Program-made: the position numbers and the translations under genes
Shown here: in pieces, positions 1-54,222 of the stretch
How positions within the stretch are numbered: position 1 is the stretch's first letter
How the letters are laid out: every line of letters starts with the position of its first letter
Assembly: GCA_002254605.1 (NCBI GenBank)
Contig: NKPV01000004.1
Location: 1 to 54,222, forward strand
Source: Armatimonadetes bacterium JP3_11
GTDB taxonomy: Bacteria > Armatimonadota > Fimbriimonadia > Fimbriimonadales > GBS-DC
Direction of reading: 5' to 3'
Length of the DNA stretch: 54,222 nt
Notes under the pieces: model-generated
Databases searched by the model: none
Seen by the model: only the letters and a program-made list of their open reading frames with translations
What the model was told of the DNA's origin: nothing

Positions 1-770
1 GCGGCGTCCTCGTGTTCGATGGACAGCACGCCGTTGTAGCCGACGCGACGCAACGCGCCGATATACTCTCCCCAGCGCACGCTGCCCAACCCCGGAATGA
101 CATACCGCCACCATCCGCTGCCCTGATTCCCCACATATTCCAGCCGCGCCCGCATGACTTCTGTATCTTTTGCGTGGGTATGAAAAATACGCGAGCCGAA
201 CAGGAACACCGCGTTGATGTAATCGATCTGCTGCCACAGCAGGTGCGACGGGTCAAAGTTCAGCCCGAAGTTTGCGTGCGGCACCACTTCAAACAGCCGT
301 TGCCAGTGGTCTAACGCCTGAATGTTGGTGGCGAACCAGTTCTCCAGGGCGATGTTGATGCCTTTCTCGCCGGCGTACTCGCACAAAGGATGAAACACGG
401 CGGCGCAGTCCTCCTCGATGGTTTGCATCTTGCTTTTACCCGGTACGGGATGCCCCGCCAGGGTGCAGACAACATCCACCCCCAGCGCGTGGGCGATGTC
501 GATGGCTTTGCGCACGCCGTCGTTGTTGCGCTGGCGCTCTTTCGGGTCGGGGTGTGTGTTATTCGTATAAAACGCGACGGCAGACAGCCTGACGCCTGTT
601 TTCTCCATCAGGCGTTTGAGCGTGTCAAGGTCAGGGCTATCCAGATTCAGGTGGGGATGCCCGTAGCCACAGGCAAGCTCGAGCGTTTTGAAGCCGTGCT
701 TCTGAGCAAACTCGAAGACCTTCTCCAGCGGTTCGCCGCTAAACGGCGCCGTGAGTATTCCGACATGCAT
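1..770 (-). CDS. Sugar phosphate isomerase/epimerase (xylose isomerase-like TIM barrel), truncated at the window edge
   Basis: Not in the ORF track because it runs off the window. Reverse-strand translation from ATG at 770 reads MHVGILTAPFSGEPLEKVFEFAQKHGFKTLELACGYGHPHLNLDS...NFGLNFDPSHLLWQQIDY...GYNGVLSIEHEDA, typical of the AP-endonuclease-2-like family. Confidence 0.85.
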   Translation of the reverse strand, partial: MHVGILTAPFSGEPLEKVFEFAQKHGFKTLELACGYGHPHLNLDSPDLDTLKRLMEKTGVRLSAVAFYTNNTHPDPKERQRNNDGVRKAIDIAHALGVDVVCTLAGHPVPGKSKMQTIEEDCAAVFHPLCEYAGEKGINIALENWFATNIQALDHWQRLFEVVPHANFGLNFDPSHLLWQQIDYINAVFLFGSRIFHTHAKDTEVMRARLEYVGNQGSGWWRYVIPGLGSVRWGEYIGALRRVGYNGVLSIEHEDA

Positions 771-865
771 AATAGGAGGCTATTTCGTGCTGGAGAGGGC
801 AATTCCTGCTGTTGGAGCGATCCCCCTCCCCTCCCAAGCCCGTGGGAGGAGAGGGAGGGAACGCA

Positions 866-1762
866 TCAACAACCGCTCCCGAAGTTGAACAGCACAATCA
901 GCAGGTCGGCGTCATCGACGATGCTATCGTTGTTCACATCGCCTTGACCACCTGCGTTGCCGAAGTTGAACAGCACAACCAGTAGGTCGGCGTCATCCAC
1001 GCAGCCGTCGCCGTTCACATCGCCCTCAACGCCACCGCCAATCTCGGTACCCAACACCTCAATCAAGTCGTAGCGCAGCGTACCATTGATATTGTAGGTC
1101 GCATTCGGATTGCTCGGGTAGTTTGCAGGGGTGTACTGATTGGTTGCAGGGTCGAAGATCGTCACCACGCGGAAGGCGAACTGCGCATTGTCGTTTACAT
1201 TCGCATCGCCGCTGAGGTCGATTTGTACCAGTTCGCCATAGCCATTCGGGTCAGGCTCGCTATGCCAGCGGTCGCCGACGCGCGCTTCCAGCGTGCGCAC
1301 GCGCGTCCAGTTCAAGCCGCCATCGGTGGCGTACTCCACAGCGAGGTACTTGGAGGAAGTATTGCTCCAGCGCACATCGAACTTAATAGTAATGTCCTTG
1401 TAGCCTGTGGTGGGCACCCTGACCACGATACCTGCCTGTCCGGGGTTCTGTCCCTGCGCAGGGTATCTTGTGGTCTGCAGCGCCCAGTTCGGTGGGTTGG
1501 GATGGGTCGAGTTATTCGGGTCCAGCGGGGAACCGCGGAAGCCCGAACCATTATTATTGAACCGAAACTCTGCCAACGCAATCGAGAGTTGCGCCTGCGA
1601 TGCGAACACACCTCCGTCGGGAGTCAACATCGCGATTTCGTCTAACGGGTTCGACTCGTTGAAGTTCCAGAAGACCAGTTGCGTTTGCGCCGCGCCGAAC
1701 GCAATCGCGGCGGTTGTTAAGCCCAGCGCGCCGAACGCGCGTAAGATGCGAAGTCCTTTCAT
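866..1762 (-). CDS. Secreted protein with C-terminal paired EF-hand/dockerin-like repeats
   Basis: N-terminal signal-like segment; C-terminus GDVNGDGCVDDADLLVVLFNFG...GDVNNDSIVDDADLLIVLFNFGSGC. Confidence 0.85.
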   Translation of the reverse strand: MKGLRILRAFGALGLTTAAIAFGAAQTQLVFWNFNESNPLDEIAMLTPDGGVFASQAQLSIALAEFRFNNNGSGFRGSPLDPNNSTHPNPPNWALQTTRYPAQGQNPGQAGIVVRVPTTGYKDITIKFDVRWSNTSSKYLAVEYATDGGLNWTRVRTLEARVGDRWHSEPDPNGYGELVQIDLSGDANVNDNAQFAFRVVTIFDPATNQYTPANYPSNPNATYNINGTLRYDLIEVLGTEIGGGVEGDVNGDGCVDDADLLVVLFNFGNAGGQGDVNNDSIVDDADLLIVLFNFGSGC

Positions 1763-1853
1763 ATTTTATCTCCTATAGGCAGCAGCCGCGTGAATTATGG
1801 ACGACGGCGCATTAAGGCTTTGTTAAAGCATCGCCGTTAGATGATGGATGGTG

Positions 1854-3722
1854 CTATGGAGACGCCTTCACTGGAGGTACTTGCACGCCTGCTGCACGCA
1901 GCGCTGCTAAGGTAATCATCGCTTCGCGCCGTATCGAAGCCTCTGAGTTGGTCTCTGCGATTTTGACTAACAGGTTGAGCGCGTCGGGGTCGCGTTGTGC
2001 TAACTCGCCTAAGACTTTGATACAAGCTTTCCGCACGCTGAGCGCAGGGTCGTTGAACGCCGCGCGTTCCAGCAGCTGACGCGCTTGAGGCTCATTCCAC
2101 CAACGTGCGCAGGCAGTAACCATCCGCTCGCGCACTGTGGCAGACGGCTCGCTGGGGTAAATAGAGACGAACACGGGTAGTACGCTATTTGCAGGAAGCG
2201 ACGCTAATGCTTCTGCAGCGCGAATACGAGTCGCCTCTTCGCCTTGCCGTGCGTGGCGCTCCAGCAGTGGGAGCGATTCTGCATCGCCTAACGCCCCTAA
2301 CACGGTAATCCAGAACTGCACCTGTTCCTGAGTAGATGCTGCCTGCAACTGTGCACGGCTCCAGTCTGCGATGGCGCGGTACACTTCTGATGTGGGCAAG
2401 CGTCGCGCTAAGTTGGATACACTCATCAGCAACACTTGTTTTAGGTCGCCTTCGGGGAGCGCTTTGGCGCGTTCCCAAAGCAGCTGTACCGTCTCAGGAC
2501 GAGGTGTTTTCAAAAATGCGAATTGCTGCGCCAAGCCCAGTTGCTGATTGAAATTTGTAAGGCGGTCAAACGCTTCCACCAGGGCGCGTTGCGCCTCAGG
2601 TCGCTCACCTTGGCTCAGCACGCTGATTAAGAGCCAGAAGCCATCATCATCGCGTGTGCGAGCGAGCAGGCGTTTTTGGAGTTCCGACACAAACGATGCG
2701 CCGTAAATCACCAGTCCCGCATCCAGTTTGAGACGCAACGCCGTTTGCCTGTCCGCGGGCACTGCTTCGCCCTGCTCTATCTGCGCCAACATCGCATCCA
2801 GCGATTGCAGCAGTTGCTCTTGAGTAGTATCTCCCAGCTGCGATCGCGCACGTGCAATCTCTTGTTCAGCAGGGGTGGGAGGCGCGAACAGCGTGTACCA
2901 ACGCCCCCTATACTGGCTTAGTTTCGCACGCTTCGCGCGGGCTGCTTGCTCCGAAATCGAAGTGCGGCGCTCCAGGCGGATGCTCAGCTTCAAATCGTTA
3001 CGGGAAACAGGCAGTCCCTTCAGCCCCGTGCGTTCACGCAACGTCCCAGAGATCGAGAGAATAACCCCTTCGGAATCGATGCGATATTGCAAACTGCCCA
3101 AAATCTGGTGGGTTTTGCCAATTTCTTGCTCTTCGGGTGTTAGCAAGACTTGGGCGACGGCTTTATTGATAACTTGAACGCCACTTTTTTCTGTCCGAAC
3201 GAGGCGATATCGTGCGATGATTTTGCCGCTGGGATGGAACTCTTCAGTGCGCCATTCGGTGCTTTTGGGATTGGGGCGTACGAATTGAAACGGATAGAGA
3301 ATGCTGGCTACTGCTTGTCGTTGCCAAGCTTCTGCGCCCTCTGGGGCAAAGAACTCGATAGCGCCATCGTGCGTGCGGCGAAAGTAGGCGGGCGACAACT
3401 TTTGGATTTGCTCCAATAGGTGTTTTAATTCGGGTGTGAGCTCGGTTTCTATACGCCACTGGTTCCAACTGGCTTCAAAGAGATCCTCTCCGACCGTTTG
3501 CATCACTAATTGATAGTGATAGCGCTGCGTCAAGTGCATATCGGGCGCAGCGGTGGCGGTGTTCGGCGTATCCGTTAATTGTTGAAGGGGGCTCAACCAC
3601 AGTTGCGAGACGGTTTCGCCATGCACCGTATAGTGATAGGTATCTCTCGCGAAACCACTCGCAAAGGCTAAAAGAGCGAGCAGTAGGTGCAAAATCGTTC
3701 GTGGAGGTCGCATAGCACGCAT
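1854..3722 (-). CDS. Secreted HEAT-repeat-containing protein
   Basis: Signal peptide MRAMRPPRTILHLLLALLAFASGFA; C-terminal half with HEAT-like helices (LPLLERHARQGEEATRIRAAEALASL..., LSVRKACIKVLGELAQRDPDALNLL). Start set to 3722 because the longer ORF start lies in a hairpin. Confidence 0.75.
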   Translation of the reverse strand: MRAMRPPRTILHLLLALLAFASGFARDTYHYTVHGETVSQLWLSPLQQLTDTPNTATAAPDMHLTQRYHYQLVMQTVGEDLFEASWNQWRIETELTPELKHLLEQIQKLSPAYFRRTHDGAIEFFAPEGAEAWQRQAVASILYPFQFVRPNPKSTEWRTEEFHPSGKIIARYRLVRTEKSGVQVINKAVAQVLLTPEEQEIGKTHQILGSLQYRIDSEGVILSISGTLRERTGLKGLPVSRNDLKLSIRLERRTSISEQAARAKRAKLSQYRGRWYTLFAPPTPAEQEIARARSQLGDTTQEQLLQSLDAMLAQIEQGEAVPADRQTALRLKLDAGLVIYGASFVSELQKRLLARTRDDDGFWLLISVLSQGERPEAQRALVEAFDRLTNFNQQLGLAQQFAFLKTPRPETVQLLWERAKALPEGDLKQVLLMSVSNLARRLPTSEVYRAIADWSRAQLQAASTQEQVQFWITVLGALGDAESLPLLERHARQGEEATRIRAAEALASLPANSVLPVFVSIYPSEPSATVRERMVTACARWWNEPQARQLLERAAFNDPALSVRKACIKVLGELAQRDPDALNLLVKIAETNSEASIRREAMITLAALRAAGVQVPPVKASP

Positions 3723-3743
3723 CTTTAGAACATCATAAGAATA

Positions 3744-3760
3744 GGGGGGCAAAGCCCCCC
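3744..3760. repeat. GGGGGGC-aaa-GCCCCCC hairpin between two minus-strand genes
   Basis: Perfect 7-bp stem, 3-nt loop. Confidence 0.8.
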
Positions 3761-3767
3761 ATTGCTG

Positions 3768-5099
3768 TTAGAAGCAGGTCAGGTTGATAGTGTGTGACCA
3801 GCTGCCCAACTCATGGTTCCAGCTGATGCCGTTCCAGGAGAACAGCGTGAGGTTGCCCTCAGCACAGCGCCGACCGAAGAACCAAATACACCCACGAGCA
3901 TACGCTTGCACATTACCACTGAGAGCATTCAGGTTCGCCGTCAGACGGGCGTTGAAGTTATAATCTAAACAGAGTCGCCCGTTTTGCCCACGGAAGGCGA
4001 AGTTTCCTGTGGCGGAACCGTTAAGATTCCCGTTCACAAAGGTAATGTTGCCGCGCACGCCTGCTTCCGCACTGACAATTCCGGCATTAAAGCCGATCCA
4101 TGCCTCTGCGAAGCCCGTGAGCTGCCCATAGGGACGTGCGTTGGCTTGCTGACCCAACACTTGGAGGTCAACAGAGGCAGCTAAGTTCAGGTAGCCTGCA
4201 ACACCCGCTCGTCCGTTTATGCAGATGTTAATGCCCAACACATTCACGCAACCGAGCGGTATGGTAGGACTGCGCCAATCGATGCTGGCGATTCGCCAGT
4301 CCCAACTGTCCGCGTAGCGCAAAGGAACCGTTCCTGAGCCGCTGGGACCCCATACTTGGTTGCCCAATACGCGCACACTGACATTGTAGCTATAATTGAG
4401 GTTCTGCAAATCGCTGGTGGAGGCGGATGCCGTCGCAGTGGCTTCGGCAATGTTGTTTTCAGAGCCGCCAATGCGTCCCTGCAACACGGCTTGACCGCTC
4501 ACCGTCGCCGATAACGGAGACGGGTAGCAGACCTGATAGCTCCCCGAACCGTAGAACCGTGCGCCAAAGATCGAGTTCCCGAACCAACCTGTATCGAAGG
4601 AGCGTCCATCACCCGTACACGCTGCGGGCATAAAGTCGCCGTTAGGATTTGAATCCAGCGGGTCGCCCGACAAAGGCATCTGCGCCTCCAACTCGCGCAA
4701 ACGCTGCTCGGATTCCGCAATCTCAGCCTCCAACTTCGGCGAGTAGTACTCGAACACCGTGTCTGTGCGCAGTGAGTAGCCGTGATCGTTCAGCCACTGC
4801 TCCATCGCGTTCAACTGGCGGTAGTAATCGCCCGCCTTCATCTTGACGCCGTTGACCACGATAATATCGTCGGCATTGACGGGTTTGCCCGTGTTTGGAT
4901 CTACCATCTCAAACGGGGTGAACTTAATGGGCGTACGAGGACGAAGTTCCCATGTAAGACCGAGATCCTTGACTCCCTTTTCGTGCAACACGATCTTGGA
5001 GCCATCTTTAATCGCAGGGTCGCCCTTCTGGGCATACACGACAACTGACTGCGCTATGAGCAGTGCGCTCATGCTAAGTGCAATACCGCTTCGCATCAT
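3768..5099 (-). CDS. Secreted protein of unknown function, Cys-rich C-terminal half
   Basis: Signal peptide MMRSGIALSMSALLIAQSVVVYAQ; strong Shine-Dalgarno (AAGGAGG) upstream on the minus strand; long coherent ORF. Confidence 0.8.
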   Translation of the reverse strand: MMRSGIALSMSALLIAQSVVVYAQKGDPAIKDGSKIVLHEKGVKDLGLTWELRPRTPIKFTPFEMVDPNTGKPVNADDIIVVNGVKMKAGDYYRQLNAMEQWLNDHGYSLRTDTVFEYYSPKLEAEIAESEQRLRELEAQMPLSGDPLDSNPNGDFMPAACTGDGRSFDTGWFGNSIFGARFYGSGSYQVCYPSPLSATVSGQAVLQGRIGGSENNIAEATATASASTSDLQNLNYSYNVSVRVLGNQVWGPSGSGTVPLRYADSWDWRIASIDWRSPTIPLGCVNVLGINICINGRAGVAGYLNLAASVDLQVLGQQANARPYGQLTGFAEAWIGFNAGIVSAEAGVRGNITFVNGNLNGSATGNFAFRGQNGRLCLDYNFNARLTANLNALSGNVQAYARGCIWFFGRRCAEGNLTLFSWNGISWNHELGSWSHTINLTCF

Positions 5100-5292
5100 A
5101 GGTATGACCTCCTTAAGGACCTGATGGAATTGCCTGCATTCACAGGCTGCCCCTAATTATAAGGCAAAAATACGAGTTTGTCAAGGGGGGAGTGTTAAAT
5201 TTCGGAAAAATTCCGACTTCCTGGTCATTCAGCTTGCCGAGTGTCGCCGGGGTTCGAAGTGTTTGCATTTGTAGCGGGCGCGTTTGAGGGTG

Positions 5293-5338
5293 GGTTCAAT
5301 GACCGACCTCTTGTGGGCGGTGGTCTGTAGATTGAACC
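5293..5338 (+). promoter_or_regulatory. Structured leader candidate upstream of the 5430 gene
   Basis: GGTTCAAT (5293-5300) pairs with ATTGAACC (5331-5338); inner GACCGACC / GGTGGTC pairing extends the stem. Confidence 0.45.
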
Positions 5339-5429
5339 TGCCTATCATGCTACCGACGCCCACTGCTAAACGGTCTTTTAACGCACGCTTAATGAAGAGA
5401 CAGGTACGCTCCCATCGGAGGCTGATGAA

Positions 5430-6383
5430 ATGAGAGGCTTAGCGACTTTTCTGGCGCTTACGGGATTGGCGTTGACGGCGACGGCTCAGGTGCGTATCAC
5501 GGAAGCGATGGTGAACCCCCCTGGCTCGCCCGACGCAGGACGCGAGTTTATCGAGATACAAAGCTGCCGACCCAACTTCTCCCTGCAAGGCTACTGGCTG
5601 ATTGGCATCGACGGCGAGTGGCTTTTTAATCCGGGCAACATTCATTGGGCGATTGACCTGAGCAACTACAGCACAGGTGCGAATGGCTTACTGTTGGTGC
5701 GCGACGGCGCCAGCGTGCTCCTTCCCGAACCCGCTGCCGAAACGACCGTCGTGGTGATTCCGAACGCCTTCACCGAAGCAGGGATGCAAAATGACAGCTA
5801 CACGGTGGCGCTCGTGCGCAACTTCACGGGTCGGGTAGGCGACGACATCGATACCAACGACGATGGAACCATCGACAATGTGTTATGGGAAGAGGCGGTG
5901 CAAGCCTTCGGCTGGTTGGACGGCGAGGTGGCAGCGGGTGAGTTCGACGCAGTCTATGCTGCCCAGATGAACGGTCTGGAAATTTCCACCGATTTGCGTC
6001 GGCGCGCGGACGGCTCCATTTGGGAACCCGACGCAATTCTCTTTTTCCAGAACGGCGCCGTTGTGGCTGCAGATGTGGGACGCGCTACGGGCGCAGGCGA
6101 CTTTGGACCGTTCCTAACCAGCAACTCGCAGCGTGTGAATATCGGTACGCCGCCAGCGGAGTTCGCGCGGCAGGTGACTCCGGGCAACCTGAATCCGGGA
6201 GACCGCCCTGCCGTGGCGGGTGATGTGAACTGCGACCGCTGCGTGGATGACGCCGACCTGTTGCAGGTGTTGTTCAACTTCGGCGGGAGCGATGCCAACT
6301 CGGATGTGAACAGCGACGGCGTGGTGGACGACGCCGACTTGCTGATCGTGCTGTTCAACTTCGGCGTGGGATGCGGTTCGTAA
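5430..6383 (+). CDS. Secreted protein with lamin-tail-like N-terminal domain and dockerin-like C-terminal repeats
   Basis: MRGLATFLALTGLALTATAQVRITEAMVNPPGSPDAGREFIEIQS...; C-terminus GDVNCDRCVDDADLLQVLFNFGGSDANSDVNSDGVVDDADLLIVLFNFGVGC. Confidence 0.85.
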   Translation: MRGLATFLALTGLALTATAQVRITEAMVNPPGSPDAGREFIEIQSCRPNFSLQGYWLIGIDGEWLFNPGNIHWAIDLSNYSTGANGLLLVRDGASVLLPEPAAETTVVVIPNAFTEAGMQNDSYTVALVRNFTGRVGDDIDTNDDGTIDNVLWEEAVQAFGWLDGEVAAGEFDAVYAAQMNGLEISTDLRRRADGSIWEPDAILFFQNGAVVAADVGRATGAGDFGPFLTSNSQRVNIGTPPAEFARQVTPGNLNPGDRPAVAGDVNCDRCVDDADLLQVLFNFGGSDANSDVNSDGVVDDADLLIVLFNFGVGCGS

Positions 6384-6407
6384 AACACAGAAGGTACGCC
6401 GAACACG

Positions 6408-6443
6408 CAGGAGGCGTGAGCTGCCACGCCTCCTGTTTTTTTT
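6408..6443 (+). terminator. Rho-independent terminator
   Basis: CAGGAGGCGTG-agctgc-CACGCCTCCTG (11-bp perfect stem) followed by T8. Confidence 0.95.
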
Positions 6444-6491
6444 CGTAGTTGCAGGAATCGTTTGCTGGGCTGCGAATTTGACTGTGTCAAG

Positions 6492-9473
6492 ATGCGCTTC
6501 ACGGAGCCATTGTATCTGTTGCTCCTGCCGATTTTGTGGGGCTGGGTCTGGTGGACAGGGCGGCGTCTACTGGGAGTCAGCCGTGCGCGTCGCCGTGCGA
6601 TTCTCGCCTTGCGTATGCTGCTGATCTTGCTGGTCGTGTTCGCGCTGGCAGGGTGGCAGGGTGTTGGTTCCCTGCGCCGTGTGTGTACGATTTTCGTGCT
6701 GGATCAGTCTGCCAGTATTTCGGATGCGGGGCGTCAGGCGGCGCGCGCGTATCTGCGCCAAGCCCTTCAGAACGCTCCCGACGACGCGCTTTCGGGATTG
6801 GTGGTGTTTGGCGCGGAGCCAGTGGTGGAGTGGCTCCCCGCACCGCGGAAGGACCTTGGCGCGCTGTACGCGAAACCCAACCCAGACGGCTCCGACATTG
6901 CAGGCGCGTTGCGCCTCGCAATGGCGATGTTCCCGGATGGCTATGCGCGGCGCATCGTGTTGTTGACCGACGGCAACGAGACGCACGGCGACGCCCAAGC
7001 CGCCGCGCAGGTCGCCAGTGTGGAGGGAATCCCGATCGATGTGGCGCCCCTACCAACAGGCAAATTGGGCAACGATGCGCTTATCGAAGCACTCGAAGCG
7101 CCCAGCGTCGCCAAAGTGGGCGAACCCTACACGGTACGCATCGTCGTCCAATCGCAACGCCACGCCGAAGGCAAAATCACACTCGATCGTGAAGGGACGC
7201 CTCTCAAGACGCTCCCCGTGAAACTCTCGCCAGGGGTGAACCTCATCACGACCACACTCCGCGCGGATGCGCCGGGGATGCAGCGTATCCGTGCCACCTT
7301 AGAAGCCCAGCCTGACAGCGACCCGCGCAACAATATCGGTCTCGCTCTGACTCGCGTGCAAGGCAAGCCCCATGTGCTCATCGCCGAAGGCAAGACCGGC
7401 GCCAGCGAGGCAATCGCTCGCGCCCTTCAGGCGAACTCGATTGCCGTGACGCGCGTAGGGGAAGGCAACTTCCCGACCACCCCCGAAAAACTGCTGGACT
7501 ACGACGCCATCGTGTTCAACGACTTCCCCGCCACGGCACTCAGCCCCCAGCAGATGGAGGCGATCAAAAACGCCGTGCGCGATGGAGGGGTCGGCTTCGT
7601 GATGATTGGCGGGATGCAGTCCTATCAGATGGGCGGCTACTACGGTACCCCCATCGCCGAACTGTTGCCCGTAGATTTAGACATCAAACACCGTCAAATC
7701 CAACACGCCGCCACAGTTATCCTGATCGTAGACGCTTCGGGCAGCATGAATGAACATCTCGGAACACATAAGGTGGCGCACCTTGCAGCAGAGGCGTCCA
7801 TCAAAACGCTACGGATGCTACGCCCGATGGATCGCTTCGGCGTGATTATCAGCAGTCATGGCTCGGATTGGCTGTTACCCGACTATGCCCGCACAGGATT
7901 TGACCCGTTCAGTTGCGACGGGCGTAACTTTCGAGGTTGCCACGGTCAGCGCGCCGGTCAACCGCCCAGCGCGATTTTCCCTGCGAGCGAGCGTGAGTCG
8001 ATTATTGCCGTCCTGCAAAAGGTGTACGGCACAGGCGGGGGTATTTTCGTGCGCGGCAGCTTGGAGATGGCGATGCGCGGAATGCTTACCGAACCCCCCG
8101 ACCGCGCCCGCCACATCATCATGCTCGCCGACGCCACCGATTGCGACGAGCAAGAGGGGAGCATAGAACGCGCACGCCAGCTGCGGGCGATGGGCGTGAC
8201 GCTGAGCGTCGTGGCGTTCGGTGATGGCAAAGACACAGCGTTCCTGAAACAACTGGCGCGTGTGGGCGGGGGACAGTTTTACCAGACACGCGACGCCCAC
8301 GCGCTCCCACGGCTGTTTACTGCCGATGTGAGCGCGATGACCCGCAGCACAGTCGAGGAAGGCGCGTTTATCCCCAAAGTCAACGCCTCCGACGAACGCT
8401 TGCGCGAGGTCGATTGGTCGCGCACTCCCGCACTGCTGGCGTATAACTTGGTCTCAGACCGCCCGCTGGCGCAGGTACTGATGCGCACCCACAAGGACGA
8501 CCCGTTGCTGGCGGTATGGCGCTATGGGCTGGGCACGGCGATCGCATTTACTTCGGACGCGCAGCCGCGCTGGGCGCAACGCTGGATTGGCTGGCAAGGC
8601 TATTCGGTGTTCTGGACGCAGGTGATTCGCAGCGCGATGCGCCCCAGCGCCCAGCCGAACCTGGGCTTGACCGCCACAGTGCGCAACGGACAGGCGATTG
8701 TGGAACTCCAAGCGTTCACGCCGCAAGGCGAGCCAATCAACGGACTGACGCCCCAGCTCACGGTGGGCGCGCCGTCGGGCGAGCAGCAGCAACTTACGAT
8801 GAACATGGAAGGCGCAGGGCGCTATGTGGCGCAGTTCCCCTTACGCGAGCATGGGCTTTTCACGCTCACCACGCAAGGCGATTTCGGCGCAGGGCGCGCT
8901 ACGACGCTCAGCACCGCGCTGGCGGTGCCCTATCCCTTAGAGTATCGGTTCTACCGCGAAAACCGCCCCTTACTGGAGCGCATCGCAGCGCAAACTCAGG
9001 GTCGGGTCAATCCAGAGCCTGCCCGCGCCTACGACCCCCCGCCGGCGCCCCAGCAGTTCACGCGCGATTTGTGGACGCTTGCACTCCTGCTTAGCCTGCT
9101 GCTGCTGATGGTGGATATTACTGTGCGGCGCGTAGTGATTACCCTCCCCGAAGCGGTCGCTGCGCTGTGGGGGCGGTTGCGCTGGAGGCGCGTCCCGCGC
9201 GTTGCGATAACGCAAACCGCCCAACGCTTGCAAGCCGCCAAGCAACGCGCCGCTGCGGCACGAGCCGCCCCTCACGCACGCCCTATCTCGGAGGCGCGCG
9301 CATCCGCGCCTACACCTCCGAAGGAATCGCCATCACCCCCCAGTCCAACCAGCTCGGATGCGCAACGCATGGAGGAGACGCCCAAGCAACGCGCTGCGCC
9401 CCCTGATAACCCCCATCCCCAAGAGACGCTCGACCGTCTACTCAAAACCAAGCAACGAACCCATAAACACTAA
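6492..9473 (+). CDS. Large membrane protein with two VWA-like domains flanking a glutamine-amidotransferase-like domain
   Basis: Start MRFTEPLYLLLLPILWGWVWW; VWA motifs FVLDQSASIS and ILIVDASGSMN; HVLIAEGKTGASEAIARAL...DYDAIVFNDFPA between them; C-terminal TM helix near TRDLWTLALLLSLLLLMVDI. Confidence 0.85.
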   Translation: MRFTEPLYLLLLPILWGWVWWTGRRLLGVSRARRRAILALRMLLILLVVFALAGWQGVGSLRRVCTIFVLDQSASISDAGRQAARAYLRQALQNAPDDALSGLVVFGAEPVVEWLPAPRKDLGALYAKPNPDGSDIAGALRLAMAMFPDGYARRIVLLTDGNETHGDAQAAAQVASVEGIPIDVAPLPTGKLGNDALIEALEAPSVAKVGEPYTVRIVVQSQRHAEGKITLDREGTPLKTLPVKLSPGVNLITTTLRADAPGMQRIRATLEAQPDSDPRNNIGLALTRVQGKPHVLIAEGKTGASEAIARALQANSIAVTRVGEGNFPTTPEKLLDYDAIVFNDFPATALSPQQMEAIKNAVRDGGVGFVMIGGMQSYQMGGYYGTPIAELLPVDLDIKHRQIQHAATVILIVDASGSMNEHLGTHKVAHLAAEASIKTLRMLRPMDRFGVIISSHGSDWLLPDYARTGFDPFSCDGRNFRGCHGQRAGQPPSAIFPASERESIIAVLQKVYGTGGGIFVRGSLEMAMRGMLTEPPDRARHIIMLADATDCDEQEGSIERARQLRAMGVTLSVVAFGDGKDTAFLKQLARVGGGQFYQTRDAHALPRLFTADVSAMTRSTVEEGAFIPKVNASDERLREVDWSRTPALLAYNLVSDRPLAQVLMRTHKDDPLLAVWRYGLGTAIAFTSDAQPRWAQRWIGWQGYSVFWTQVIRSAMRPSAQPNLGLTATVRNGQAIVELQAFTPQGEPINGLTPQLTVGAPSGEQQQLTMNMEGAGRYVAQFPLREHGLFTLTTQGDFGAGRATTLSTALAVPYPLEYRFYRENRPLLERIAAQTQGRVNPEPARAYDPPPAPQQFTRDLWTLALLLSLLLLMVDITVRRVVITLPEAVAALWGRLRWRRVPRVAITQTAQRLQAAKQRAAAARAAPHARPISEARASAPTPPKESPSPPSPTSSDAQRMEETPKQRAAPPDNPHPQETLDRLLKTKQRTHKH

Positions 9474-9513
9474 AAGGCAGCTCGGCGGGGGAATGAGTCT
9501 ACGGGGTGGAATG

Positions 9514-10389
9514 CTACTCCCGTCGTTGCACGCCGCGGGACGCTTTATCGTTGAGGGATTTGACCACCGCGTACAGCGAATCGCTGAGCCACCAGAGCCG
9601 TTCCACGCTGGGGGAGATACGCGCCGCGGGCAGGGCGCATTCCGTTTCAGAAAACAACTGCTCAATCGCGGCGCGTTTCGCATCGCCCGCCACCAGAAAC
9701 CAGACTCGGGGCGCCGCGTTCAACACGGGTAAGGTTAGCGTCAGGCGTTGATGGGGCGCTACCGGCGCACGGCTTGGAACCACCCAGCGCGTGGTCTCCT
9801 CCAAGGCAGGGTCGCCAGGGAATAACGAGGCGATGTGTCCATCGTCGCCCATTCCCAGCAGCACCAGGTCAAAAACTGGAACGGGAGCCTCCGCGCCGAA
9901 GTAGGCATGCAGTTCGGCTTCGTAGGCACGCGCGGCGTCCTCTGGGTTAGGGTAGTGCGTCGGCATCGGATGGATATTCTCGCGAGGAATCGGCGCTTTG
10001 CTCAACCACGCGGTGTACGCCAAAAAGTAGTTGCTTCGCGGATCCTCGTGGGGCACATAGCGCTCATCTCCCCAGAACAGGTGCACGCGCGACCAGTCCA
10101 ACCGACTTTGATAGTGGCGTGTGGCAAGCAGCAGGTAGAGCGTTTCCGGCGTCTTGCCTCCAGACAACGCAAGGCTACAGGTGGGCTGCTGCGTCAGTCG
10201 TGCTTCCAGCAACTCGACCAGCGCGTCCGCCACCAGTTGCCAGTCCAGAGGCAATATCGTCCCGCGAGGATGGCGTTGCCCGTGCCGAATGATTAATCGC
10301 AACACCACTCGCAGGTCGGGGGCTTCCTCCAGCATCTGTAAGAGTTGCTGGAATTGCTCGTCAGCGTTCTCCGCGCGCTGCGTCTCCAT
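9514..10389 (-). CDS. pgl: 6-phosphogluconolactonase
   Basis: LALSGGKTPETLYLLLA, HLFWGDERYVPHEDPRSNYFLA, DLVLLGMGDDGHIASLFPG. Confidence 0.93.
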   Translation of the reverse strand: METQRAENADEQFQQLLQMLEEAPDLRVVLRLIIRHGQRHPRGTILPLDWQLVADALVELLEARLTQQPTCSLALSGGKTPETLYLLLATRHYQSRLDWSRVHLFWGDERYVPHEDPRSNYFLAYTAWLSKAPIPRENIHPMPTHYPNPEDAARAYEAELHAYFGAEAPVPVFDLVLLGMGDDGHIASLFPGDPALEETTRWVVPSRAPVAPHQRLTLTLPVLNAAPRVWFLVAGDAKRAAIEQLFSETECALPAARISPSVERLWWLSDSLYAVVKSLNDKASRGVQRRE

Positions 10390-10416
10390 CTCGAGCAGAT
10401 TGTACCGTATGCGCCA

Positions 10417-11391
10417 CTACAACGACTGCGCCCCCAGCGTGACGGGCAGGCTAATGCGTTGTCCTTCGCGGAGGACAGTGATTGCGACGCGCTGGTTGGG
10501 CTGTGCGAAGTAAAGAGCGCGTGTGAGGTCTGCCGCGGTGCGGATGGGCTTCTCGTCGAACTGCACGACGATATCGCCTACAGCAATCCCTGCTCGCTGG
10601 GCAGGGCTATTCATCGCCACGCGCCGTACCACGACCCCTGTGGGCAGCCCTTGATAGTCGATGCCCAGCCAGGCGTGTTCGGCGCGTCCTTTGGTGCGCA
10701 GGTCGTTCACCACACGCCGTGCGATCTCCGAGGGCACGGCGAACCCAAACACCGCCACCGACGCCACAGGAGCCCCCTCTACCGAGGCTAACTCGCCCGT
10801 CATTACGCCGATCACGCGCCCCTGCGAATCCAGCAGCGGCGCGCCAGACTCTCCAGAGCCGACCGTGCCGTTGAACTGCAAGAGCAGCACCACACGCTGA
10901 TTATCGCGACGCACGCCGACACGGTCTTTGCCGCCCAGCGTGCCCACCGTTACACTCCCTTCCAGACCGCTTCTATTGCCTATCAGGATAACGGTAGAGC
11001 CAAGCGGCGCACGGTCCGACTCGCCCCAACTCAGCGCAGGGAGTTTAAGGGGAGTGTTCACTTGCAGCAATGCAAGCCCTGTGATATTGTCCACTCCTGC
11101 TACGCTGGCGACGACGGGTTCCCCGTCAGGCAAGTAGACCGTGACGCGGGTTTGCGTGCGCACCCCTTCCGCCGAGCAGACCACCCAGCCCGATGAATCG
11201 ATCAAAAACCCACTGCTGCGCGTTAGGCGTCCGCTCAGGCGCGCCTCGATGGTCACTACGGCGGGCAGGGCGCGCTCTACCACCTGGCTAATCTCCTGTC
11301 CTGCACGCTCCAGCAGCGACGGCTGCTGCGCGAATGCCCAAGTGAACAGCCATGCCGTACTAAAAAGAACAGATAATCGCATCGTTCGCAT
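10417..11391 (-). CDS. HtrA/Deg-like trypsin-fold protein with PDZ domain; catalytic His and Asp apparently lost
   Basis: Signal peptide MRTMRLSVLFSTAWLFTWAFAQ; trypsin-like core with GSGESGAPLLD; PDZ domain GVVVRRVAMNSPAQRAGIAVGDIVVQFDEKPI. Start refined to 11391. Confidence 0.85.
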   Translation of the reverse strand: MRTMRLSVLFSTAWLFTWAFAQQPSLLERAGQEISQVVERALPAVVTIEARLSGRLTRSSGFLIDSSGWVVCSAEGVRTQTRVTVYLPDGEPVVASVAGVDNITGLALLQVNTPLKLPALSWGESDRAPLGSTVILIGNRSGLEGSVTVGTLGGKDRVGVRRDNQRVVLLLQFNGTVGSGESGAPLLDSQGRVIGVMTGELASVEGAPVASVAVFGFAVPSEIARRVVNDLRTKGRAEHAWLGIDYQGLPTGVVVRRVAMNSPAQRAGIAVGDIVVQFDEKPIRTAADLTRALYFAQPNQRVAITVLREGQRISLPVTLGAQSL

Positions 11392-12160
11392 TCCTCTCGT
11401 TGTATGTCTCGGATGATGGCGTTCCGTAACGAATAGGTAGGTACTCCACCTGCAAACCGTAGTGTAGTTCGTACTGGCTAAGCGGTAAACTGGCGACGGC
11501 GAACGGTTCGGAGTTCCGCATTGAGGACTCACTCCCTCTTGGCGGCGATTCTGGGGGCATCGGGGTCCGCATTCTCGCAGCAAGCGTTGCTTGGGCAAGT
11601 TGCATTTCCGCACCCGCGCGGCTGGCTGGTTTCCGCGTAGTGGCGTCGCGCGTGCCGCGCTGTATTTTGCGGACAATATAGGGTTGAGGCGCGGTGGAAG
11701 TGATCGCTTTCGGCGCCGCTGGGCGCCCCCCCCGCTCTGGCGCGAAATAGGCTGTAGGCGGTTCCGTGGCTCTGAGCGACAGGTCTTGGTGGATAGCAGG
11801 CGCGTGTGCTATCGCGAACGCGGGAGCCTCCGTTTGAGGCGTACGGATAAGCCACGCGAGCCACGCAGCGACCAAAGCAACGGCGAAGCCTCCTGCATAG
11901 GCATAAGGTCGCCATATCGGCGCGTGCTTTACTGCCCCCTGCGCCGCCCGTCGCGCTTGAATCGCCGCCCACGGCACTTCGCACGCGGGTATGGGTTCGC
12001 TGCGTGCAGCGTGTAAGCCCTGCTGATACACCTGCTCCAGACGCCATGCACGCTGACATCGCACGCAGTGGGCGATATGCTTCTGGAGCGCACTCGGCAG
12101 GTCGTTCGCTCCGTTCGCTATCCAGCGTTGCACTGTACGGCAAGGGTGTTTTAGTCTCAT
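11360..12160 (-). CDS. Zinc-type anti-sigma factor, single TM
   Basis: HIAHCVRC (HxxxCxxC) anti-sigma motif, TM AGGFAVALVAAWLAWLI, overlaps the upstream ECF sigma gene. Confidence 0.85.
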   Translation of the reverse strand: MRLKHPCRTVQRWIANGANDLPSALQKHIAHCVRCQRAWRLEQVYQQGLHAARSEPIPACEVPWAAIQARRAAQGAVKHAPIWRPYAYAGGFAVALVAAWLAWLIRTPQTEAPAFAIAHAPAIHQDLSLRATEPPTAYFAPERGGRPAAPKAITSTAPQPYIVRKIQRGTRDATTRKPASRAGAEMQLAQATLAARMRTPMPPESPPRGSESSMRNSEPFAVASLPLSQYELHYGLQVEYLPIRYGTPSSETYNERNANDAIICSF

Positions 12161-12783
12161 TCCAGTTCTCCGATGGCTCGCAACAGCGGCTCTAATTTGG
12201 CTTTGAAGGCGCGTCGAGCGCGCATCACACGCAACTTAACAGCCCCCACACTCGCGCCCAAAATCTGCGCGATTTCCTCATAGTCCATCTCTTCCAGATC
12301 GCGCAGGATAATCAGTTGGCGATGATGTTCGGGCAGCTGATCCAGCGCGGTGTAGAACGCCTCCTGAAAAGCGCTCTGCTGTGTGGCTTCGATGGGGTCG
12401 GGCGCGTTGGGATGGCTCCATGCCAGTTTATGATCTGCTTCGCGTTCCAGCAGCACCTGCCGTCGGTGGCGCATGCGCGCTCGGTCGGTACAGAGGTTAA
12501 GGGCGATGCGCATCAGCCATGTGCTGAATCGGCTCTGCTCGCGGAAGGTGTGCAGGCGTTCGAACGCCTTGAGGAACACATCCTGCACGATGTCTTCCGC
12601 TTCATCGATATTGCGCGTGGAGCGGTACACGACTCGAAAAATCGGTTGTCGGTAGCGCAGGTACAGCTCTTCCATCGCGGCGCTGTCGCCTGCACGGGCT
12701 TTCGCTGCCAGTTGCTCGTCGGTGAGCGTGCGGTCTACCGCTCCAGCGTACAGGTTATCCATCGCTAACGCCCGATCCATCAC
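12157..12783 (-). CDS. ECF-type RNA polymerase sigma factor
   Basis: RNIDEAEDIVQDVFLKAFERLHTFREQSRFSTWLMRIALNLCTD and LPEHHRQLIILRDLEEMDYEEIAQILGASVGAVKLRVMRARRAFK. Confidence 0.95.
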   Translation of the reverse strand: MMDRALAMDNLYAGAVDRTLTDEQLAAKARAGDSAAMEELYLRYRQPIFRVVYRSTRNIDEAEDIVQDVFLKAFERLHTFREQSRFSTWLMRIALNLCTDRARMRHRRQVLLEREADHKLAWSHPNAPDPIEATQQSAFQEAFYTALDQLPEHHRQLIILRDLEEMDYEEIAQILGASVGAVKLRVMRARRAFKAKLEPLLRAIGELE

Positions 12784-12795
12784 ATCGTCTGACGC

Positions 12796-14286
12796 TTATC
12801 CTTCTAAAGCGTTTCGGGAGAGCGTCGCCTGCAACACGCGTCGCGTTTGCGGCGTGATGCGCGCACGCGCGGCAATCGTATAGCCCGGAATCCACAAGAT
12901 ACCTACCTCGTCGCAAAGCAGCGGCAGCCGTCGGCGCTGCGCTTTGGGAATTTTGCGGTCGATGAAGATGTCGCTGAGCTTCTTCGGCGCGGTCATGCCT
13001 AACGGCTGGAACCGCTCGCCCCGTCGCCCATTCCGCACAACAAGCTGCCCCCGAACCGCATCGGCATCAAAACATACCTCCAGGCTCTGAGCGTCCCCGC
13101 ACGACACGACCTCGCTCAGCCCACCAGGGACGCTTATCTCGCGAATCAGCAGCCACGCACCCGCTTGGGGAATGAACAACGGAGTACCGAGAACAACGGG
13201 ATACTCGAACGATTCGGGTTCGGAGCGATCTTCGTGGAGGGTCAAAGCGTTCTCGTCGGTGGTCAGGCGCAGGCGGTCGCTCAGCTGCCAAGAGGTACGC
13301 TGTCCACGCAGCGCCGCACCGCGGATACCTTCCAGAATCTCGAAGGGGGGCAGGTTTAGCGTCCCCAGATGCGGACGGAGCCACTCACGCAGTAGCCGAC
13401 GCTGAAGCGCGGGGTGGAGTCGGGTAAAAGAGAGCCGCGGAATCCGAGCAACGCTCCCTCTCCCTATGCCTTCCGCTTCGGCGACATAAGCGGGGGTCTG
13501 CAGGCGAGTAGGCTCCCCCCATTCGGCACGGGCAAGGGATTGTGGAGAGGCATAAATCGCCTTCAAGACTTCCTGCACCTGATGGTCCCACCACGCCTCC
13601 TCGTCTTCCAAAATGGCAGCAAGGCGGAGCAAATGGTTCTCAAAAGCGGGCGCCATCGACCGCATGAGGGGGATTAACTCCGCTCGAACGCGGCGGCGCA
13701 TTTGATGGGGGTCTAAGTTCGTGCTGTCGAACACGGTCGGCAGGTTCTGCTCGGCGCAGTAGCGATGGGTCTGTTCGCGCGTGGCATCAAGTAGGGGGCG
13801 GATAATACGGTCGCGCCGATATGGCATCCCACACAAGCCACGCGGTCCAGTGCCCCGCAGCAGGTTGATGAGAATCGTCTCAATCTGGTCATCTTGGGTG
13901 TGCGCCAGTGCGACGGCGACGGCGTTTAGCTCGGCAGCGAGCCGTTCGAAGAAAGCGTAGCGTGCGTCGCGCCCGGCTTCCTCCAGCGATACTTTGCGTG
14001 CTTTTGCAAGGGCAGGCACATCGACCCGCTCCACATGCAGCGGAATTCCGAGCCGTTCGCACACCGCGCGGCACACTTCGACATCGGCGTCGGCTTCGGG
14101 GCGCATGCCGTGATGCAAGTGTGCCGCATGGATTTGGAGATGGAACTCCTCTTGCAGGCGGGTCATCAGGTGCAGCAATGCCGTGGAGTCCGCCCCGCCC
14201 GAATAGCCCACAATCACCACGCCCCCTTCGGGCGGTAGCAAGCCCCGTTCACGGATTGTGGCGCGGACGCGCTGCAGAATCTCCAT
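12796..14286 (-). CDS. tilS: tRNA(Ile)-lysidine synthase
   Basis: PP-loop GYSGGADSTALLHLM; IHAAHLHHGMRPEADADVEVCRAVCERLGIPLHVERVDV; HTQDDQIETILINLLRGTGPRGLCGM. Start refined to 14286. Confidence 0.93.
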   Translation of the reverse strand: MEILQRVRATIRERGLLPPEGGVVIVGYSGGADSTALLHLMTRLQEEFHLQIHAAHLHHGMRPEADADVEVCRAVCERLGIPLHVERVDVPALAKARKVSLEEAGRDARYAFFERLAAELNAVAVALAHTQDDQIETILINLLRGTGPRGLCGMPYRRDRIIRPLLDATREQTHRYCAEQNLPTVFDSTNLDPHQMRRRVRAELIPLMRSMAPAFENHLLRLAAILEDEEAWWDHQVQEVLKAIYASPQSLARAEWGEPTRLQTPAYVAEAEGIGRGSVARIPRLSFTRLHPALQRRLLREWLRPHLGTLNLPPFEILEGIRGAALRGQRTSWQLSDRLRLTTDENALTLHEDRSEPESFEYPVVLGTPLFIPQAGAWLLIREISVPGGLSEVVSCGDAQSLEVCFDADAVRGQLVVRNGRRGERFQPLGMTAPKKLSDIFIDRKIPKAQRRRLPLLCDEVGILWIPGYTIAARARITPQTRRVLQATLSRNALEG

Positions 14287-14290
14287 CGGT

Positions 14291-15211
14291 TTAGTAGGCG
14301 CGCCAGTGGCGGCGGATGAGGTCGCGCGTTTTGCGCACCCCTTCAATCGGGTCGTCTTCGCCCGCATATTCGATGGAGAGTGCGCCGACATAGCTGGCAA
14401 GGCGCAAGATGCTCAACACGCGCCCATACTCGATCGTGGTTTCCTCGCCGCGTGCATCAAAGGCGAAACTCTTTGCGTGCGCGTGGAAGGCGTAAGGGGC
14501 AAGCATGCGCGCCGCGTCGTAGAGGCGTTCGGGCGCGCCGTGCCCAAAGTCGTAGCACACACCCACCCAGCGGGGGTCGCTCATGCGAATCAAGTGGAGC
14601 AGCGTCTCGGGGCGTTTGCCGATACCTTCGCGGTTCTCGATCGTGATTCGCACACGCCGACGACGGGCTTCGGGCAACAACCGTTGCAGGAACAGCGCCG
14701 CGCGTTCCAGCAGCTCCTCATCGCGCTCGCTGGTCAGGTGTAATCGAATCAGGGGGGCTTGCAGAATCGCCGCCGCGTGCAAACGCTCGGTTAACTCGTC
14801 CAGTCGACGGCTTAGGGTGGTCTCGTCGCTGAGGTTCACTGGCTCCGACACCATCACGCCGGTAATCGCGATGCCGTGCCGATGATAGGTCTCGCGTAGG
14901 TTTTCGAGATAACGCGGATGGAGGCTACTTAGGTAGCGGTCGCTGAGACTGACGCCTTGAATATCGAGCTCGTGGAGTACGGCGCAGCAGGTCTCCAGAG
15001 TGATCTGCCCCGTCTCCAGCAGGGGGTGCAGGGCGCGGGTTTCGCAACTGAGAATCGGCATCAGGGGCGCTGGTTTTGGCTCGCCGCGCTCTATCAGTTC
15101 GCTCACCCGCTCCAGTTTCTCGAAGACGCCCCCAAAACCTGCATTCACCAGCGAGCGCAACCCCTCGCGCAGAAAATCGCGTCGACTGGTGGGCTTGTCG
15201 TGTCGGCTCAT
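14291..15211 (-). CDS. Sugar phosphate isomerase/epimerase
   Basis: TIM-barrel family motifs VRITIENREGIGKRPETLLHLIR, VGVCYDFGHGAPE, YAFHAHAKSF, VGALSIEYAGEDDPIEG. Confidence 0.85.
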   Translation of the reverse strand: MSRHDKPTSRRDFLREGLRSLVNAGFGGVFEKLERVSELIERGEPKPAPLMPILSCETRALHPLLETGQITLETCCAVLHELDIQGVSLSDRYLSSLHPRYLENLRETYHRHGIAITGVMVSEPVNLSDETTLSRRLDELTERLHAAAILQAPLIRLHLTSERDEELLERAALFLQRLLPEARRRRVRITIENREGIGKRPETLLHLIRMSDPRWVGVCYDFGHGAPERLYDAARMLAPYAFHAHAKSFAFDARGEETTIEYGRVLSILRLASYVGALSIEYAGEDDPIEGVRKTRDLIRRHWRAY

Positions 15212-15300
15212 CCAAGTTGATTATACCCTATGCCTATGCATCCCACAACATCGCAGGGTGCGCACAGGAACTCCAGCCCAATGAGAGAATTAAGTTGCTT

Positions 15301-16893
15301 ATGCATCTGATTTACGGCGCGCCGATTTATACTTTCTGGAACGAACAACCGATTGCGGAAGCGATGGTGGTGCGCGAAGGGCGCATCGTGGCGGTCGGCG
15401 CAAAAGGCGACCTTGCAGCGCGCTACCCCGACGCGAAACGCATCGCAGTAGACGGCAAAGCGATTATCCCTGCCTTCAACGACTGTCATATGCACATTTT
15501 ACCGTTGGGCATCGACTTGGGCAAAGCCGACCTGCGTGGCTGTACTCATGTCGCCGAGATTCAGCACCGGCTTCGGGCGTGGATGGACGCCCACCCCGAT
15601 GCGCCGTGGATTTTGGGACGTGCCTACGACCAGAATCTGCTGCCCGACGGCAAGCACCTCACCCGCCACGATTTGGACGCCGTGTGCGCCGAAAAACCGA
15701 TTTACCTCAACCATGTAAGCAAGCACGGAGCGGCGGTGAACACCCTCGCGTTGCACATCGCAGGGATTACGCGCGATACGCCTGACCCCGACGACGGCGT
15801 CATCGTGCGCGATGAGCACGGTGAGCCGACCGGCATCCTGCTGGAAAGTGCGGCGGGGTTGGTATCCCGGCACATCCCCAAACCACAAGGCGCGGAGTTG
15901 ACACGGGCGGTGCATCGCGCATGCGAAGACTTGGCGCGACGCGGAATCCTTGCTGCAAGCGACGCCTCCACGGGCTGGCTCGACCTCAACGCCGAACTAA
16001 CCGCCTACACCCAAGCGTTGGAAGAGGGCGCGCCCGTGCGCATGACCCTGATGCCCCTGTACGAAGTCGCCCAGCGCGCAGGATGGCTGGACAACCACGA
16101 ACAGTCAGGCGAAGCCGCGGGTTTCAGTCCCCAGCCCCCCGCGCCTCACCCCGACCTGCGCTGGGGCAGCGTGAAACTGTTCGCAGACGGCGCGTTCACC
16201 ACCCGCACCGCCGCCCTACGCCACCCCTACGCCGACACCCCCACCACCGGCGTGCTGATGTATGAACCCGAAGACCTCATCCAGCGCATCGTTAATGTGC
16301 ATCGCGCTGGATGGCAGTGCGCGGTGCACGCAATTGGCGACTACGCGATCGAACTCGTTTTGCAAGGCTACCGCCGCGCATTGGAGACCTATCCGCGTCC
16401 CCATCATCGGCATCGCATCGAACATGCGATGCTTATGGCAGACGACCTGCTCGCGGAGATGCAAGCGCTGGGCGTGGTGGTTGTGCCACAGCCTGAGTTC
16501 CTCTGGTGGCTTACGGGCGCATATCTGAAGGGCTTAGGGGAGCGCGCCGTGTCGCTGATGCCGTTCCGCAGCTGGTTGCAGGCAGGCGTGGCGATGGGCT
16601 TCAGCTCCGACCAGCCCGTCGTGCCCGGAGACCCCATCGTGGGCTGGCGCGCCGCCGTGACCCGCACCAGCCGCGACGGAACCTGTCTCAACCCCGAAGA
16701 GAGACTGGATCCGCTGAGCGCGCTGCAGATGTTTACCGTGGGTGCTGCATACGCCACCTGCGACAACGAAATCGGGACGCTTGCCCCCGGCAAACAGGCG
16801 CGATTCGTCGTGCTGTCGCACCCACCCGAACACATCGCCGAAGCCGAGGTGCAGGTCGTTACGACCAGTTGGGAACTGCTACGCACGGGATAG
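15301..16893 (+). CDS. Amidohydrolase family protein (YtcJ-like)
   Basis: IIPAFNDCHMHILPLGIDL, HRHRIEHAMLM, MGFSSDQPV, TVGAAYATCDNEIGTLAPGKQARFVVL. Confidence 0.9.
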   Translation: MHLIYGAPIYTFWNEQPIAEAMVVREGRIVAVGAKGDLAARYPDAKRIAVDGKAIIPAFNDCHMHILPLGIDLGKADLRGCTHVAEIQHRLRAWMDAHPDAPWILGRAYDQNLLPDGKHLTRHDLDAVCAEKPIYLNHVSKHGAAVNTLALHIAGITRDTPDPDDGVIVRDEHGEPTGILLESAAGLVSRHIPKPQGAELTRAVHRACEDLARRGILAASDASTGWLDLNAELTAYTQALEEGAPVRMTLMPLYEVAQRAGWLDNHEQSGEAAGFSPQPPAPHPDLRWGSVKLFADGAFTTRTAALRHPYADTPTTGVLMYEPEDLIQRIVNVHRAGWQCAVHAIGDYAIELVLQGYRRALETYPRPHHRHRIEHAMLMADDLLAEMQALGVVVVPQPEFLWWLTGAYLKGLGERAVSLMPFRSWLQAGVAMGFSSDQPVVPGDPIVGWRAAVTRTSRDGTCLNPEERLDPLSALQMFTVGAAYATCDNEIGTLAPGKQARFVVLSHPPEHIAEAEVQVVTTSWELLRTG

Positions 16894-16902
16894 AGAATAA
16901 GA

Positions 16903-17787
16903 CTACTTCCCAGTCTCCTCTGCCTGCACCGCCTTGAGCATAAAGTTCACCAACAGCGCATAGAACTCTTCGGGGCGCTCGTAGCGGGCTTGCACATGCT
17001 CGCACCCCTCCGCCCACCAGAGTTGCTTAGGTTCACGCGCTGCCTGAAACAGCCGTTCCGCGTGGCGCGGCGGGATGAGCTGGTCGCGTGTGCCGTGTAT
17101 CAACAGCACGGGGCGCGGCGCGATATGCCCGATAATGTCTTCAGGCGCGACCTTGGAAGGGGCGCGACGCGTGTAGAACCGCCCAATCCAGAGCGTGGGG
17201 TGCAATAAAATGGACGCCTTCCCTACCGCGTTGCGCCACCAGTCCTTCACGGCGTCATTGAGCCGCGCATACGCCGAATCCGCCGCCACCGCGCGAATGC
17301 GTGTATCTTCCGCCGCCGCCAACAAGCTCGCCGCGCCTCCCATCGAGGCGCCATACACCACCACTGGCAAATGCGGAGCGGTGCGACACGCGAAATCGAC
17401 CGCCGACAACACATCGAGACGCTCCAGATCGCCAATCGTACAGAGATCGCCCTCGCTTTTGCCCATCGCCCGAAAGTCAAACACAAGGCAGTGAAACCCC
17501 GCATGCCACAACTCCTTCGCTACAGGCAACGGCTCACACCGATTCATCAGGTAACCATGGCAAAGAATCGCAATCCCAACGGGCTTGGGATTGGGAATCC
17601 ACCAGCCGTGGAGGCGGATCCCGTCCCGCGAGGGGAACGCTACATTCTGGTAGGGGAGTCCCATATCGCGCGGGGTCATGAAAAACGGCGTCCGCGGCGG
17701 GCGCAGCGTGGCGCGTGTCGCCAGATAGTTCGCCAACAACCACACCCCCAGCGCCAATCCAACGCCAACAACCAACACAAGCCCCAT
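16903..17787 (-). CDS. Alpha/beta hydrolase with N-terminal membrane anchor
   Basis: VYGASMGGAASLLAA nucleophile elbow; PVLLIHGTRDQLIPPRHAERLF. Start refined to ATG 17787. Confidence 0.88.
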   Translation of the reverse strand: MGLVLVVGVGLALGVWLLANYLATRATLRPPRTPFFMTPRDMGLPYQNVAFPSRDGIRLHGWWIPNPKPVGIAILCHGYLMNRCEPLPVAKELWHAGFHCLVFDFRAMGKSEGDLCTIGDLERLDVLSAVDFACRTAPHLPVVVYGASMGGAASLLAAAEDTRIRAVAADSAYARLNDAVKDWWRNAVGKASILLHPTLWIGRFYTRRAPSKVAPEDIIGHIAPRPVLLIHGTRDQLIPPRHAERLFQAAREPKQLWWAEGCEHVQARYERPEEFYALLVNFMLKAVQAEETGK

Positions 17788-17848
17788 GGCATAAAGTATA
17801 CTGCATTGCAAGCGAATTGAGTATTCTGTTCTGCACTGGCACACTGAC

Positions 17849-17877
17849 TTGAAAACTCTGAAAAAATAGGGTATAAT
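17849..17877 (+). promoter_or_regulatory. Sigma-70-type promoter
   Basis: TTGAAA (17849-17854), 17-nt spacer, TATAAT (17872-17877), followed by AAAGGAGG Shine-Dalgarno and ATG at 17905. Confidence 0.85.
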
Positions 17878-17904
17878 TAAGAGGTGTAGCAAAGGAGGCG
17901 AGTT

Positions 17905-18558
17905 ATGCGATACTACCAACTTGTAGTTGGGACTTTGCTGTTAGCGGCAGTGGCGACCCGACCTGCGGTCGCACAGAACCCGTTCGTCTACTTCGCAGGC
18001 AACCCTGCGAATGCCTGGTACACTGTCGGCGGTACTTGCGCAAGCCCAACGCTCACGGCGACCTACCTATTCTTCATTTCAGGCGATGTGGGAAGCGCAG
18101 GGCTCCCCGCGCGTTGGACGGCGCTGCCTTTCGAAATCTGCGCGCCGATGACCTTTGATTCGATCGTGTACATGCCCGGTCTTACGACCGGCGCCCCGAA
18201 CCTGCGCATCTGGATTACTGGCGCCCAAAACACTGCCAACGGTCCCGAGCCGAACTTGAACGACATCAAGTTCGCCGGCGACTTCGGAGCGTATCCGGGG
18301 GATCCGCCCGTACTCTCGGACGACCAGTCGATTCTCACTTATTACGGCGGCACAACCAACTTCACCTATCTGCGCACGACGCCGTTGGGACAGAGCATCA
18401 CCTTGCAGCCGGGCTTGTACTTCGCGATTATCGTGGGCGACGAGGACTTTGCCAATGTGGGACCGCTTGACTCCTATATCGCGTTGGGCATGGGCGCTCC
18501 GGGCGGTCCGCGGCTCGCGCGAATCGGCACGGCAGACGAACTGCCTCAGCCGATTTAA
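17905..18558 (+). CDS. Secreted protein of unknown function, probably 3'-truncated by a junction near 18505-18522
   Basis: Signal peptide MRYYQLVVGTLLLAAVATRPAVA; the last ~14 codons overlap, out of frame, pseudopilin-family sequence. Confidence 0.7.
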   Translation: MRYYQLVVGTLLLAAVATRPAVAQNPFVYFAGNPANAWYTVGGTCASPTLTATYLFFISGDVGSAGLPARWTALPFEICAPMTFDSIVYMPGLTTGAPNLRIWITGAQNTANGPEPNLNDIKFAGDFGAYPGDPPVLSDDQSILTYYGGTTNFTYLRTTPLGQSITLQPGLYFAIIVGDEDFANVGPLDSYIALGMGAPGGPRLARIGTADELPQPI

Positions 18559-19381
18559 CCAAGTGTCCCGCGCGGTGGTGATGTACACCAGCGACTACGA
18601 CACCACCCAGCCCTTGACCCAGTGGTTTGCCTCGTTTGCTGGTCAGGATAACTGCAACGACCGTATCTTGGCGCAGCTGTTGATGCCCTATGTGAAGAAC
18701 TGGCAGATGTTCCGCTGCCCTTCGGACCCGCAGGCAACCGACTCGATTCTGGATGCATGCCCGGCAGATAACGAAGCACCGCCCACCCAGCAGTGCATCC
18801 GCGAGTACCGCTGGGCGTTGAAAACGAACCTCGGCTACAACTATGTGTATCTCTCCCCGATTATGCGGAATGCGCAGACGAACCAGTGGTACAACAAACC
18901 CGCCACGGATGCGCAAATCGGGCGCCCTGCTCAGACGGTGCTATTTGTAGACAGCATCTGGTGGCGCGATCCCAGATCTCGTCAACCGCTCTGCGGCGGC
19001 AACTGGGTGATCATGCCGCCATGCCGTATCTACCGTAACCAGGCGGGACAAAATGTGGACACATTCACTCTCGTGCGTAGCGAGTGCGATAGTGGACGCG
19101 CGAACGGCTGGTACGACTACCAGGGCAACTCGTGCGGGGTGGGGGCGCGCCCTGCTTGCTGGCGCCTGCAGACCGCGACGGGCTGGTACACCTGGATGGA
19201 GTTCGGCGGTACTTGGCCCTTCCACCGACGCGAGCGCATGATGGTCGCGTTTGTCGATGGTCACGCGAAGCCGTATCGCCCTTCTCAACTCACTCAGGGC
19301 TGCGACGCGCGACCGCAGTGCGGCGGATTTGTGCTGGATCCCGAAGAGTATCTGTGGGATCTGGACGACTACGGGCGGTGA
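18514..19381 (+). pseudogene. DUF1559-type pseudopilin-like gene lacking its N-terminal prepilin segment
   Basis: RESARQTNCLSRFNQVSRAVVMYTSDYDTTQP...FRCPSDPQA...PFHRRERMMVAFVDGHAKP (H-X9-DG). No FTLIELLVV-type N-terminus precedes it in any frame. Confidence 0.75.
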
Positions 19382-19387
19382 TGCGCG

Positions 19388-19636
19388 ATGCAAGTCTCCA
19401 AACCCGTGGCGATTGGGATCCTGATTGTCGCGCTGATTGCGCTGGCAGTGGCGCTGTGGTTCACCTACGGTGGAGGAAGCGGCGTCCATCAAAGCGGCGT
19501 CCCTGAGTCCGCCTACCCCAAATCGCAGGGTGGACCAGGTGTTGAAGCCGTCGGCGGTGAACCGCTCTACACCGGTTCGGGTCCCGCAACCTCACTGCCC
19601 TTGGAAGGGCAAGGCAGCGGCGGCGGACGGCGGTAG
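19388..19636 (+). CDS. Small single-TM Gly/Ser-rich protein
   Basis: MQVSKPVAIGILIVALIALAVALWFTYGGGSGVHQ..., 6 nt downstream of the pseudopilin stop. Confidence 0.6.
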   Translation: MQVSKPVAIGILIVALIALAVALWFTYGGGSGVHQSGVPESAYPKSQGGPGVEAVGGEPLYTGSGPATSLPLEGQGSGGGRR

Positions 19637-19662
19637 AGAACTCTCCCTCTCCTTGCTTACCT

Positions 19663-19697
19663 CCCCTCTCGCTCATCGTTTGGCGAGAGGGGTCTTT
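19663..19697 (+). terminator. Terminator-like hairpin
   Basis: CCCCTCTCGC (19663-19672) pairs perfectly with GCGAGAGGGG (19683-19692), followed by TCTTT. Confidence 0.75.
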
Positions 19698-19817
19698 GGT
19701 GCACGATTGCGCCCCTTTCGGTCCGCTTGAAAACACCCCGATGCGCAGCGCGCTGGTGCAAACGGGTATACTCTATGCCATCACACACCGCGCCCGACGC
19801 GTCAGGGTGTCTCCGGG

Positions 19818-19840
19818 GTGCTTGGCAGCTGCCGAGGCAC
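19818..19840 (+). promoter_or_regulatory. Hairpin in rpsB 5' leader, possible ribosomal-protein leader
   Basis: GTGCTTGGC-AGCT-GCC-g-AGGCAC between a TATACT box (19767-19772) and the rpsB start (19901). Confidence 0.4.
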
Positions 19841-19900
19841 TGCTTGCTGAGATCGTAAGCGCGGAAGACGGCGCGGGAGGAACCAACCCGGAGGTAAACA

Positions 19901-20794
19901 ATGGCAGAACTGACTATGCGCGAACTGTTGGAAGCGGGCGTGCATTTCGGGCATCCGACCCGCAAATGGCACCCCAACATGCGCCGCTACATCTACGGCG
20001 CACGCAGCGGGATTCATATCATCGACCTGCACAAGACCGTCGAGATGTTCAATAAGGCGCAAAGAGCCGTCAAGGAAATCGTCAACAACGGGGGTCATAT
20101 CCTCTTCGTCGGCACGAAGAAGCAGGCGCGGGACGCCATCAAGGAAGCCGCCCTCCTCAGCCGCCAATACCACATCACCTACCGCTGGCTCGGCGGCACG
20201 CTCACCAACTACCGCACCATCCAGTCCCGTGTGAAGCGACTCAAGGAGCTGGAACGGATGATCCAAGAAGGCGAGCTCGACCGCATCCCCAAAAAGGAAG
20301 CCTCGCGCCTGCGCAAAGAACACGAGAAACTGGAGCGCAACCTGGGCGGGATCAAAGACATGCCCGGACTGCCCTCCGCGCTGTTTATCGTAGACCTTAA
20401 AGAAGAACATACCGCAGTCGCAGAAGCGCGTCGACTGGGCATCCCCACTATCGCTATTGTCGATACCAACTGCGATCCTGAACTGGTGGACTACCCCATT
20501 CCCGGCAACGACGACGCGATTCGCGCTATCCGCCTCATCGCAGGGCGTATCGCCAACGCGATTATCGAAGAAAAACAACTCGAATGGCAAGGCGCCGAAG
20601 TCGTTCCTGCAGAGGAGATGCCCGTCGTGGAAGAGGAAGCCCCGCTCTCACCCGAACAGGTGGCGGAATACGGCAAGATGTTCGGCGAGGAAATCGCCCC
20701 CGAAAACCGCCCCTCCGACGAGGAGATTATGGGCAAAGAGTGGGAACTGATGAAGCGACACCGATTAGAAGACTTAGAGGAGGAATACCGATGA
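19901..20794 (+). CDS. rpsB: 30S ribosomal protein S2
   Basis: [49 protein letters not shown]-type and [16 protein letters not shown] motifs. Confidence 0.98.
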
Positions 20795-21660
20795 GCATTA
20801 GCCCACAACTGATTAAGTCCCTGCGCGACGAGACCGGCGCAGGCTTTATGGACTGTAAAAACGCGCTGGAACAAGCCGGCGGAGACCTCGAAAAAGCACG
20901 CCTGATCCTACGCGAAAAAGGCGCGATTATCGCCAGCAAACGCGCCAGTAAAGAGGTGAACCAGGGCGTCATCGCGGGCAAGCTCAGCGAAGACGGACGC
21001 ACCGGCGCACTGATCGACCTGCGCTGTGAGACCGACTTCGTGGCACGCAACGAAGAGTTCCAGAACCTCGCCGCCGAACTGCTGGAGCATGTGCTGGCGG
21101 TCGGCGAGGAAGGCAAAATGGACGCCCTCCTGCAACGCCCCTCGCTCACGGACAGCAGCATCACCGTCGAGAAGCAAATCGAAATCGCCATCGGTAAGAC
21201 GGGTGAGCGAATCGTGTTTCAAGGCTATGCCGTTGCCCGCGTGCCCGAAGGCGAGAACGGCGTGGTGGACATCTACATCCACCATAACAAGCTCGTCGGC
21301 GTGATGGTGGTGCTGACAGGCAGCGCGGACAAAGAGACGATGCAGAACTTAGCCCACGAAATCGCCATCCAGATTGCCTGGAGCGCACCCCAGTACCTCT
21401 CCAAAGAGGAAATTCCCGCGGAAGCGCTGCAGCAGGAACTGGAAATCGAGAAACAGCGCGCGCTCAACGAAGGGAAGCCCGAAAATGTCGCGGAGAACAT
21501 CGCACGCGGACGCGTGAACAAGGGCTTCGTCCAAAAAGTCGCCCTGCTGGAGCAGCCGTTCTACAAGGATGAATCGAAGACCATCGGCGATATGCTCAAA
21601 GCGGCAGGGAGCGACCTCAAAGTCGCGCGCTTCGTGCGGATGGAAGTCGGAGCGCCTTAA
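20791..21660 (+). CDS. tsf: Elongation factor Ts
   Basis: [58 protein letters not shown] overlap with rpsB. Confidence 0.98.
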
Positions 21661-21727
21661 TACAGAACCGCGGCGTTGCGCTGCCCACTAAGAGGACAGT
21701 ACAGTACCGTGGCGAATCTGGCGCTAT

Positions 21728-21747
21728 GGGGGGCGTTGATGCCCCCC
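21728..21747. repeat. GGGGGGC-gttgat-GCCCCCC hairpin
   Basis: Perfect 7-bp stem between convergent tsf and the 21776 gene. Confidence 0.8.
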
Positions 21748-21775
21748 GATTAAGTTTCACGCCTCACGCCCACCC

Positions 21776-23548
21776 TCAAAACGCCCCAAGCCACTTCACC
21801 GTAGCGTGCGCGAGGATGCGCGTGCCGTTGGGGAGTGTTTGGAGTTTGCCTCTCACGGCAACCCGCTCGCCTTGCAGCAACGGCACGGAAGGCGCAGCCA
21901 ATTGAACCTGTACCGTCGCCTCGCTCAGGGCGTCGCGCACGATTAGCGGCTGCTCAGACGAGAGCCAGTCCTGCGCAACAATCTTGCCCAGCAGCATGAC
22001 CTCGACATCGTCGGGGAGGTCCGCCACGCTTTCCACACGGCGCAGAGCAAGCACAGGCGTCTCGCCCACCAGGAGAGGCAAGTTCACCCCCATCCCTGGC
22101 GCGACCCACACCTGACTCACCTGTTGGACAGGCAGCCCTTCCGCCCGCACCGTCAGCGCGTAGACCCCCGCGGGTAGATGCACCGCCGCAAAAAAGCCAT
22201 TCCCGTCGGTAGTGAGTGTACGCACCAACGAACCTGCCTGATACACCTCCACCGTCGCGCCGTCCACAGGGCTGAAATCAGTGGCGTTCAAGACGGTTCC
22301 CATCAAATGTCCTGTCGTGGGCGACCGCTTCCAAGGCATGGGGGGTGTCGGAACCCACTCGCCGAAATAGTCGCCCAGTGCGGTGTAGAAAGCCTCTTCA
22401 TAGCGATGGGAGCCTTCCTCCGAACCGCTGCCCGTGGTCGCTGCGTAGGAGAAAAAGTTCACCCCATACACTCGGTTGCCCGATGGCGAGGGCTGCCGCG
22501 CAAACTCCACCTGCTTCAAGGTGTTCTCGATAGTGTTGAGATAGTTGCCGATGCCCACCACACCGATGCGCCCGTGCTGATGGTCTTTCAGAAAGGTCGC
22601 CCAGCGCCGAAAGAACTCGGCATAGCGCGGGTTCGCCTCGTTGTAATAGACCATCGGAATCGCCATGTCCAAAATCCCCTCTTTGAGCCAGCCTTGCCAA
22701 TCCTGAAACACGGCACGATAGGCAGAGCGGTTCACCCAGTCGTCGGTGTTCTGTGGTCCGTCGCCCCAGGTGATCAGCGCCGCGCTGACCTTGAGGTGCG
22801 GCTTGAGTGCGGTCGCTTGCGCGTAGATTTTGCGCACCACTGCCGTCACCTGATCACGCCGCCACTGCTTCCAAAGCGGGTCGGTGGGGTCGGGTTTCCC
22901 CTCACGCCCATAGCGACGATGGAAACGCGCGACGCTGACCGGGTTGTAGCCCCACCGCTCGCCCGTGTAGCGAATATAGTCGAAATGAATCCCGTCGATG
23001 TCATAGCGGCGCACGATGTCCAACACGACTCGCGTGAACCATTCGTGATAGAGCGGATGTCCCCAGTCGCCGCCGTAGCCGACCTCCGTAATCCGTTTGC
23101 CCTCGTAGTCTTCGGTTTGCACCTCAGGGAAGCGGTTCAGGATATGTTTCGGATCGCTGGGCCAACTACTGCCGGGCCAAATCGGGTGGCTATTGACCCA
23201 CACATGGACTTCTATGCGCGGAGATTCGCCATGGGCTTTCTCGATGAGGTATGCCAATGCATCAAAGCCTGCCTGCTGCTGGGTGGCAAACGGCTCCAAG
23301 GGCGAAAAGTAGTGCGCGTCGCCGCGCTTGCGCATCTGCACAATCACGGCGTTCAGCTTCGCCGCACGCACCCGTCGCAACAGTGTATCCACTTGCTCGG
23401 GTGTATGGAACCCCTCATTGAAGCCGTCTACCCAAAACCCGCGAAACTCTGTTTGCGTATAGCCAGTGAGCCACATCGTCAATATCCCTGCGGTCAGCAT
23501 CCATCGATAGCGGGCGGTCGCGCCCAACAGTATTTCCCACATGCGCAT
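21776..23548 (-). CDS. Glycosyl hydrolase-like 10 (GHL10) family protein with C-terminal carboxypeptidase-regulatory-like domain
   Basis: EFRGFWVDGFNEGFHTPEQVDTLLRRVRAAKLNAVIVQMRKRGDAHY...; YDIDGIHFDYIRY; GTVLNATDFSPVDGATVEVYQAGSLVRTLTTDGNGFF. Confidence 0.9.
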   Translation of the reverse strand: MRMWEILLGATARYRWMLTAGILTMWLTGYTQTEFRGFWVDGFNEGFHTPEQVDTLLRRVRAAKLNAVIVQMRKRGDAHYFSPLEPFATQQQAGFDALAYLIEKAHGESPRIEVHVWVNSHPIWPGSSWPSDPKHILNRFPEVQTEDYEGKRITEVGYGGDWGHPLYHEWFTRVVLDIVRRYDIDGIHFDYIRYTGERWGYNPVSVARFHRRYGREGKPDPTDPLWKQWRRDQVTAVVRKIYAQATALKPHLKVSAALITWGDGPQNTDDWVNRSAYRAVFQDWQGWLKEGILDMAIPMVYYNEANPRYAEFFRRWATFLKDHQHGRIGVVGIGNYLNTIENTLKQVEFARQPSPSGNRVYGVNFFSYAATTGSGSEEGSHRYEEAFYTALGDYFGEWVPTPPMPWKRSPTTGHLMGTVLNATDFSPVDGATVEVYQAGSLVRTLTTDGNGFFAAVHLPAGVYALTVRAEGLPVQQVSQVWVAPGMGVNLPLLVGETPVLALRRVESVADLPDDVEVMLLGKIVAQDWLSSEQPLIVRDALSEATVQVQLAAPSVPLLQGERVAVRGKLQTLPNGTRILAHATVKWLGAF

Positions 23549-23600
23549 CGGGCTATAGGATACCTTGCGCGACGCTGTCGTGGAACGCTTTGCTCCAAGA

Positions 23601-24899
23601 CTACTCTTCGCCCAGCACGCGTTGTACCGTTGTGTCCAGGTGGCGCAGGTGATGCTCTAAGCTTAGGCACTGGCGTATTTCGTCTTCGTTGAGATAGCGG
23701 CGCACTTCGGGGTCGCTTAGGAGCGCGTCCACAAATGCGATGCGCTCATCCCAGACCCGCGCGGCGTTGCGCTGTACGAGCTTGTAGGCGTGTTCCCGCG
23801 CGAGACCCTTCCGAACCAGCGCGAGCATCACATGCTCACTATAGGGCAAGCCACCTAACAGCTCCAGATTGCGCCGCATATTCTCGGGCAGCACGACCAG
23901 CCCGCGTAAGATGCTGGTGAACTTACGGAGCATCCAGTGTATCAGTGTACACGTGTCGGGGATGACGATGCGCTCAACGCTGGAGTTGGTCAGGTCGCGT
24001 TCGTGCCATGTGGCGACGCTTTCGAGCATTGCGAGGGCGTTTGCCCGTACCACGCGTGCCAGCCCACTAACCGTTTCGCAGTTCCACGGGTTGCGTTTGT
24101 GGGGCATCGCGGAGGAACCTGTCTGCCCCTGCGCGAACGGCTCTTGTACTTCGAGAATCTCGGTGCGCTGCAGGTTGCGGATTTCGGTTGCGAACTTCTC
24201 CAGTGAGGCGGCAAGCACGGCGAAAGCACAGAGCAGGCTCGCGTGGCGATCCCGCGCGACGATTTGGGTGGATGCCGGGTCCGGCGTTAAGCCCAGTTTC
24301 GCGCACACATACTCCTCTACGCGCGGGTCGACATTCGCGTGGATGCCCACCGCACCCGACACCTTGCCCACGCTGATTTCGGGCAGCAGGCGTTCCAGTC
24401 GCTGGATGTGCCGTTCCATCTCGGCGTACCAGCCCAACAACTTGAAGCCGAAAGTGATTGGCTCGGCGTGGACACCATGCGTGCGTCCAATCATCGGCGT
24501 GTGAAGATGCTCTAACGCAAGGCGGCGAATCTCGGTCTGTAGTGCGTCGCACTCCGCGAGGATGAGTTCCACCGACTTTTTGAGGCGCAGCGCGAGCGCG
24601 GTGTCCACCACATCGTAGGAGGTGACCCCGAAGTGAATCCAGCGTCCCGCTTCGCCGACATTTTCGGCAAGGTTGCGCACAAACGCCATCACATCGTGGC
24701 GCGTCTCCTGCTCCAGTTCTGCAATGCGCTGCCCATCGAAACGGGCACGCTCGCGAATTATCGAAGGCGCGTCGGTAGGGATATAGCCATAGTGCGCGAG
24801 CCCCTCGCAGATAGCAATTTCCACCTCTTGCCAGGCGCGATACTTGCCCTCCTCGCTCCAGAGGTCGCGCATCTCAGGGGTCGTGTAGCGTTCTATCAT
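23601..24899 (-). CDS. purB: Adenylosuccinate lyase
   Basis: MIERYTTPEMRDLWSEEGKYRAWQEVEIA; GQTGSSAMPHKRNPWNCE signature. Confidence 0.97.
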   Translation of the reverse strand: MIERYTTPEMRDLWSEEGKYRAWQEVEIAICEGLAHYGYIPTDAPSIIRERARFDGQRIAELEQETRHDVMAFVRNLAENVGEAGRWIHFGVTSYDVVDTALALRLKKSVELILAECDALQTEIRRLALEHLHTPMIGRTHGVHAEPITFGFKLLGWYAEMERHIQRLERLLPEISVGKVSGAVGIHANVDPRVEEYVCAKLGLTPDPASTQIVARDRHASLLCAFAVLAASLEKFATEIRNLQRTEILEVQEPFAQGQTGSSAMPHKRNPWNCETVSGLARVVRANALAMLESVATWHERDLTNSSVERIVIPDTCTLIHWMLRKFTSILRGLVVLPENMRRNLELLGGLPYSEHVMLALVRKGLAREHAYKLVQRNAARVWDERIAFVDALLSDPEVRRYLNEDEIRQCLSLEHHLRHLDTTVQRVLGEE

Positions 24900-24941
24900 T
24901 CCGTCTAAGGAGTATAGCACATGGAAGCGTGGCGCGAGTTT

Positions 24942-25829
24942 TCAAAGGCTCTTTGCGCCGAACGGCGTCGCGCCTGACTCCAGCACCTGCCGGTTGCCTG
25001 GGAGGGTTTCGATGCGCGGCGTCAAGACATAGACCGTGCGCCCGTGCTGAAGCAGTTCTCGGCAGAGTTGCACGATGTAGCCATCGGGGCGCGCCTCGAC
25101 CACAATCACGGCGCTGGCAAGGTAGGCGATGAGCGCATCACGATACTTACTATTCGAAGCGACCCATCCATCGCCTGGACGAAACGGGCTGAGCGCCAAC
25201 GCGCGTTCGGGTTCAAACTCCGCTTGCCAGATGCGCGCCTGTTTCAGAGGCTCCCGACGCAAATCTGTACCGAAAGTCGCCAGCAGTCCCCGATCGAGGA
25301 CCAGGAGGTAGGGCGCGTTCTGGCGCACGGCGCACAGCAGCGCACGCTGGTACGCCGGTTGCGTCGCGCTCACGAGGGGGGTAAATCCCTGCGCCATCAG
25401 GCTTTGCGCCAGCGTTTCCAGTTCCTGCAGCCCTTGCTTGGAGACCGTATGCGATGCCAACAACGCGAAACTCGGCTCGCTGAGGAGGCGGTGGTCGCCG
25501 TAGAGAAACAGAATCGCAGGCGGTTCGGGCATCTCGTCCAGTGCGACAGGGTATGCTGCGTCTTGAAAACTCATCCAGCGCACCCCGCAGCGCGTCAGGT
25601 GCGCTTCCAAGCGCGCTGTCTCCTCCAGCCACTGGCTCAGCTCCTCCTGGATTGCCCGAACCGCACGCGATGGCAGTTTATACTCGCTTTGAAGCACCTC
25701 CGCCGGCAGGCGCAGCACCTCCGCGGGCGACTCACGGCGCACCTGCTGACGCTCCAAAACAGAGCGCAGAGTACGACGCCCCACATCGGGCAACAAGCTC
25801 AGGAACAAGAGCCACTGACGGTCGCTCAT
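24942..25829 (-). CDS. DprA/Smf-like (SLOG-superfamily) protein with degenerate Rossmann motifs
   Basis: N-terminal helical domain like DprA (LLPDVGRRTLRSVLE), YPVALDEMPEPPAILFLYGD, C-terminal AVIVVEARPDGY, but GSRxxSxYG and SGxAxGID signatures are not conserved. Confidence 0.75.
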   Translation of the reverse strand: MSDRQWLLFLSLLPDVGRRTLRSVLERQQVRRESPAEVLRLPAEVLQSEYKLPSRAVRAIQEELSQWLEETARLEAHLTRCGVRWMSFQDAAYPVALDEMPEPPAILFLYGDHRLLSEPSFALLASHTVSKQGLQELETLAQSLMAQGFTPLVSATQPAYQRALLCAVRQNAPYLLVLDRGLLATFGTDLRREPLKQARIWQAEFEPERALALSPFRPGDGWVASNSKYRDALIAYLASAVIVVEARPDGYIVQLCRELLQHGRTVYVLTPRIETLPGNRQVLESGATPFGAKSL

Positions 25830-25851
25830 TAACCGCCCAATTTAGTTAACA

Positions 25852-28116
25852 GTGCGCCGACTCCTACCGACGAAGCAGGATTCGGGCTTGCTGCGGCGTA
25901 CTGGCATGATGATGGCGGTTTCGGGGGTACGGGACGACGCACAATCGTCCATAAGAGGGTTCGACGCGTTGATTTTCTGGCAGGTGATGTATCGTCGCCT
26001 GTCCTTATCAAAGCTCTTGTGGGGGAGTTGGCTCTTCGCGACTTGTGCGGGGCTGGTCGCGACCCTAATCATCGTCCTGCTCCAATTCGGTTCAGTACAT
26101 ACCTCTGTTTATGCCATGTTGGGCGCACTCGTGCTCTTCCACCTGTTGGGGCGCGGCTGGGTAGAACACCGTCTTCCCGATCCGTCGTTCCAGAATGATC
26201 TGCGCACGGGGAATTTCGAGCAGTTGCGCCTGATGCCCTATACCGCGCATATGCTCTTAATTCAGCGTGGGCTGCCCGATTGGCTGTTTCGCGCCGTGGC
26301 GATGAGCCTCTGGCTGCCCTTATATGTGCTGGCGAGCCAGATTGAAGGGACAAACCTTTGGGACGCGGTTGCCCTGTGGATGCTGTTTAGCTTCGCGAAC
26401 TACTTTGTGTTGGGAATCGTTTCGTTTGCTCTGGCGGCGTCTGCTTGGGAAGGCACGCCTTATATAACGGCGATGGCATTGTTGGGATACGCGTGGATGC
26501 TGGATGGGGGACGGGCGCGCGCAGCCTTTGGCAACAGCCGTCTGTTTAGCGTAATGTTGGCGCTCCCCATCTTGGGGCGTATGGCGTTGCCGCCTCAGTT
26601 TGCGGTGGTGCTTCCCGATTTGCGGATGTTCACGCTGGTGTGGCTCATCATCGAACTGCTCCGTTTCGAGCGCATGGCGCGATGGGTTAATGCTCCTTCG
26701 GGGGTGTGGCGATGGTTCTATCTGTTGCCGTGCGCGGGCGTGATCGTGTTTAGCGGTGTCTTCGCGTGGCACGAAAGCGGCGCGCAGGGCTACAGCGGCG
26801 CAGGGCAAACGCACTTTGTGGCGCTGGGCATGTTCTGGGTGGCAGGGTATCTGAACCTATTGCTGCTGACGGTACGCCGCCAAGCGGAATCGGTGCTTCA
26901 ACCCCTGCGGGTGCATCTGTGGGAGTCAGGAGTGCTGCGGCTCATAGCGTTGGCGCTGACGGGGGGCGCCGTTCTCCTGTGGGGCTTGGAAATCGGTTCG
27001 GGCGCGTTCTGGGCGACGCTTCTTTGGCTCAGTTTCGTCGAGTGGCTGGGCGGCGCGCTGTTTCGGCGTGGGGCGCAACGCGCCTACGAACGCGCACCAT
27101 CTGGGGTTTACGCGGCGGTTCTCCTTGGTATTCTGCCTGCGTTGGTGTTCTGGTGGCAGCCGTTGCATCCTGTGCTGGGCGCGCTCAGTCCAACCTATGC
27201 GCTGCTTATGGCGTCGGATGCGTGGAGTGCGGCGGGCATTAAGGCGCAGCCGCCTCTCTGGATGTGCCTTCTCACACCGCTGTTGCGCTCCGCACTGGTA
27301 TTGACACTGCTTTCCAGCGGAACCCTTGTGGCGCGTCTCCGCTCGCCTCGACGCAGCCTCACCACGCATCCCAGAATAGAATGGTATGCCCTGCCCTTGG
27401 TGTATCCTCTGTTCGACGGGTTGGTCAGAAAGCACACCGTGAATCCCATCACACGCTTGACGCTGATGGAACGGCAGCCTGCGTGGGCGTTGGGCTTTGG
27501 AGTCGGGATGTTCGTGATGGGGCTATTGCAACCAATTGTCGGCGCAGTGAATTTCGTGCTGTTGATTGGGCTGTGGATCTTTCTCTGGCTGTGGGGCTAT
27601 CATGCTACAGCGCGTCGGGTACGGCGCTGGCTCGATTCAGGCGAGTTAGTCGGGGTCTTTCTGGCGGGGTTGAAACCGAACCAGATTTATTGGGGCTGGG
27701 TCTATGGCGCGTGGGTACATCAAATGCGCGTGTTGATTGCAGCTACCAGTGGCTACAGTTTGGGCTGGTTACTGCAAGCGCTGTTCACTCAGCCTGCGCA
27801 CCCGGGCGCGATGGGGATGGGATGGATCTTGATTGGCTTGAGCTTCGGCGCAGGGTTTTACATCATTTATCTCGTGCTGTGGTCGTGCGCATGGCTGATA
27901 GCGGCGCCCTCGGCAATCCGCGACCAGCTGGCGTTGCCCCAGCGTGCGGCGCCCTTGCTGGGACCGCGCGCTGCGGTGCTGGCGACCTTTTACAGCCTGC
28001 TGGGATGTTGTGCGCCGCTTGCGCCGTTCTTGCTCATCGGGCTACCTATATACGCCTCGCAAAGCACAATCGCTCTCTACAAACTCGCTCGCGCCTCTGG
28101 GGAACTCAAACGCTGA
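25852..28116 (+). CDS. Multi-pass membrane protein, possible ABC-2-type permease; start uncertain (possibly 25987)
   Basis: Numerous hydrophobic segments over ~700 aa; MYRRLSLSKLLWGSWLFATCAGLVATLIIVLL... Confidence 0.7.
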   Translation: MRRLLPTKQDSGLLRRTGMMMAVSGVRDDAQSSIRGFDALIFWQVMYRRLSLSKLLWGSWLFATCAGLVATLIIVLLQFGSVHTSVYAMLGALVLFHLLGRGWVEHRLPDPSFQNDLRTGNFEQLRLMPYTAHMLLIQRGLPDWLFRAVAMSLWLPLYVLASQIEGTNLWDAVALWMLFSFANYFVLGIVSFALAASAWEGTPYITAMALLGYAWMLDGGRARAAFGNSRLFSVMLALPILGRMALPPQFAVVLPDLRMFTLVWLIIELLRFERMARWVNAPSGVWRWFYLLPCAGVIVFSGVFAWHESGAQGYSGAGQTHFVALGMFWVAGYLNLLLLTVRRQAESVLQPLRVHLWESGVLRLIALALTGGAVLLWGLEIGSGAFWATLLWLSFVEWLGGALFRRGAQRAYERAPSGVYAAVLLGILPALVFWWQPLHPVLGALSPTYALLMASDAWSAAGIKAQPPLWMCLLTPLLRSALVLTLLSSGTLVARLRSPRRSLTTHPRIEWYALPLVYPLFDGLVRKHTVNPITRLTLMERQPAWALGFGVGMFVMGLLQPIVGAVNFVLLIGLWIFLWLWGYHATARRVRRWLDSGELVGVFLAGLKPNQIYWGWVYGAWVHQMRVLIAATSGYSLGWLLQALFTQPAHPGAMGMGWILIGLSFGAGFYIIYLVLWSCAWLIAAPSAIRDQLALPQRAAPLLGPRAAVLATFYSLLGCCAPLAPFLLIGLPIYASQSTIALYKLARASGELKR

Positions 28117-28228
28117 TGTGGAATACTTAACTATAGGCGAGATTCCGCGCTTGGGATGGCGACGGGGCTTTGGGGTAGCCTCTGTCATTCCCAACGCAGC
28201 GAGGAACTCAGGACAAGGTGGCGAGACT

Positions 28229-28780
28229 ATGTTGAGCCGAGACCTATCGTTGCAGGCACTGTTTGGGGAGTTGGTGGAGCGCGCGTTTGCACTGTCGTTG
28301 CGCTGGGACGATCGGCAGGTGATGCGCTACCTGACGAACCTGCTGACCGAGTTTGCGCATATCGATAGTCTGTATCGTCTACGCGATCTGAACGGGCGAC
28401 CGCTGCAGGAGGTCGCCGAGATGCTCTACTACGCCGATGTGCGGCTCGGCGCCCAGTCGTTCTATCAGGAGCGCGAGGTGCATCGCCACATCGGCGACTT
28501 CACGCTGTTTTGGACGGGCGTCTATCCCGAAGCACTGCCCAAGCTGCGCGCCTCCCTGCGCAAAGACCACCTTATTGATTATGTGAAACAGGGCAAAGAA
28601 TCGTATCGCCTGGTCTCGCTGTTCGATATCGGCGAGTGGCGCGAGGAAGCCCCCATGTTCCGCCGCCTCTCCGAGAACTTCGAAGTGGCGATGCAGGGGT
28701 TGTATGCCGTGCGCCAGATGTGGGAACAGATGGCGCACGAGAGTTTCCGCCAATTCCGCAAGCAGGTAGAAGGGTTTTAA
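28229..28780 (+). CDS. Conserved-looking alpha-helical hypothetical protein
   Basis: MLSRDLSLQALFGELVERAFALSLRWDDRQVMRYLTNLLTEFAHIDSLYRL...; start refined inside the longer ORF. Confidence 0.7.
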   Translation: MLSRDLSLQALFGELVERAFALSLRWDDRQVMRYLTNLLTEFAHIDSLYRLRDLNGRPLQEVAEMLYYADVRLGAQSFYQEREVHRHIGDFTLFWTGVYPEALPKLRASLRKDHLIDYVKQGKESYRLVSLFDIGEWREEAPMFRRLSENFEVAMQGLYAVRQMWEQMAHESFRQFRKQVEGF

Positions 28781-28986
28781 TAAAAAATGAGCGACGCTGT
28801 CGAAAGGAGGATCAAAGCCCAGCGCCGCTGACATCTATTCAATTCGCCCTGTGGAACGCCCTCGCAGAGCATTCCACCCTATTAAGACTCAAAATGCCTC
28901 CAAAAGCGGACAGCGAATTCGGCAAAATTTCAGTTAATCGGCAGGAATCGCACCGCAATCAGGGTATTTAGAATTCGGTGATAGCG

Positions 28987-30777
28987 ATGGTGCGATGGAG
29001 CATAGCGACGCTGTGTTTGAGCGGTCTATTGATCTGGGCTGGTTGGCAGCCGACGACTGCGCCCAACACGCTGCAGTGGACAACCTTAGAGGGTAAAACC
29101 GTGCGTTTGAGCGATCTGCAGGAGGCACGCGCTATCGTGTTTATCACGCTGTCTACACGGTGCCCTGCGGTGCCTCGCTATGCGCCCCGCTTGAACGCTC
29201 TTTATGAAACCTTCTCTAAGCAGGGGGTCGCATTTTACGGCATCTATCCCGAAGCAGACGAAACCCCCGAGTCGGTTCGCGAGCATGCGCAGCGGATGGA
29301 CTTCAAGTTTCCTGTGGTGCTTCAGGGCGCAGTGGCTATCGCGCGGAGCGTGGGCGCAACCCATGTGCCGCAAGCATTCGTGCTGAACCCTAAAGGCGAG
29401 GTTGTGTATACAGGCGCCATCGACAGCGTAACAAAACGCGAGGTGGCACAGCATCAGTACCTACGCGATGCACTGCGCGCCACGCTGGCAGGCAAGCCGA
29501 TTGCGCAGCCCCGCACAACCGTTGTTGGCTGTTTCCTCAACTTGCCTGAGAACGACGCCGAAACACCCGCGCCCGTCACCTTCGCCGAACACATCGCGCC
29601 AATCCTGTACACGAAATGCACGACCTGCCATCGCCCAGGCGATATTGGTCCGTTCCCGCTGCAAACCTACAACGACGCCAAACGCTGGGCAAAAGAGATC
29701 AAATACTACACCGAGAAGCGGCTCATGCCCCCGTGGAAGCCGACACCTGGCTTCGCGAAGTTCAAGAACGAGTTCTACCTCACCGACGAGGAAATCGCGC
29801 TGATTGCCCGCTGGGTCGATTCGGGTGCGCCCGCAGGCGACCTCAGCAAGGCGCCCAAGCCTCCCACCTTTAACAAGGGCTGGTTCTATGGTGAGCCAGA
29901 CCTGGTGGTGGAAATGCAGGAAGAGTATGTGTTGGAGGGCACGGGCGGGGACGAATACCGCTATTTCGTGATCCCTGTGGAACTGCCCGAAAACAAAGTC
30001 ATCGTGGGGATTGATATTCAACCCGGCAACCGCGAAGTAGTGCATCATGCGAACATGTTCGTGGACATCTCAGGGCGCGCCCGCCAGCTGGACGCGGAAG
30101 ACCCAGCGCCGGGCTACGCCAACTTCGGCGGTACCGGATTTATTCCCGCGATGATGCTGGGCGGCTGGGTACCCGGCATGCGCCCCATCCGACTGGAAGA
30201 AAACTTCGCCGCGGTGCTGCCACGTAAGTTCGACCTCGTGATGCAGATACATTACTTCAAGCGCGGCAAGCGCGAAAAAGACCGCACCAAGGTAGGGCTA
30301 TACCTCGCCGATCGGACAGAAACGACCAAACCGGTACAACTTGCCGTAATCGGCAACCGCAACATTCTCATCCCGCCGGGCGAGAAAAACTACCGAATCC
30401 ACGCACGCTGGACAACACCCAGCGACCGCTCTGTCTATGCGCTGGCAATTATGGCGCATATGCACCTAATTGCGCGCGGCACAGAAGTCGTCGCCAAGAC
30501 GCCCGACGGACGCACCATCCCCCTACTCCAAATCAAGGATTACGACTTCAACTGGCAACAGGCGTATTTCTACGAGAAACCCATCGAGCTACCGCCGGGT
30601 ACCGTCATCGAGTGTGTCGGCTGGTATGACAACTCGTCGGATAACCCGAACAACCCCAGCAATCCGCCCCGCGAGGTGCGCTACGGTGAGGGCACTTATG
30701 ACGAGATGTTCTACATCTTCCTCGCGCTGCACGACCCGAAGGCAAAAAGTTCGTATCTGATTCCAGCGAGTTTGTAA
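28987..30777 (+). CDS. Fusion of redoxin (AhpC/TSA-like), cytochrome c-like motif and copper type II ascorbate-dependent monooxygenase-like domain
   Basis: STRCPAVPRYAPRLNALYETFSKQGVAFYGIYPE; CTTCHRPGDIGPFPLQTYNDAKRW (CxxCH); REVVHHANMFVD, LVMQIHYFKRGKREKDRTKVGLYLA, MAHMHLIARGTEV. Confidence 0.85.
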   Translation: MVRWSIATLCLSGLLIWAGWQPTTAPNTLQWTTLEGKTVRLSDLQEARAIVFITLSTRCPAVPRYAPRLNALYETFSKQGVAFYGIYPEADETPESVREHAQRMDFKFPVVLQGAVAIARSVGATHVPQAFVLNPKGEVVYTGAIDSVTKREVAQHQYLRDALRATLAGKPIAQPRTTVVGCFLNLPENDAETPAPVTFAEHIAPILYTKCTTCHRPGDIGPFPLQTYNDAKRWAKEIKYYTEKRLMPPWKPTPGFAKFKNEFYLTDEEIALIARWVDSGAPAGDLSKAPKPPTFNKGWFYGEPDLVVEMQEEYVLEGTGGDEYRYFVIPVELPENKVIVGIDIQPGNREVVHHANMFVDISGRARQLDAEDPAPGYANFGGTGFIPAMMLGGWVPGMRPIRLEENFAAVLPRKFDLVMQIHYFKRGKREKDRTKVGLYLADRTETTKPVQLAVIGNRNILIPPGEKNYRIHARWTTPSDRSVYALAIMAHMHLIARGTEVVAKTPDGRTIPLLQIKDYDFNWQQAYFYEKPIELPPGTVIECVGWYDNSSDNPNNPSNPPREVRYGEGTYDEMFYIFLALHDPKAKSSYLIPASL

Positions 30778-30995
30778 AGGGATGGGCTGGTTGGTGCGAC
30801 GCCAAGCCAGAAAAGCGTGGCACCCCTTCCGCACGTGTTGCAAGGAGTGCTGCACCGCAACACGAGGAGCAGCGGCGTATGCTCCCGGAAGGACTTTCTT
30901 ATCGGCTGACGGGGTTTAAGGGAGTTGGGGTAAATACCCCGCCCCCTGAATTCTTTGCCCTCTGGGGTATACTCTGCGCTGTTGGGGGTACCGAT

Positions 30996-32834
30996 ATGGC
31001 GTTGAACGCTTTGAATTGGGTGGATCGTTTGCGCCCGTACCGGCGGCGGGTGCGTCTCTTGCTGGCATGGCGCTACGGCGCAATCGCTGGAATCGCAGGC
31101 GCGCTGAGTGCTACCTTGCTTAGCCTGCTCGATTGGCGTGGGGTTCTGACAATTTATCCATGGCAACTAATTGCGTGCGTGCTGCTCGGTGTGCTGATGG
31201 GCACGGTGTATGCCCTGCTGATTCGCGTCTCGGATGCCGCAGTGGCGCAACTGATTGACCGACGCGCAGGACTTAAAGACCGCCTGCAGACCGCGATGGA
31301 GCATACCGACGGCGCCCATCTGTTCGACCAGCCATTGGTTGAAGACGCCCAGAATGCTTTGCAGCATACGAACCCCCGCCAGATTCTGCGCCCGCAGTTC
31401 GGTAAATGGCAAAAACTCTTTGTCGGCTCAATTGCGTTGCTGCTGATGATGCATTTCCTCCCGCAAATCATGGCGGTTGTCGTGCCTGAGCGACGCGAGG
31501 AACAGAAAGAGATCAAGCAGGCAGCCGAAGAGATACAAGAGGTCGCCAAACCGATTCTGGAAGAGGCGAAAAAACCCGACGCGGATGAACTCACCAAACG
31601 CATCGCGCAGAATGTGGAACTCTACAACAAGCGCGCCCGCGAAGCGAAGATGACAAAGCAAGAAGCGTTGCTCCGCTACAACGAAATCATGGAGCAAGCC
31701 CGCAAACTGGAACAGCAAAACCAGAAAAAACTGGAGCAACTCCACCAACAGGCGCAAACCGCAGGCGAACAACTCGAAAAACTCGCCCAGAAGCAGAACC
31801 CTGCCGACCTGAACCCCGAACTGAAGCAACTGATGCAGCAGATGCGCTCGGAGATGCAAAGCCTCCAGCAGCAGCTGCAGTCGAATCAGGACATGCAGGG
31901 GCGACCTCTCAGCGCAGAGCAACGCGCCGCACTCCAGCAGCAGCTCCAGCAGCTCCAAGCCACCATGCAGGCGATGCAGCAGCCCAATCCAGCGAACCTG
32001 CAAAGCCAAATGAGCGAACTCCAACGCAAACTCGACGAACTGCAACGGCAACTCCAGTCGGGTAAAGACGCCCAGGGCAACCCCCTGACCAAAGAGCAGA
32101 TGGAGCAGCTCAAGAAACAACTCGAATCGCTCCAGCAGCAGATGCGCGCGCTCCAACTTTCCAAAGAGGCGCAAGAATTCATGCGGAAACTGCAGGAGGC
32201 ACTGCGCAACGACCCCGCCTTCAAAGAGGCGATGGAGCATCTGCGCAAACTCGCCGAGCAGATGCAACAGATGCAACGCGAAACCGACCCCCAACAACGC
32301 AAACTGACCCAAGAGGAGATGGAGCAACGCCTGAAAGAGCTCGAGAAAAAACTGGAAGAGCTGGCGAAGAAGTATCAGTCCGACGAGCAAATCCGCGAGT
32401 TGGCACGCCAAATGCTGGAACAAGTCAAGCAGATGCAAAAACTGAGCCAGTGTCAAGGTGCGTGCATGGGGCTGGGATTGGGAACCTCCTTCGGGCTGGG
32501 CTTCGGCGGGGGCGGTACGAAGCAAAAGCAAGCGTGGGATAAGGGCGACTACTTCGGTCAGCCTGAGCTGTTCAACCAGGGCGATAAGCAGCCCGAGCTG
32601 AAAATCCCGATGAAGGACCAGGCGGTTAGTGGTCAGCCACCGCTGGTACCCGGCGTAGGCGATTACATGGACTACGAAGCGCCCCCAACACCCGGCGGCA
32701 GCTCGATTCCGCTGACGCGCGTGTTGCCCACCTACCAGAAAAAAGCCGAACAGGCGTTGAGCCGGCAAAATGTGCCCCCCGCTGAGCGCAAGCGCGTGAA
32801 ACGCTACTTCGAATCGCTGCAAAGCGGGAAGTAG
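30996..32834 (+). CDS. Two-TM protein with long Gln/Leu/Lys-rich coiled coil (DUF4175-like architecture)
   Basis: MALNALNWVDRLRPYRRRVRLLLAWRYG; TM pair; long QQLQSLQQQ coiled coil; LPTYQKKAEQALSRQNVPPAERKRVKRYFESLQ C-terminus. Confidence 0.75.
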   Translation: MALNALNWVDRLRPYRRRVRLLLAWRYGAIAGIAGALSATLLSLLDWRGVLTIYPWQLIACVLLGVLMGTVYALLIRVSDAAVAQLIDRRAGLKDRLQTAMEHTDGAHLFDQPLVEDAQNALQHTNPRQILRPQFGKWQKLFVGSIALLLMMHFLPQIMAVVVPERREEQKEIKQAAEEIQEVAKPILEEAKKPDADELTKRIAQNVELYNKRAREAKMTKQEALLRYNEIMEQARKLEQQNQKKLEQLHQQAQTAGEQLEKLAQKQNPADLNPELKQLMQQMRSEMQSLQQQLQSNQDMQGRPLSAEQRAALQQQLQQLQATMQAMQQPNPANLQSQMSELQRKLDELQRQLQSGKDAQGNPLTKEQMEQLKKQLESLQQQMRALQLSKEAQEFMRKLQEALRNDPAFKEAMEHLRKLAEQMQQMQRETDPQQRKLTQEEMEQRLKELEKKLEELAKKYQSDEQIRELARQMLEQVKQMQKLSQCQGACMGLGLGTSFGLGFGGGGTKQKQAWDKGDYFGQPELFNQGDKQPELKIPMKDQAVSGQPPLVPGVGDYMDYEAPPTPGGSSIPLTRVLPTYQKKAEQALSRQNVPPAERKRVKRYFESLQSGK

Positions 32835-32878
32835 ACCCTCAGAGAGGAATCGGGCGACTTGGAGCGTATCTCTGCGGT

Positions 32879-34639
32879 ATGAGCCGTTGGAGATGGGGCT
32901 GGACATGCGCGCTGACGCTCGGTATCGCAACAGCGCAGGTCGCAGGCGAGCGCGTGGGAGTCGTGAGCGCCGGGAATAATCTGGCAGTGCGCCCCGCGCC
33001 ATGTAGCGCCACTCTGCTGGGAACCGTGCAGGCAGGGATGGACGGCGTCGTTCAGGGCGCAAGCCAAAACTGCAACGATCTGACATGGCTTCCCATAGTG
33101 TGGGCAAATAACTTGCAAGGCTGGTCTGCGACAGGCGCGAGCGGAACCAATTACCTTGCGCCGCTGGCAGGGCAGGGCGTGTTTCCCAATGTTGCTGCGC
33201 CGTTAGCGTATCCCGTGCGGGTCGGTCCGAACGCCTCCGCGCTGAATGTGCGCACTGGACCAGGCACCGAATACTCGATCATCGTCTCCAAATCGGCAGG
33301 TGCGACGGGCTGGGCATTCGAAGCCTACAACAACACCGCGACAAACACGGTCTGGTGGAAAATCCGCTGGGACGATGGCGTGGTGGGCTGGTCGGCGGAA
33401 GCGGTGCGCGGAGCGGGCATCTATCTCTCCTTGGTGGGCGCGCCGCGCCTGAAGTATCGGGTGAGCTTACAAGTGCTGGGCGCGCCGAGTGTCGGTGTCA
33501 GCGTCAACCTTGCCGATATGAACCTCGGCACAACGGAGGTCGTCGCACCAGCGAATCTGGTCTACCTTGCAGGGCAGACCGTCACGCTGACTGCGCCCGA
33601 TGTCGCTCCCAACGGCGCCACCTTTAGCCGCTGGATTGTGAACGGCGCCACGCACACCCGCCGCACGATTACCCTGCGTCAGGCGCAACACTATCGTATC
33701 ACGCTGGTCTATAGCCCTGCCGTCCCTGCCAGCGAAGAGGAGTTCTTGCGCAGTCTGGTCGCACCGTGGCGGCAGGGTCAGGTCTGGCTCCCTTCCACTT
33801 ACGACACCCACGCGAGCGGCAACCCGCAGTTTGCCGTGGACTTCAATCGCCTCTCCAGCGCACGCAGCGGTTGCCCCTTCTACAACGGCTTTCTGCAGGA
33901 CTGCAACGAGCCGATGCTGGCGTCGCACTGGGGACGGGTCTACACCCGTGCGCAGAGCGGTTGCACAGGCTATGGCAACTACGCAGTGGTGGTGAGTAAT
34001 GTGCGACAGCCCGGCTCCAGCAACACTTACCTCGCCACGATTTATGCGCACTTGAACTACTTCCTGGCTCCGAATGGCGCGGTGGTGGATGCAGGCACAC
34101 CGATTGGACGGCTGGGTAGCACAGGCAGCTCTTCGGGACCGCATCTGCATTACGAAGTACGCTATGTAACGATCTCGGGCGGCACGCTCACGCTGGGGAC
34201 GCGCTTGCAGGTGCTAAACAACCCGCGCATTCGGCTTAGTGGACAGCCTCTGCAGGTGGATTTTAGCTGTCCGATCTCTGGCTTGGGCTACGGCGGTCCG
34301 GCGATCACGGGCACGGCGCCGCTGGGAACCCTGCCTGCGAATATCGAGCCGCCCTGCGCGCCCTACAACTGCCCCGGCGGTTTGACCGAGCAAGGCGACC
34401 TGCCCGACTTTGAACCCAGCCGCTGCACCAGCGACCTGCCTGAAACGCTCACGCTCCACCTGGCGGATGTGAACGGCGACGGCTGCGTGGATGATGTGGA
34501 TCTGCTCAGCGTGTTGCTTGCGTTTGGCGAAACCTGCGACAGCGGCGAGGACATCAACTGGGACGGTATCGTCGACGACGCCGACCTCCTGCAAGTCTTG
34601 CTCGACTTCGGGCAAGGGTGCGAATCCCAAGACTCGTAG
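32879..34639 (+). CDS. Secreted SH3b + M23 metallopeptidase-like protein with dockerin-like C-terminal repeats
   Basis: SH3b-like ALNVRTGPGTEYSIIVS; M23 IYAHLNYFLAPNGAVVDAGTPIGRLGSTGSSSGPHLHYEVRY; tail ADVNGDGCVDDVDLLSVLLAFG...EDINWDGIVDDADLLQVLLDFGQGC. Confidence 0.9.
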   Translation: MSRWRWGWTCALTLGIATAQVAGERVGVVSAGNNLAVRPAPCSATLLGTVQAGMDGVVQGASQNCNDLTWLPIVWANNLQGWSATGASGTNYLAPLAGQGVFPNVAAPLAYPVRVGPNASALNVRTGPGTEYSIIVSKSAGATGWAFEAYNNTATNTVWWKIRWDDGVVGWSAEAVRGAGIYLSLVGAPRLKYRVSLQVLGAPSVGVSVNLADMNLGTTEVVAPANLVYLAGQTVTLTAPDVAPNGATFSRWIVNGATHTRRTITLRQAQHYRITLVYSPAVPASEEEFLRSLVAPWRQGQVWLPSTYDTHASGNPQFAVDFNRLSSARSGCPFYNGFLQDCNEPMLASHWGRVYTRAQSGCTGYGNYAVVVSNVRQPGSSNTYLATIYAHLNYFLAPNGAVVDAGTPIGRLGSTGSSSGPHLHYEVRYVTISGGTLTLGTRLQVLNNPRIRLSGQPLQVDFSCPISGLGYGGPAITGTAPLGTLPANIEPPCAPYNCPGGLTEQGDLPDFEPSRCTSDLPETLTLHLADVNGDGCVDDVDLLSVLLAFGETCDSGEDINWDGIVDDADLLQVLLDFGQGCESQDS

Positions 34640-34682
34640 CCGTTCCACAGGAATCTGCCCTTGGTGCGCTAACTATGATGCC

Positions 34683-35630
34683 GTGCAAACACTTTTTGCA
34701 GCGACTTGGTGGTTCGGACGGATTAGCGTCGAGGCGGCGCAACGACGGTGGGAGGAGTCGCAAGAGAGCGACTCGGCGTTGCGCTTGCTGGATGCGGTAG
34801 TGGAAGGCGCAGCGGCGGTCGAGCGCGCCCCACAAGTGATGTCGGTCGGCTATGGCGGCTTGCCCAACCGCGACGGCGAGGTGGAGCTGGACGCAGCGGT
34901 CATGGAGGGCGCGCGTCTGCGAATCGGGGCGGTAGCCGGCGTGCGGGGCATTCTGCCCGCGATTTACCTCGCCCGCGCCGTCATGGAACGCACCCCGCAT
35001 GTGATGCTGGTAGGCGACGGCGCCATCCGATTCGCGCTTCAACATGGCTACGAGCCGCAGCAGTTGCTGACCGTCGAAGCCCTGCGCCGCTGGCAGGAGT
35101 GGCGTCAGCAGCGCACCGCGCCCCAAGAGGTCTCCACCGAACGCAGCGACGACCCCGACGATGTGCGCGTCAGCCAAGCGTGGCATGCCCGCCAACCCTC
35201 CGAATCACACGATACCGTCGGCGTGCTGGGGTGGAACGCAGGGCACTTAGTGGTCGCTTGCACCACCAGTGGGCTGGCGTGGAAGATGCCCGGTAGGGTG
35301 GGCGACTCGCCCATCGCGGGCGCAGGGCTCTACGCGGACAACGAGGCAGGCGCGGCGGTCTGTACAGGCGTTGGCGAGGAAATCTGGCGATTCGCCTTAG
35401 CCGCGCGCGTAGTGGAAACCATGCGCGCCGGCTACTCCGCACAGCAAGCGTGCCAGCATAGCATCGAGTTTATGCTCCGTCGACTGCCTGATGTCGCAGC
35501 GCATCAGTGCGCCGTAATCGCAATTCGCGCCGACGGCGATTTCGGACTTGCCGCCACCCAGCCCCAAAAGTTCGAGGCGTTTACCGCACGCGACGGCGTT
35601 ATCGAACGGCACCAAGCCAGCCGCGACTAA
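34683..35630 (+). CDS. Isoaspartyl peptidase/L-asparaginase, Ntn-hydrolase family
   Basis: VMSVGYGGLPNRDGEVELDAAVMEG; nucleophile motif SHDTVGVLGWN; AGLYADNEAGAAVCTGVGEE. GTG start proposed at 34683. Confidence 0.88.
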   Translation: MQTLFAATWWFGRISVEAAQRRWEESQESDSALRLLDAVVEGAAAVERAPQVMSVGYGGLPNRDGEVELDAAVMEGARLRIGAVAGVRGILPAIYLARAVMERTPHVMLVGDGAIRFALQHGYEPQQLLTVEALRRWQEWRQQRTAPQEVSTERSDDPDDVRVSQAWHARQPSESHDTVGVLGWNAGHLVVACTTSGLAWKMPGRVGDSPIAGAGLYADNEAGAAVCTGVGEEIWRFALAARVVETMRAGYSAQQACQHSIEFMLRRLPDVAAHQCAVIAIRADGDFGLAATQPQKFEAFTARDGVIERHQASRD

Positions 35631-35636
35631 GCGACC

Positions 35637-36130
35637 CTACACGGCGCAGGCGCTACCCTCGGGAAGCAAGCGGTAGCGGAGCAGCCCTTGCTGTTCCTCG
35701 CGCAGCGCCAAGCCCTGGCGGGTCAGTTGCTCCAAGTAGTCCCGCGCTTCGGCAAGGGGTTTCGAGCAGCCGTAGGTACTCGATGCTCCCCACGCGAACT
35801 GTGCGGGAAACAACCTGCCCTGAATCGCTGCGGAACACAAACCCGACGGACGCGCCCTGCTTCCTTTCTACCCCAAGCACATCCAGCTGGAGCCACGATT
35901 CACGCCCCGAAGGGATAGAGTAGCCGAATTCAGGTAGATGAAACGCAGGGTAGCCTGTCTCTTGTGCTTTCTGCCACAGGACTCGCAACAGCGAAACCTC
36001 GTTCGGTTCAAGCCTGAAATAGAAGACTCGCGTGTTTTCAGGCAGTTCCAGTTCACGCCTGAAGGCTCGCGCAATCAGGGAGGTAATCTCCAGTGGTTCA
36101 CGAACGCCTGAAAGTCTGCGCCACGCTTCA
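35637..36130 (-). pseudogene. Decayed hypothetical gene, frameshifted near 35756-35765; 5' end unclear and abutting a tRNA-like sequence
   Basis: Frame 1 reads ...ELPENTRVFYFRLEPNEVSLLRVLWQKAQ...SRTVRVGSIEYLRLLETP then turns noncoding-like; the other frame continues LAEARDYLEQLTRQGLALREEQQGLLRYRLLPEGSACAV-stop. A C4 run lies at the switch. Confidence 0.6.
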
Positions 36131-36153
36131 CCTGCTCTCAATCGGCGCGAAAG

Positions 36154-36230
36154 GCTGAATATTGGCGCAGCGGTAGAGCAACCGCCTTGTAAGTGGAAGG
36201 TCAGGGGTTCGAATCCTCCCGTCGGCTCCA
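36154..36230 (+). tRNA. Degenerate tRNA-Thr(TGT)-like sequence, probable pseudogene or remnant
   Basis: AGCGGTAGAGCAACCGCCTTGTAAGTGGAAGGTCAGGGGTTCGAATCCTCCCGTCGGCTCCA with D-loop, anticodon CTTGTAA, T-loop GTTCGAATC and encoded CCA, but mismatches in every stem. Confidence 0.6.
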
Positions 36231-36266
36231 GTTCACACGAACGCCCCCATATGGAATAACCCCTTC

Positions 36267-37175
36267 GTGAGGTCTCATCGGCTACAACGGGCAGTGTATG
36301 CATCGCTGTGGGCGTTTGCGCTCAGCTTGACGGCGGCAAGCGTTGTCGGCTTCTGGTCTTCGCTCGGTCGTCTGCAACACACCCTGCAGGATGCTACCCA
36401 GGTAGAGCAGCACGCGCATCGTCTGGAAGATGCTCTGATTCGGATGGAGCGCAGTCTGCTTGGATTAGCCCACGCCGATTCACGCAAAATACGCTTCGCA
36501 GGCTATGACGAGACTCGGCTCTACACTGAACTGCGCCACGCTTATCAGCAAGCGAACGACGCTGTGAGCAATATACTCACCGCGGTTTCTGACGACGCGG
36601 ATTTTCAATTCTATCGGGCGATGCTACGCTTGGAATTGGAGTGGTTGCAAACCCGTTCCCGATTAGCGGAGTATATTGCCGCCAATCAGCCCCATCGAAT
36701 CAGCCTCACAACACTCCGCACCTTTAGCTTTCGCGGTCAGGACACCATCGATGCGGCGCTGCGTGATTTCAAAGCCGTTTTTCAGAGGCAATTAGCGCGT
36801 GATGCTCAACAGAGCCTACAAGCGATGGGGGGCTATGTGACGGGGCTATTAGTAGCACTAAGTCTCTTCATTGGGCTGTTATGGCATCGCTGGGCGCGTC
36901 CGTTGCGGTGGTTCCAGCGTGCGCTTGCACACCCGGATTGCGGGGGCGAGACGCCCCCGTCCCTGAAGGGCACCGAATGGGAAGCGATTCTGCAACGAGT
37001 AGCCTTTCAGGAGCGGCGCCTCCGTGAAGTGGAAGTGTTTATGCGCGATTTGGCAATGGGGCGCGCTCCTGAACCGCTCAAACCCAGCGACTCCACCGAT
37101 TCGCTTGCTCGAAGCAGTGCGTGGCTCATCAAGCGCATCGAGGAGTTGCGCTCCGAGCGACGCGAAGCAGTATAA
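36267..37175 (+). CDS. Two-TM signalling-like protein with periplasmic helical domain
   Basis: TM near the N-terminus (ASLWAFALSLTAASVVGFW), ~160-aa helical extracytoplasmic region, second TM GGYVTGLLVALSLFIGLLW, cytoplasmic tail. Confidence 0.7.
   Translation: MRSHRLQRAVYASLWAFALSLTAASVVGFWSSLGRLQHTLQDATQVEQHAHRLEDALIRMERSLLGLAHADSRKIRFAGYDETRLYTELRHAYQQANDAVSNILTAVSDDADFQFYRAMLRLELEWLQTRSRLAEYIAANQPHRISLTTLRTFSFRGQDTIDAALRDFKAVFQRQLARDAQQSLQAMGGYVTGLLVALSLFIGLLWHRWARPLRWFQRALAHPDCGGETPPSLKGTEWEAILQRVAFQERRLREVEVFMRDLAMGRAPEPLKPSDSTDSLARSSAWLIKRIEELRSERREAV
36941..36959. repeat. CGGGGGCG-aga-CGCCCCCG hairpin inside a CDS
   Basis: Perfect 8-bp stem encoding in-frame CGGETPP. Confidence 0.8.
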
Positions 37176-37182
37176 TCGTTCT

Positions 37183-38214
37183 GTGCGCTGGATTTTGGGA
37201 ATCGAGACCAGTTGCGATGAGACTTCCGCTGCCGTGCTGGAGGGGCGCACGGTACGTTCCAGCGTGGTGGCGTCGCAGGCAGCGCTCCACGCCCAGTGGG
37301 GCGGCGTGGTGCCCGAAGCCGCAGCACGCCAGCATGTGGAGCGGCTGAACCCCGTTTTACAACAGGCGTTAGACGAAGCGGGTATCCGCCTTCAGCAGAT
37401 CGACGCAGTCGCCGTAACGAACCGTCCCGGGCTGGTCGGTGCTCTGGTGGTGGGGCTTGCCGCCGCGAAAGCGCTCGCATTCGTTCTCAATAAGCCTCTG
37501 GTGGGGGTGAACCATCTGGAAGGTCATCTCTATTCCGCGTTTCTCACGGAGCCAGACGCGCCTATCCCGTTCCCGCATCTCGCGCTCGTCGTGTCAGGTG
37601 GGCACACGGAACTGATTCTCGCACGCGGGCACGGCGATTACCGCTTGCTGGGGCACACTCTGGACGACGCCGCTGGCGAAGCGTTCGATAAGACCGCGCG
37701 CCTGCTCCACCTCGGCTATCCAGGTGGTCCTGAAATTGACCGACGCGCCCAACAGGGCAATCCAAAGGCGTTCCCTTTCCCTCGCGCTCGGGTGGCGGAA
37801 TGGCACTTCAGTTTTAGCGGGCTGAAGACCGCCGTGCGTCGCGAGGTGGAACGGCTTCAGCAGGGCAACGCACTCACCGAAGCTGTGAAGAATGACCTGT
37901 GCGCCTCGTTTCAGCAGGCGGTGATCGACGCGCTGATAGAAAAAACGATGGCGGCGGTCCGAGCCGCTTCGGTGGAGACGCTGACGGTGGTGGGAGGCGT
38001 CGCAGCGAACTCGGCGCTTCAGAGGCAGATGCGCGCCGCGTGCGACAAAGCGGGGGTGAATCTCAAAATCCCGCCCCCGAAATACTGCACCGATAACGCC
38101 GCGATGATCGCGCTGGCAGGCTACTTCCGCTTGCTGTCGGGAGAACGGGCGGACTACGACTTAGACGCCTACGCCAACGCACCGCTCGGAGACTTCTCGA
38201 ATACGAGCCGCTGA
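37183..38214 (+). CDS. tsaD: tRNA N6-adenosine threonylcarbamoyltransferase
   Basis: (V/M)RWILGIETSCDETSAAVLEG; VNHLEGHLYSAFL; LVVSGGHTELI. GTG start at 37183. Confidence 0.96.
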   Translation: MRWILGIETSCDETSAAVLEGRTVRSSVVASQAALHAQWGGVVPEAAARQHVERLNPVLQQALDEAGIRLQQIDAVAVTNRPGLVGALVVGLAAAKALAFVLNKPLVGVNHLEGHLYSAFLTEPDAPIPFPHLALVVSGGHTELILARGHGDYRLLGHTLDDAAGEAFDKTARLLHLGYPGGPEIDRRAQQGNPKAFPFPRARVAEWHFSFSGLKTAVRREVERLQQGNALTEAVKNDLCASFQQAVIDALIEKTMAAVRAASVETLTVVGGVAANSALQRQMRAACDKAGVNLKIPPPKYCTDNAAMIALAGYFRLLSGERADYDLDAYANAPLGDFSNTSR

Positions 38215-38262
38215 CCCCTCCTGCATCAGGTATAATCCCGCACGACAAGGAGGGAGTTACTT

Positions 38263-38862
38263 ATGGCAACGACCTTTTCCATCAAGGCAGAGCCGCGTAC
38301 TTTGTTAGGCAAGAAGGCGAAGCGATTACTTGGGCAGGGCTATGTGCCCGGCGTGGTGTTCCGCTCGAACGGCGAGTCGACGCCTGTGCAGTTCGAAGAG
38401 CGCAGCCTGGGGCGTGTCTTACATCAGGCAGGAACCACCCACCTGATTGAGGTGGAATTGAATGGTGAGAAACTTACTACTCTGCTACGCGCTGTCGACC
38501 GCGAGCCGATTACTGCGCGGATTCGGCATGTGAACCTCTGGGCAGTGGCGATGGACGAACCTGTCGAGACCGAAGTGCCTATCGTGCTGGAGGGCGAGTC
38601 GCTCGCCGTTAAATCGGGCGGCGTGCTTATTCACCCAGTCGAGAAACTGCGCGTTAAGTGCTTGCCCACCCAAATTCCTGAAGCGATTCATGTGAATCTG
38701 GCAGCGCTGGAGAACTTTGGTGACTCCATCCACCTACGCGATCTTCAGTTGCCTGCGGGCGTGCAGGCGTTAGACGATCCCGAAATCACCATCGCGTCGG
38801 TCGCTGCACCAAAAGAGACGGAGGAGGAAGAAGTCGCCGCCGCGCCGAGTGGCGAAGCGTAG
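38263..38862 (+). CDS. rplY: 50S ribosomal protein L25/general stress protein Ctc
   Basis: KAEPRTLLGKKAKRLLGQGYVPGVVFRSNGESTPVQFE; TRIRHVNLWAV-type and DLQLPAGVQALDDPEITIASV motifs. Confidence 0.95.
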   Translation: MATTFSIKAEPRTLLGKKAKRLLGQGYVPGVVFRSNGESTPVQFEERSLGRVLHQAGTTHLIEVELNGEKLTTLLRAVDREPITARIRHVNLWAVAMDEPVETEVPIVLEGESLAVKSGGVLIHPVEKLRVKCLPTQIPEAIHVNLAALENFGDSIHLRDLQLPAGVQALDDPEITIASVAAPKETEEEEVAAAPSGEA

Positions 38863-38894
38863 GCGATTACGACGGCTCCGCCGTCGTAATCGCC
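38862..38894. terminator. Long perfect hairpin between convergent rplY and UXS genes, possible bidirectional terminator or REP-like element
   Basis: GGCGATTACGACGGC-tcc-GCCGTCGTAATCGCC, 15-bp perfect stem overlapping the rplY stop codon; no T-tract. Confidence 0.7.
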
Positions 38895-38920
38895 ACTTCC
38901 TGAGCATCTCCAGGCTCCTA

Positions 38921-39886
38921 TCACGCCGGTGCACTTGTGGCGTCGCCCGGTGCCAGACGTACCCTGAAATACTCAATCGTGCGCAGCAACCCCTCTTCCA
39001 AACTGACTTTCGGCTCCCAGCCCAAAATTTGCCGTGCGCGCGTGATGTCGGGACAGCGCTGCTTGGGGTCGTCAGGAGTGAAAAACTCTTGAAACACAAT
39101 TGGGCTGCTACTGCCCGTGAGTCGTTTAATCATCTGCGCGAACTCCAAAATCGTACGCTCTTCGGGATTGCCGATGTTCAACGGTTCGTGGTAGTCGCTG
39201 TGTGCCAGCCGCCAAATACCTTCTATCAGGTCGGACACATAGCCGAAGCTGCGTGTTTGGCTCCCATCGCCATACACAGTAATCGGCTCGCCCCGCAACG
39301 CTTGGCAGACGAAGTTCGGCACCACGCGTCCGTCGTCCAAGCGCATCCGCTCGCCATAGGTGTTGAAAATCCGCACGATACGGGTATCAGCGCCCTTGTA
39401 GCGATGATATGCCATCACCAGCGACTCGGCATAGCGTTTCGCCTCGTCGTAAACGCCCCGCACCCCGATTGGGTTCACATTGCCCCAGTAGTCTTCCGCC
39501 TGCGGATGCACCAATGGGTCGCCGTAGACCTCCGAAGTGGAGCTAAATAGGAACTTGGCGCCCTTGTGCAGCGCCAGTTGGAGCGCGTTTTCTGTGCCGT
39601 AAGAGCCGACGCGCAAAGTCTCTATCGGATGCTTCACGAAATCCACAGGGCTTGCCGTAGAAGCGAGGTGGAACACATAATCCACTGGTCCCTCAATATC
39701 GAACGGTTCACATACATCATGCTGGAGGAACTGAAAACCGTCGCGCCCCATCAAATGTTGCAGGTTCTCCAGCCGACCTGTGATGAGGTTATCTATCACG
39801 ACGACTTGCCAACCTTCCGCCATCAGGCGATCCACCAGGTGCGAACCGATAAAGCCCGCACCGCCTGTTACTACTGCGCGTGCCAT
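38921..39886 (-). CDS. NAD-dependent epimerase, UDP-glucuronate decarboxylase-like
   Basis: [67 protein letters not shown]. Confidence 0.92.
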
Positions 39887-40133
39887 CTTACAGGTTCCAA
39901 TATAGTACCCTATCTAAACTGTCAGCACGGGTGTCTTTGAGATAAATGCCCTTCAGGTCTACAGTGCATACCTGTCGTGGTGGATTTTTCTTGGCAAAAT
40001 CGCCTCCTTCGCCCAATCGTGATTCGTGAGATACGATTCCGCGCTCTTCTTGCCCAGAAAATTCTCTACAGCGCCATGAATCGGAATCCCTCTTCAGATA
40101 CTCTATTCGACTGGAGTAAGTGAGGAGACGACG

Positions 40134-40805
40134 ATGACGATTATCCAAGAGAAAGATCGGCAGACTTTACAGCAGCGGTTTGGGAGCTTGCACCATACCG
40201 TGAAGCTGGTTGTGTTCACCACGAACGCACAGCCGGAGACCAGCGAGCTGTTGTCGCAAATCGCGCAAGAGTTGGTAAGCGTTGGGGGCGGCAAGGTGAC
40301 CCTGGAGCAACATAATATCGAAGCGGAGCCGGCTGTGGCGCAGGAATACCGTATCACGCTTGCGCCTGCGATTGTGGTGCGCACGGAGGAAAAGGACTAC
40401 GGTATCCGCTATTTGGGCATTCCCGCGGGCTTCGAGTTCGCGTCGTTGGTGGGCGCGATCGAGGATGTGGGTAAGGACGACCCCGGTTTATCGCCCGATA
40501 GCCGCCTGATGTTGGCGAATCTGCGCACTCCTGTGCATATTCGCGTGTTCGTGACTTACGGCTGTCCGTATTGCCCTGCTGCGGTGCGTCTGGCGCACAA
40601 GCTGGCGATGGCAAGCGACCTGATTACGGCGGAGGGCATCAGCAGCGAGGAGTTTCCTGAGCTGGCGAACCAGTTCAGCGTGATGGCAGTGCCCAAGATC
40701 GTTGTCAACGACCGCCACAGCTTTGAGGGTGCATTGCCCGAGCCAGCGTTTGTGCAGCAGGTATTGCGCGGAGCTTCCAGCAGCGGGCTGATTATTGTGC
40801 CCTAA
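40134..40805 (+). CDS. Thioredoxin/glutaredoxin-like protein with two Trx folds
   Basis: C-terminal domain VFVTYGCPYCPAAVRLAHKLA...FSVMAVPKIVVND; N-terminal domain lacks CxxC. Confidence 0.88.
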   Translation: MTIIQEKDRQTLQQRFGSLHHTVKLVVFTTNAQPETSELLSQIAQELVSVGGGKVTLEQHNIEAEPAVAQEYRITLAPAIVVRTEEKDYGIRYLGIPAGFEFASLVGAIEDVGKDDPGLSPDSRLMLANLRTPVHIRVFVTYGCPYCPAAVRLAHKLAMASDLITAEGISSEEFPELANQFSVMAVPKIVVNDRHSFEGALPEPAFVQQVLRGASSSGLIIVP

Positions 40806-41382
40806 GCGCGTCGGAGGTCGTCATCAGGCGCGCGCCGGCTCTTTGCATTTCCTGCAATGCCCGTTCGCTGTCGTCGGGCTGTAGGTTCACGCCGCGAATC
40901 GCATCGGTGAGCACAATGACCTCGTAGCCGTGTTGGAGGGCGTCCAGCACCGAGGCGCGCACACAGTAGTCGGTCGCCAAGCCGCCCACCAAGAGCCGCT
41001 GGACACCGTGCGCCTTGAGAACCTCGTCCAGCGTCCTGCCGTCGTCTGTGCGCCCCTCAAACGCCGAGTAGCCGTCATCCTCCGTGCCTGTGCCTTTGGA
41101 GATGATGATGGTTCCCTCAGGGAGTTTCAAGCCAGGGTGAAAGGCTGCGCCCGGTGTGTTCTGGACGCAGTGCACGGGCCATTGACCACCGAACTCGGCG
41201 AAGTGTTTCGTTTCGCGGGGATGCCAGTCGCGCGAGGCAAGCACCAGCCCGCCTTGATGAGCTAGCTCCGCTGCAAGCGCGTTCAGGGGCGGAATCACCT
41301 GGTCGCCTTCGCTCACCGCAAGCGCACCACCCGGACAGAAATCGTTCTGCACATCGACGATTAACAGTGCCGTGCTGCGCAT
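40792..41382 (-). CDS. pncA: Nicotinamidase
   Basis: ALLIVDVQNDFCPGGALAV; LASRDWHPRETKHFAEFGGQWPVHCVQNTPGAAFHP; VGGLATDYCVRASVLDAL. Start refined to 41382. Confidence 0.95.
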   Translation of the reverse strand: MRSTALLIVDVQNDFCPGGALAVSEGDQVIPPLNALAAELAHQGGLVLASRDWHPRETKHFAEFGGQWPVHCVQNTPGAAFHPGLKLPEGTIIISKGTGTEDDGYSAFEGRTDDGRTLDEVLKAHGVQRLLVGGLATDYCVRASVLDALQHGYEVIVLTDAIRGVNLQPDDSERALQEMQRAGARLMTTSDALRAQ

Positions 41383-41510
41383 ATCCAGAGTATACCTCTC
41401 AACCAGGTAAACGGAGCGGATTGGATATTCAATACCCAACTCCCACTGATTTTCCGAACACTCTCGTCGTGCGTCTTGTTGGTGTTGCGGCGCGGGTATC
41501 CTACGGGCGG

Positions 41511-42608
41511 ATGCGTATCTTAGAGATTGTATCGGGCACGACGGCGTGCGGCGCGACGGTACACACGCTGCAGATTGCCAAAGAGTTGCACCGTCGGGGC
41601 AACACGATTATCCTGATGGGCAAGCCGGGCGCGTGGGTTATCGAGCAAGCGCGTGGGGCGGGCGTGCCCGTGCTGGAGACGCGCATGAAGCGGCTCCCGT
41701 TGCGCGACCTGAGAGCGGCGGCGCAGTTCGTGCGTGAGAACCAGATTGAGGTGCTGCTGGCGCATATGTCGGGTGCGAACAATTTTGCCGTGTGGCTGAG
41801 TCGCCTTGCGAAAGTGCCCGCCGTGCTACGCGCCCATGCGCACACGGTGCATTTCCACTGGCGCATGGCGCACCATGTGATCGCCGTTTCGGAGCAGACG
41901 CGACGGTATCACATCACGCGCAACCTTGTGCCCCCGTCGCGTATCAGCACGGTGCATGGCTTTGTTGACCCAGAGCGGCTGATAGTGCCCGATAAGGGCG
42001 TGCGTTCGGCGGTACGGGCGGAGTTGGGGCTGTCGCCGTCGGAGTGTGTTATCGGCGTGATTGGCAACATCATCCCGCGCAAAGGGCAGATTTATCTGAT
42101 ACGCGCTCTGCCGAAAGTGGTTGCTCGCTATCCGCAGGTGCGCGTGTTGCTGGTGGGGGTGGTGCATCCCCCGCGATACGGCGAGCAGGTACGGCGCGAG
42201 GCGGTGCGGTTGGGTGTTGCTGAGCATGTGATGTGGTTGGGCGAGCGGAAGGATGTGCCGCGCCTGCTACAGGCGATTGATATTTATGCGTTGCCCACGC
42301 TGAGCGATATGTTGCCGATGGCGATGTTGGAGGCGATGTGGGCGCAGCGTCCCGTGTTGGCAACCGACGCGGGCGGTATTCCTGAAGCGATTACCGACGG
42401 CGTGGAGGGGTGGTTGGTTCCCCCCAAAGATCCTGACGCGCTGGCGGATGCGCTGTTGGAGATGCTGGCGAACCCTGACGAGCGTGCGCGCCGCGCCCAA
42501 AACGCCCATCAGCGCGTACGGGAATCGTTTACGGTGCAGCCCCAGGTGGCGAAAATCGAGGCGATTTTACAGCAGGTTGCGGCGCAGTATCACAGTCGCA
42601 GCCGTTAG
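41511..42608 (+). CDS. Glycosyltransferase family 4 protein
   Basis: MRILEIVSGTTACGATVHTLQIAKEL; IGVIGNIIPRKGQIYLIRAL; DIYALPTLSDMLPMAMLEAMWAQRPVLATDAGGIPEAI. Confidence 0.93.
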   Translation: MRILEIVSGTTACGATVHTLQIAKELHRRGNTIILMGKPGAWVIEQARGAGVPVLETRMKRLPLRDLRAAAQFVRENQIEVLLAHMSGANNFAVWLSRLAKVPAVLRAHAHTVHFHWRMAHHVIAVSEQTRRYHITRNLVPPSRISTVHGFVDPERLIVPDKGVRSAVRAELGLSPSECVIGVIGNIIPRKGQIYLIRALPKVVARYPQVRVLLVGVVHPPRYGEQVRREAVRLGVAEHVMWLGERKDVPRLLQAIDIYALPTLSDMLPMAMLEAMWAQRPVLATDAGGIPEAITDGVEGWLVPPKDPDALADALLEMLANPDERARRAQNAHQRVRESFTVQPQVAKIEAILQQVAAQYHSRSR

Positions 42609-44182
42609 AAGCGCACCACGCGTGCGCTTTCCACGCCATCCATCTGCCGTATCTGCTCAAACGCTTCGGGGGGGATGGGGTTATCCACCTGCAAAATCAT
42701 CACGGCGCGCCCGCCCATCTCCGTGCGTCCCACATGCATCCCTGCGATGTTCACCTGATAGTCGCCCAACACGGTGCCCACGCGCCCGATGATACCAGGG
42801 CGATCCTGATGTTCGGTCATCAGCAAGATGCCTTCGGGGTGCACATCGATAAACAGGTCGTTCAAGTGGGTGATGCGCAGGTCGCTTCGCCCGAACACGG
42901 TTCCCGTGAGTTGCTGTGCGCCGTGGGGCGTATGCGCGGTGAGGGTGAGGGTATCGGGATAGAGTTCGGTTTCGGGGCGCACGCTCCATTCCAGCTGCAC
43001 GCCGCGCTGTTGGGCGATTAGGGGCGCGTTCACGAGGTTCACAGGCGCGTCTGTGGAGCGTTGGAGGAGCCCGGCAAGGGCAGCGCGGGCGATGATGTCC
43101 AGCGGTAGGTCGCTCCAATCGCCTGAGAACAGCGCGTGGAGGCGCTCGATGGGCGCATCGGCGAGTTGGCTATGGAAGGCTCCCATCCGTTCTGCGAGTT
43201 TGAGGTACGGCTCCACGCGGTGCATCAGTTCCGCGGGGATAGGCGGCAGGTTCACCGGGCTACGCGGCGCACCCCCTTGCAGCACCGCCACAATCTGCTC
43301 GGCGACATCGACCGCCACTTTGACTTGCGCCTCCACGGTGGACGCGCCTAAGTGAGGCGTCAGCACATTTTGGGGCTGATGGAGCAGTTTCAGGTCGGGT
43401 GGGGGTGGCTCGGTGGGGAACACATCGAGCGCGGCGCCCGCCACATGCCCCGACTCGATAGACTCCACCAAGGCGTCTGGGTCGATCAGCTCGCCCCGCG
43501 CACAGTTCACGATGCGGACGCCGGGTTTTGTGAGCGCGAGGGTATCGCGGTTGAGCAGCCCGCGTGTTTCTGGGGTGAGCGGCGCATGCAGGGTGATGAA
43601 GTCGCTTTCCCGCAGCAGTTGCTCCAGCGGTACCGATTCGACCCCCAACGGACGCAGATGCGCTTCGGTTACGAACGGGTCATACGCCAGCACGCGCATG
43701 CCGAACGCCCGCGCGCGTCGCGCCACCTCGCGCCCGATTTTGCCGATGCCGATGATGCCCAGCGTCTTGCGCGACAACTCGACCCCGATAAACTGGTTGC
43801 GTTTCCATTCGCCGGCGCGAAGCGAGCGATCCGCCTGCGGAATCCAGCGCGCCAAGGCGAGCAGGTGTGCGAACGCCAACTCCGCCGCGGCGATCGTGTT
43901 CCCCTCGGGCGAGTTGACCACCACAATCCCGCGTCGTGTCGCGGCGTCTACATCGATGTTATCGACCCCCACGCCCGCGCGCCCGATGACTTTCAGGCGC
44001 TTGCCCGCCTCGATAACCTCGGCATCCACCCGCGTCTGCGAGCGCACCATCAACGCGTCGTAGTCGCCGATAATCTGCAAAAGCGTCTCGCGAGGCAGAT
44101 TGGGACGGTAGTCCAGCTCCGCTGCCCGACGCAGAATCGCCAGCCCCTCTTCGGAAATCGGATCGCTCACCAACACACGCAT
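42605..44182 (-). CDS. serA: D-3-phosphoglycerate dehydrogenase with C-terminal ACT domain
   Basis: LKVIGRAGVGVDNIDVDAATRRGIVVVNSPEGNTIAAAELAFAHLLAL; ACT domain DRPGIIGRVGTVLGDYQVNIAGMHVGRTEMGGRAVMILQVD. Confidence 0.97.
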   Translation of the reverse strand: MRVLVSDPISEEGLAILRRAAELDYRPNLPRETLLQIIGDYDALMVRSQTRVDAEVIEAGKRLKVIGRAGVGVDNIDVDAATRRGIVVVNSPEGNTIAAAELAFAHLLALARWIPQADRSLRAGEWKRNQFIGVELSRKTLGIIGIGKIGREVARRARAFGMRVLAYDPFVTEAHLRPLGVESVPLEQLLRESDFITLHAPLTPETRGLLNRDTLALTKPGVRIVNCARGELIDPDALVESIESGHVAGAALDVFPTEPPPPDLKLLHQPQNVLTPHLGASTVEAQVKVAVDVAEQIVAVLQGGAPRSPVNLPPIPAELMHRVEPYLKLAERMGAFHSQLADAPIERLHALFSGDWSDLPLDIIARAALAGLLQRSTDAPVNLVNAPLIAQQRGVQLEWSVRPETELYPDTLTLTAHTPHGAQQLTGTVFGRSDLRITHLNDLFIDVHPEGILLMTEHQDRPGIIGRVGTVLGDYQVNIAGMHVGRTEMGGRAVMILQVDNPIPPEAFEQIRQMDGVESARVVRF

Positions 44183-44227
44183 CGATATAAGTGTACCTAT
44201 TTCGCCGTGAAGGGTATACTACTTCAT

Positions 44228-45121
44228 ATGGAACCCGTCAGTGCGATTTTATCGCAACTGGTCTGGATAGTGTTCATCTTTCTGGCGGTGATGCCGATGC
44301 TACGGCAGCGGATGCTGGAGTCGGCACGCTTGAGCCTGATTCGTGAGATCGAGAAAAAGCGCGGTAGCCGTGTGATTGTACTTATTCATCGGCAGGAGTC
44401 GCTCGCGCTGTTTGGCGTTCCCCTGTTTCGGTTCATTAGCATCGAGGATTCCGAGGAGGTGCTGCGTGCGATCCGGATGACGCCTCCCGATATGCCCATC
44501 GACATCATCTTGCACACGCCGGGCGGGTTGGTGTTGGCGAGCCAGCAGATTGCATGTGCGCTGTGCGACCATCGGGCGCGGGTAACAGCGTTCGTGCCCC
44601 ACTACGCGATGTCGGGCGGTACGCTAATTGCGCTTGCCGCCGACGAGATTGTAATGGACAAGCACGCGGTGCTGGGTCCTGTGGACCCGCAGGTTGGGCA
44701 GTTCCCGGCGGCGTCGATACTGAAAGTGTTGGAGCAGAAGCCCGCGAGCGAGATTGATGACCAGACGCTGATTTTGGCGGATGTGTCGCGCAAGGCGTTG
44801 CAGCAGGCGCTTGCGCTGGTGAAGGAGGTGCTGATGGCGAACGGCATGGACGCCGAACGCGCGCACGCCTTAGCCGACCAACTGACGCAGGGATACTACA
44901 CGCACGACTATCCCATCTCGGCGGATATGTTGCACTCGATGGGGTTGCATGTGCGCACCGACCTGCCGTCTGAGATTTATCAGTTGATGGCGCTCTATCC
45001 GCAGCCGGCGCAGCGCAATTCGGGCGTGGAGTATGTGCCTGTGCCGTATCATCCCGACACGCTCCCCCAGACCCCACGCGCTCCTGCGGCACGCAGGAAA
45101 AGTGTGCGGCTGAAGAATTAA
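44228..45121 (+). CDS. SDH/ClpP-superfamily membrane-anchored serine protease-like protein
   Basis: MEPVSAILSQLVWIVFIFLAVMP anchor; IDIILHTPGGLVLASQQIA; VPHYAMSGGTLIALAADEIVMDKHAVLGPVDPQ. Confidence 0.88.
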   Translation: MEPVSAILSQLVWIVFIFLAVMPMLRQRMLESARLSLIREIEKKRGSRVIVLIHRQESLALFGVPLFRFISIEDSEEVLRAIRMTPPDMPIDIILHTPGGLVLASQQIACALCDHRARVTAFVPHYAMSGGTLIALAADEIVMDKHAVLGPVDPQVGQFPAASILKVLEQKPASEIDDQTLILADVSRKALQQALALVKEVLMANGMDAERAHALADQLTQGYYTHDYPISADMLHSMGLHVRTDLPSEIYQLMALYPQPAQRNSGVEYVPVPYHPDTLPQTPRAPAARRKSVRLKN

Positions 45122-47185
45122 TTACTTGTCCATCCCCAGTCCGAGTTGGCTCTCGTTGGGGCGTTCGTTTTGGACAGCCCAGATAATCCAGTTGCGGGCG
45201 TTGCCTGCGAACGCCACATTTGGGGGATAGGAGTCGTTGCCCGCTGCGTCTAAGAACAGTCCCAGCGCGAAGCCGCGTTCGCGCAGCGTGCCCTTGCCGA
45301 TGGGGTTCGCCCGTCCGAGGTTCGCCTCGTTGCCTCGTACTTGATAGAGGTCGTCGCCTGCGAGGTCGACAAAGACGCCGATTCCGTTCGCGTTTGCGCC
45401 TCCGAGCGCGAGGTTGGGCGCGTTGTATTCGTCGTTGCCCTCGAACTCCATCAGGTAGCCGATAGCAAAGTCGTGTCCTGCGCCCATCGCCATGTTCATT
45501 GCGGCGAGGTAGCGGTCGTTGCCGAGGCGGTCTTCGAGGTAGCCGATGGCGAAGTGGGCGCTTGCGCCTTGCACATACCAGACGCCTTCACGCACATCGT
45601 CGCCTTGCAGGTCGATGAGCATACCGACGCCGCCCCAGTAGCCGACGCCTTGCCCAAACACGCCACAGGTATAGCGATCATTGCCCTGCACATCGACCAG
45701 CATCCCGATTCCGCCTGCCCACGAGCGTCCGTCGAGGTAATCGGCGCGTCTGCCGTAGCCTGCGCCTTGCGCCATACTGACATTCCGCTCCGCTGTCTGG
45801 GGCGAGGGGAACTCTACAGGCGTTGGATGCGCCGTGTAAGCGTCGTCGCCCAGCGCGTCGAGCAGCGCGCCGAACCCTTTCACTCCGCCGTACCCTTGTG
45901 ATTCGTAGAAGCTTGTGTACCGGTCGCGTCCTGCGCCGTCGACGAGCACGCCCACCCCCGCCATCGCAGCGCCCTGTGCGCAGGCGTAGGCATCGTAGAG
46001 GTCGTCGCCTTGCAGGTCCAGCAGCATTGCAACGCCGAATCGCGCCGCGCCCAGCCCCATCGATTGCGTGCGGTAGACATCGTCGCCTTCGAGGTCGGCG
46101 AGCATCGCATAGCCGAGCAGTGCGCCGCCGAACGCCGCGCCGCTTTTGCCCCCGCGCCCTTCGCGCTCTACCAGCGGTTTGCCAGAAGCGTCTGTGTCAT
46201 CGCCGTAGCGGTCGTCACCGGCAAGGTCAATCAGAAACGACACAGCGTTTTCCAGAGCAAGGGTCGCGCCGCCGCCGTAGTAGGCGTCGTTGCCGCCCGT
46301 GTCCAGGAGCACCAGATAGGGCATCTGCGGATGCGTATCATTCCCCCCGCCACACAACCGAATCCGCCCCCATGGAGTGTCGATGGTGAACTCAAACGGC
46401 TTCCCGAGCGACTCTTTGGTGGGTGGGTCGGCTTTTTGGAACGCTTCGATGACTTGCTGGATACTGAGCGCGCTATCGTGTCCACCTGCCAACAGGCGCG
46501 CCAGGTCCACTTTTTCCAGAGCGCGTTCCAGCAAGAGCAGTTCCGCGTTCGGTTCCGTGCTGCCCAGTGTCGCCTCGAACTCTTTGACGGGGAGTTTGAG
46601 CAGTTTGAATAGTGCGTTGCGCTCTTCGGGGGTCAGGTCGCGCAGGGCGGCGTCGCGCCAGCGTCGCGCTTCGATGGCGACATAGACCAAAAACGCCGCC
46701 TGACGCAGCACCCATTCAGGCAGCGTCTTCTGAGCGCGTTGGAGTTGTTCCCGCACGGCAGGGGACATCGGTGTGTTCGCTGCTTTGTACACTTCCCCAA
46801 CCGCGTTCTCCAACGCATTCGGCGCGTTTGCGCGCGCGTACAGCGGCTGGAGTGGGTCGCCTACCAGCGTGCGCCGTATCGAGACGCCAATCGCCCCCGC
46901 GCCCATCTCCACCGCCATGACGGGACGCCTGATGGCTCCCACCAGGCTACTGCGCAAGCGCTCCGCATAGTAGGGGAAGCGCAGGGGGTCGTGCAGAAGC
47001 ATCACAAACAGCGGCGTTGTATGCTGCGTGCGGAAAAAGTAGTCAAATAGGTGTGGGGCGAACCGTACCTCTTGCGGGGTTAAGTTGGCTTGTGCCAACA
47101 CCTCTGCGTACAGCGCGTCGGTGGGTTGTTGTCCGAACGCCGTCGCCGCAAGCCACAGGCAACACACCACAGGGCGAATCCACAT
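45122..47185 (-). CDS. Secreted protein with ~27-aa G-[ND]-D-x-Y tandem repeats
   Basis: Signal peptide MWIRPVVCCLWLAATAFGQ; repeats such as LEGDDVYRTQSMGLGAARFGVAMLLD / LQGDDLYDAYACAQGAAMAGVGVLVD / VQGNDRYTCGVFGQGVGYWGGVGMLID / FEGNDEYNAPNLALGGANANGIGVFVD. Confidence 0.85.
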   Translation of the reverse strand: MWIRPVVCCLWLAATAFGQQPTDALYAEVLAQANLTPQEVRFAPHLFDYFFRTQHTTPLFVMLLHDPLRFPYYAERLRSSLVGAIRRPVMAVEMGAGAIGVSIRRTLVGDPLQPLYARANAPNALENAVGEVYKAANTPMSPAVREQLQRAQKTLPEWVLRQAAFLVYVAIEARRWRDAALRDLTPEERNALFKLLKLPVKEFEATLGSTEPNAELLLLERALEKVDLARLLAGGHDSALSIQQVIEAFQKADPPTKESLGKPFEFTIDTPWGRIRLCGGGNDTHPQMPYLVLLDTGGNDAYYGGGATLALENAVSFLIDLAGDDRYGDDTDASGKPLVEREGRGGKSGAAFGGALLGYAMLADLEGDDVYRTQSMGLGAARFGVAMLLDLQGDDLYDAYACAQGAAMAGVGVLVDGAGRDRYTSFYESQGYGGVKGFGALLDALGDDAYTAHPTPVEFPSPQTAERNVSMAQGAGYGRRADYLDGRSWAGGIGMLVDVQGNDRYTCGVFGQGVGYWGGVGMLIDLQGDDVREGVWYVQGASAHFAIGYLEDRLGNDRYLAAMNMAMGAGHDFAIGYLMEFEGNDEYNAPNLALGGANANGIGVFVDLAGDDLYQVRGNEANLGRANPIGKGTLRERGFALGLFLDAAGNDSYPPNVAFAGNARNWIIWAVQNERPNESQLGLGMDK

Positions 47186-47306
47186 ACGGAATTAGTTTCG
47201 CGCGTGTTGGGGGGTTCCTGCGCATGCGTATGGCGGCGCCGACAGCCATTTTGCGGGATATGCCCTTTTGGGTGTGGGAATCTGGTATCTTTATAGTGGC
47301 ATAGCC

Positions 47307-49040
47307 ATGACAGGGAATGTGCTGGCGGCGCGTTATGAGTTATTGGAGCAGCTGTCGGAGGGGCTGCTGTTTCATGTGTACCGCGCTCGCGATTTGACCC
47401 GTTCGCGCGTGGTGACCCTGAAAGCCGTGCGCGCGCCCTATGCCAGCAATCAGCTGCTGTTGGACACGCTGCAGATGACCCTGGACGCTCGGACGCGCCT
47501 ACGCCATCCCAACCTGTTGGAGTTGTACGAGATCGATCTTGCCGCGCAGCCCCCGTTCTTTGTGGAGGAGTTCGTGCGCGGGCTGGACTTGGAGACGCGC
47601 GTTCGTCGCACCGCGCCGTTTACCGTGCCCATCGCGATTGAAATCATGATTGGGATTGTGGAAGGGCTTCAAGCCATCCATAGCGCGGGGATGACGCATG
47701 GCGACCTGCGTCCGGCGAATGTGTTGGTCGGCTCGGAATGGCGTGTGTGGCTAAATGGGGTGGGGATGCGGGGTGTCTATTGTGCGGAGCCGAGCCTTGC
47801 GGCGGCGCATGAAGCCCGCGCCGCTGCCTACACCGCGCCCGAACTGTTTCGTGGAGCTACCCCCAGCATCGCCAGCGACCTCTACGCATGTGGTGTCATC
47901 CTGTTTGAGATGATTAGCGCCACAACGCCTTTCCGAGGCGAGACCCCCGTGCTAACTGCCGAGGCGCATCTGAACGAACCCATCCCGTCGCTCCGGCAGC
48001 GCAATCCTGCCACGCCGCGCACGGTGGAGGGTATCGTGACCAAGTGCCTGCAGAAAGACCCCGCGCACCGCTACGCCACCGCCCTGCAACTGCTGAACGA
48101 TTTAAAAGCGGTGCGCGATGCACTGCGGTTCGGGAAGTCGCTGGGCTGGTCGCCCATCGACCTGCCCGATTCGTCCACGGCGAAGGCGCCTTCCAGCGAC
48201 ATGCTCGCTCGAAAATCCGCCCCACCTCCCCCCGCATCCGAAGAAGAGGAGGAAGAAGACGACATCCCCAAGTGGTTGCGCACCATGATTCGTCTCACAG
48301 GCGCGCTGGTTGTATTGGGCTTAGTAATCGGTTTTGCCACGTGGATGGCGTTGCGCTTTGTTCCCGAAGACCGTCCCGTCCCGCAAGTGGTGGGCAAAAC
48401 GCTGGAAGAGGCGAACCGTATCTTGCGCCAAGCCGAGCTGGAACCAGAAGTGCGATTAGAAGGTTATAGCGAGCAGTATCCGCCCGGCGTCGTGTACTCC
48501 GTGAGTCCGCCTGAGGGGCGCGTGGTACGCAAGGGCAGCAAAGTGTACCTGTGGGTGAGCAAAGGCTCGCGGTTCGTGGAAGTGCCCAATGTGAGCAATA
48601 TGCCTGAATCGCACGCCCGCCGCGAACTGGAAGGCATGGGGCTTGCGGTGATGGATAGCGTGGAAGAGCGCACAAGCGCCACAGTTCCGCTGGGCTATGT
48701 CATCGGTACGGTTCCCCCAGCCGGCGCGCGCATCGACCGCTCACGCCCGATTAAACTCATCGTGAGCATCGGCTCAGGCTACGACACAGCACCGACCACC
48801 ACGCCAGAATCCCCGCAACCCGACACGCCCAAACGCCAATTCGAAGTCAAAATCGATCTCAGCGACCAACCCGACCGACGGATTCGCATTGAAGTGGAAG
48901 ACGCGCTGGGCAAACGCACGGTGCTGGACGAGCGGCGCACCGGGGGGCAAGTGTATACGATTCCTGTGGAGGCGCAAGGTGCTTCCGTACGGATAAGAGT
49001 CTATGTGGATGAGCAGTTGGTTCAGGAGATTATACGCTAG
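47307..49040 (+). CDS. Serine/threonine (pseudo)kinase-like protein with one TM and two PASTA domains
   Basis: Kinase fold HSAGMTHGDLRPANVLV, AAAYTAPELFRGATPSIASDLYACGVILFEMISATTPF; TM LTGALVVLGLVIGFATWMAL; PASTA VPQVVGKTLEEANRILRQAELEP... and VPNVSNMPESHARRELEGMGLAV... Confidence 0.88.
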   Translation: MTGNVLAARYELLEQLSEGLLFHVYRARDLTRSRVVTLKAVRAPYASNQLLLDTLQMTLDARTRLRHPNLLELYEIDLAAQPPFFVEEFVRGLDLETRVRRTAPFTVPIAIEIMIGIVEGLQAIHSAGMTHGDLRPANVLVGSEWRVWLNGVGMRGVYCAEPSLAAAHEARAAAYTAPELFRGATPSIASDLYACGVILFEMISATTPFRGETPVLTAEAHLNEPIPSLRQRNPATPRTVEGIVTKCLQKDPAHRYATALQLLNDLKAVRDALRFGKSLGWSPIDLPDSSTAKAPSSDMLARKSAPPPPASEEEEEEDDIPKWLRTMIRLTGALVVLGLVIGFATWMALRFVPEDRPVPQVVGKTLEEANRILRQAELEPEVRLEGYSEQYPPGVVYSVSPPEGRVVRKGSKVYLWVSKGSRFVEVPNVSNMPESHARRELEGMGLAVMDSVEERTSATVPLGYVIGTVPPAGARIDRSRPIKLIVSIGSGYDTAPTTTPESPQPDTPKRQFEVKIDLSDQPDRRIRIEVEDALGKRTVLDERRTGGQVYTIPVEAQGASVRIRVYVDEQLVQEIIR

Positions 49041-49055
49041 CGAGGAGGTAAATGG

Positions 49056-49730
49056 GTGAACCATAGCATCCTGATCGCTCCGTCCATTCTTTCCGCCGAT
49101 TTTGGCGCGATGCGCGAAGCGGTGCATGCTCTACAAGACGGCGGCGCGGACTGGATTCACTTCGATGTGATGGATGGGCACTTCGTGCCCAACCTCACTT
49201 TCGGTGCGCCGATGGTCGCCGCCCTGCGCCCCCACTGCAACTTGCCGTTTGATGTGCATCTGATGATCGAGCATCCCGAACGCCTGGTTCCCGATTTTGC
49301 GGAGGCAGGCGCGAACAGTATCACGGTGCATGCTGAAGCGTGTGTACACCTGCATCGCGTGGTGGAGCAGATACGCGAACTCGGTTGTGGCGTTGGGGTT
49401 GCGCTAAACCCGCACACACCGCTGGAGACCGTGCGCTACATCCTGCCTGCCATAGATGTTTTGCTGGTGATGACCGTTAACCCTGGCTTTGGGGGGCAGG
49501 CATTTATCGATCTGATGAAGCCGAAGATAGTGGAGGCGCGTCTGATGATTGAGCAGAGCGCGCCCCATGTGCTGTTGGAGGTGGATGGCGGCGTTTCACC
49601 CGACAACGCCCGCGAGTTGGTGGAGTTGGGGGCGCGTGTGTTGGTGGCAGGCTCCAGCGTGTTTAGTGCGCCTACGCCGCAGGAAGGCATTCGCGCGTTG
49701 CGGTTCGCCCTCGTCAGTCAAAAAGTATGA
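49056..49730 (+). CDS. rpe: Ribulose-phosphate 3-epimerase
   Basis: IAPSILSADFGAMREAV; WIHFDVMDGHFVPNLTFGAPMVAALR; LVMTVNPGFGGQAFI. GTG start. Confidence 0.97.
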   Translation: MNHSILIAPSILSADFGAMREAVHALQDGGADWIHFDVMDGHFVPNLTFGAPMVAALRPHCNLPFDVHLMIEHPERLVPDFAEAGANSITVHAEACVHLHRVVEQIRELGCGVGVALNPHTPLETVRYILPAIDVLLVMTVNPGFGGQAFIDLMKPKIVEARLMIEQSAPHVLLEVDGGVSPDNARELVELGARVLVAGSSVFSAPTPQEGIRALRFALVSQKV

Positions 49731-50059
49731 AACGCAAACTCTCCAATCGGGCTTGGATGGCGATTTTGCTCACGGCGCTGGCTGGGTTAATCCCTGCGCG
49801 GCTCTTTCTGCTGCGCGCCCTGCCCCAAGAGACCGCCGACGAGAAGCGGATTTGGCTGATAGCGGCGAGCGCGATGCTAATCGCGGCGGTGGGACTGCTG
49901 TTCGCGCTGATGTGGCTCGCACTCAAAGACATTCGTGAGATTCAGGAGCAATACCGCAAGGCGCACCGCGCAGCCTTCGAAGAGATGACCGAGCAGATAC
50001 GCGCCGACTATCAGCGCAAACAGGCGCAACCGCAAAGCAAGCAAAATGGCGCTGACTGA
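49727..50059 (+). CDS. Small two-TM protein
   Basis: Overlaps the rpe stop and the ribD start; MKRKLSNRAWMAILLTALAGLIPARLFLLRALPQET...IWLIAASAMLIAAVGLLFALMWLAL. Confidence 0.7.
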   Translation: MKRKLSNRAWMAILLTALAGLIPARLFLLRALPQETADEKRIWLIAASAMLIAAVGLLFALMWLALKDIREIQEQYRKAHRAAFEEMTEQIRADYQRKQAQPQSKQNGAD

Positions 50060-51200
50060 AACCGATCTACGCTGGATGCGCCGTGCGGTGCAACTGGCAC
50101 GGCGCGGCTTTCCTGTGCCGAACCCCCATGTGGGAGCCGTGATTGTCAAAGACGGGGTGCTGGTAGGCGAAGGGTACCACCCTTACGCAGGCGCACCGCA
50201 CGCCGAGATTTTCGCGTTTCAACAAGCGGGCGACGCTGCCCACGGCGCTACCCTCTATGTCACCCTGGAGCCGTGCTGCCACTACGGGCGCACCCCACCC
50301 TGCACGAACGCGATTATCGAGCGGGGTATTCAGCGTGTGGTCGTGGGAATGACCGACCCGAACAACCAAGTTGACGGCAAAGGAGTCAACCAATTGCGCG
50401 CGGCAGGCGTACAGGTGGAGCTGCTTAACCCCCACAACTCCGCTGAGGCGAAAATTATCGAGGAGCTGGAAGCCATCAACCGAATTTATCTCTACTGGCG
50501 TCGCCACAACCGCCCTTTTATTACCCTCAAAGCGGCGATGAGCTTGGACGGCAAAATCGCGACGCGCACGGGCGACTCCAAGTGGATCACGAGCGAGCAG
50601 GCGCGGCGATACGCTCACCGCCTCCGAGCGGAGCATGCCGCGGTGCTGGTGGGGGCGGAGACGATACTCAAAGACCGTCCGCAGCTCACGGCGCGACTGC
50701 GCGGCGTCAGAAACCAGCCTCTGCGCGTGATTCTGGACACCCATTTGCGCCTCCATCCCGCGATGAAACAATATCAGCCCGTTCTGAACACGAAACAGGC
50801 GGAAACTTTAGTATATCACCTGCAACTGCCAGAGGAGGATACAGAGGAACGCGCGCGCCAACTGAGAGAAATGGGCGTGCAGACGAAAGCGTTTTTCCCG
50901 GAGCCGGGACAGCCTATGCGTGTCCCTGTGGAACAGGTGGTGCAAGATCTTGCTGCACGGGGCATTTCGAGCATTTTAGTTGAGGGTGGTGGGCAGGTCG
51001 CCGCGTCGTTTCTGGAGGCGCGGTTGGCGAACCGAATCGCCTATTTTTATGCGCCCAAACTCATCGGCGGGGCGGAGGCACGCACCGCACTGGAGGGGCT
51101 GGGCGTCACCAATGTTGCAGACGCGCCCCGCGTGAAAAATGTGTCCCTTCGCAAACTCGGCGGGGACTGGGTGGTGGAGGGCGATATCGAGTACCCCTAA
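50046..51200 (+). CDS. ribD: Bifunctional diaminohydroxyphosphoribosylaminopyrimidine deaminase / 5-amino-6-(5-phosphoribosylamino)uracil reductase
   Basis: VGAVIVKDGVLVGEGYHPYAGAPHAEIFAFQQAGDAAHGATLYVTLEPCCHYGRTPPC; SLDGKIATRTGDSKWITSEQAR. Confidence 0.97.
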   Translation: MALTETDLRWMRRAVQLARRGFPVPNPHVGAVIVKDGVLVGEGYHPYAGAPHAEIFAFQQAGDAAHGATLYVTLEPCCHYGRTPPCTNAIIERGIQRVVVGMTDPNNQVDGKGVNQLRAAGVQVELLNPHNSAEAKIIEELEAINRIYLYWRRHNRPFITLKAAMSLDGKIATRTGDSKWITSEQARRYAHRLRAEHAAVLVGAETILKDRPQLTARLRGVRNQPLRVILDTHLRLHPAMKQYQPVLNTKQAETLVYHLQLPEEDTEERARQLREMGVQTKAFFPEPGQPMRVPVEQVVQDLAARGISSILVEGGGQVAASFLEARLANRIAYFYAPKLIGGAEARTALEGLGVTNVADAPRVKNVSLRKLGGDWVVEGDIEYP

Positions 51201-52471
51201 GCCAGCACCGCTTGCACCAGCTCGCGCGCGGCGACCACCGACTCGGCGAAGACCTGCAGGGCGAACTCCGCGTCTTGCTCGGTTAAAATCAGCGGCGGCT
51301 CCATGCGGATGACTTTGGGGTTGTTGAGGGTGTACGCCGCGATGACCCCCCGCTGTATCATGTTGGTGATGGTGAGCTCGCCGAAGTCGGCTTCGTGGAA
51401 CTCGACGCCGATCATCAGCCCGCGCCCGCGCACTTCTTGAATGAAGTCGGGGTACTCTGCCTGCACCTGACGCAGCCCGCGCATAAGCCGTTCACCGACG
51501 CGCTGCGCGTTTTCTACCAGCCCTTCTTGCTCGATGACTTCCAGAGTCGCCAGCCCAGCGGCGCAAGCGAGTTCGTTGCCGCCGAAGGTGCTGGTATGGA
51601 GCAGTGGATTTTCGCCGAACATCTCTTCCCACAGCGCCGCGCCTGCAGAGAAGGAGCCAATCGGCAGCACGCCGCCGCCCAGCGACTTCGCCAGCGTTAC
51701 GATGTCGGGGCGTACCCCCGAATGCTCGACGCCCCAGAGCTTCCCCGTGCGCCCCAGCCCGGTTTGCACCTCGTCCACGATAAGCACGGCGTTGTAGCGG
51801 TCGCAGAGCGCACGCAAGCGCGGTAAGTAGTCGTCGGGCGGAATGCGGATCCCGCCTTCGCCCTGAATCGGCTCGATGATCACGCCGGCGGTCTGGTCAT
51901 CGAAGTGCGCCTCGACCGCGTCGGCGTCGCCGAAGGGCACATGCACGAATCCGGGAAGCAAGGGGTCAAACGGCTTGCGGTAGACCTCGCGTCCGCTGGC
52001 GGAGAGGCTGCCCATCGTCTTGCCGTGATAGCTGCCGATGGCGCTGATCATCTTCACGCGCCCGGTGGCTTTGCGAGCGAGTTTGATCGCGCCCTCTACC
52101 GCCTCGGTGCCGGAGTTGCAGAAGAAACTGTACTGCAAATCGCCGGGCAGCACCTGCGCCAGTTTTTCCGCCAGTTGCGCCTGCGGCGCGTTGAACATGA
52201 TTTTGCTGGGCATCGGCATCATGTCCAGCTGGCGTTTTACGGCTTCCACCACTTTCGGGTGGCGATGCCCCAGCGCGAACATCCCATAGCCGCCCAGACA
52301 GTCCAGAAACTTCCGCCCTTGCGCATCCCAGATATAACAGCCCTCGGCATACCACTCCACGCCCAGCCCAGCAAATCGCAGTACCTTCGCCAGACCGGGG
52401 TTCAGGTGGCGTTCGGTGAGCTCGGCGATGGTGTCGGTAAACGCCTCTGGGTTTTCAGGAAAGCGTATCAT
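51197..52471 (-). CDS. Class III aminotransferase, putrescine/acetylornithine aminotransferase-like
   Basis: SFFCNSGTEAVEGAIKLARKATGR; IIEPIQGEGGIRIPPDDYLPRLRALCDRYNAVLIVDEVQTGLGRTGKLW; TLAKSLGGGVLPIGSF; STFGGNELACAAG. Confidence 0.93.
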   Translation of the reverse strand: MIRFPENPEAFTDTIAELTERHLNPGLAKVLRFAGLGVEWYAEGCYIWDAQGRKFLDCLGGYGMFALGHRHPKVVEAVKRQLDMMPMPSKIMFNAPQAQLAEKLAQVLPGDLQYSFFCNSGTEAVEGAIKLARKATGRVKMISAIGSYHGKTMGSLSASGREVYRKPFDPLLPGFVHVPFGDADAVEAHFDDQTAGVIIEPIQGEGGIRIPPDDYLPRLRALCDRYNAVLIVDEVQTGLGRTGKLWGVEHSGVRPDIVTLAKSLGGGVLPIGSFSAGAALWEEMFGENPLLHTSTFGGNELACAAGLATLEVIEQEGLVENAQRVGERLMRGLRQVQAEYPDFIQEVRGRGLMIGVEFHEADFGELTITNMIQRGVIAAYTLNNPKVIRMEPPLILTEQDAEFALQVFAESVVAARELVQAVLA

Positions 52472-52485
52472 CGCTTCGTTGCACC

Positions 52486-53100
52486 TCACAGGGGATTATA
52501 CCTGCTGTCGGGTTGCCACACGCCCAGCGTTTCCAAGTGCTTCGCCAAGGTCGCCAGAGGCAACCCCACCACATTGAAATAGCAGCCCTGCACTTTTTCG
52601 ATGAGCAGAGCGCCGTATTCCTGAATGCCGTATCCCCCCGCCTTGTCAAACGGCTCGCCTGTGGCGATGTACCAGCGAATCCACGCGTCGCTGAGGGAGC
52701 GGAAGGTGACGCGCGAGCGTGGGGCATCTTGAATGATGTGGGTGGTGTGTCCGTTCTGGCGCAGCAGCAGGCACAGCGCAGTAATCACCGTGTGCGTGCG
52801 CCCGGAAAGCAATCGGAGCATATCGAACGCCTCGCGCTCGTCGGCGGGTTTGCCCAGCACGCGCCCGTCGATGATGACGAGCGTATCGGCGGCAATGATG
52901 AGGGCATCGGTATAGTGCGGCGCAACCGCCTCCGCTTTGGCTTTTGCTAATCGCTTGCCCAGCAGGGCAGGTCGCGCCGTGTACTCAGGTAGAGGCTCTT
53001 CAATCTGCGCTGGGTGTACTTCGAACGGTCTGCCGAACAATCGCATCAACGCCCGTCGGCGCGGCGATTGCGAAGCCAGCACCCAGCGCAGCGTCTCCAT
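52486..53100 (-). CDS. maf: Maf-like nucleoside triphosphate pyrophosphatase
   Basis: METLRWVLASQSPRRRALMRLFG; IIAADTLVIIDGRVLGKPADEREAFDMLRLLSGRTHTVITA; YIATGEPFDKAGGYGIQEYG. Confidence 0.95.
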   Translation of the reverse strand: METLRWVLASQSPRRRALMRLFGRPFEVHPAQIEEPLPEYTARPALLGKRLAKAKAEAVAPHYTDALIIAADTLVIIDGRVLGKPADEREAFDMLRLLSGRTHTVITALCLLLRQNGHTTHIIQDAPRSRVTFRSLSDAWIRWYIATGEPFDKAGGYGIQEYGALLIEKVQGCYFNVVGLPLATLAKHLETLGVWQPDSRYNPL

Positions 53101-53103
53101 ACC

Positions 53104-54036
53104 TTAGTCGACGGTCGCCTCGAGGAAGCTGCGGATGTCTTCCTCGCTCATGTTCGGCTCACCCGGAGCGACATTGTTCAACTTGCCTTCCAGCATCCAC
53201 CGCTCCAGCTCGTCCACAAGGTCGAACAGGTGGTCAAACGAGTCCACAATGAACAGCAACGGCTGGTAGTGGTCAATCTCAAAATACTGATTAATCACCC
53301 ACTCCAGCTGGATTGGGTAGCGTTGGACATCGGGTGATTCGATTGCGTGGGCGATTTCTCCGTAGGAGCTAAGCAAACCGCTGCCGTACACCTTCAGTTC
53401 GCCGTTCTTGCCGCGCATTAGCCCAAACTCGATAGTGAACCAGAAGAAGCGTGCCAGGGCGCGCGTGATGCTGATAATGCGTTGTACCTGCAGTTCGGGG
53501 TCTTTGATTTCCTGCACGATGCGCGCCGCGGTATGCGCCGCCTCGCCAAAGCGCACCAGGGTATCGGCAAAGCGCTTATCGGTGTGCATCGGTACATGCC
53601 CTGCGATGTCGTGGAAGATGTCGGGTTCGGGCAGGTAGTCAAGCGAATTGATGTCGCGCACGGTGATGGTGGTGGGGAACTCGCGGCGGCGGAGGCAATC
53701 GAAAAAGATATAGGCGGGCACATACCCCGACACCGCCTTCGCCTTGAAGCCTGTCAGGGGCGCCAAGAACTGGTTCACATCGTCCAGACGGGGCACACGA
53801 TGGGGGTCTAAACAGAGTTTGGACACGCCTTCCAGAAACTTCTCGGTGGCATAGCGTTGCCAGCGTTCTTGAATGCGCGCGTAGAGCCGTCGCCACGCTT
53901 CGTGGTTCTCCTCAGAGTACAGCTCGTACGGCTGCTCGATATACAGCTCGCCGCGATTGCGGGCAATCTCGATAAACGGGGCGCGGGTGGTGGTCAGCCC
54001 CATCCCCGGATAAAGTTTCGTTTCGGTAAGCGCCAT
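53104..54036 (-). CDS. Aromatic amino acid hydroxylase (phenylalanine 4-monooxygenase-like)
   Basis: DIFHDIAGHVPMHTDKRFADTLVRFGEAA; FFWFTIEFGLMRGKNGELKVYGSGLLSSYGEIAHAI. Confidence 0.93.
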   Translation of the reverse strand: MALTETKLYPGMGLTTTRAPFIEIARNRGELYIEQPYELYSEENHEAWRRLYARIQERWQRYATEKFLEGVSKLCLDPHRVPRLDDVNQFLAPLTGFKAKAVSGYVPAYIFFDCLRRREFPTTITVRDINSLDYLPEPDIFHDIAGHVPMHTDKRFADTLVRFGEAAHTAARIVQEIKDPELQVQRIISITRALARFFWFTIEFGLMRGKNGELKVYGSGLLSSYGEIAHAIESPDVQRYPIQLEWVINQYFEIDHYQPLLFIVDSFDHLFDLVDELERWMLEGKLNNVAPGEPNMSEEDIRSFLEATVD

Positions 54037-54157
54037 TGCTCTCATCCTCCGCGATATAGGATACCCCACCGATCTTCAAAAGTTTAAGTGCTGTACGCCC
54101 TCACTCCCCTCTCCCGCCGCGTGGGTGCAAAGTAGCGCGACGATATTCCTGCCGTCG

Positions 54158-54195
54158 CACCGAGTCGCTTCTACCCTATAAGCCCCAACTCGGTG
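54158..54195. repeat. Inverted repeat CACCGAGT...ACTCGGTG
   Basis: 8-bp perfect arms with 22-nt loop in the intergenic region at the window end. Confidence 0.45.
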
Positions 54196-54222
54196 TTCCG
54201 TCATAAACCTTGCGCTTTTAGC

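Follow-up and report, generated by a model that had tools for sequence, protein, structure and literature searches.

The occurrence of an HtrA-type gene beside an anti-sigma factor gene raises the question of what role an HtrA-PDZ protein can have for an anti-sigma factor when it is unable to cut, and the locus described here makes that question testable. The DNA analysed, a stretch of 54,222 nucleotides hereafter called the window, comes from a metagenome-derived genome of 2.6 Mb belonging to the Fimbriimonadales (Armatimonadota). A three-gene operon at positions 10417 to 12783 of its minus strand encodes an ECF sigma factor, a membrane anti-sigma factor and a protein with the HtrA fold and a PDZ domain (Table 1).

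Table 1. The operon, its neighbours and the overlap compared between frames, with positions in the window.
Feature	Positions	Strand	Properties and basis
6-phosphogluconolactonase-type gene, downstream neighbour	9514..10389	-	Pfam; synteny; 27-nt gap to HtrA gene
HtrA-fold PDZ pseudoprotease	10417..11391	-	324 aa; E75/G105/S182; PDZ about 237-322; signal-peptide-like N-terminus
Overlap of anti-sigma 3' end (C-terminus -SF) with pseudoprotease start	11360..11391	-	Frame-constraint comparison
Anti-sigma factor	11360..12160	-	N-terminal Hx3Cx2C, one hydrophobic segment, variable linker, C-terminal module YLPxxYG...AIICSF
ECF sigma factor	12157..12783	-	208 aa; Pfam Sigma70_r2 and r4_2
TilS (tRNA-Ile lysidine synthetase), upstream neighbour	12796..14400	-	Pfam; synteny kept in the family of the window

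The genes of the operon are closely packed. The sigma gene starts 12 nt past the gene for TilS, which is probably carried on the same transcript, and it overlaps the start of the anti-sigma gene by 4 nt. The anti-sigma and HtrA genes overlap by 32 nt if the latter starts at the ATG at 11391 and by 23 nt if it starts at the ATG at 11382, both of which are in frame. The longest listed HtrA open reading frame starts at a TTG (11676), and ortholog alignment places the start at 11391 or 11382 (324 or 321 aa). Start codons were assigned by alignment throughout, and signal peptide and topology by inspection. Convergent with the operon, the plus strand encodes a membrane-type protein of 1003 aa that combines two vWA domains with a GATase1-like region (6462-9473).

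The first two proteins conform to known groups. The sigma factor has regions 2 and 4 only and scores 109.7 bits against TIGR02937 (cut-off 42.9), which places it among the ECF sigma factors. The anti-sigma factor has no match in Pfam, and meets the definition of a zinc anti-sigma factor (ZAS) by its Hx3Cx2C motif, the membrane segment that follows and its co-encoding with an ECF sigma factor. The motif and the hydrophobic segment were found in all 16 anti-sigma factors tested from the family of the window (its own and 15 orthologs), in which a fast-evolving linker and then a conserved end follow the hydrophobic segment; the position of the gene directly behind the sigma gene is also conserved. 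Most anti-sigma factors of f3, the largest family of the Fimbriimonadales (e.g. L131, L134 and L139), do not have the Hx3Cx2C motif, and their operon is still conserved.

The third protein has the HtrA (S1C) fold, a trypsin-like domain followed by a PDZ domain, with Pfam matches to Trypsin_2 (1.3e-21) and PDZ_2 (3.4e-17) that both exceed the cut-offs. Its AlphaFold2 model (pLDDT 85.3, pTM 0.82) matches DegQ, DegS, Rv0983 and the HtrA of Mycobacterium tuberculosis (Mtb) in the PDB by Foldseek (E about 1e-26 to 1e-25). It does not qualify as a catalytic member of S1C, as the His-Asp-Ser triad is absent. More specifically, alignment with the active paralogs of its own genome puts E75 at the His position, G105 at the Asp position and S182 at the Ser position, within the motifs VVCSAEGV, DNITGLAL and GESGAPL. 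The only histidine of the protein, H239, lies at the start of the PDZ domain and outside the protease domain, and therefore no alternative histidine can complete the triad. An earlier, sequence-only reading of this DNA had described the gene order, the overlaps and these motifs, which the coordinates and translations of the open reading frames bear out, and had inferred by eye a His-to-Glu and an Asp-to-Gly replacement, a retained Ser and an intact PDZ domain, all of which hold for the window protein. It had also named a structural comparison as a check, and the model does match DegS/HtrA folds; a different His and Asp near the Ser would have refuted it, and the protein has no other histidine for that place. 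From its residues and predicted fold, the window protein is identified as a pseudoprotease linked to the sigma operon. It scores 122.6 bits against the DegS model TIGR02038, under the cut-off of 422.95, and with one histidine it does not meet the surface di-histidine motif of MamO. Its N-terminus is hydrophobic and ends in AFAQQ, which suggests, by inspection only, cleavage of a signal peptide.

The arrangement is widespread within Armatimonadota, to which the survey was confined. The order sigma factor, anti-sigma factor and HtrA-PDZ protein is found at 93 loci, wherever the contig extends far enough: 75 in five families of the Fimbriimonadales (among the family group codes f1, f2, f3, f5, f8 and f12, f1 is the family of the window) and 18 in two other families of the phylum (f8 and f12). 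The sigma profile gave one strong match each in 102 of the 113 genomes of the class, and in 84 of the 88 of high quality. Among the matches inspected, a search of the other families with an HtrA profile returned only active, unlinked paralogs; the linked proteins were missed because they are too divergent, and were recovered through the sigma profile. A diverged HtrA-PDZ protein follows the sigma gene at the 19 loci examined in the order's four remaining families (one, L122, is partial at a contig end) and at 39 of 40 further loci in the same families, the fortieth being cut by a contig end; an anti-sigma reading frame lies between the two genes wherever one could be resolved. A separate fold check of the most divergent group used one protein whose genome is a single contig of 5,231,762 bases; the model of that protein (pLDDT 88.8) matches MucD best, along with DegP and DegS, at E about 1e-17. 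Outside the order, the full trio is present at 18 of 18 loci with the best-matching sigma factor, and no linked HtrA was found at 18 loci with weaker sigma matches, two of which lie on contigs too short to tell.

Loss of the triad is common to the whole set. The catalytic histidine is absent from all 93 linked proteins and at most one triad residue is kept in any of them, with the caveat that a few are incomplete at contig ends and not every position is readable in each. Unlinked HtrA proteins, most of them from the same genomes, have an intact His-Asp-Ser triad in 17 of 17 cases compared. Because the loss recurs at 93 linked loci and the 17 unlinked proteins are intact, it cannot be put down to chance or sequencing error. 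At the 17 loci of f1 the His position is occupied by E (12) or D (5), the Asp position by G (16) or N (1) and the Ser position by P (11), Q (3) or S (3), so that what is fixed in this family is an acidic residue in place of the His, together with the E of GE[P/Q/S]G. The retained Ser of the window is thus incidental rather than a trait of the family, since P or Q stands there at 14 of the 17 loci. The question posed by the sequence-only reading, whether E/G/S is fixed among orthologs, accordingly has a divided answer: an acidic residue at the first position is universal in f1 and the glycine nearly so, and the serine, correctly read in the window, is not kept in most close relatives. The triad loss that it proposed to look for beside ECF anti-sigma genes in related genomes does occur, and no close ortholog has the intact triad that would have contradicted it. 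The suggestion of a sensor, scaffold or inhibitor in place of a site-1 protease gains support and extends to the whole lineage, with function remaining an inference. Elsewhere the triad positions read mostly E-D-G in f5, mostly S-Q-G in f3 and E/D-N-S in all 18 proteins of f8 and f12. The f3 proteins often have a histidine two residues early, but the Asp and Ser are both missing; an alternative triad histidine was rejected for these proteins as well as for the window protein with its single His.

In an IQ-TREE phylogeny of 51 HtrA proteins, which is unrooted and has some long branches, 36 linked proteins are separated from 15 active ones by a branch with support of 100/99, and in a sigma factor tree 29 linked sigma factors lie on one side of a branch supported at 93/86. 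The simplest reading would be a single ancient loss of the triad followed by vertical inheritance. The acidic residue at the His position is probably ancestral, because it is present in f1, f2, f5, f8 and f12. The genome of the window carries a second set on another contig (C273, L063:12202-14943) made up of an ECF sigma factor, a zf-HC2 anti-sigma factor and an intact two-PDZ DegP; in three relatives (L047, L048 and L059) this set lies just downstream of the module, past the phosphogluconolactonase gene, and elsewhere it is separate. Its sigma factor belongs to a different lineage in the sigma tree. The presence of this separate active-DegP set of different lineage in the same genome argues for an ancient loss, as opposed to the recent decay of a DegP or DegS native to the genome. 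A recent duplication of that set as the source of the operon was rejected, as its sigma factor falls elsewhere in the tree and its DegP groups with the active HtrA proteins.

The pseudoprotease gene is under purifying selection. Within the genus the median dN/dS is 0.16 for the HtrA gene, compared with 0.08 for the sigma gene and 0.37 for the anti-sigma gene, and the value of 0.16 implies that the gene is maintained. The best conserved part of the protein is residues 132-189, on the side that once carried the active site (identity 0.86-0.89, against 0.75 for the PDZ domain).

The end of the anti-sigma factor is conserved in a manner particular to each lineage. All 16 proteins of f1 end in SF, and 43 of 50 from f3 and f5 end in GG, the remaining seven having closely similar ends; the final residue is Y or W in f12, the f8 proteins end in VE or IE, and the anti-sigma factor that adjoins the active DegP ends in R. 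Within the f1 overlap the residues of the HtrA frame change (LFS, LFR, RFN, RSN, HSN) and SF-stop remains constant: the two final anti-sigma codons never differ in their first bases, each of which is a wobble site of the HtrA frame, and the wobble positions of the anti-sigma frame vary. The same pattern of frame constraint is seen at the GG tails. Because the constraint sits in the anti-sigma frame and not in the htrA frame, selection appears to act on the tail as part of the anti-sigma protein, although the relatives compared are not independent of one another. That the conserved end is a mere by-product of gene overlap is for the same reason not favoured. Two of the deepest members of f1 end in YSF and FSF, which are similar to the Y-x-F termini that the PDZ domain of DegS binds, and a DegS structure with a YQF peptide is among the PDB entries matched by the window model.

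Several known systems share parts of this design. In the RpoE-RseA-RseB-DegS-RseP system of E. coli, DegS likewise combines an HtrA domain with one PDZ domain, operates with an ECF sigma factor and a membrane anti-sigma factor, and is among the closest folds to the window protein. Unlike DegS, the window protein lacks the triad, is encoded inside the sigma operon and begins with what resembles a cleavable signal peptide more than an anchor. RseB/MucB resembles it in the role proposed below, that of a periplasmic non-enzymatic partner, and in having its gene after the anti-sigma gene, but the fold of RseB is not HtrA-like. The algU-mucA-mucB-mucC-mucD operon of P. aeruginosa also contains an HtrA family gene, mucD; MucD, the best fold match of the divergent linked member, is an active protease, and a separate protein, MucB, acts there as the shield. 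MamO and the inactive MamE paralogs of magnetotactic bacteria keep the HtrA fold without a working triad (PMC4794232), whereas MamO has two metal-binding histidines and serves in biomineralisation (PMC4794232), and the window protein has its one His and belongs to a sigma operon. The order sigma factor, anti-sigma factor, HtrA recurs in Mycobacterium as sigE / rseA-htrA-tatB (PMC10027907), and Mtb HtrA is among the best structural matches to the window protein; unlike the latter it is described as an essential serine protease (PMC10027907), and the same work describes the meaning of the rseA-htrA-tatB operon as still hard to understand (PMC10027907). Thus, HtrA pseudoproteases (MamO) and the gene order (Mtb) are already known. 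The open literature searched, which leaves out most subscription journals, yielded no anciently inactivated HtrA-PDZ protein as a fixed member of an ECF operon. Such a protein means that a signalling operon has kept the protease scaffold and not proteolysis across several families of one phylum, and it bears on why htrA genes adjoin anti-sigma genes in other phyla. Domain-based annotation would label it a trypsin-like peptidase.

With the identity of the pseudoprotease, its fixed linkage, the purifying selection and the lineage-specific anti-sigma tail established at the level of sequence, the preferred reading, which has about an even chance of being correct, is that it serves as a PDZ gatekeeper on the anti-sigma tail, built like DegS and working like RseB. 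A protein so constituted cannot, by its predicted active site, be the site-1 protease, and it probably senses or guards a signal without cutting. The exported pseudoprotease would use its PDZ domain, its former substrate cleft or both to bind the C-terminal tail that the anti-sigma factor has in the periplasm, and so guard it. A competing envelope signal, most simply the exposed C-termini of misassembled outer-membrane proteins, would displace it, whereupon an active HtrA of the genome and then an RseP-type (M50) protease would destroy the anti-sigma factor and free the sigma factor. The genome does encode an M50 site-2 protease, as well as Omp85 proteins ending in QVF and GAY. Binding, the direction of regulation and the nature of the signal are inferred in the absence of binding or expression data, and the direction of control is the weakest step, as an adaptor or a chaperone output would look alike in sequence. 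Binding of the tail by the PDZ domain may not hold in every lineage, since ends such as GG or VE are not typical PDZ ligands, and the anti-sigma factor is itself variable, given that most f3 proteins do without the zinc motif. A more far-reaching version must be offered tentatively and is on the whole improbable: an ECF-paired HtrA of an ancient Armatimonadota module would have lost catalysis once and become a PDZ sensor holding an outer-membrane-protein-like tail (SF, Y); the pathway would then be turned on through competition from misassembled outer-membrane proteins and not through protease activation.

Membership of a sigma operon is also compatible with being an output of the pathway rather than its regulator, and the protein may be a sigma-controlled periplasmic chaperone or holdase, like a protease-dead DegP, that makes no contact with the anti-sigma factor. 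This is unlikely, though a serious contender: the position in the operon would suit a member of the regulon equally well, active DegP genes also occupy such operons (on C273 of the same genome and in the Mtb rseA-htrA-tatB operon, PMC10027907), and chaperone activity of HtrA proteins is established, as for DegP (PMC12735335). However, the strict overlap with the anti-sigma gene and the conserved tail of each lineage fit a dedicated partner better, and the pseudoprotease is short and has a single PDZ domain, unlike the two-PDZ DegP. A doubtful alternative would reverse the sign of control, with the pseudoprotease activating or recruiting an active HtrA, in mixed trimers or as an adaptor, and so promoting cleavage of the anti-sigma factor. 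MamO provides the precedent, as this pseudo-HtrA is needed for MamE proteolysis without an active site of its own (PMC4794232), and the genome has several other HtrA-type proteins from which a partner could come. An active DegP gene does lie just downstream of the module in three relatives, but that DegP is part of a separate sigma/anti-sigma set, and in other genomes it is not linked to the module.

Two further explanations concern the protein rather than the pathway, and both are weaker than the gatekeeper reading. The loss of catalytic residues could mark a decaying gene without function, but this is scarcely credible for a gene with the dN/dS given above, no internal stops, invariant residues around the former active site and retention at 93 loci; on the first and last of these grounds non-functional decay was rejected. 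Sedolisins use a Ser-Glu-Asp triad at low pH, and the protein might in principle still be a protease of unusual mechanism in which the Ser works with Glu or Asp in place of His. E75 and S182 are both present in the window protein, and all 18 proteins of f8 and f12 combine a Ser with an acidic residue in place of the His, yet the third member is N or G and not Asp, and the Ser has been replaced, with the operon context unchanged, by P or Q at 14 of the 17 f1 loci and, almost everywhere else in the order, by G or a different residue, which leaves this mechanism very unlikely. The triad residue that survives differs by lineage. At the f5 loci L123, L124, L130, L137, L166 and L178 the catalytic Asp is kept and the His and Ser are lost, and in f8 and f12 (L187-L191, L193, L194 and L211-L221) it is the Ser that remains, within a fixed set of E/D, N and S that might mean the former active site has a common role in these proteins, in structure or in ligand binding.
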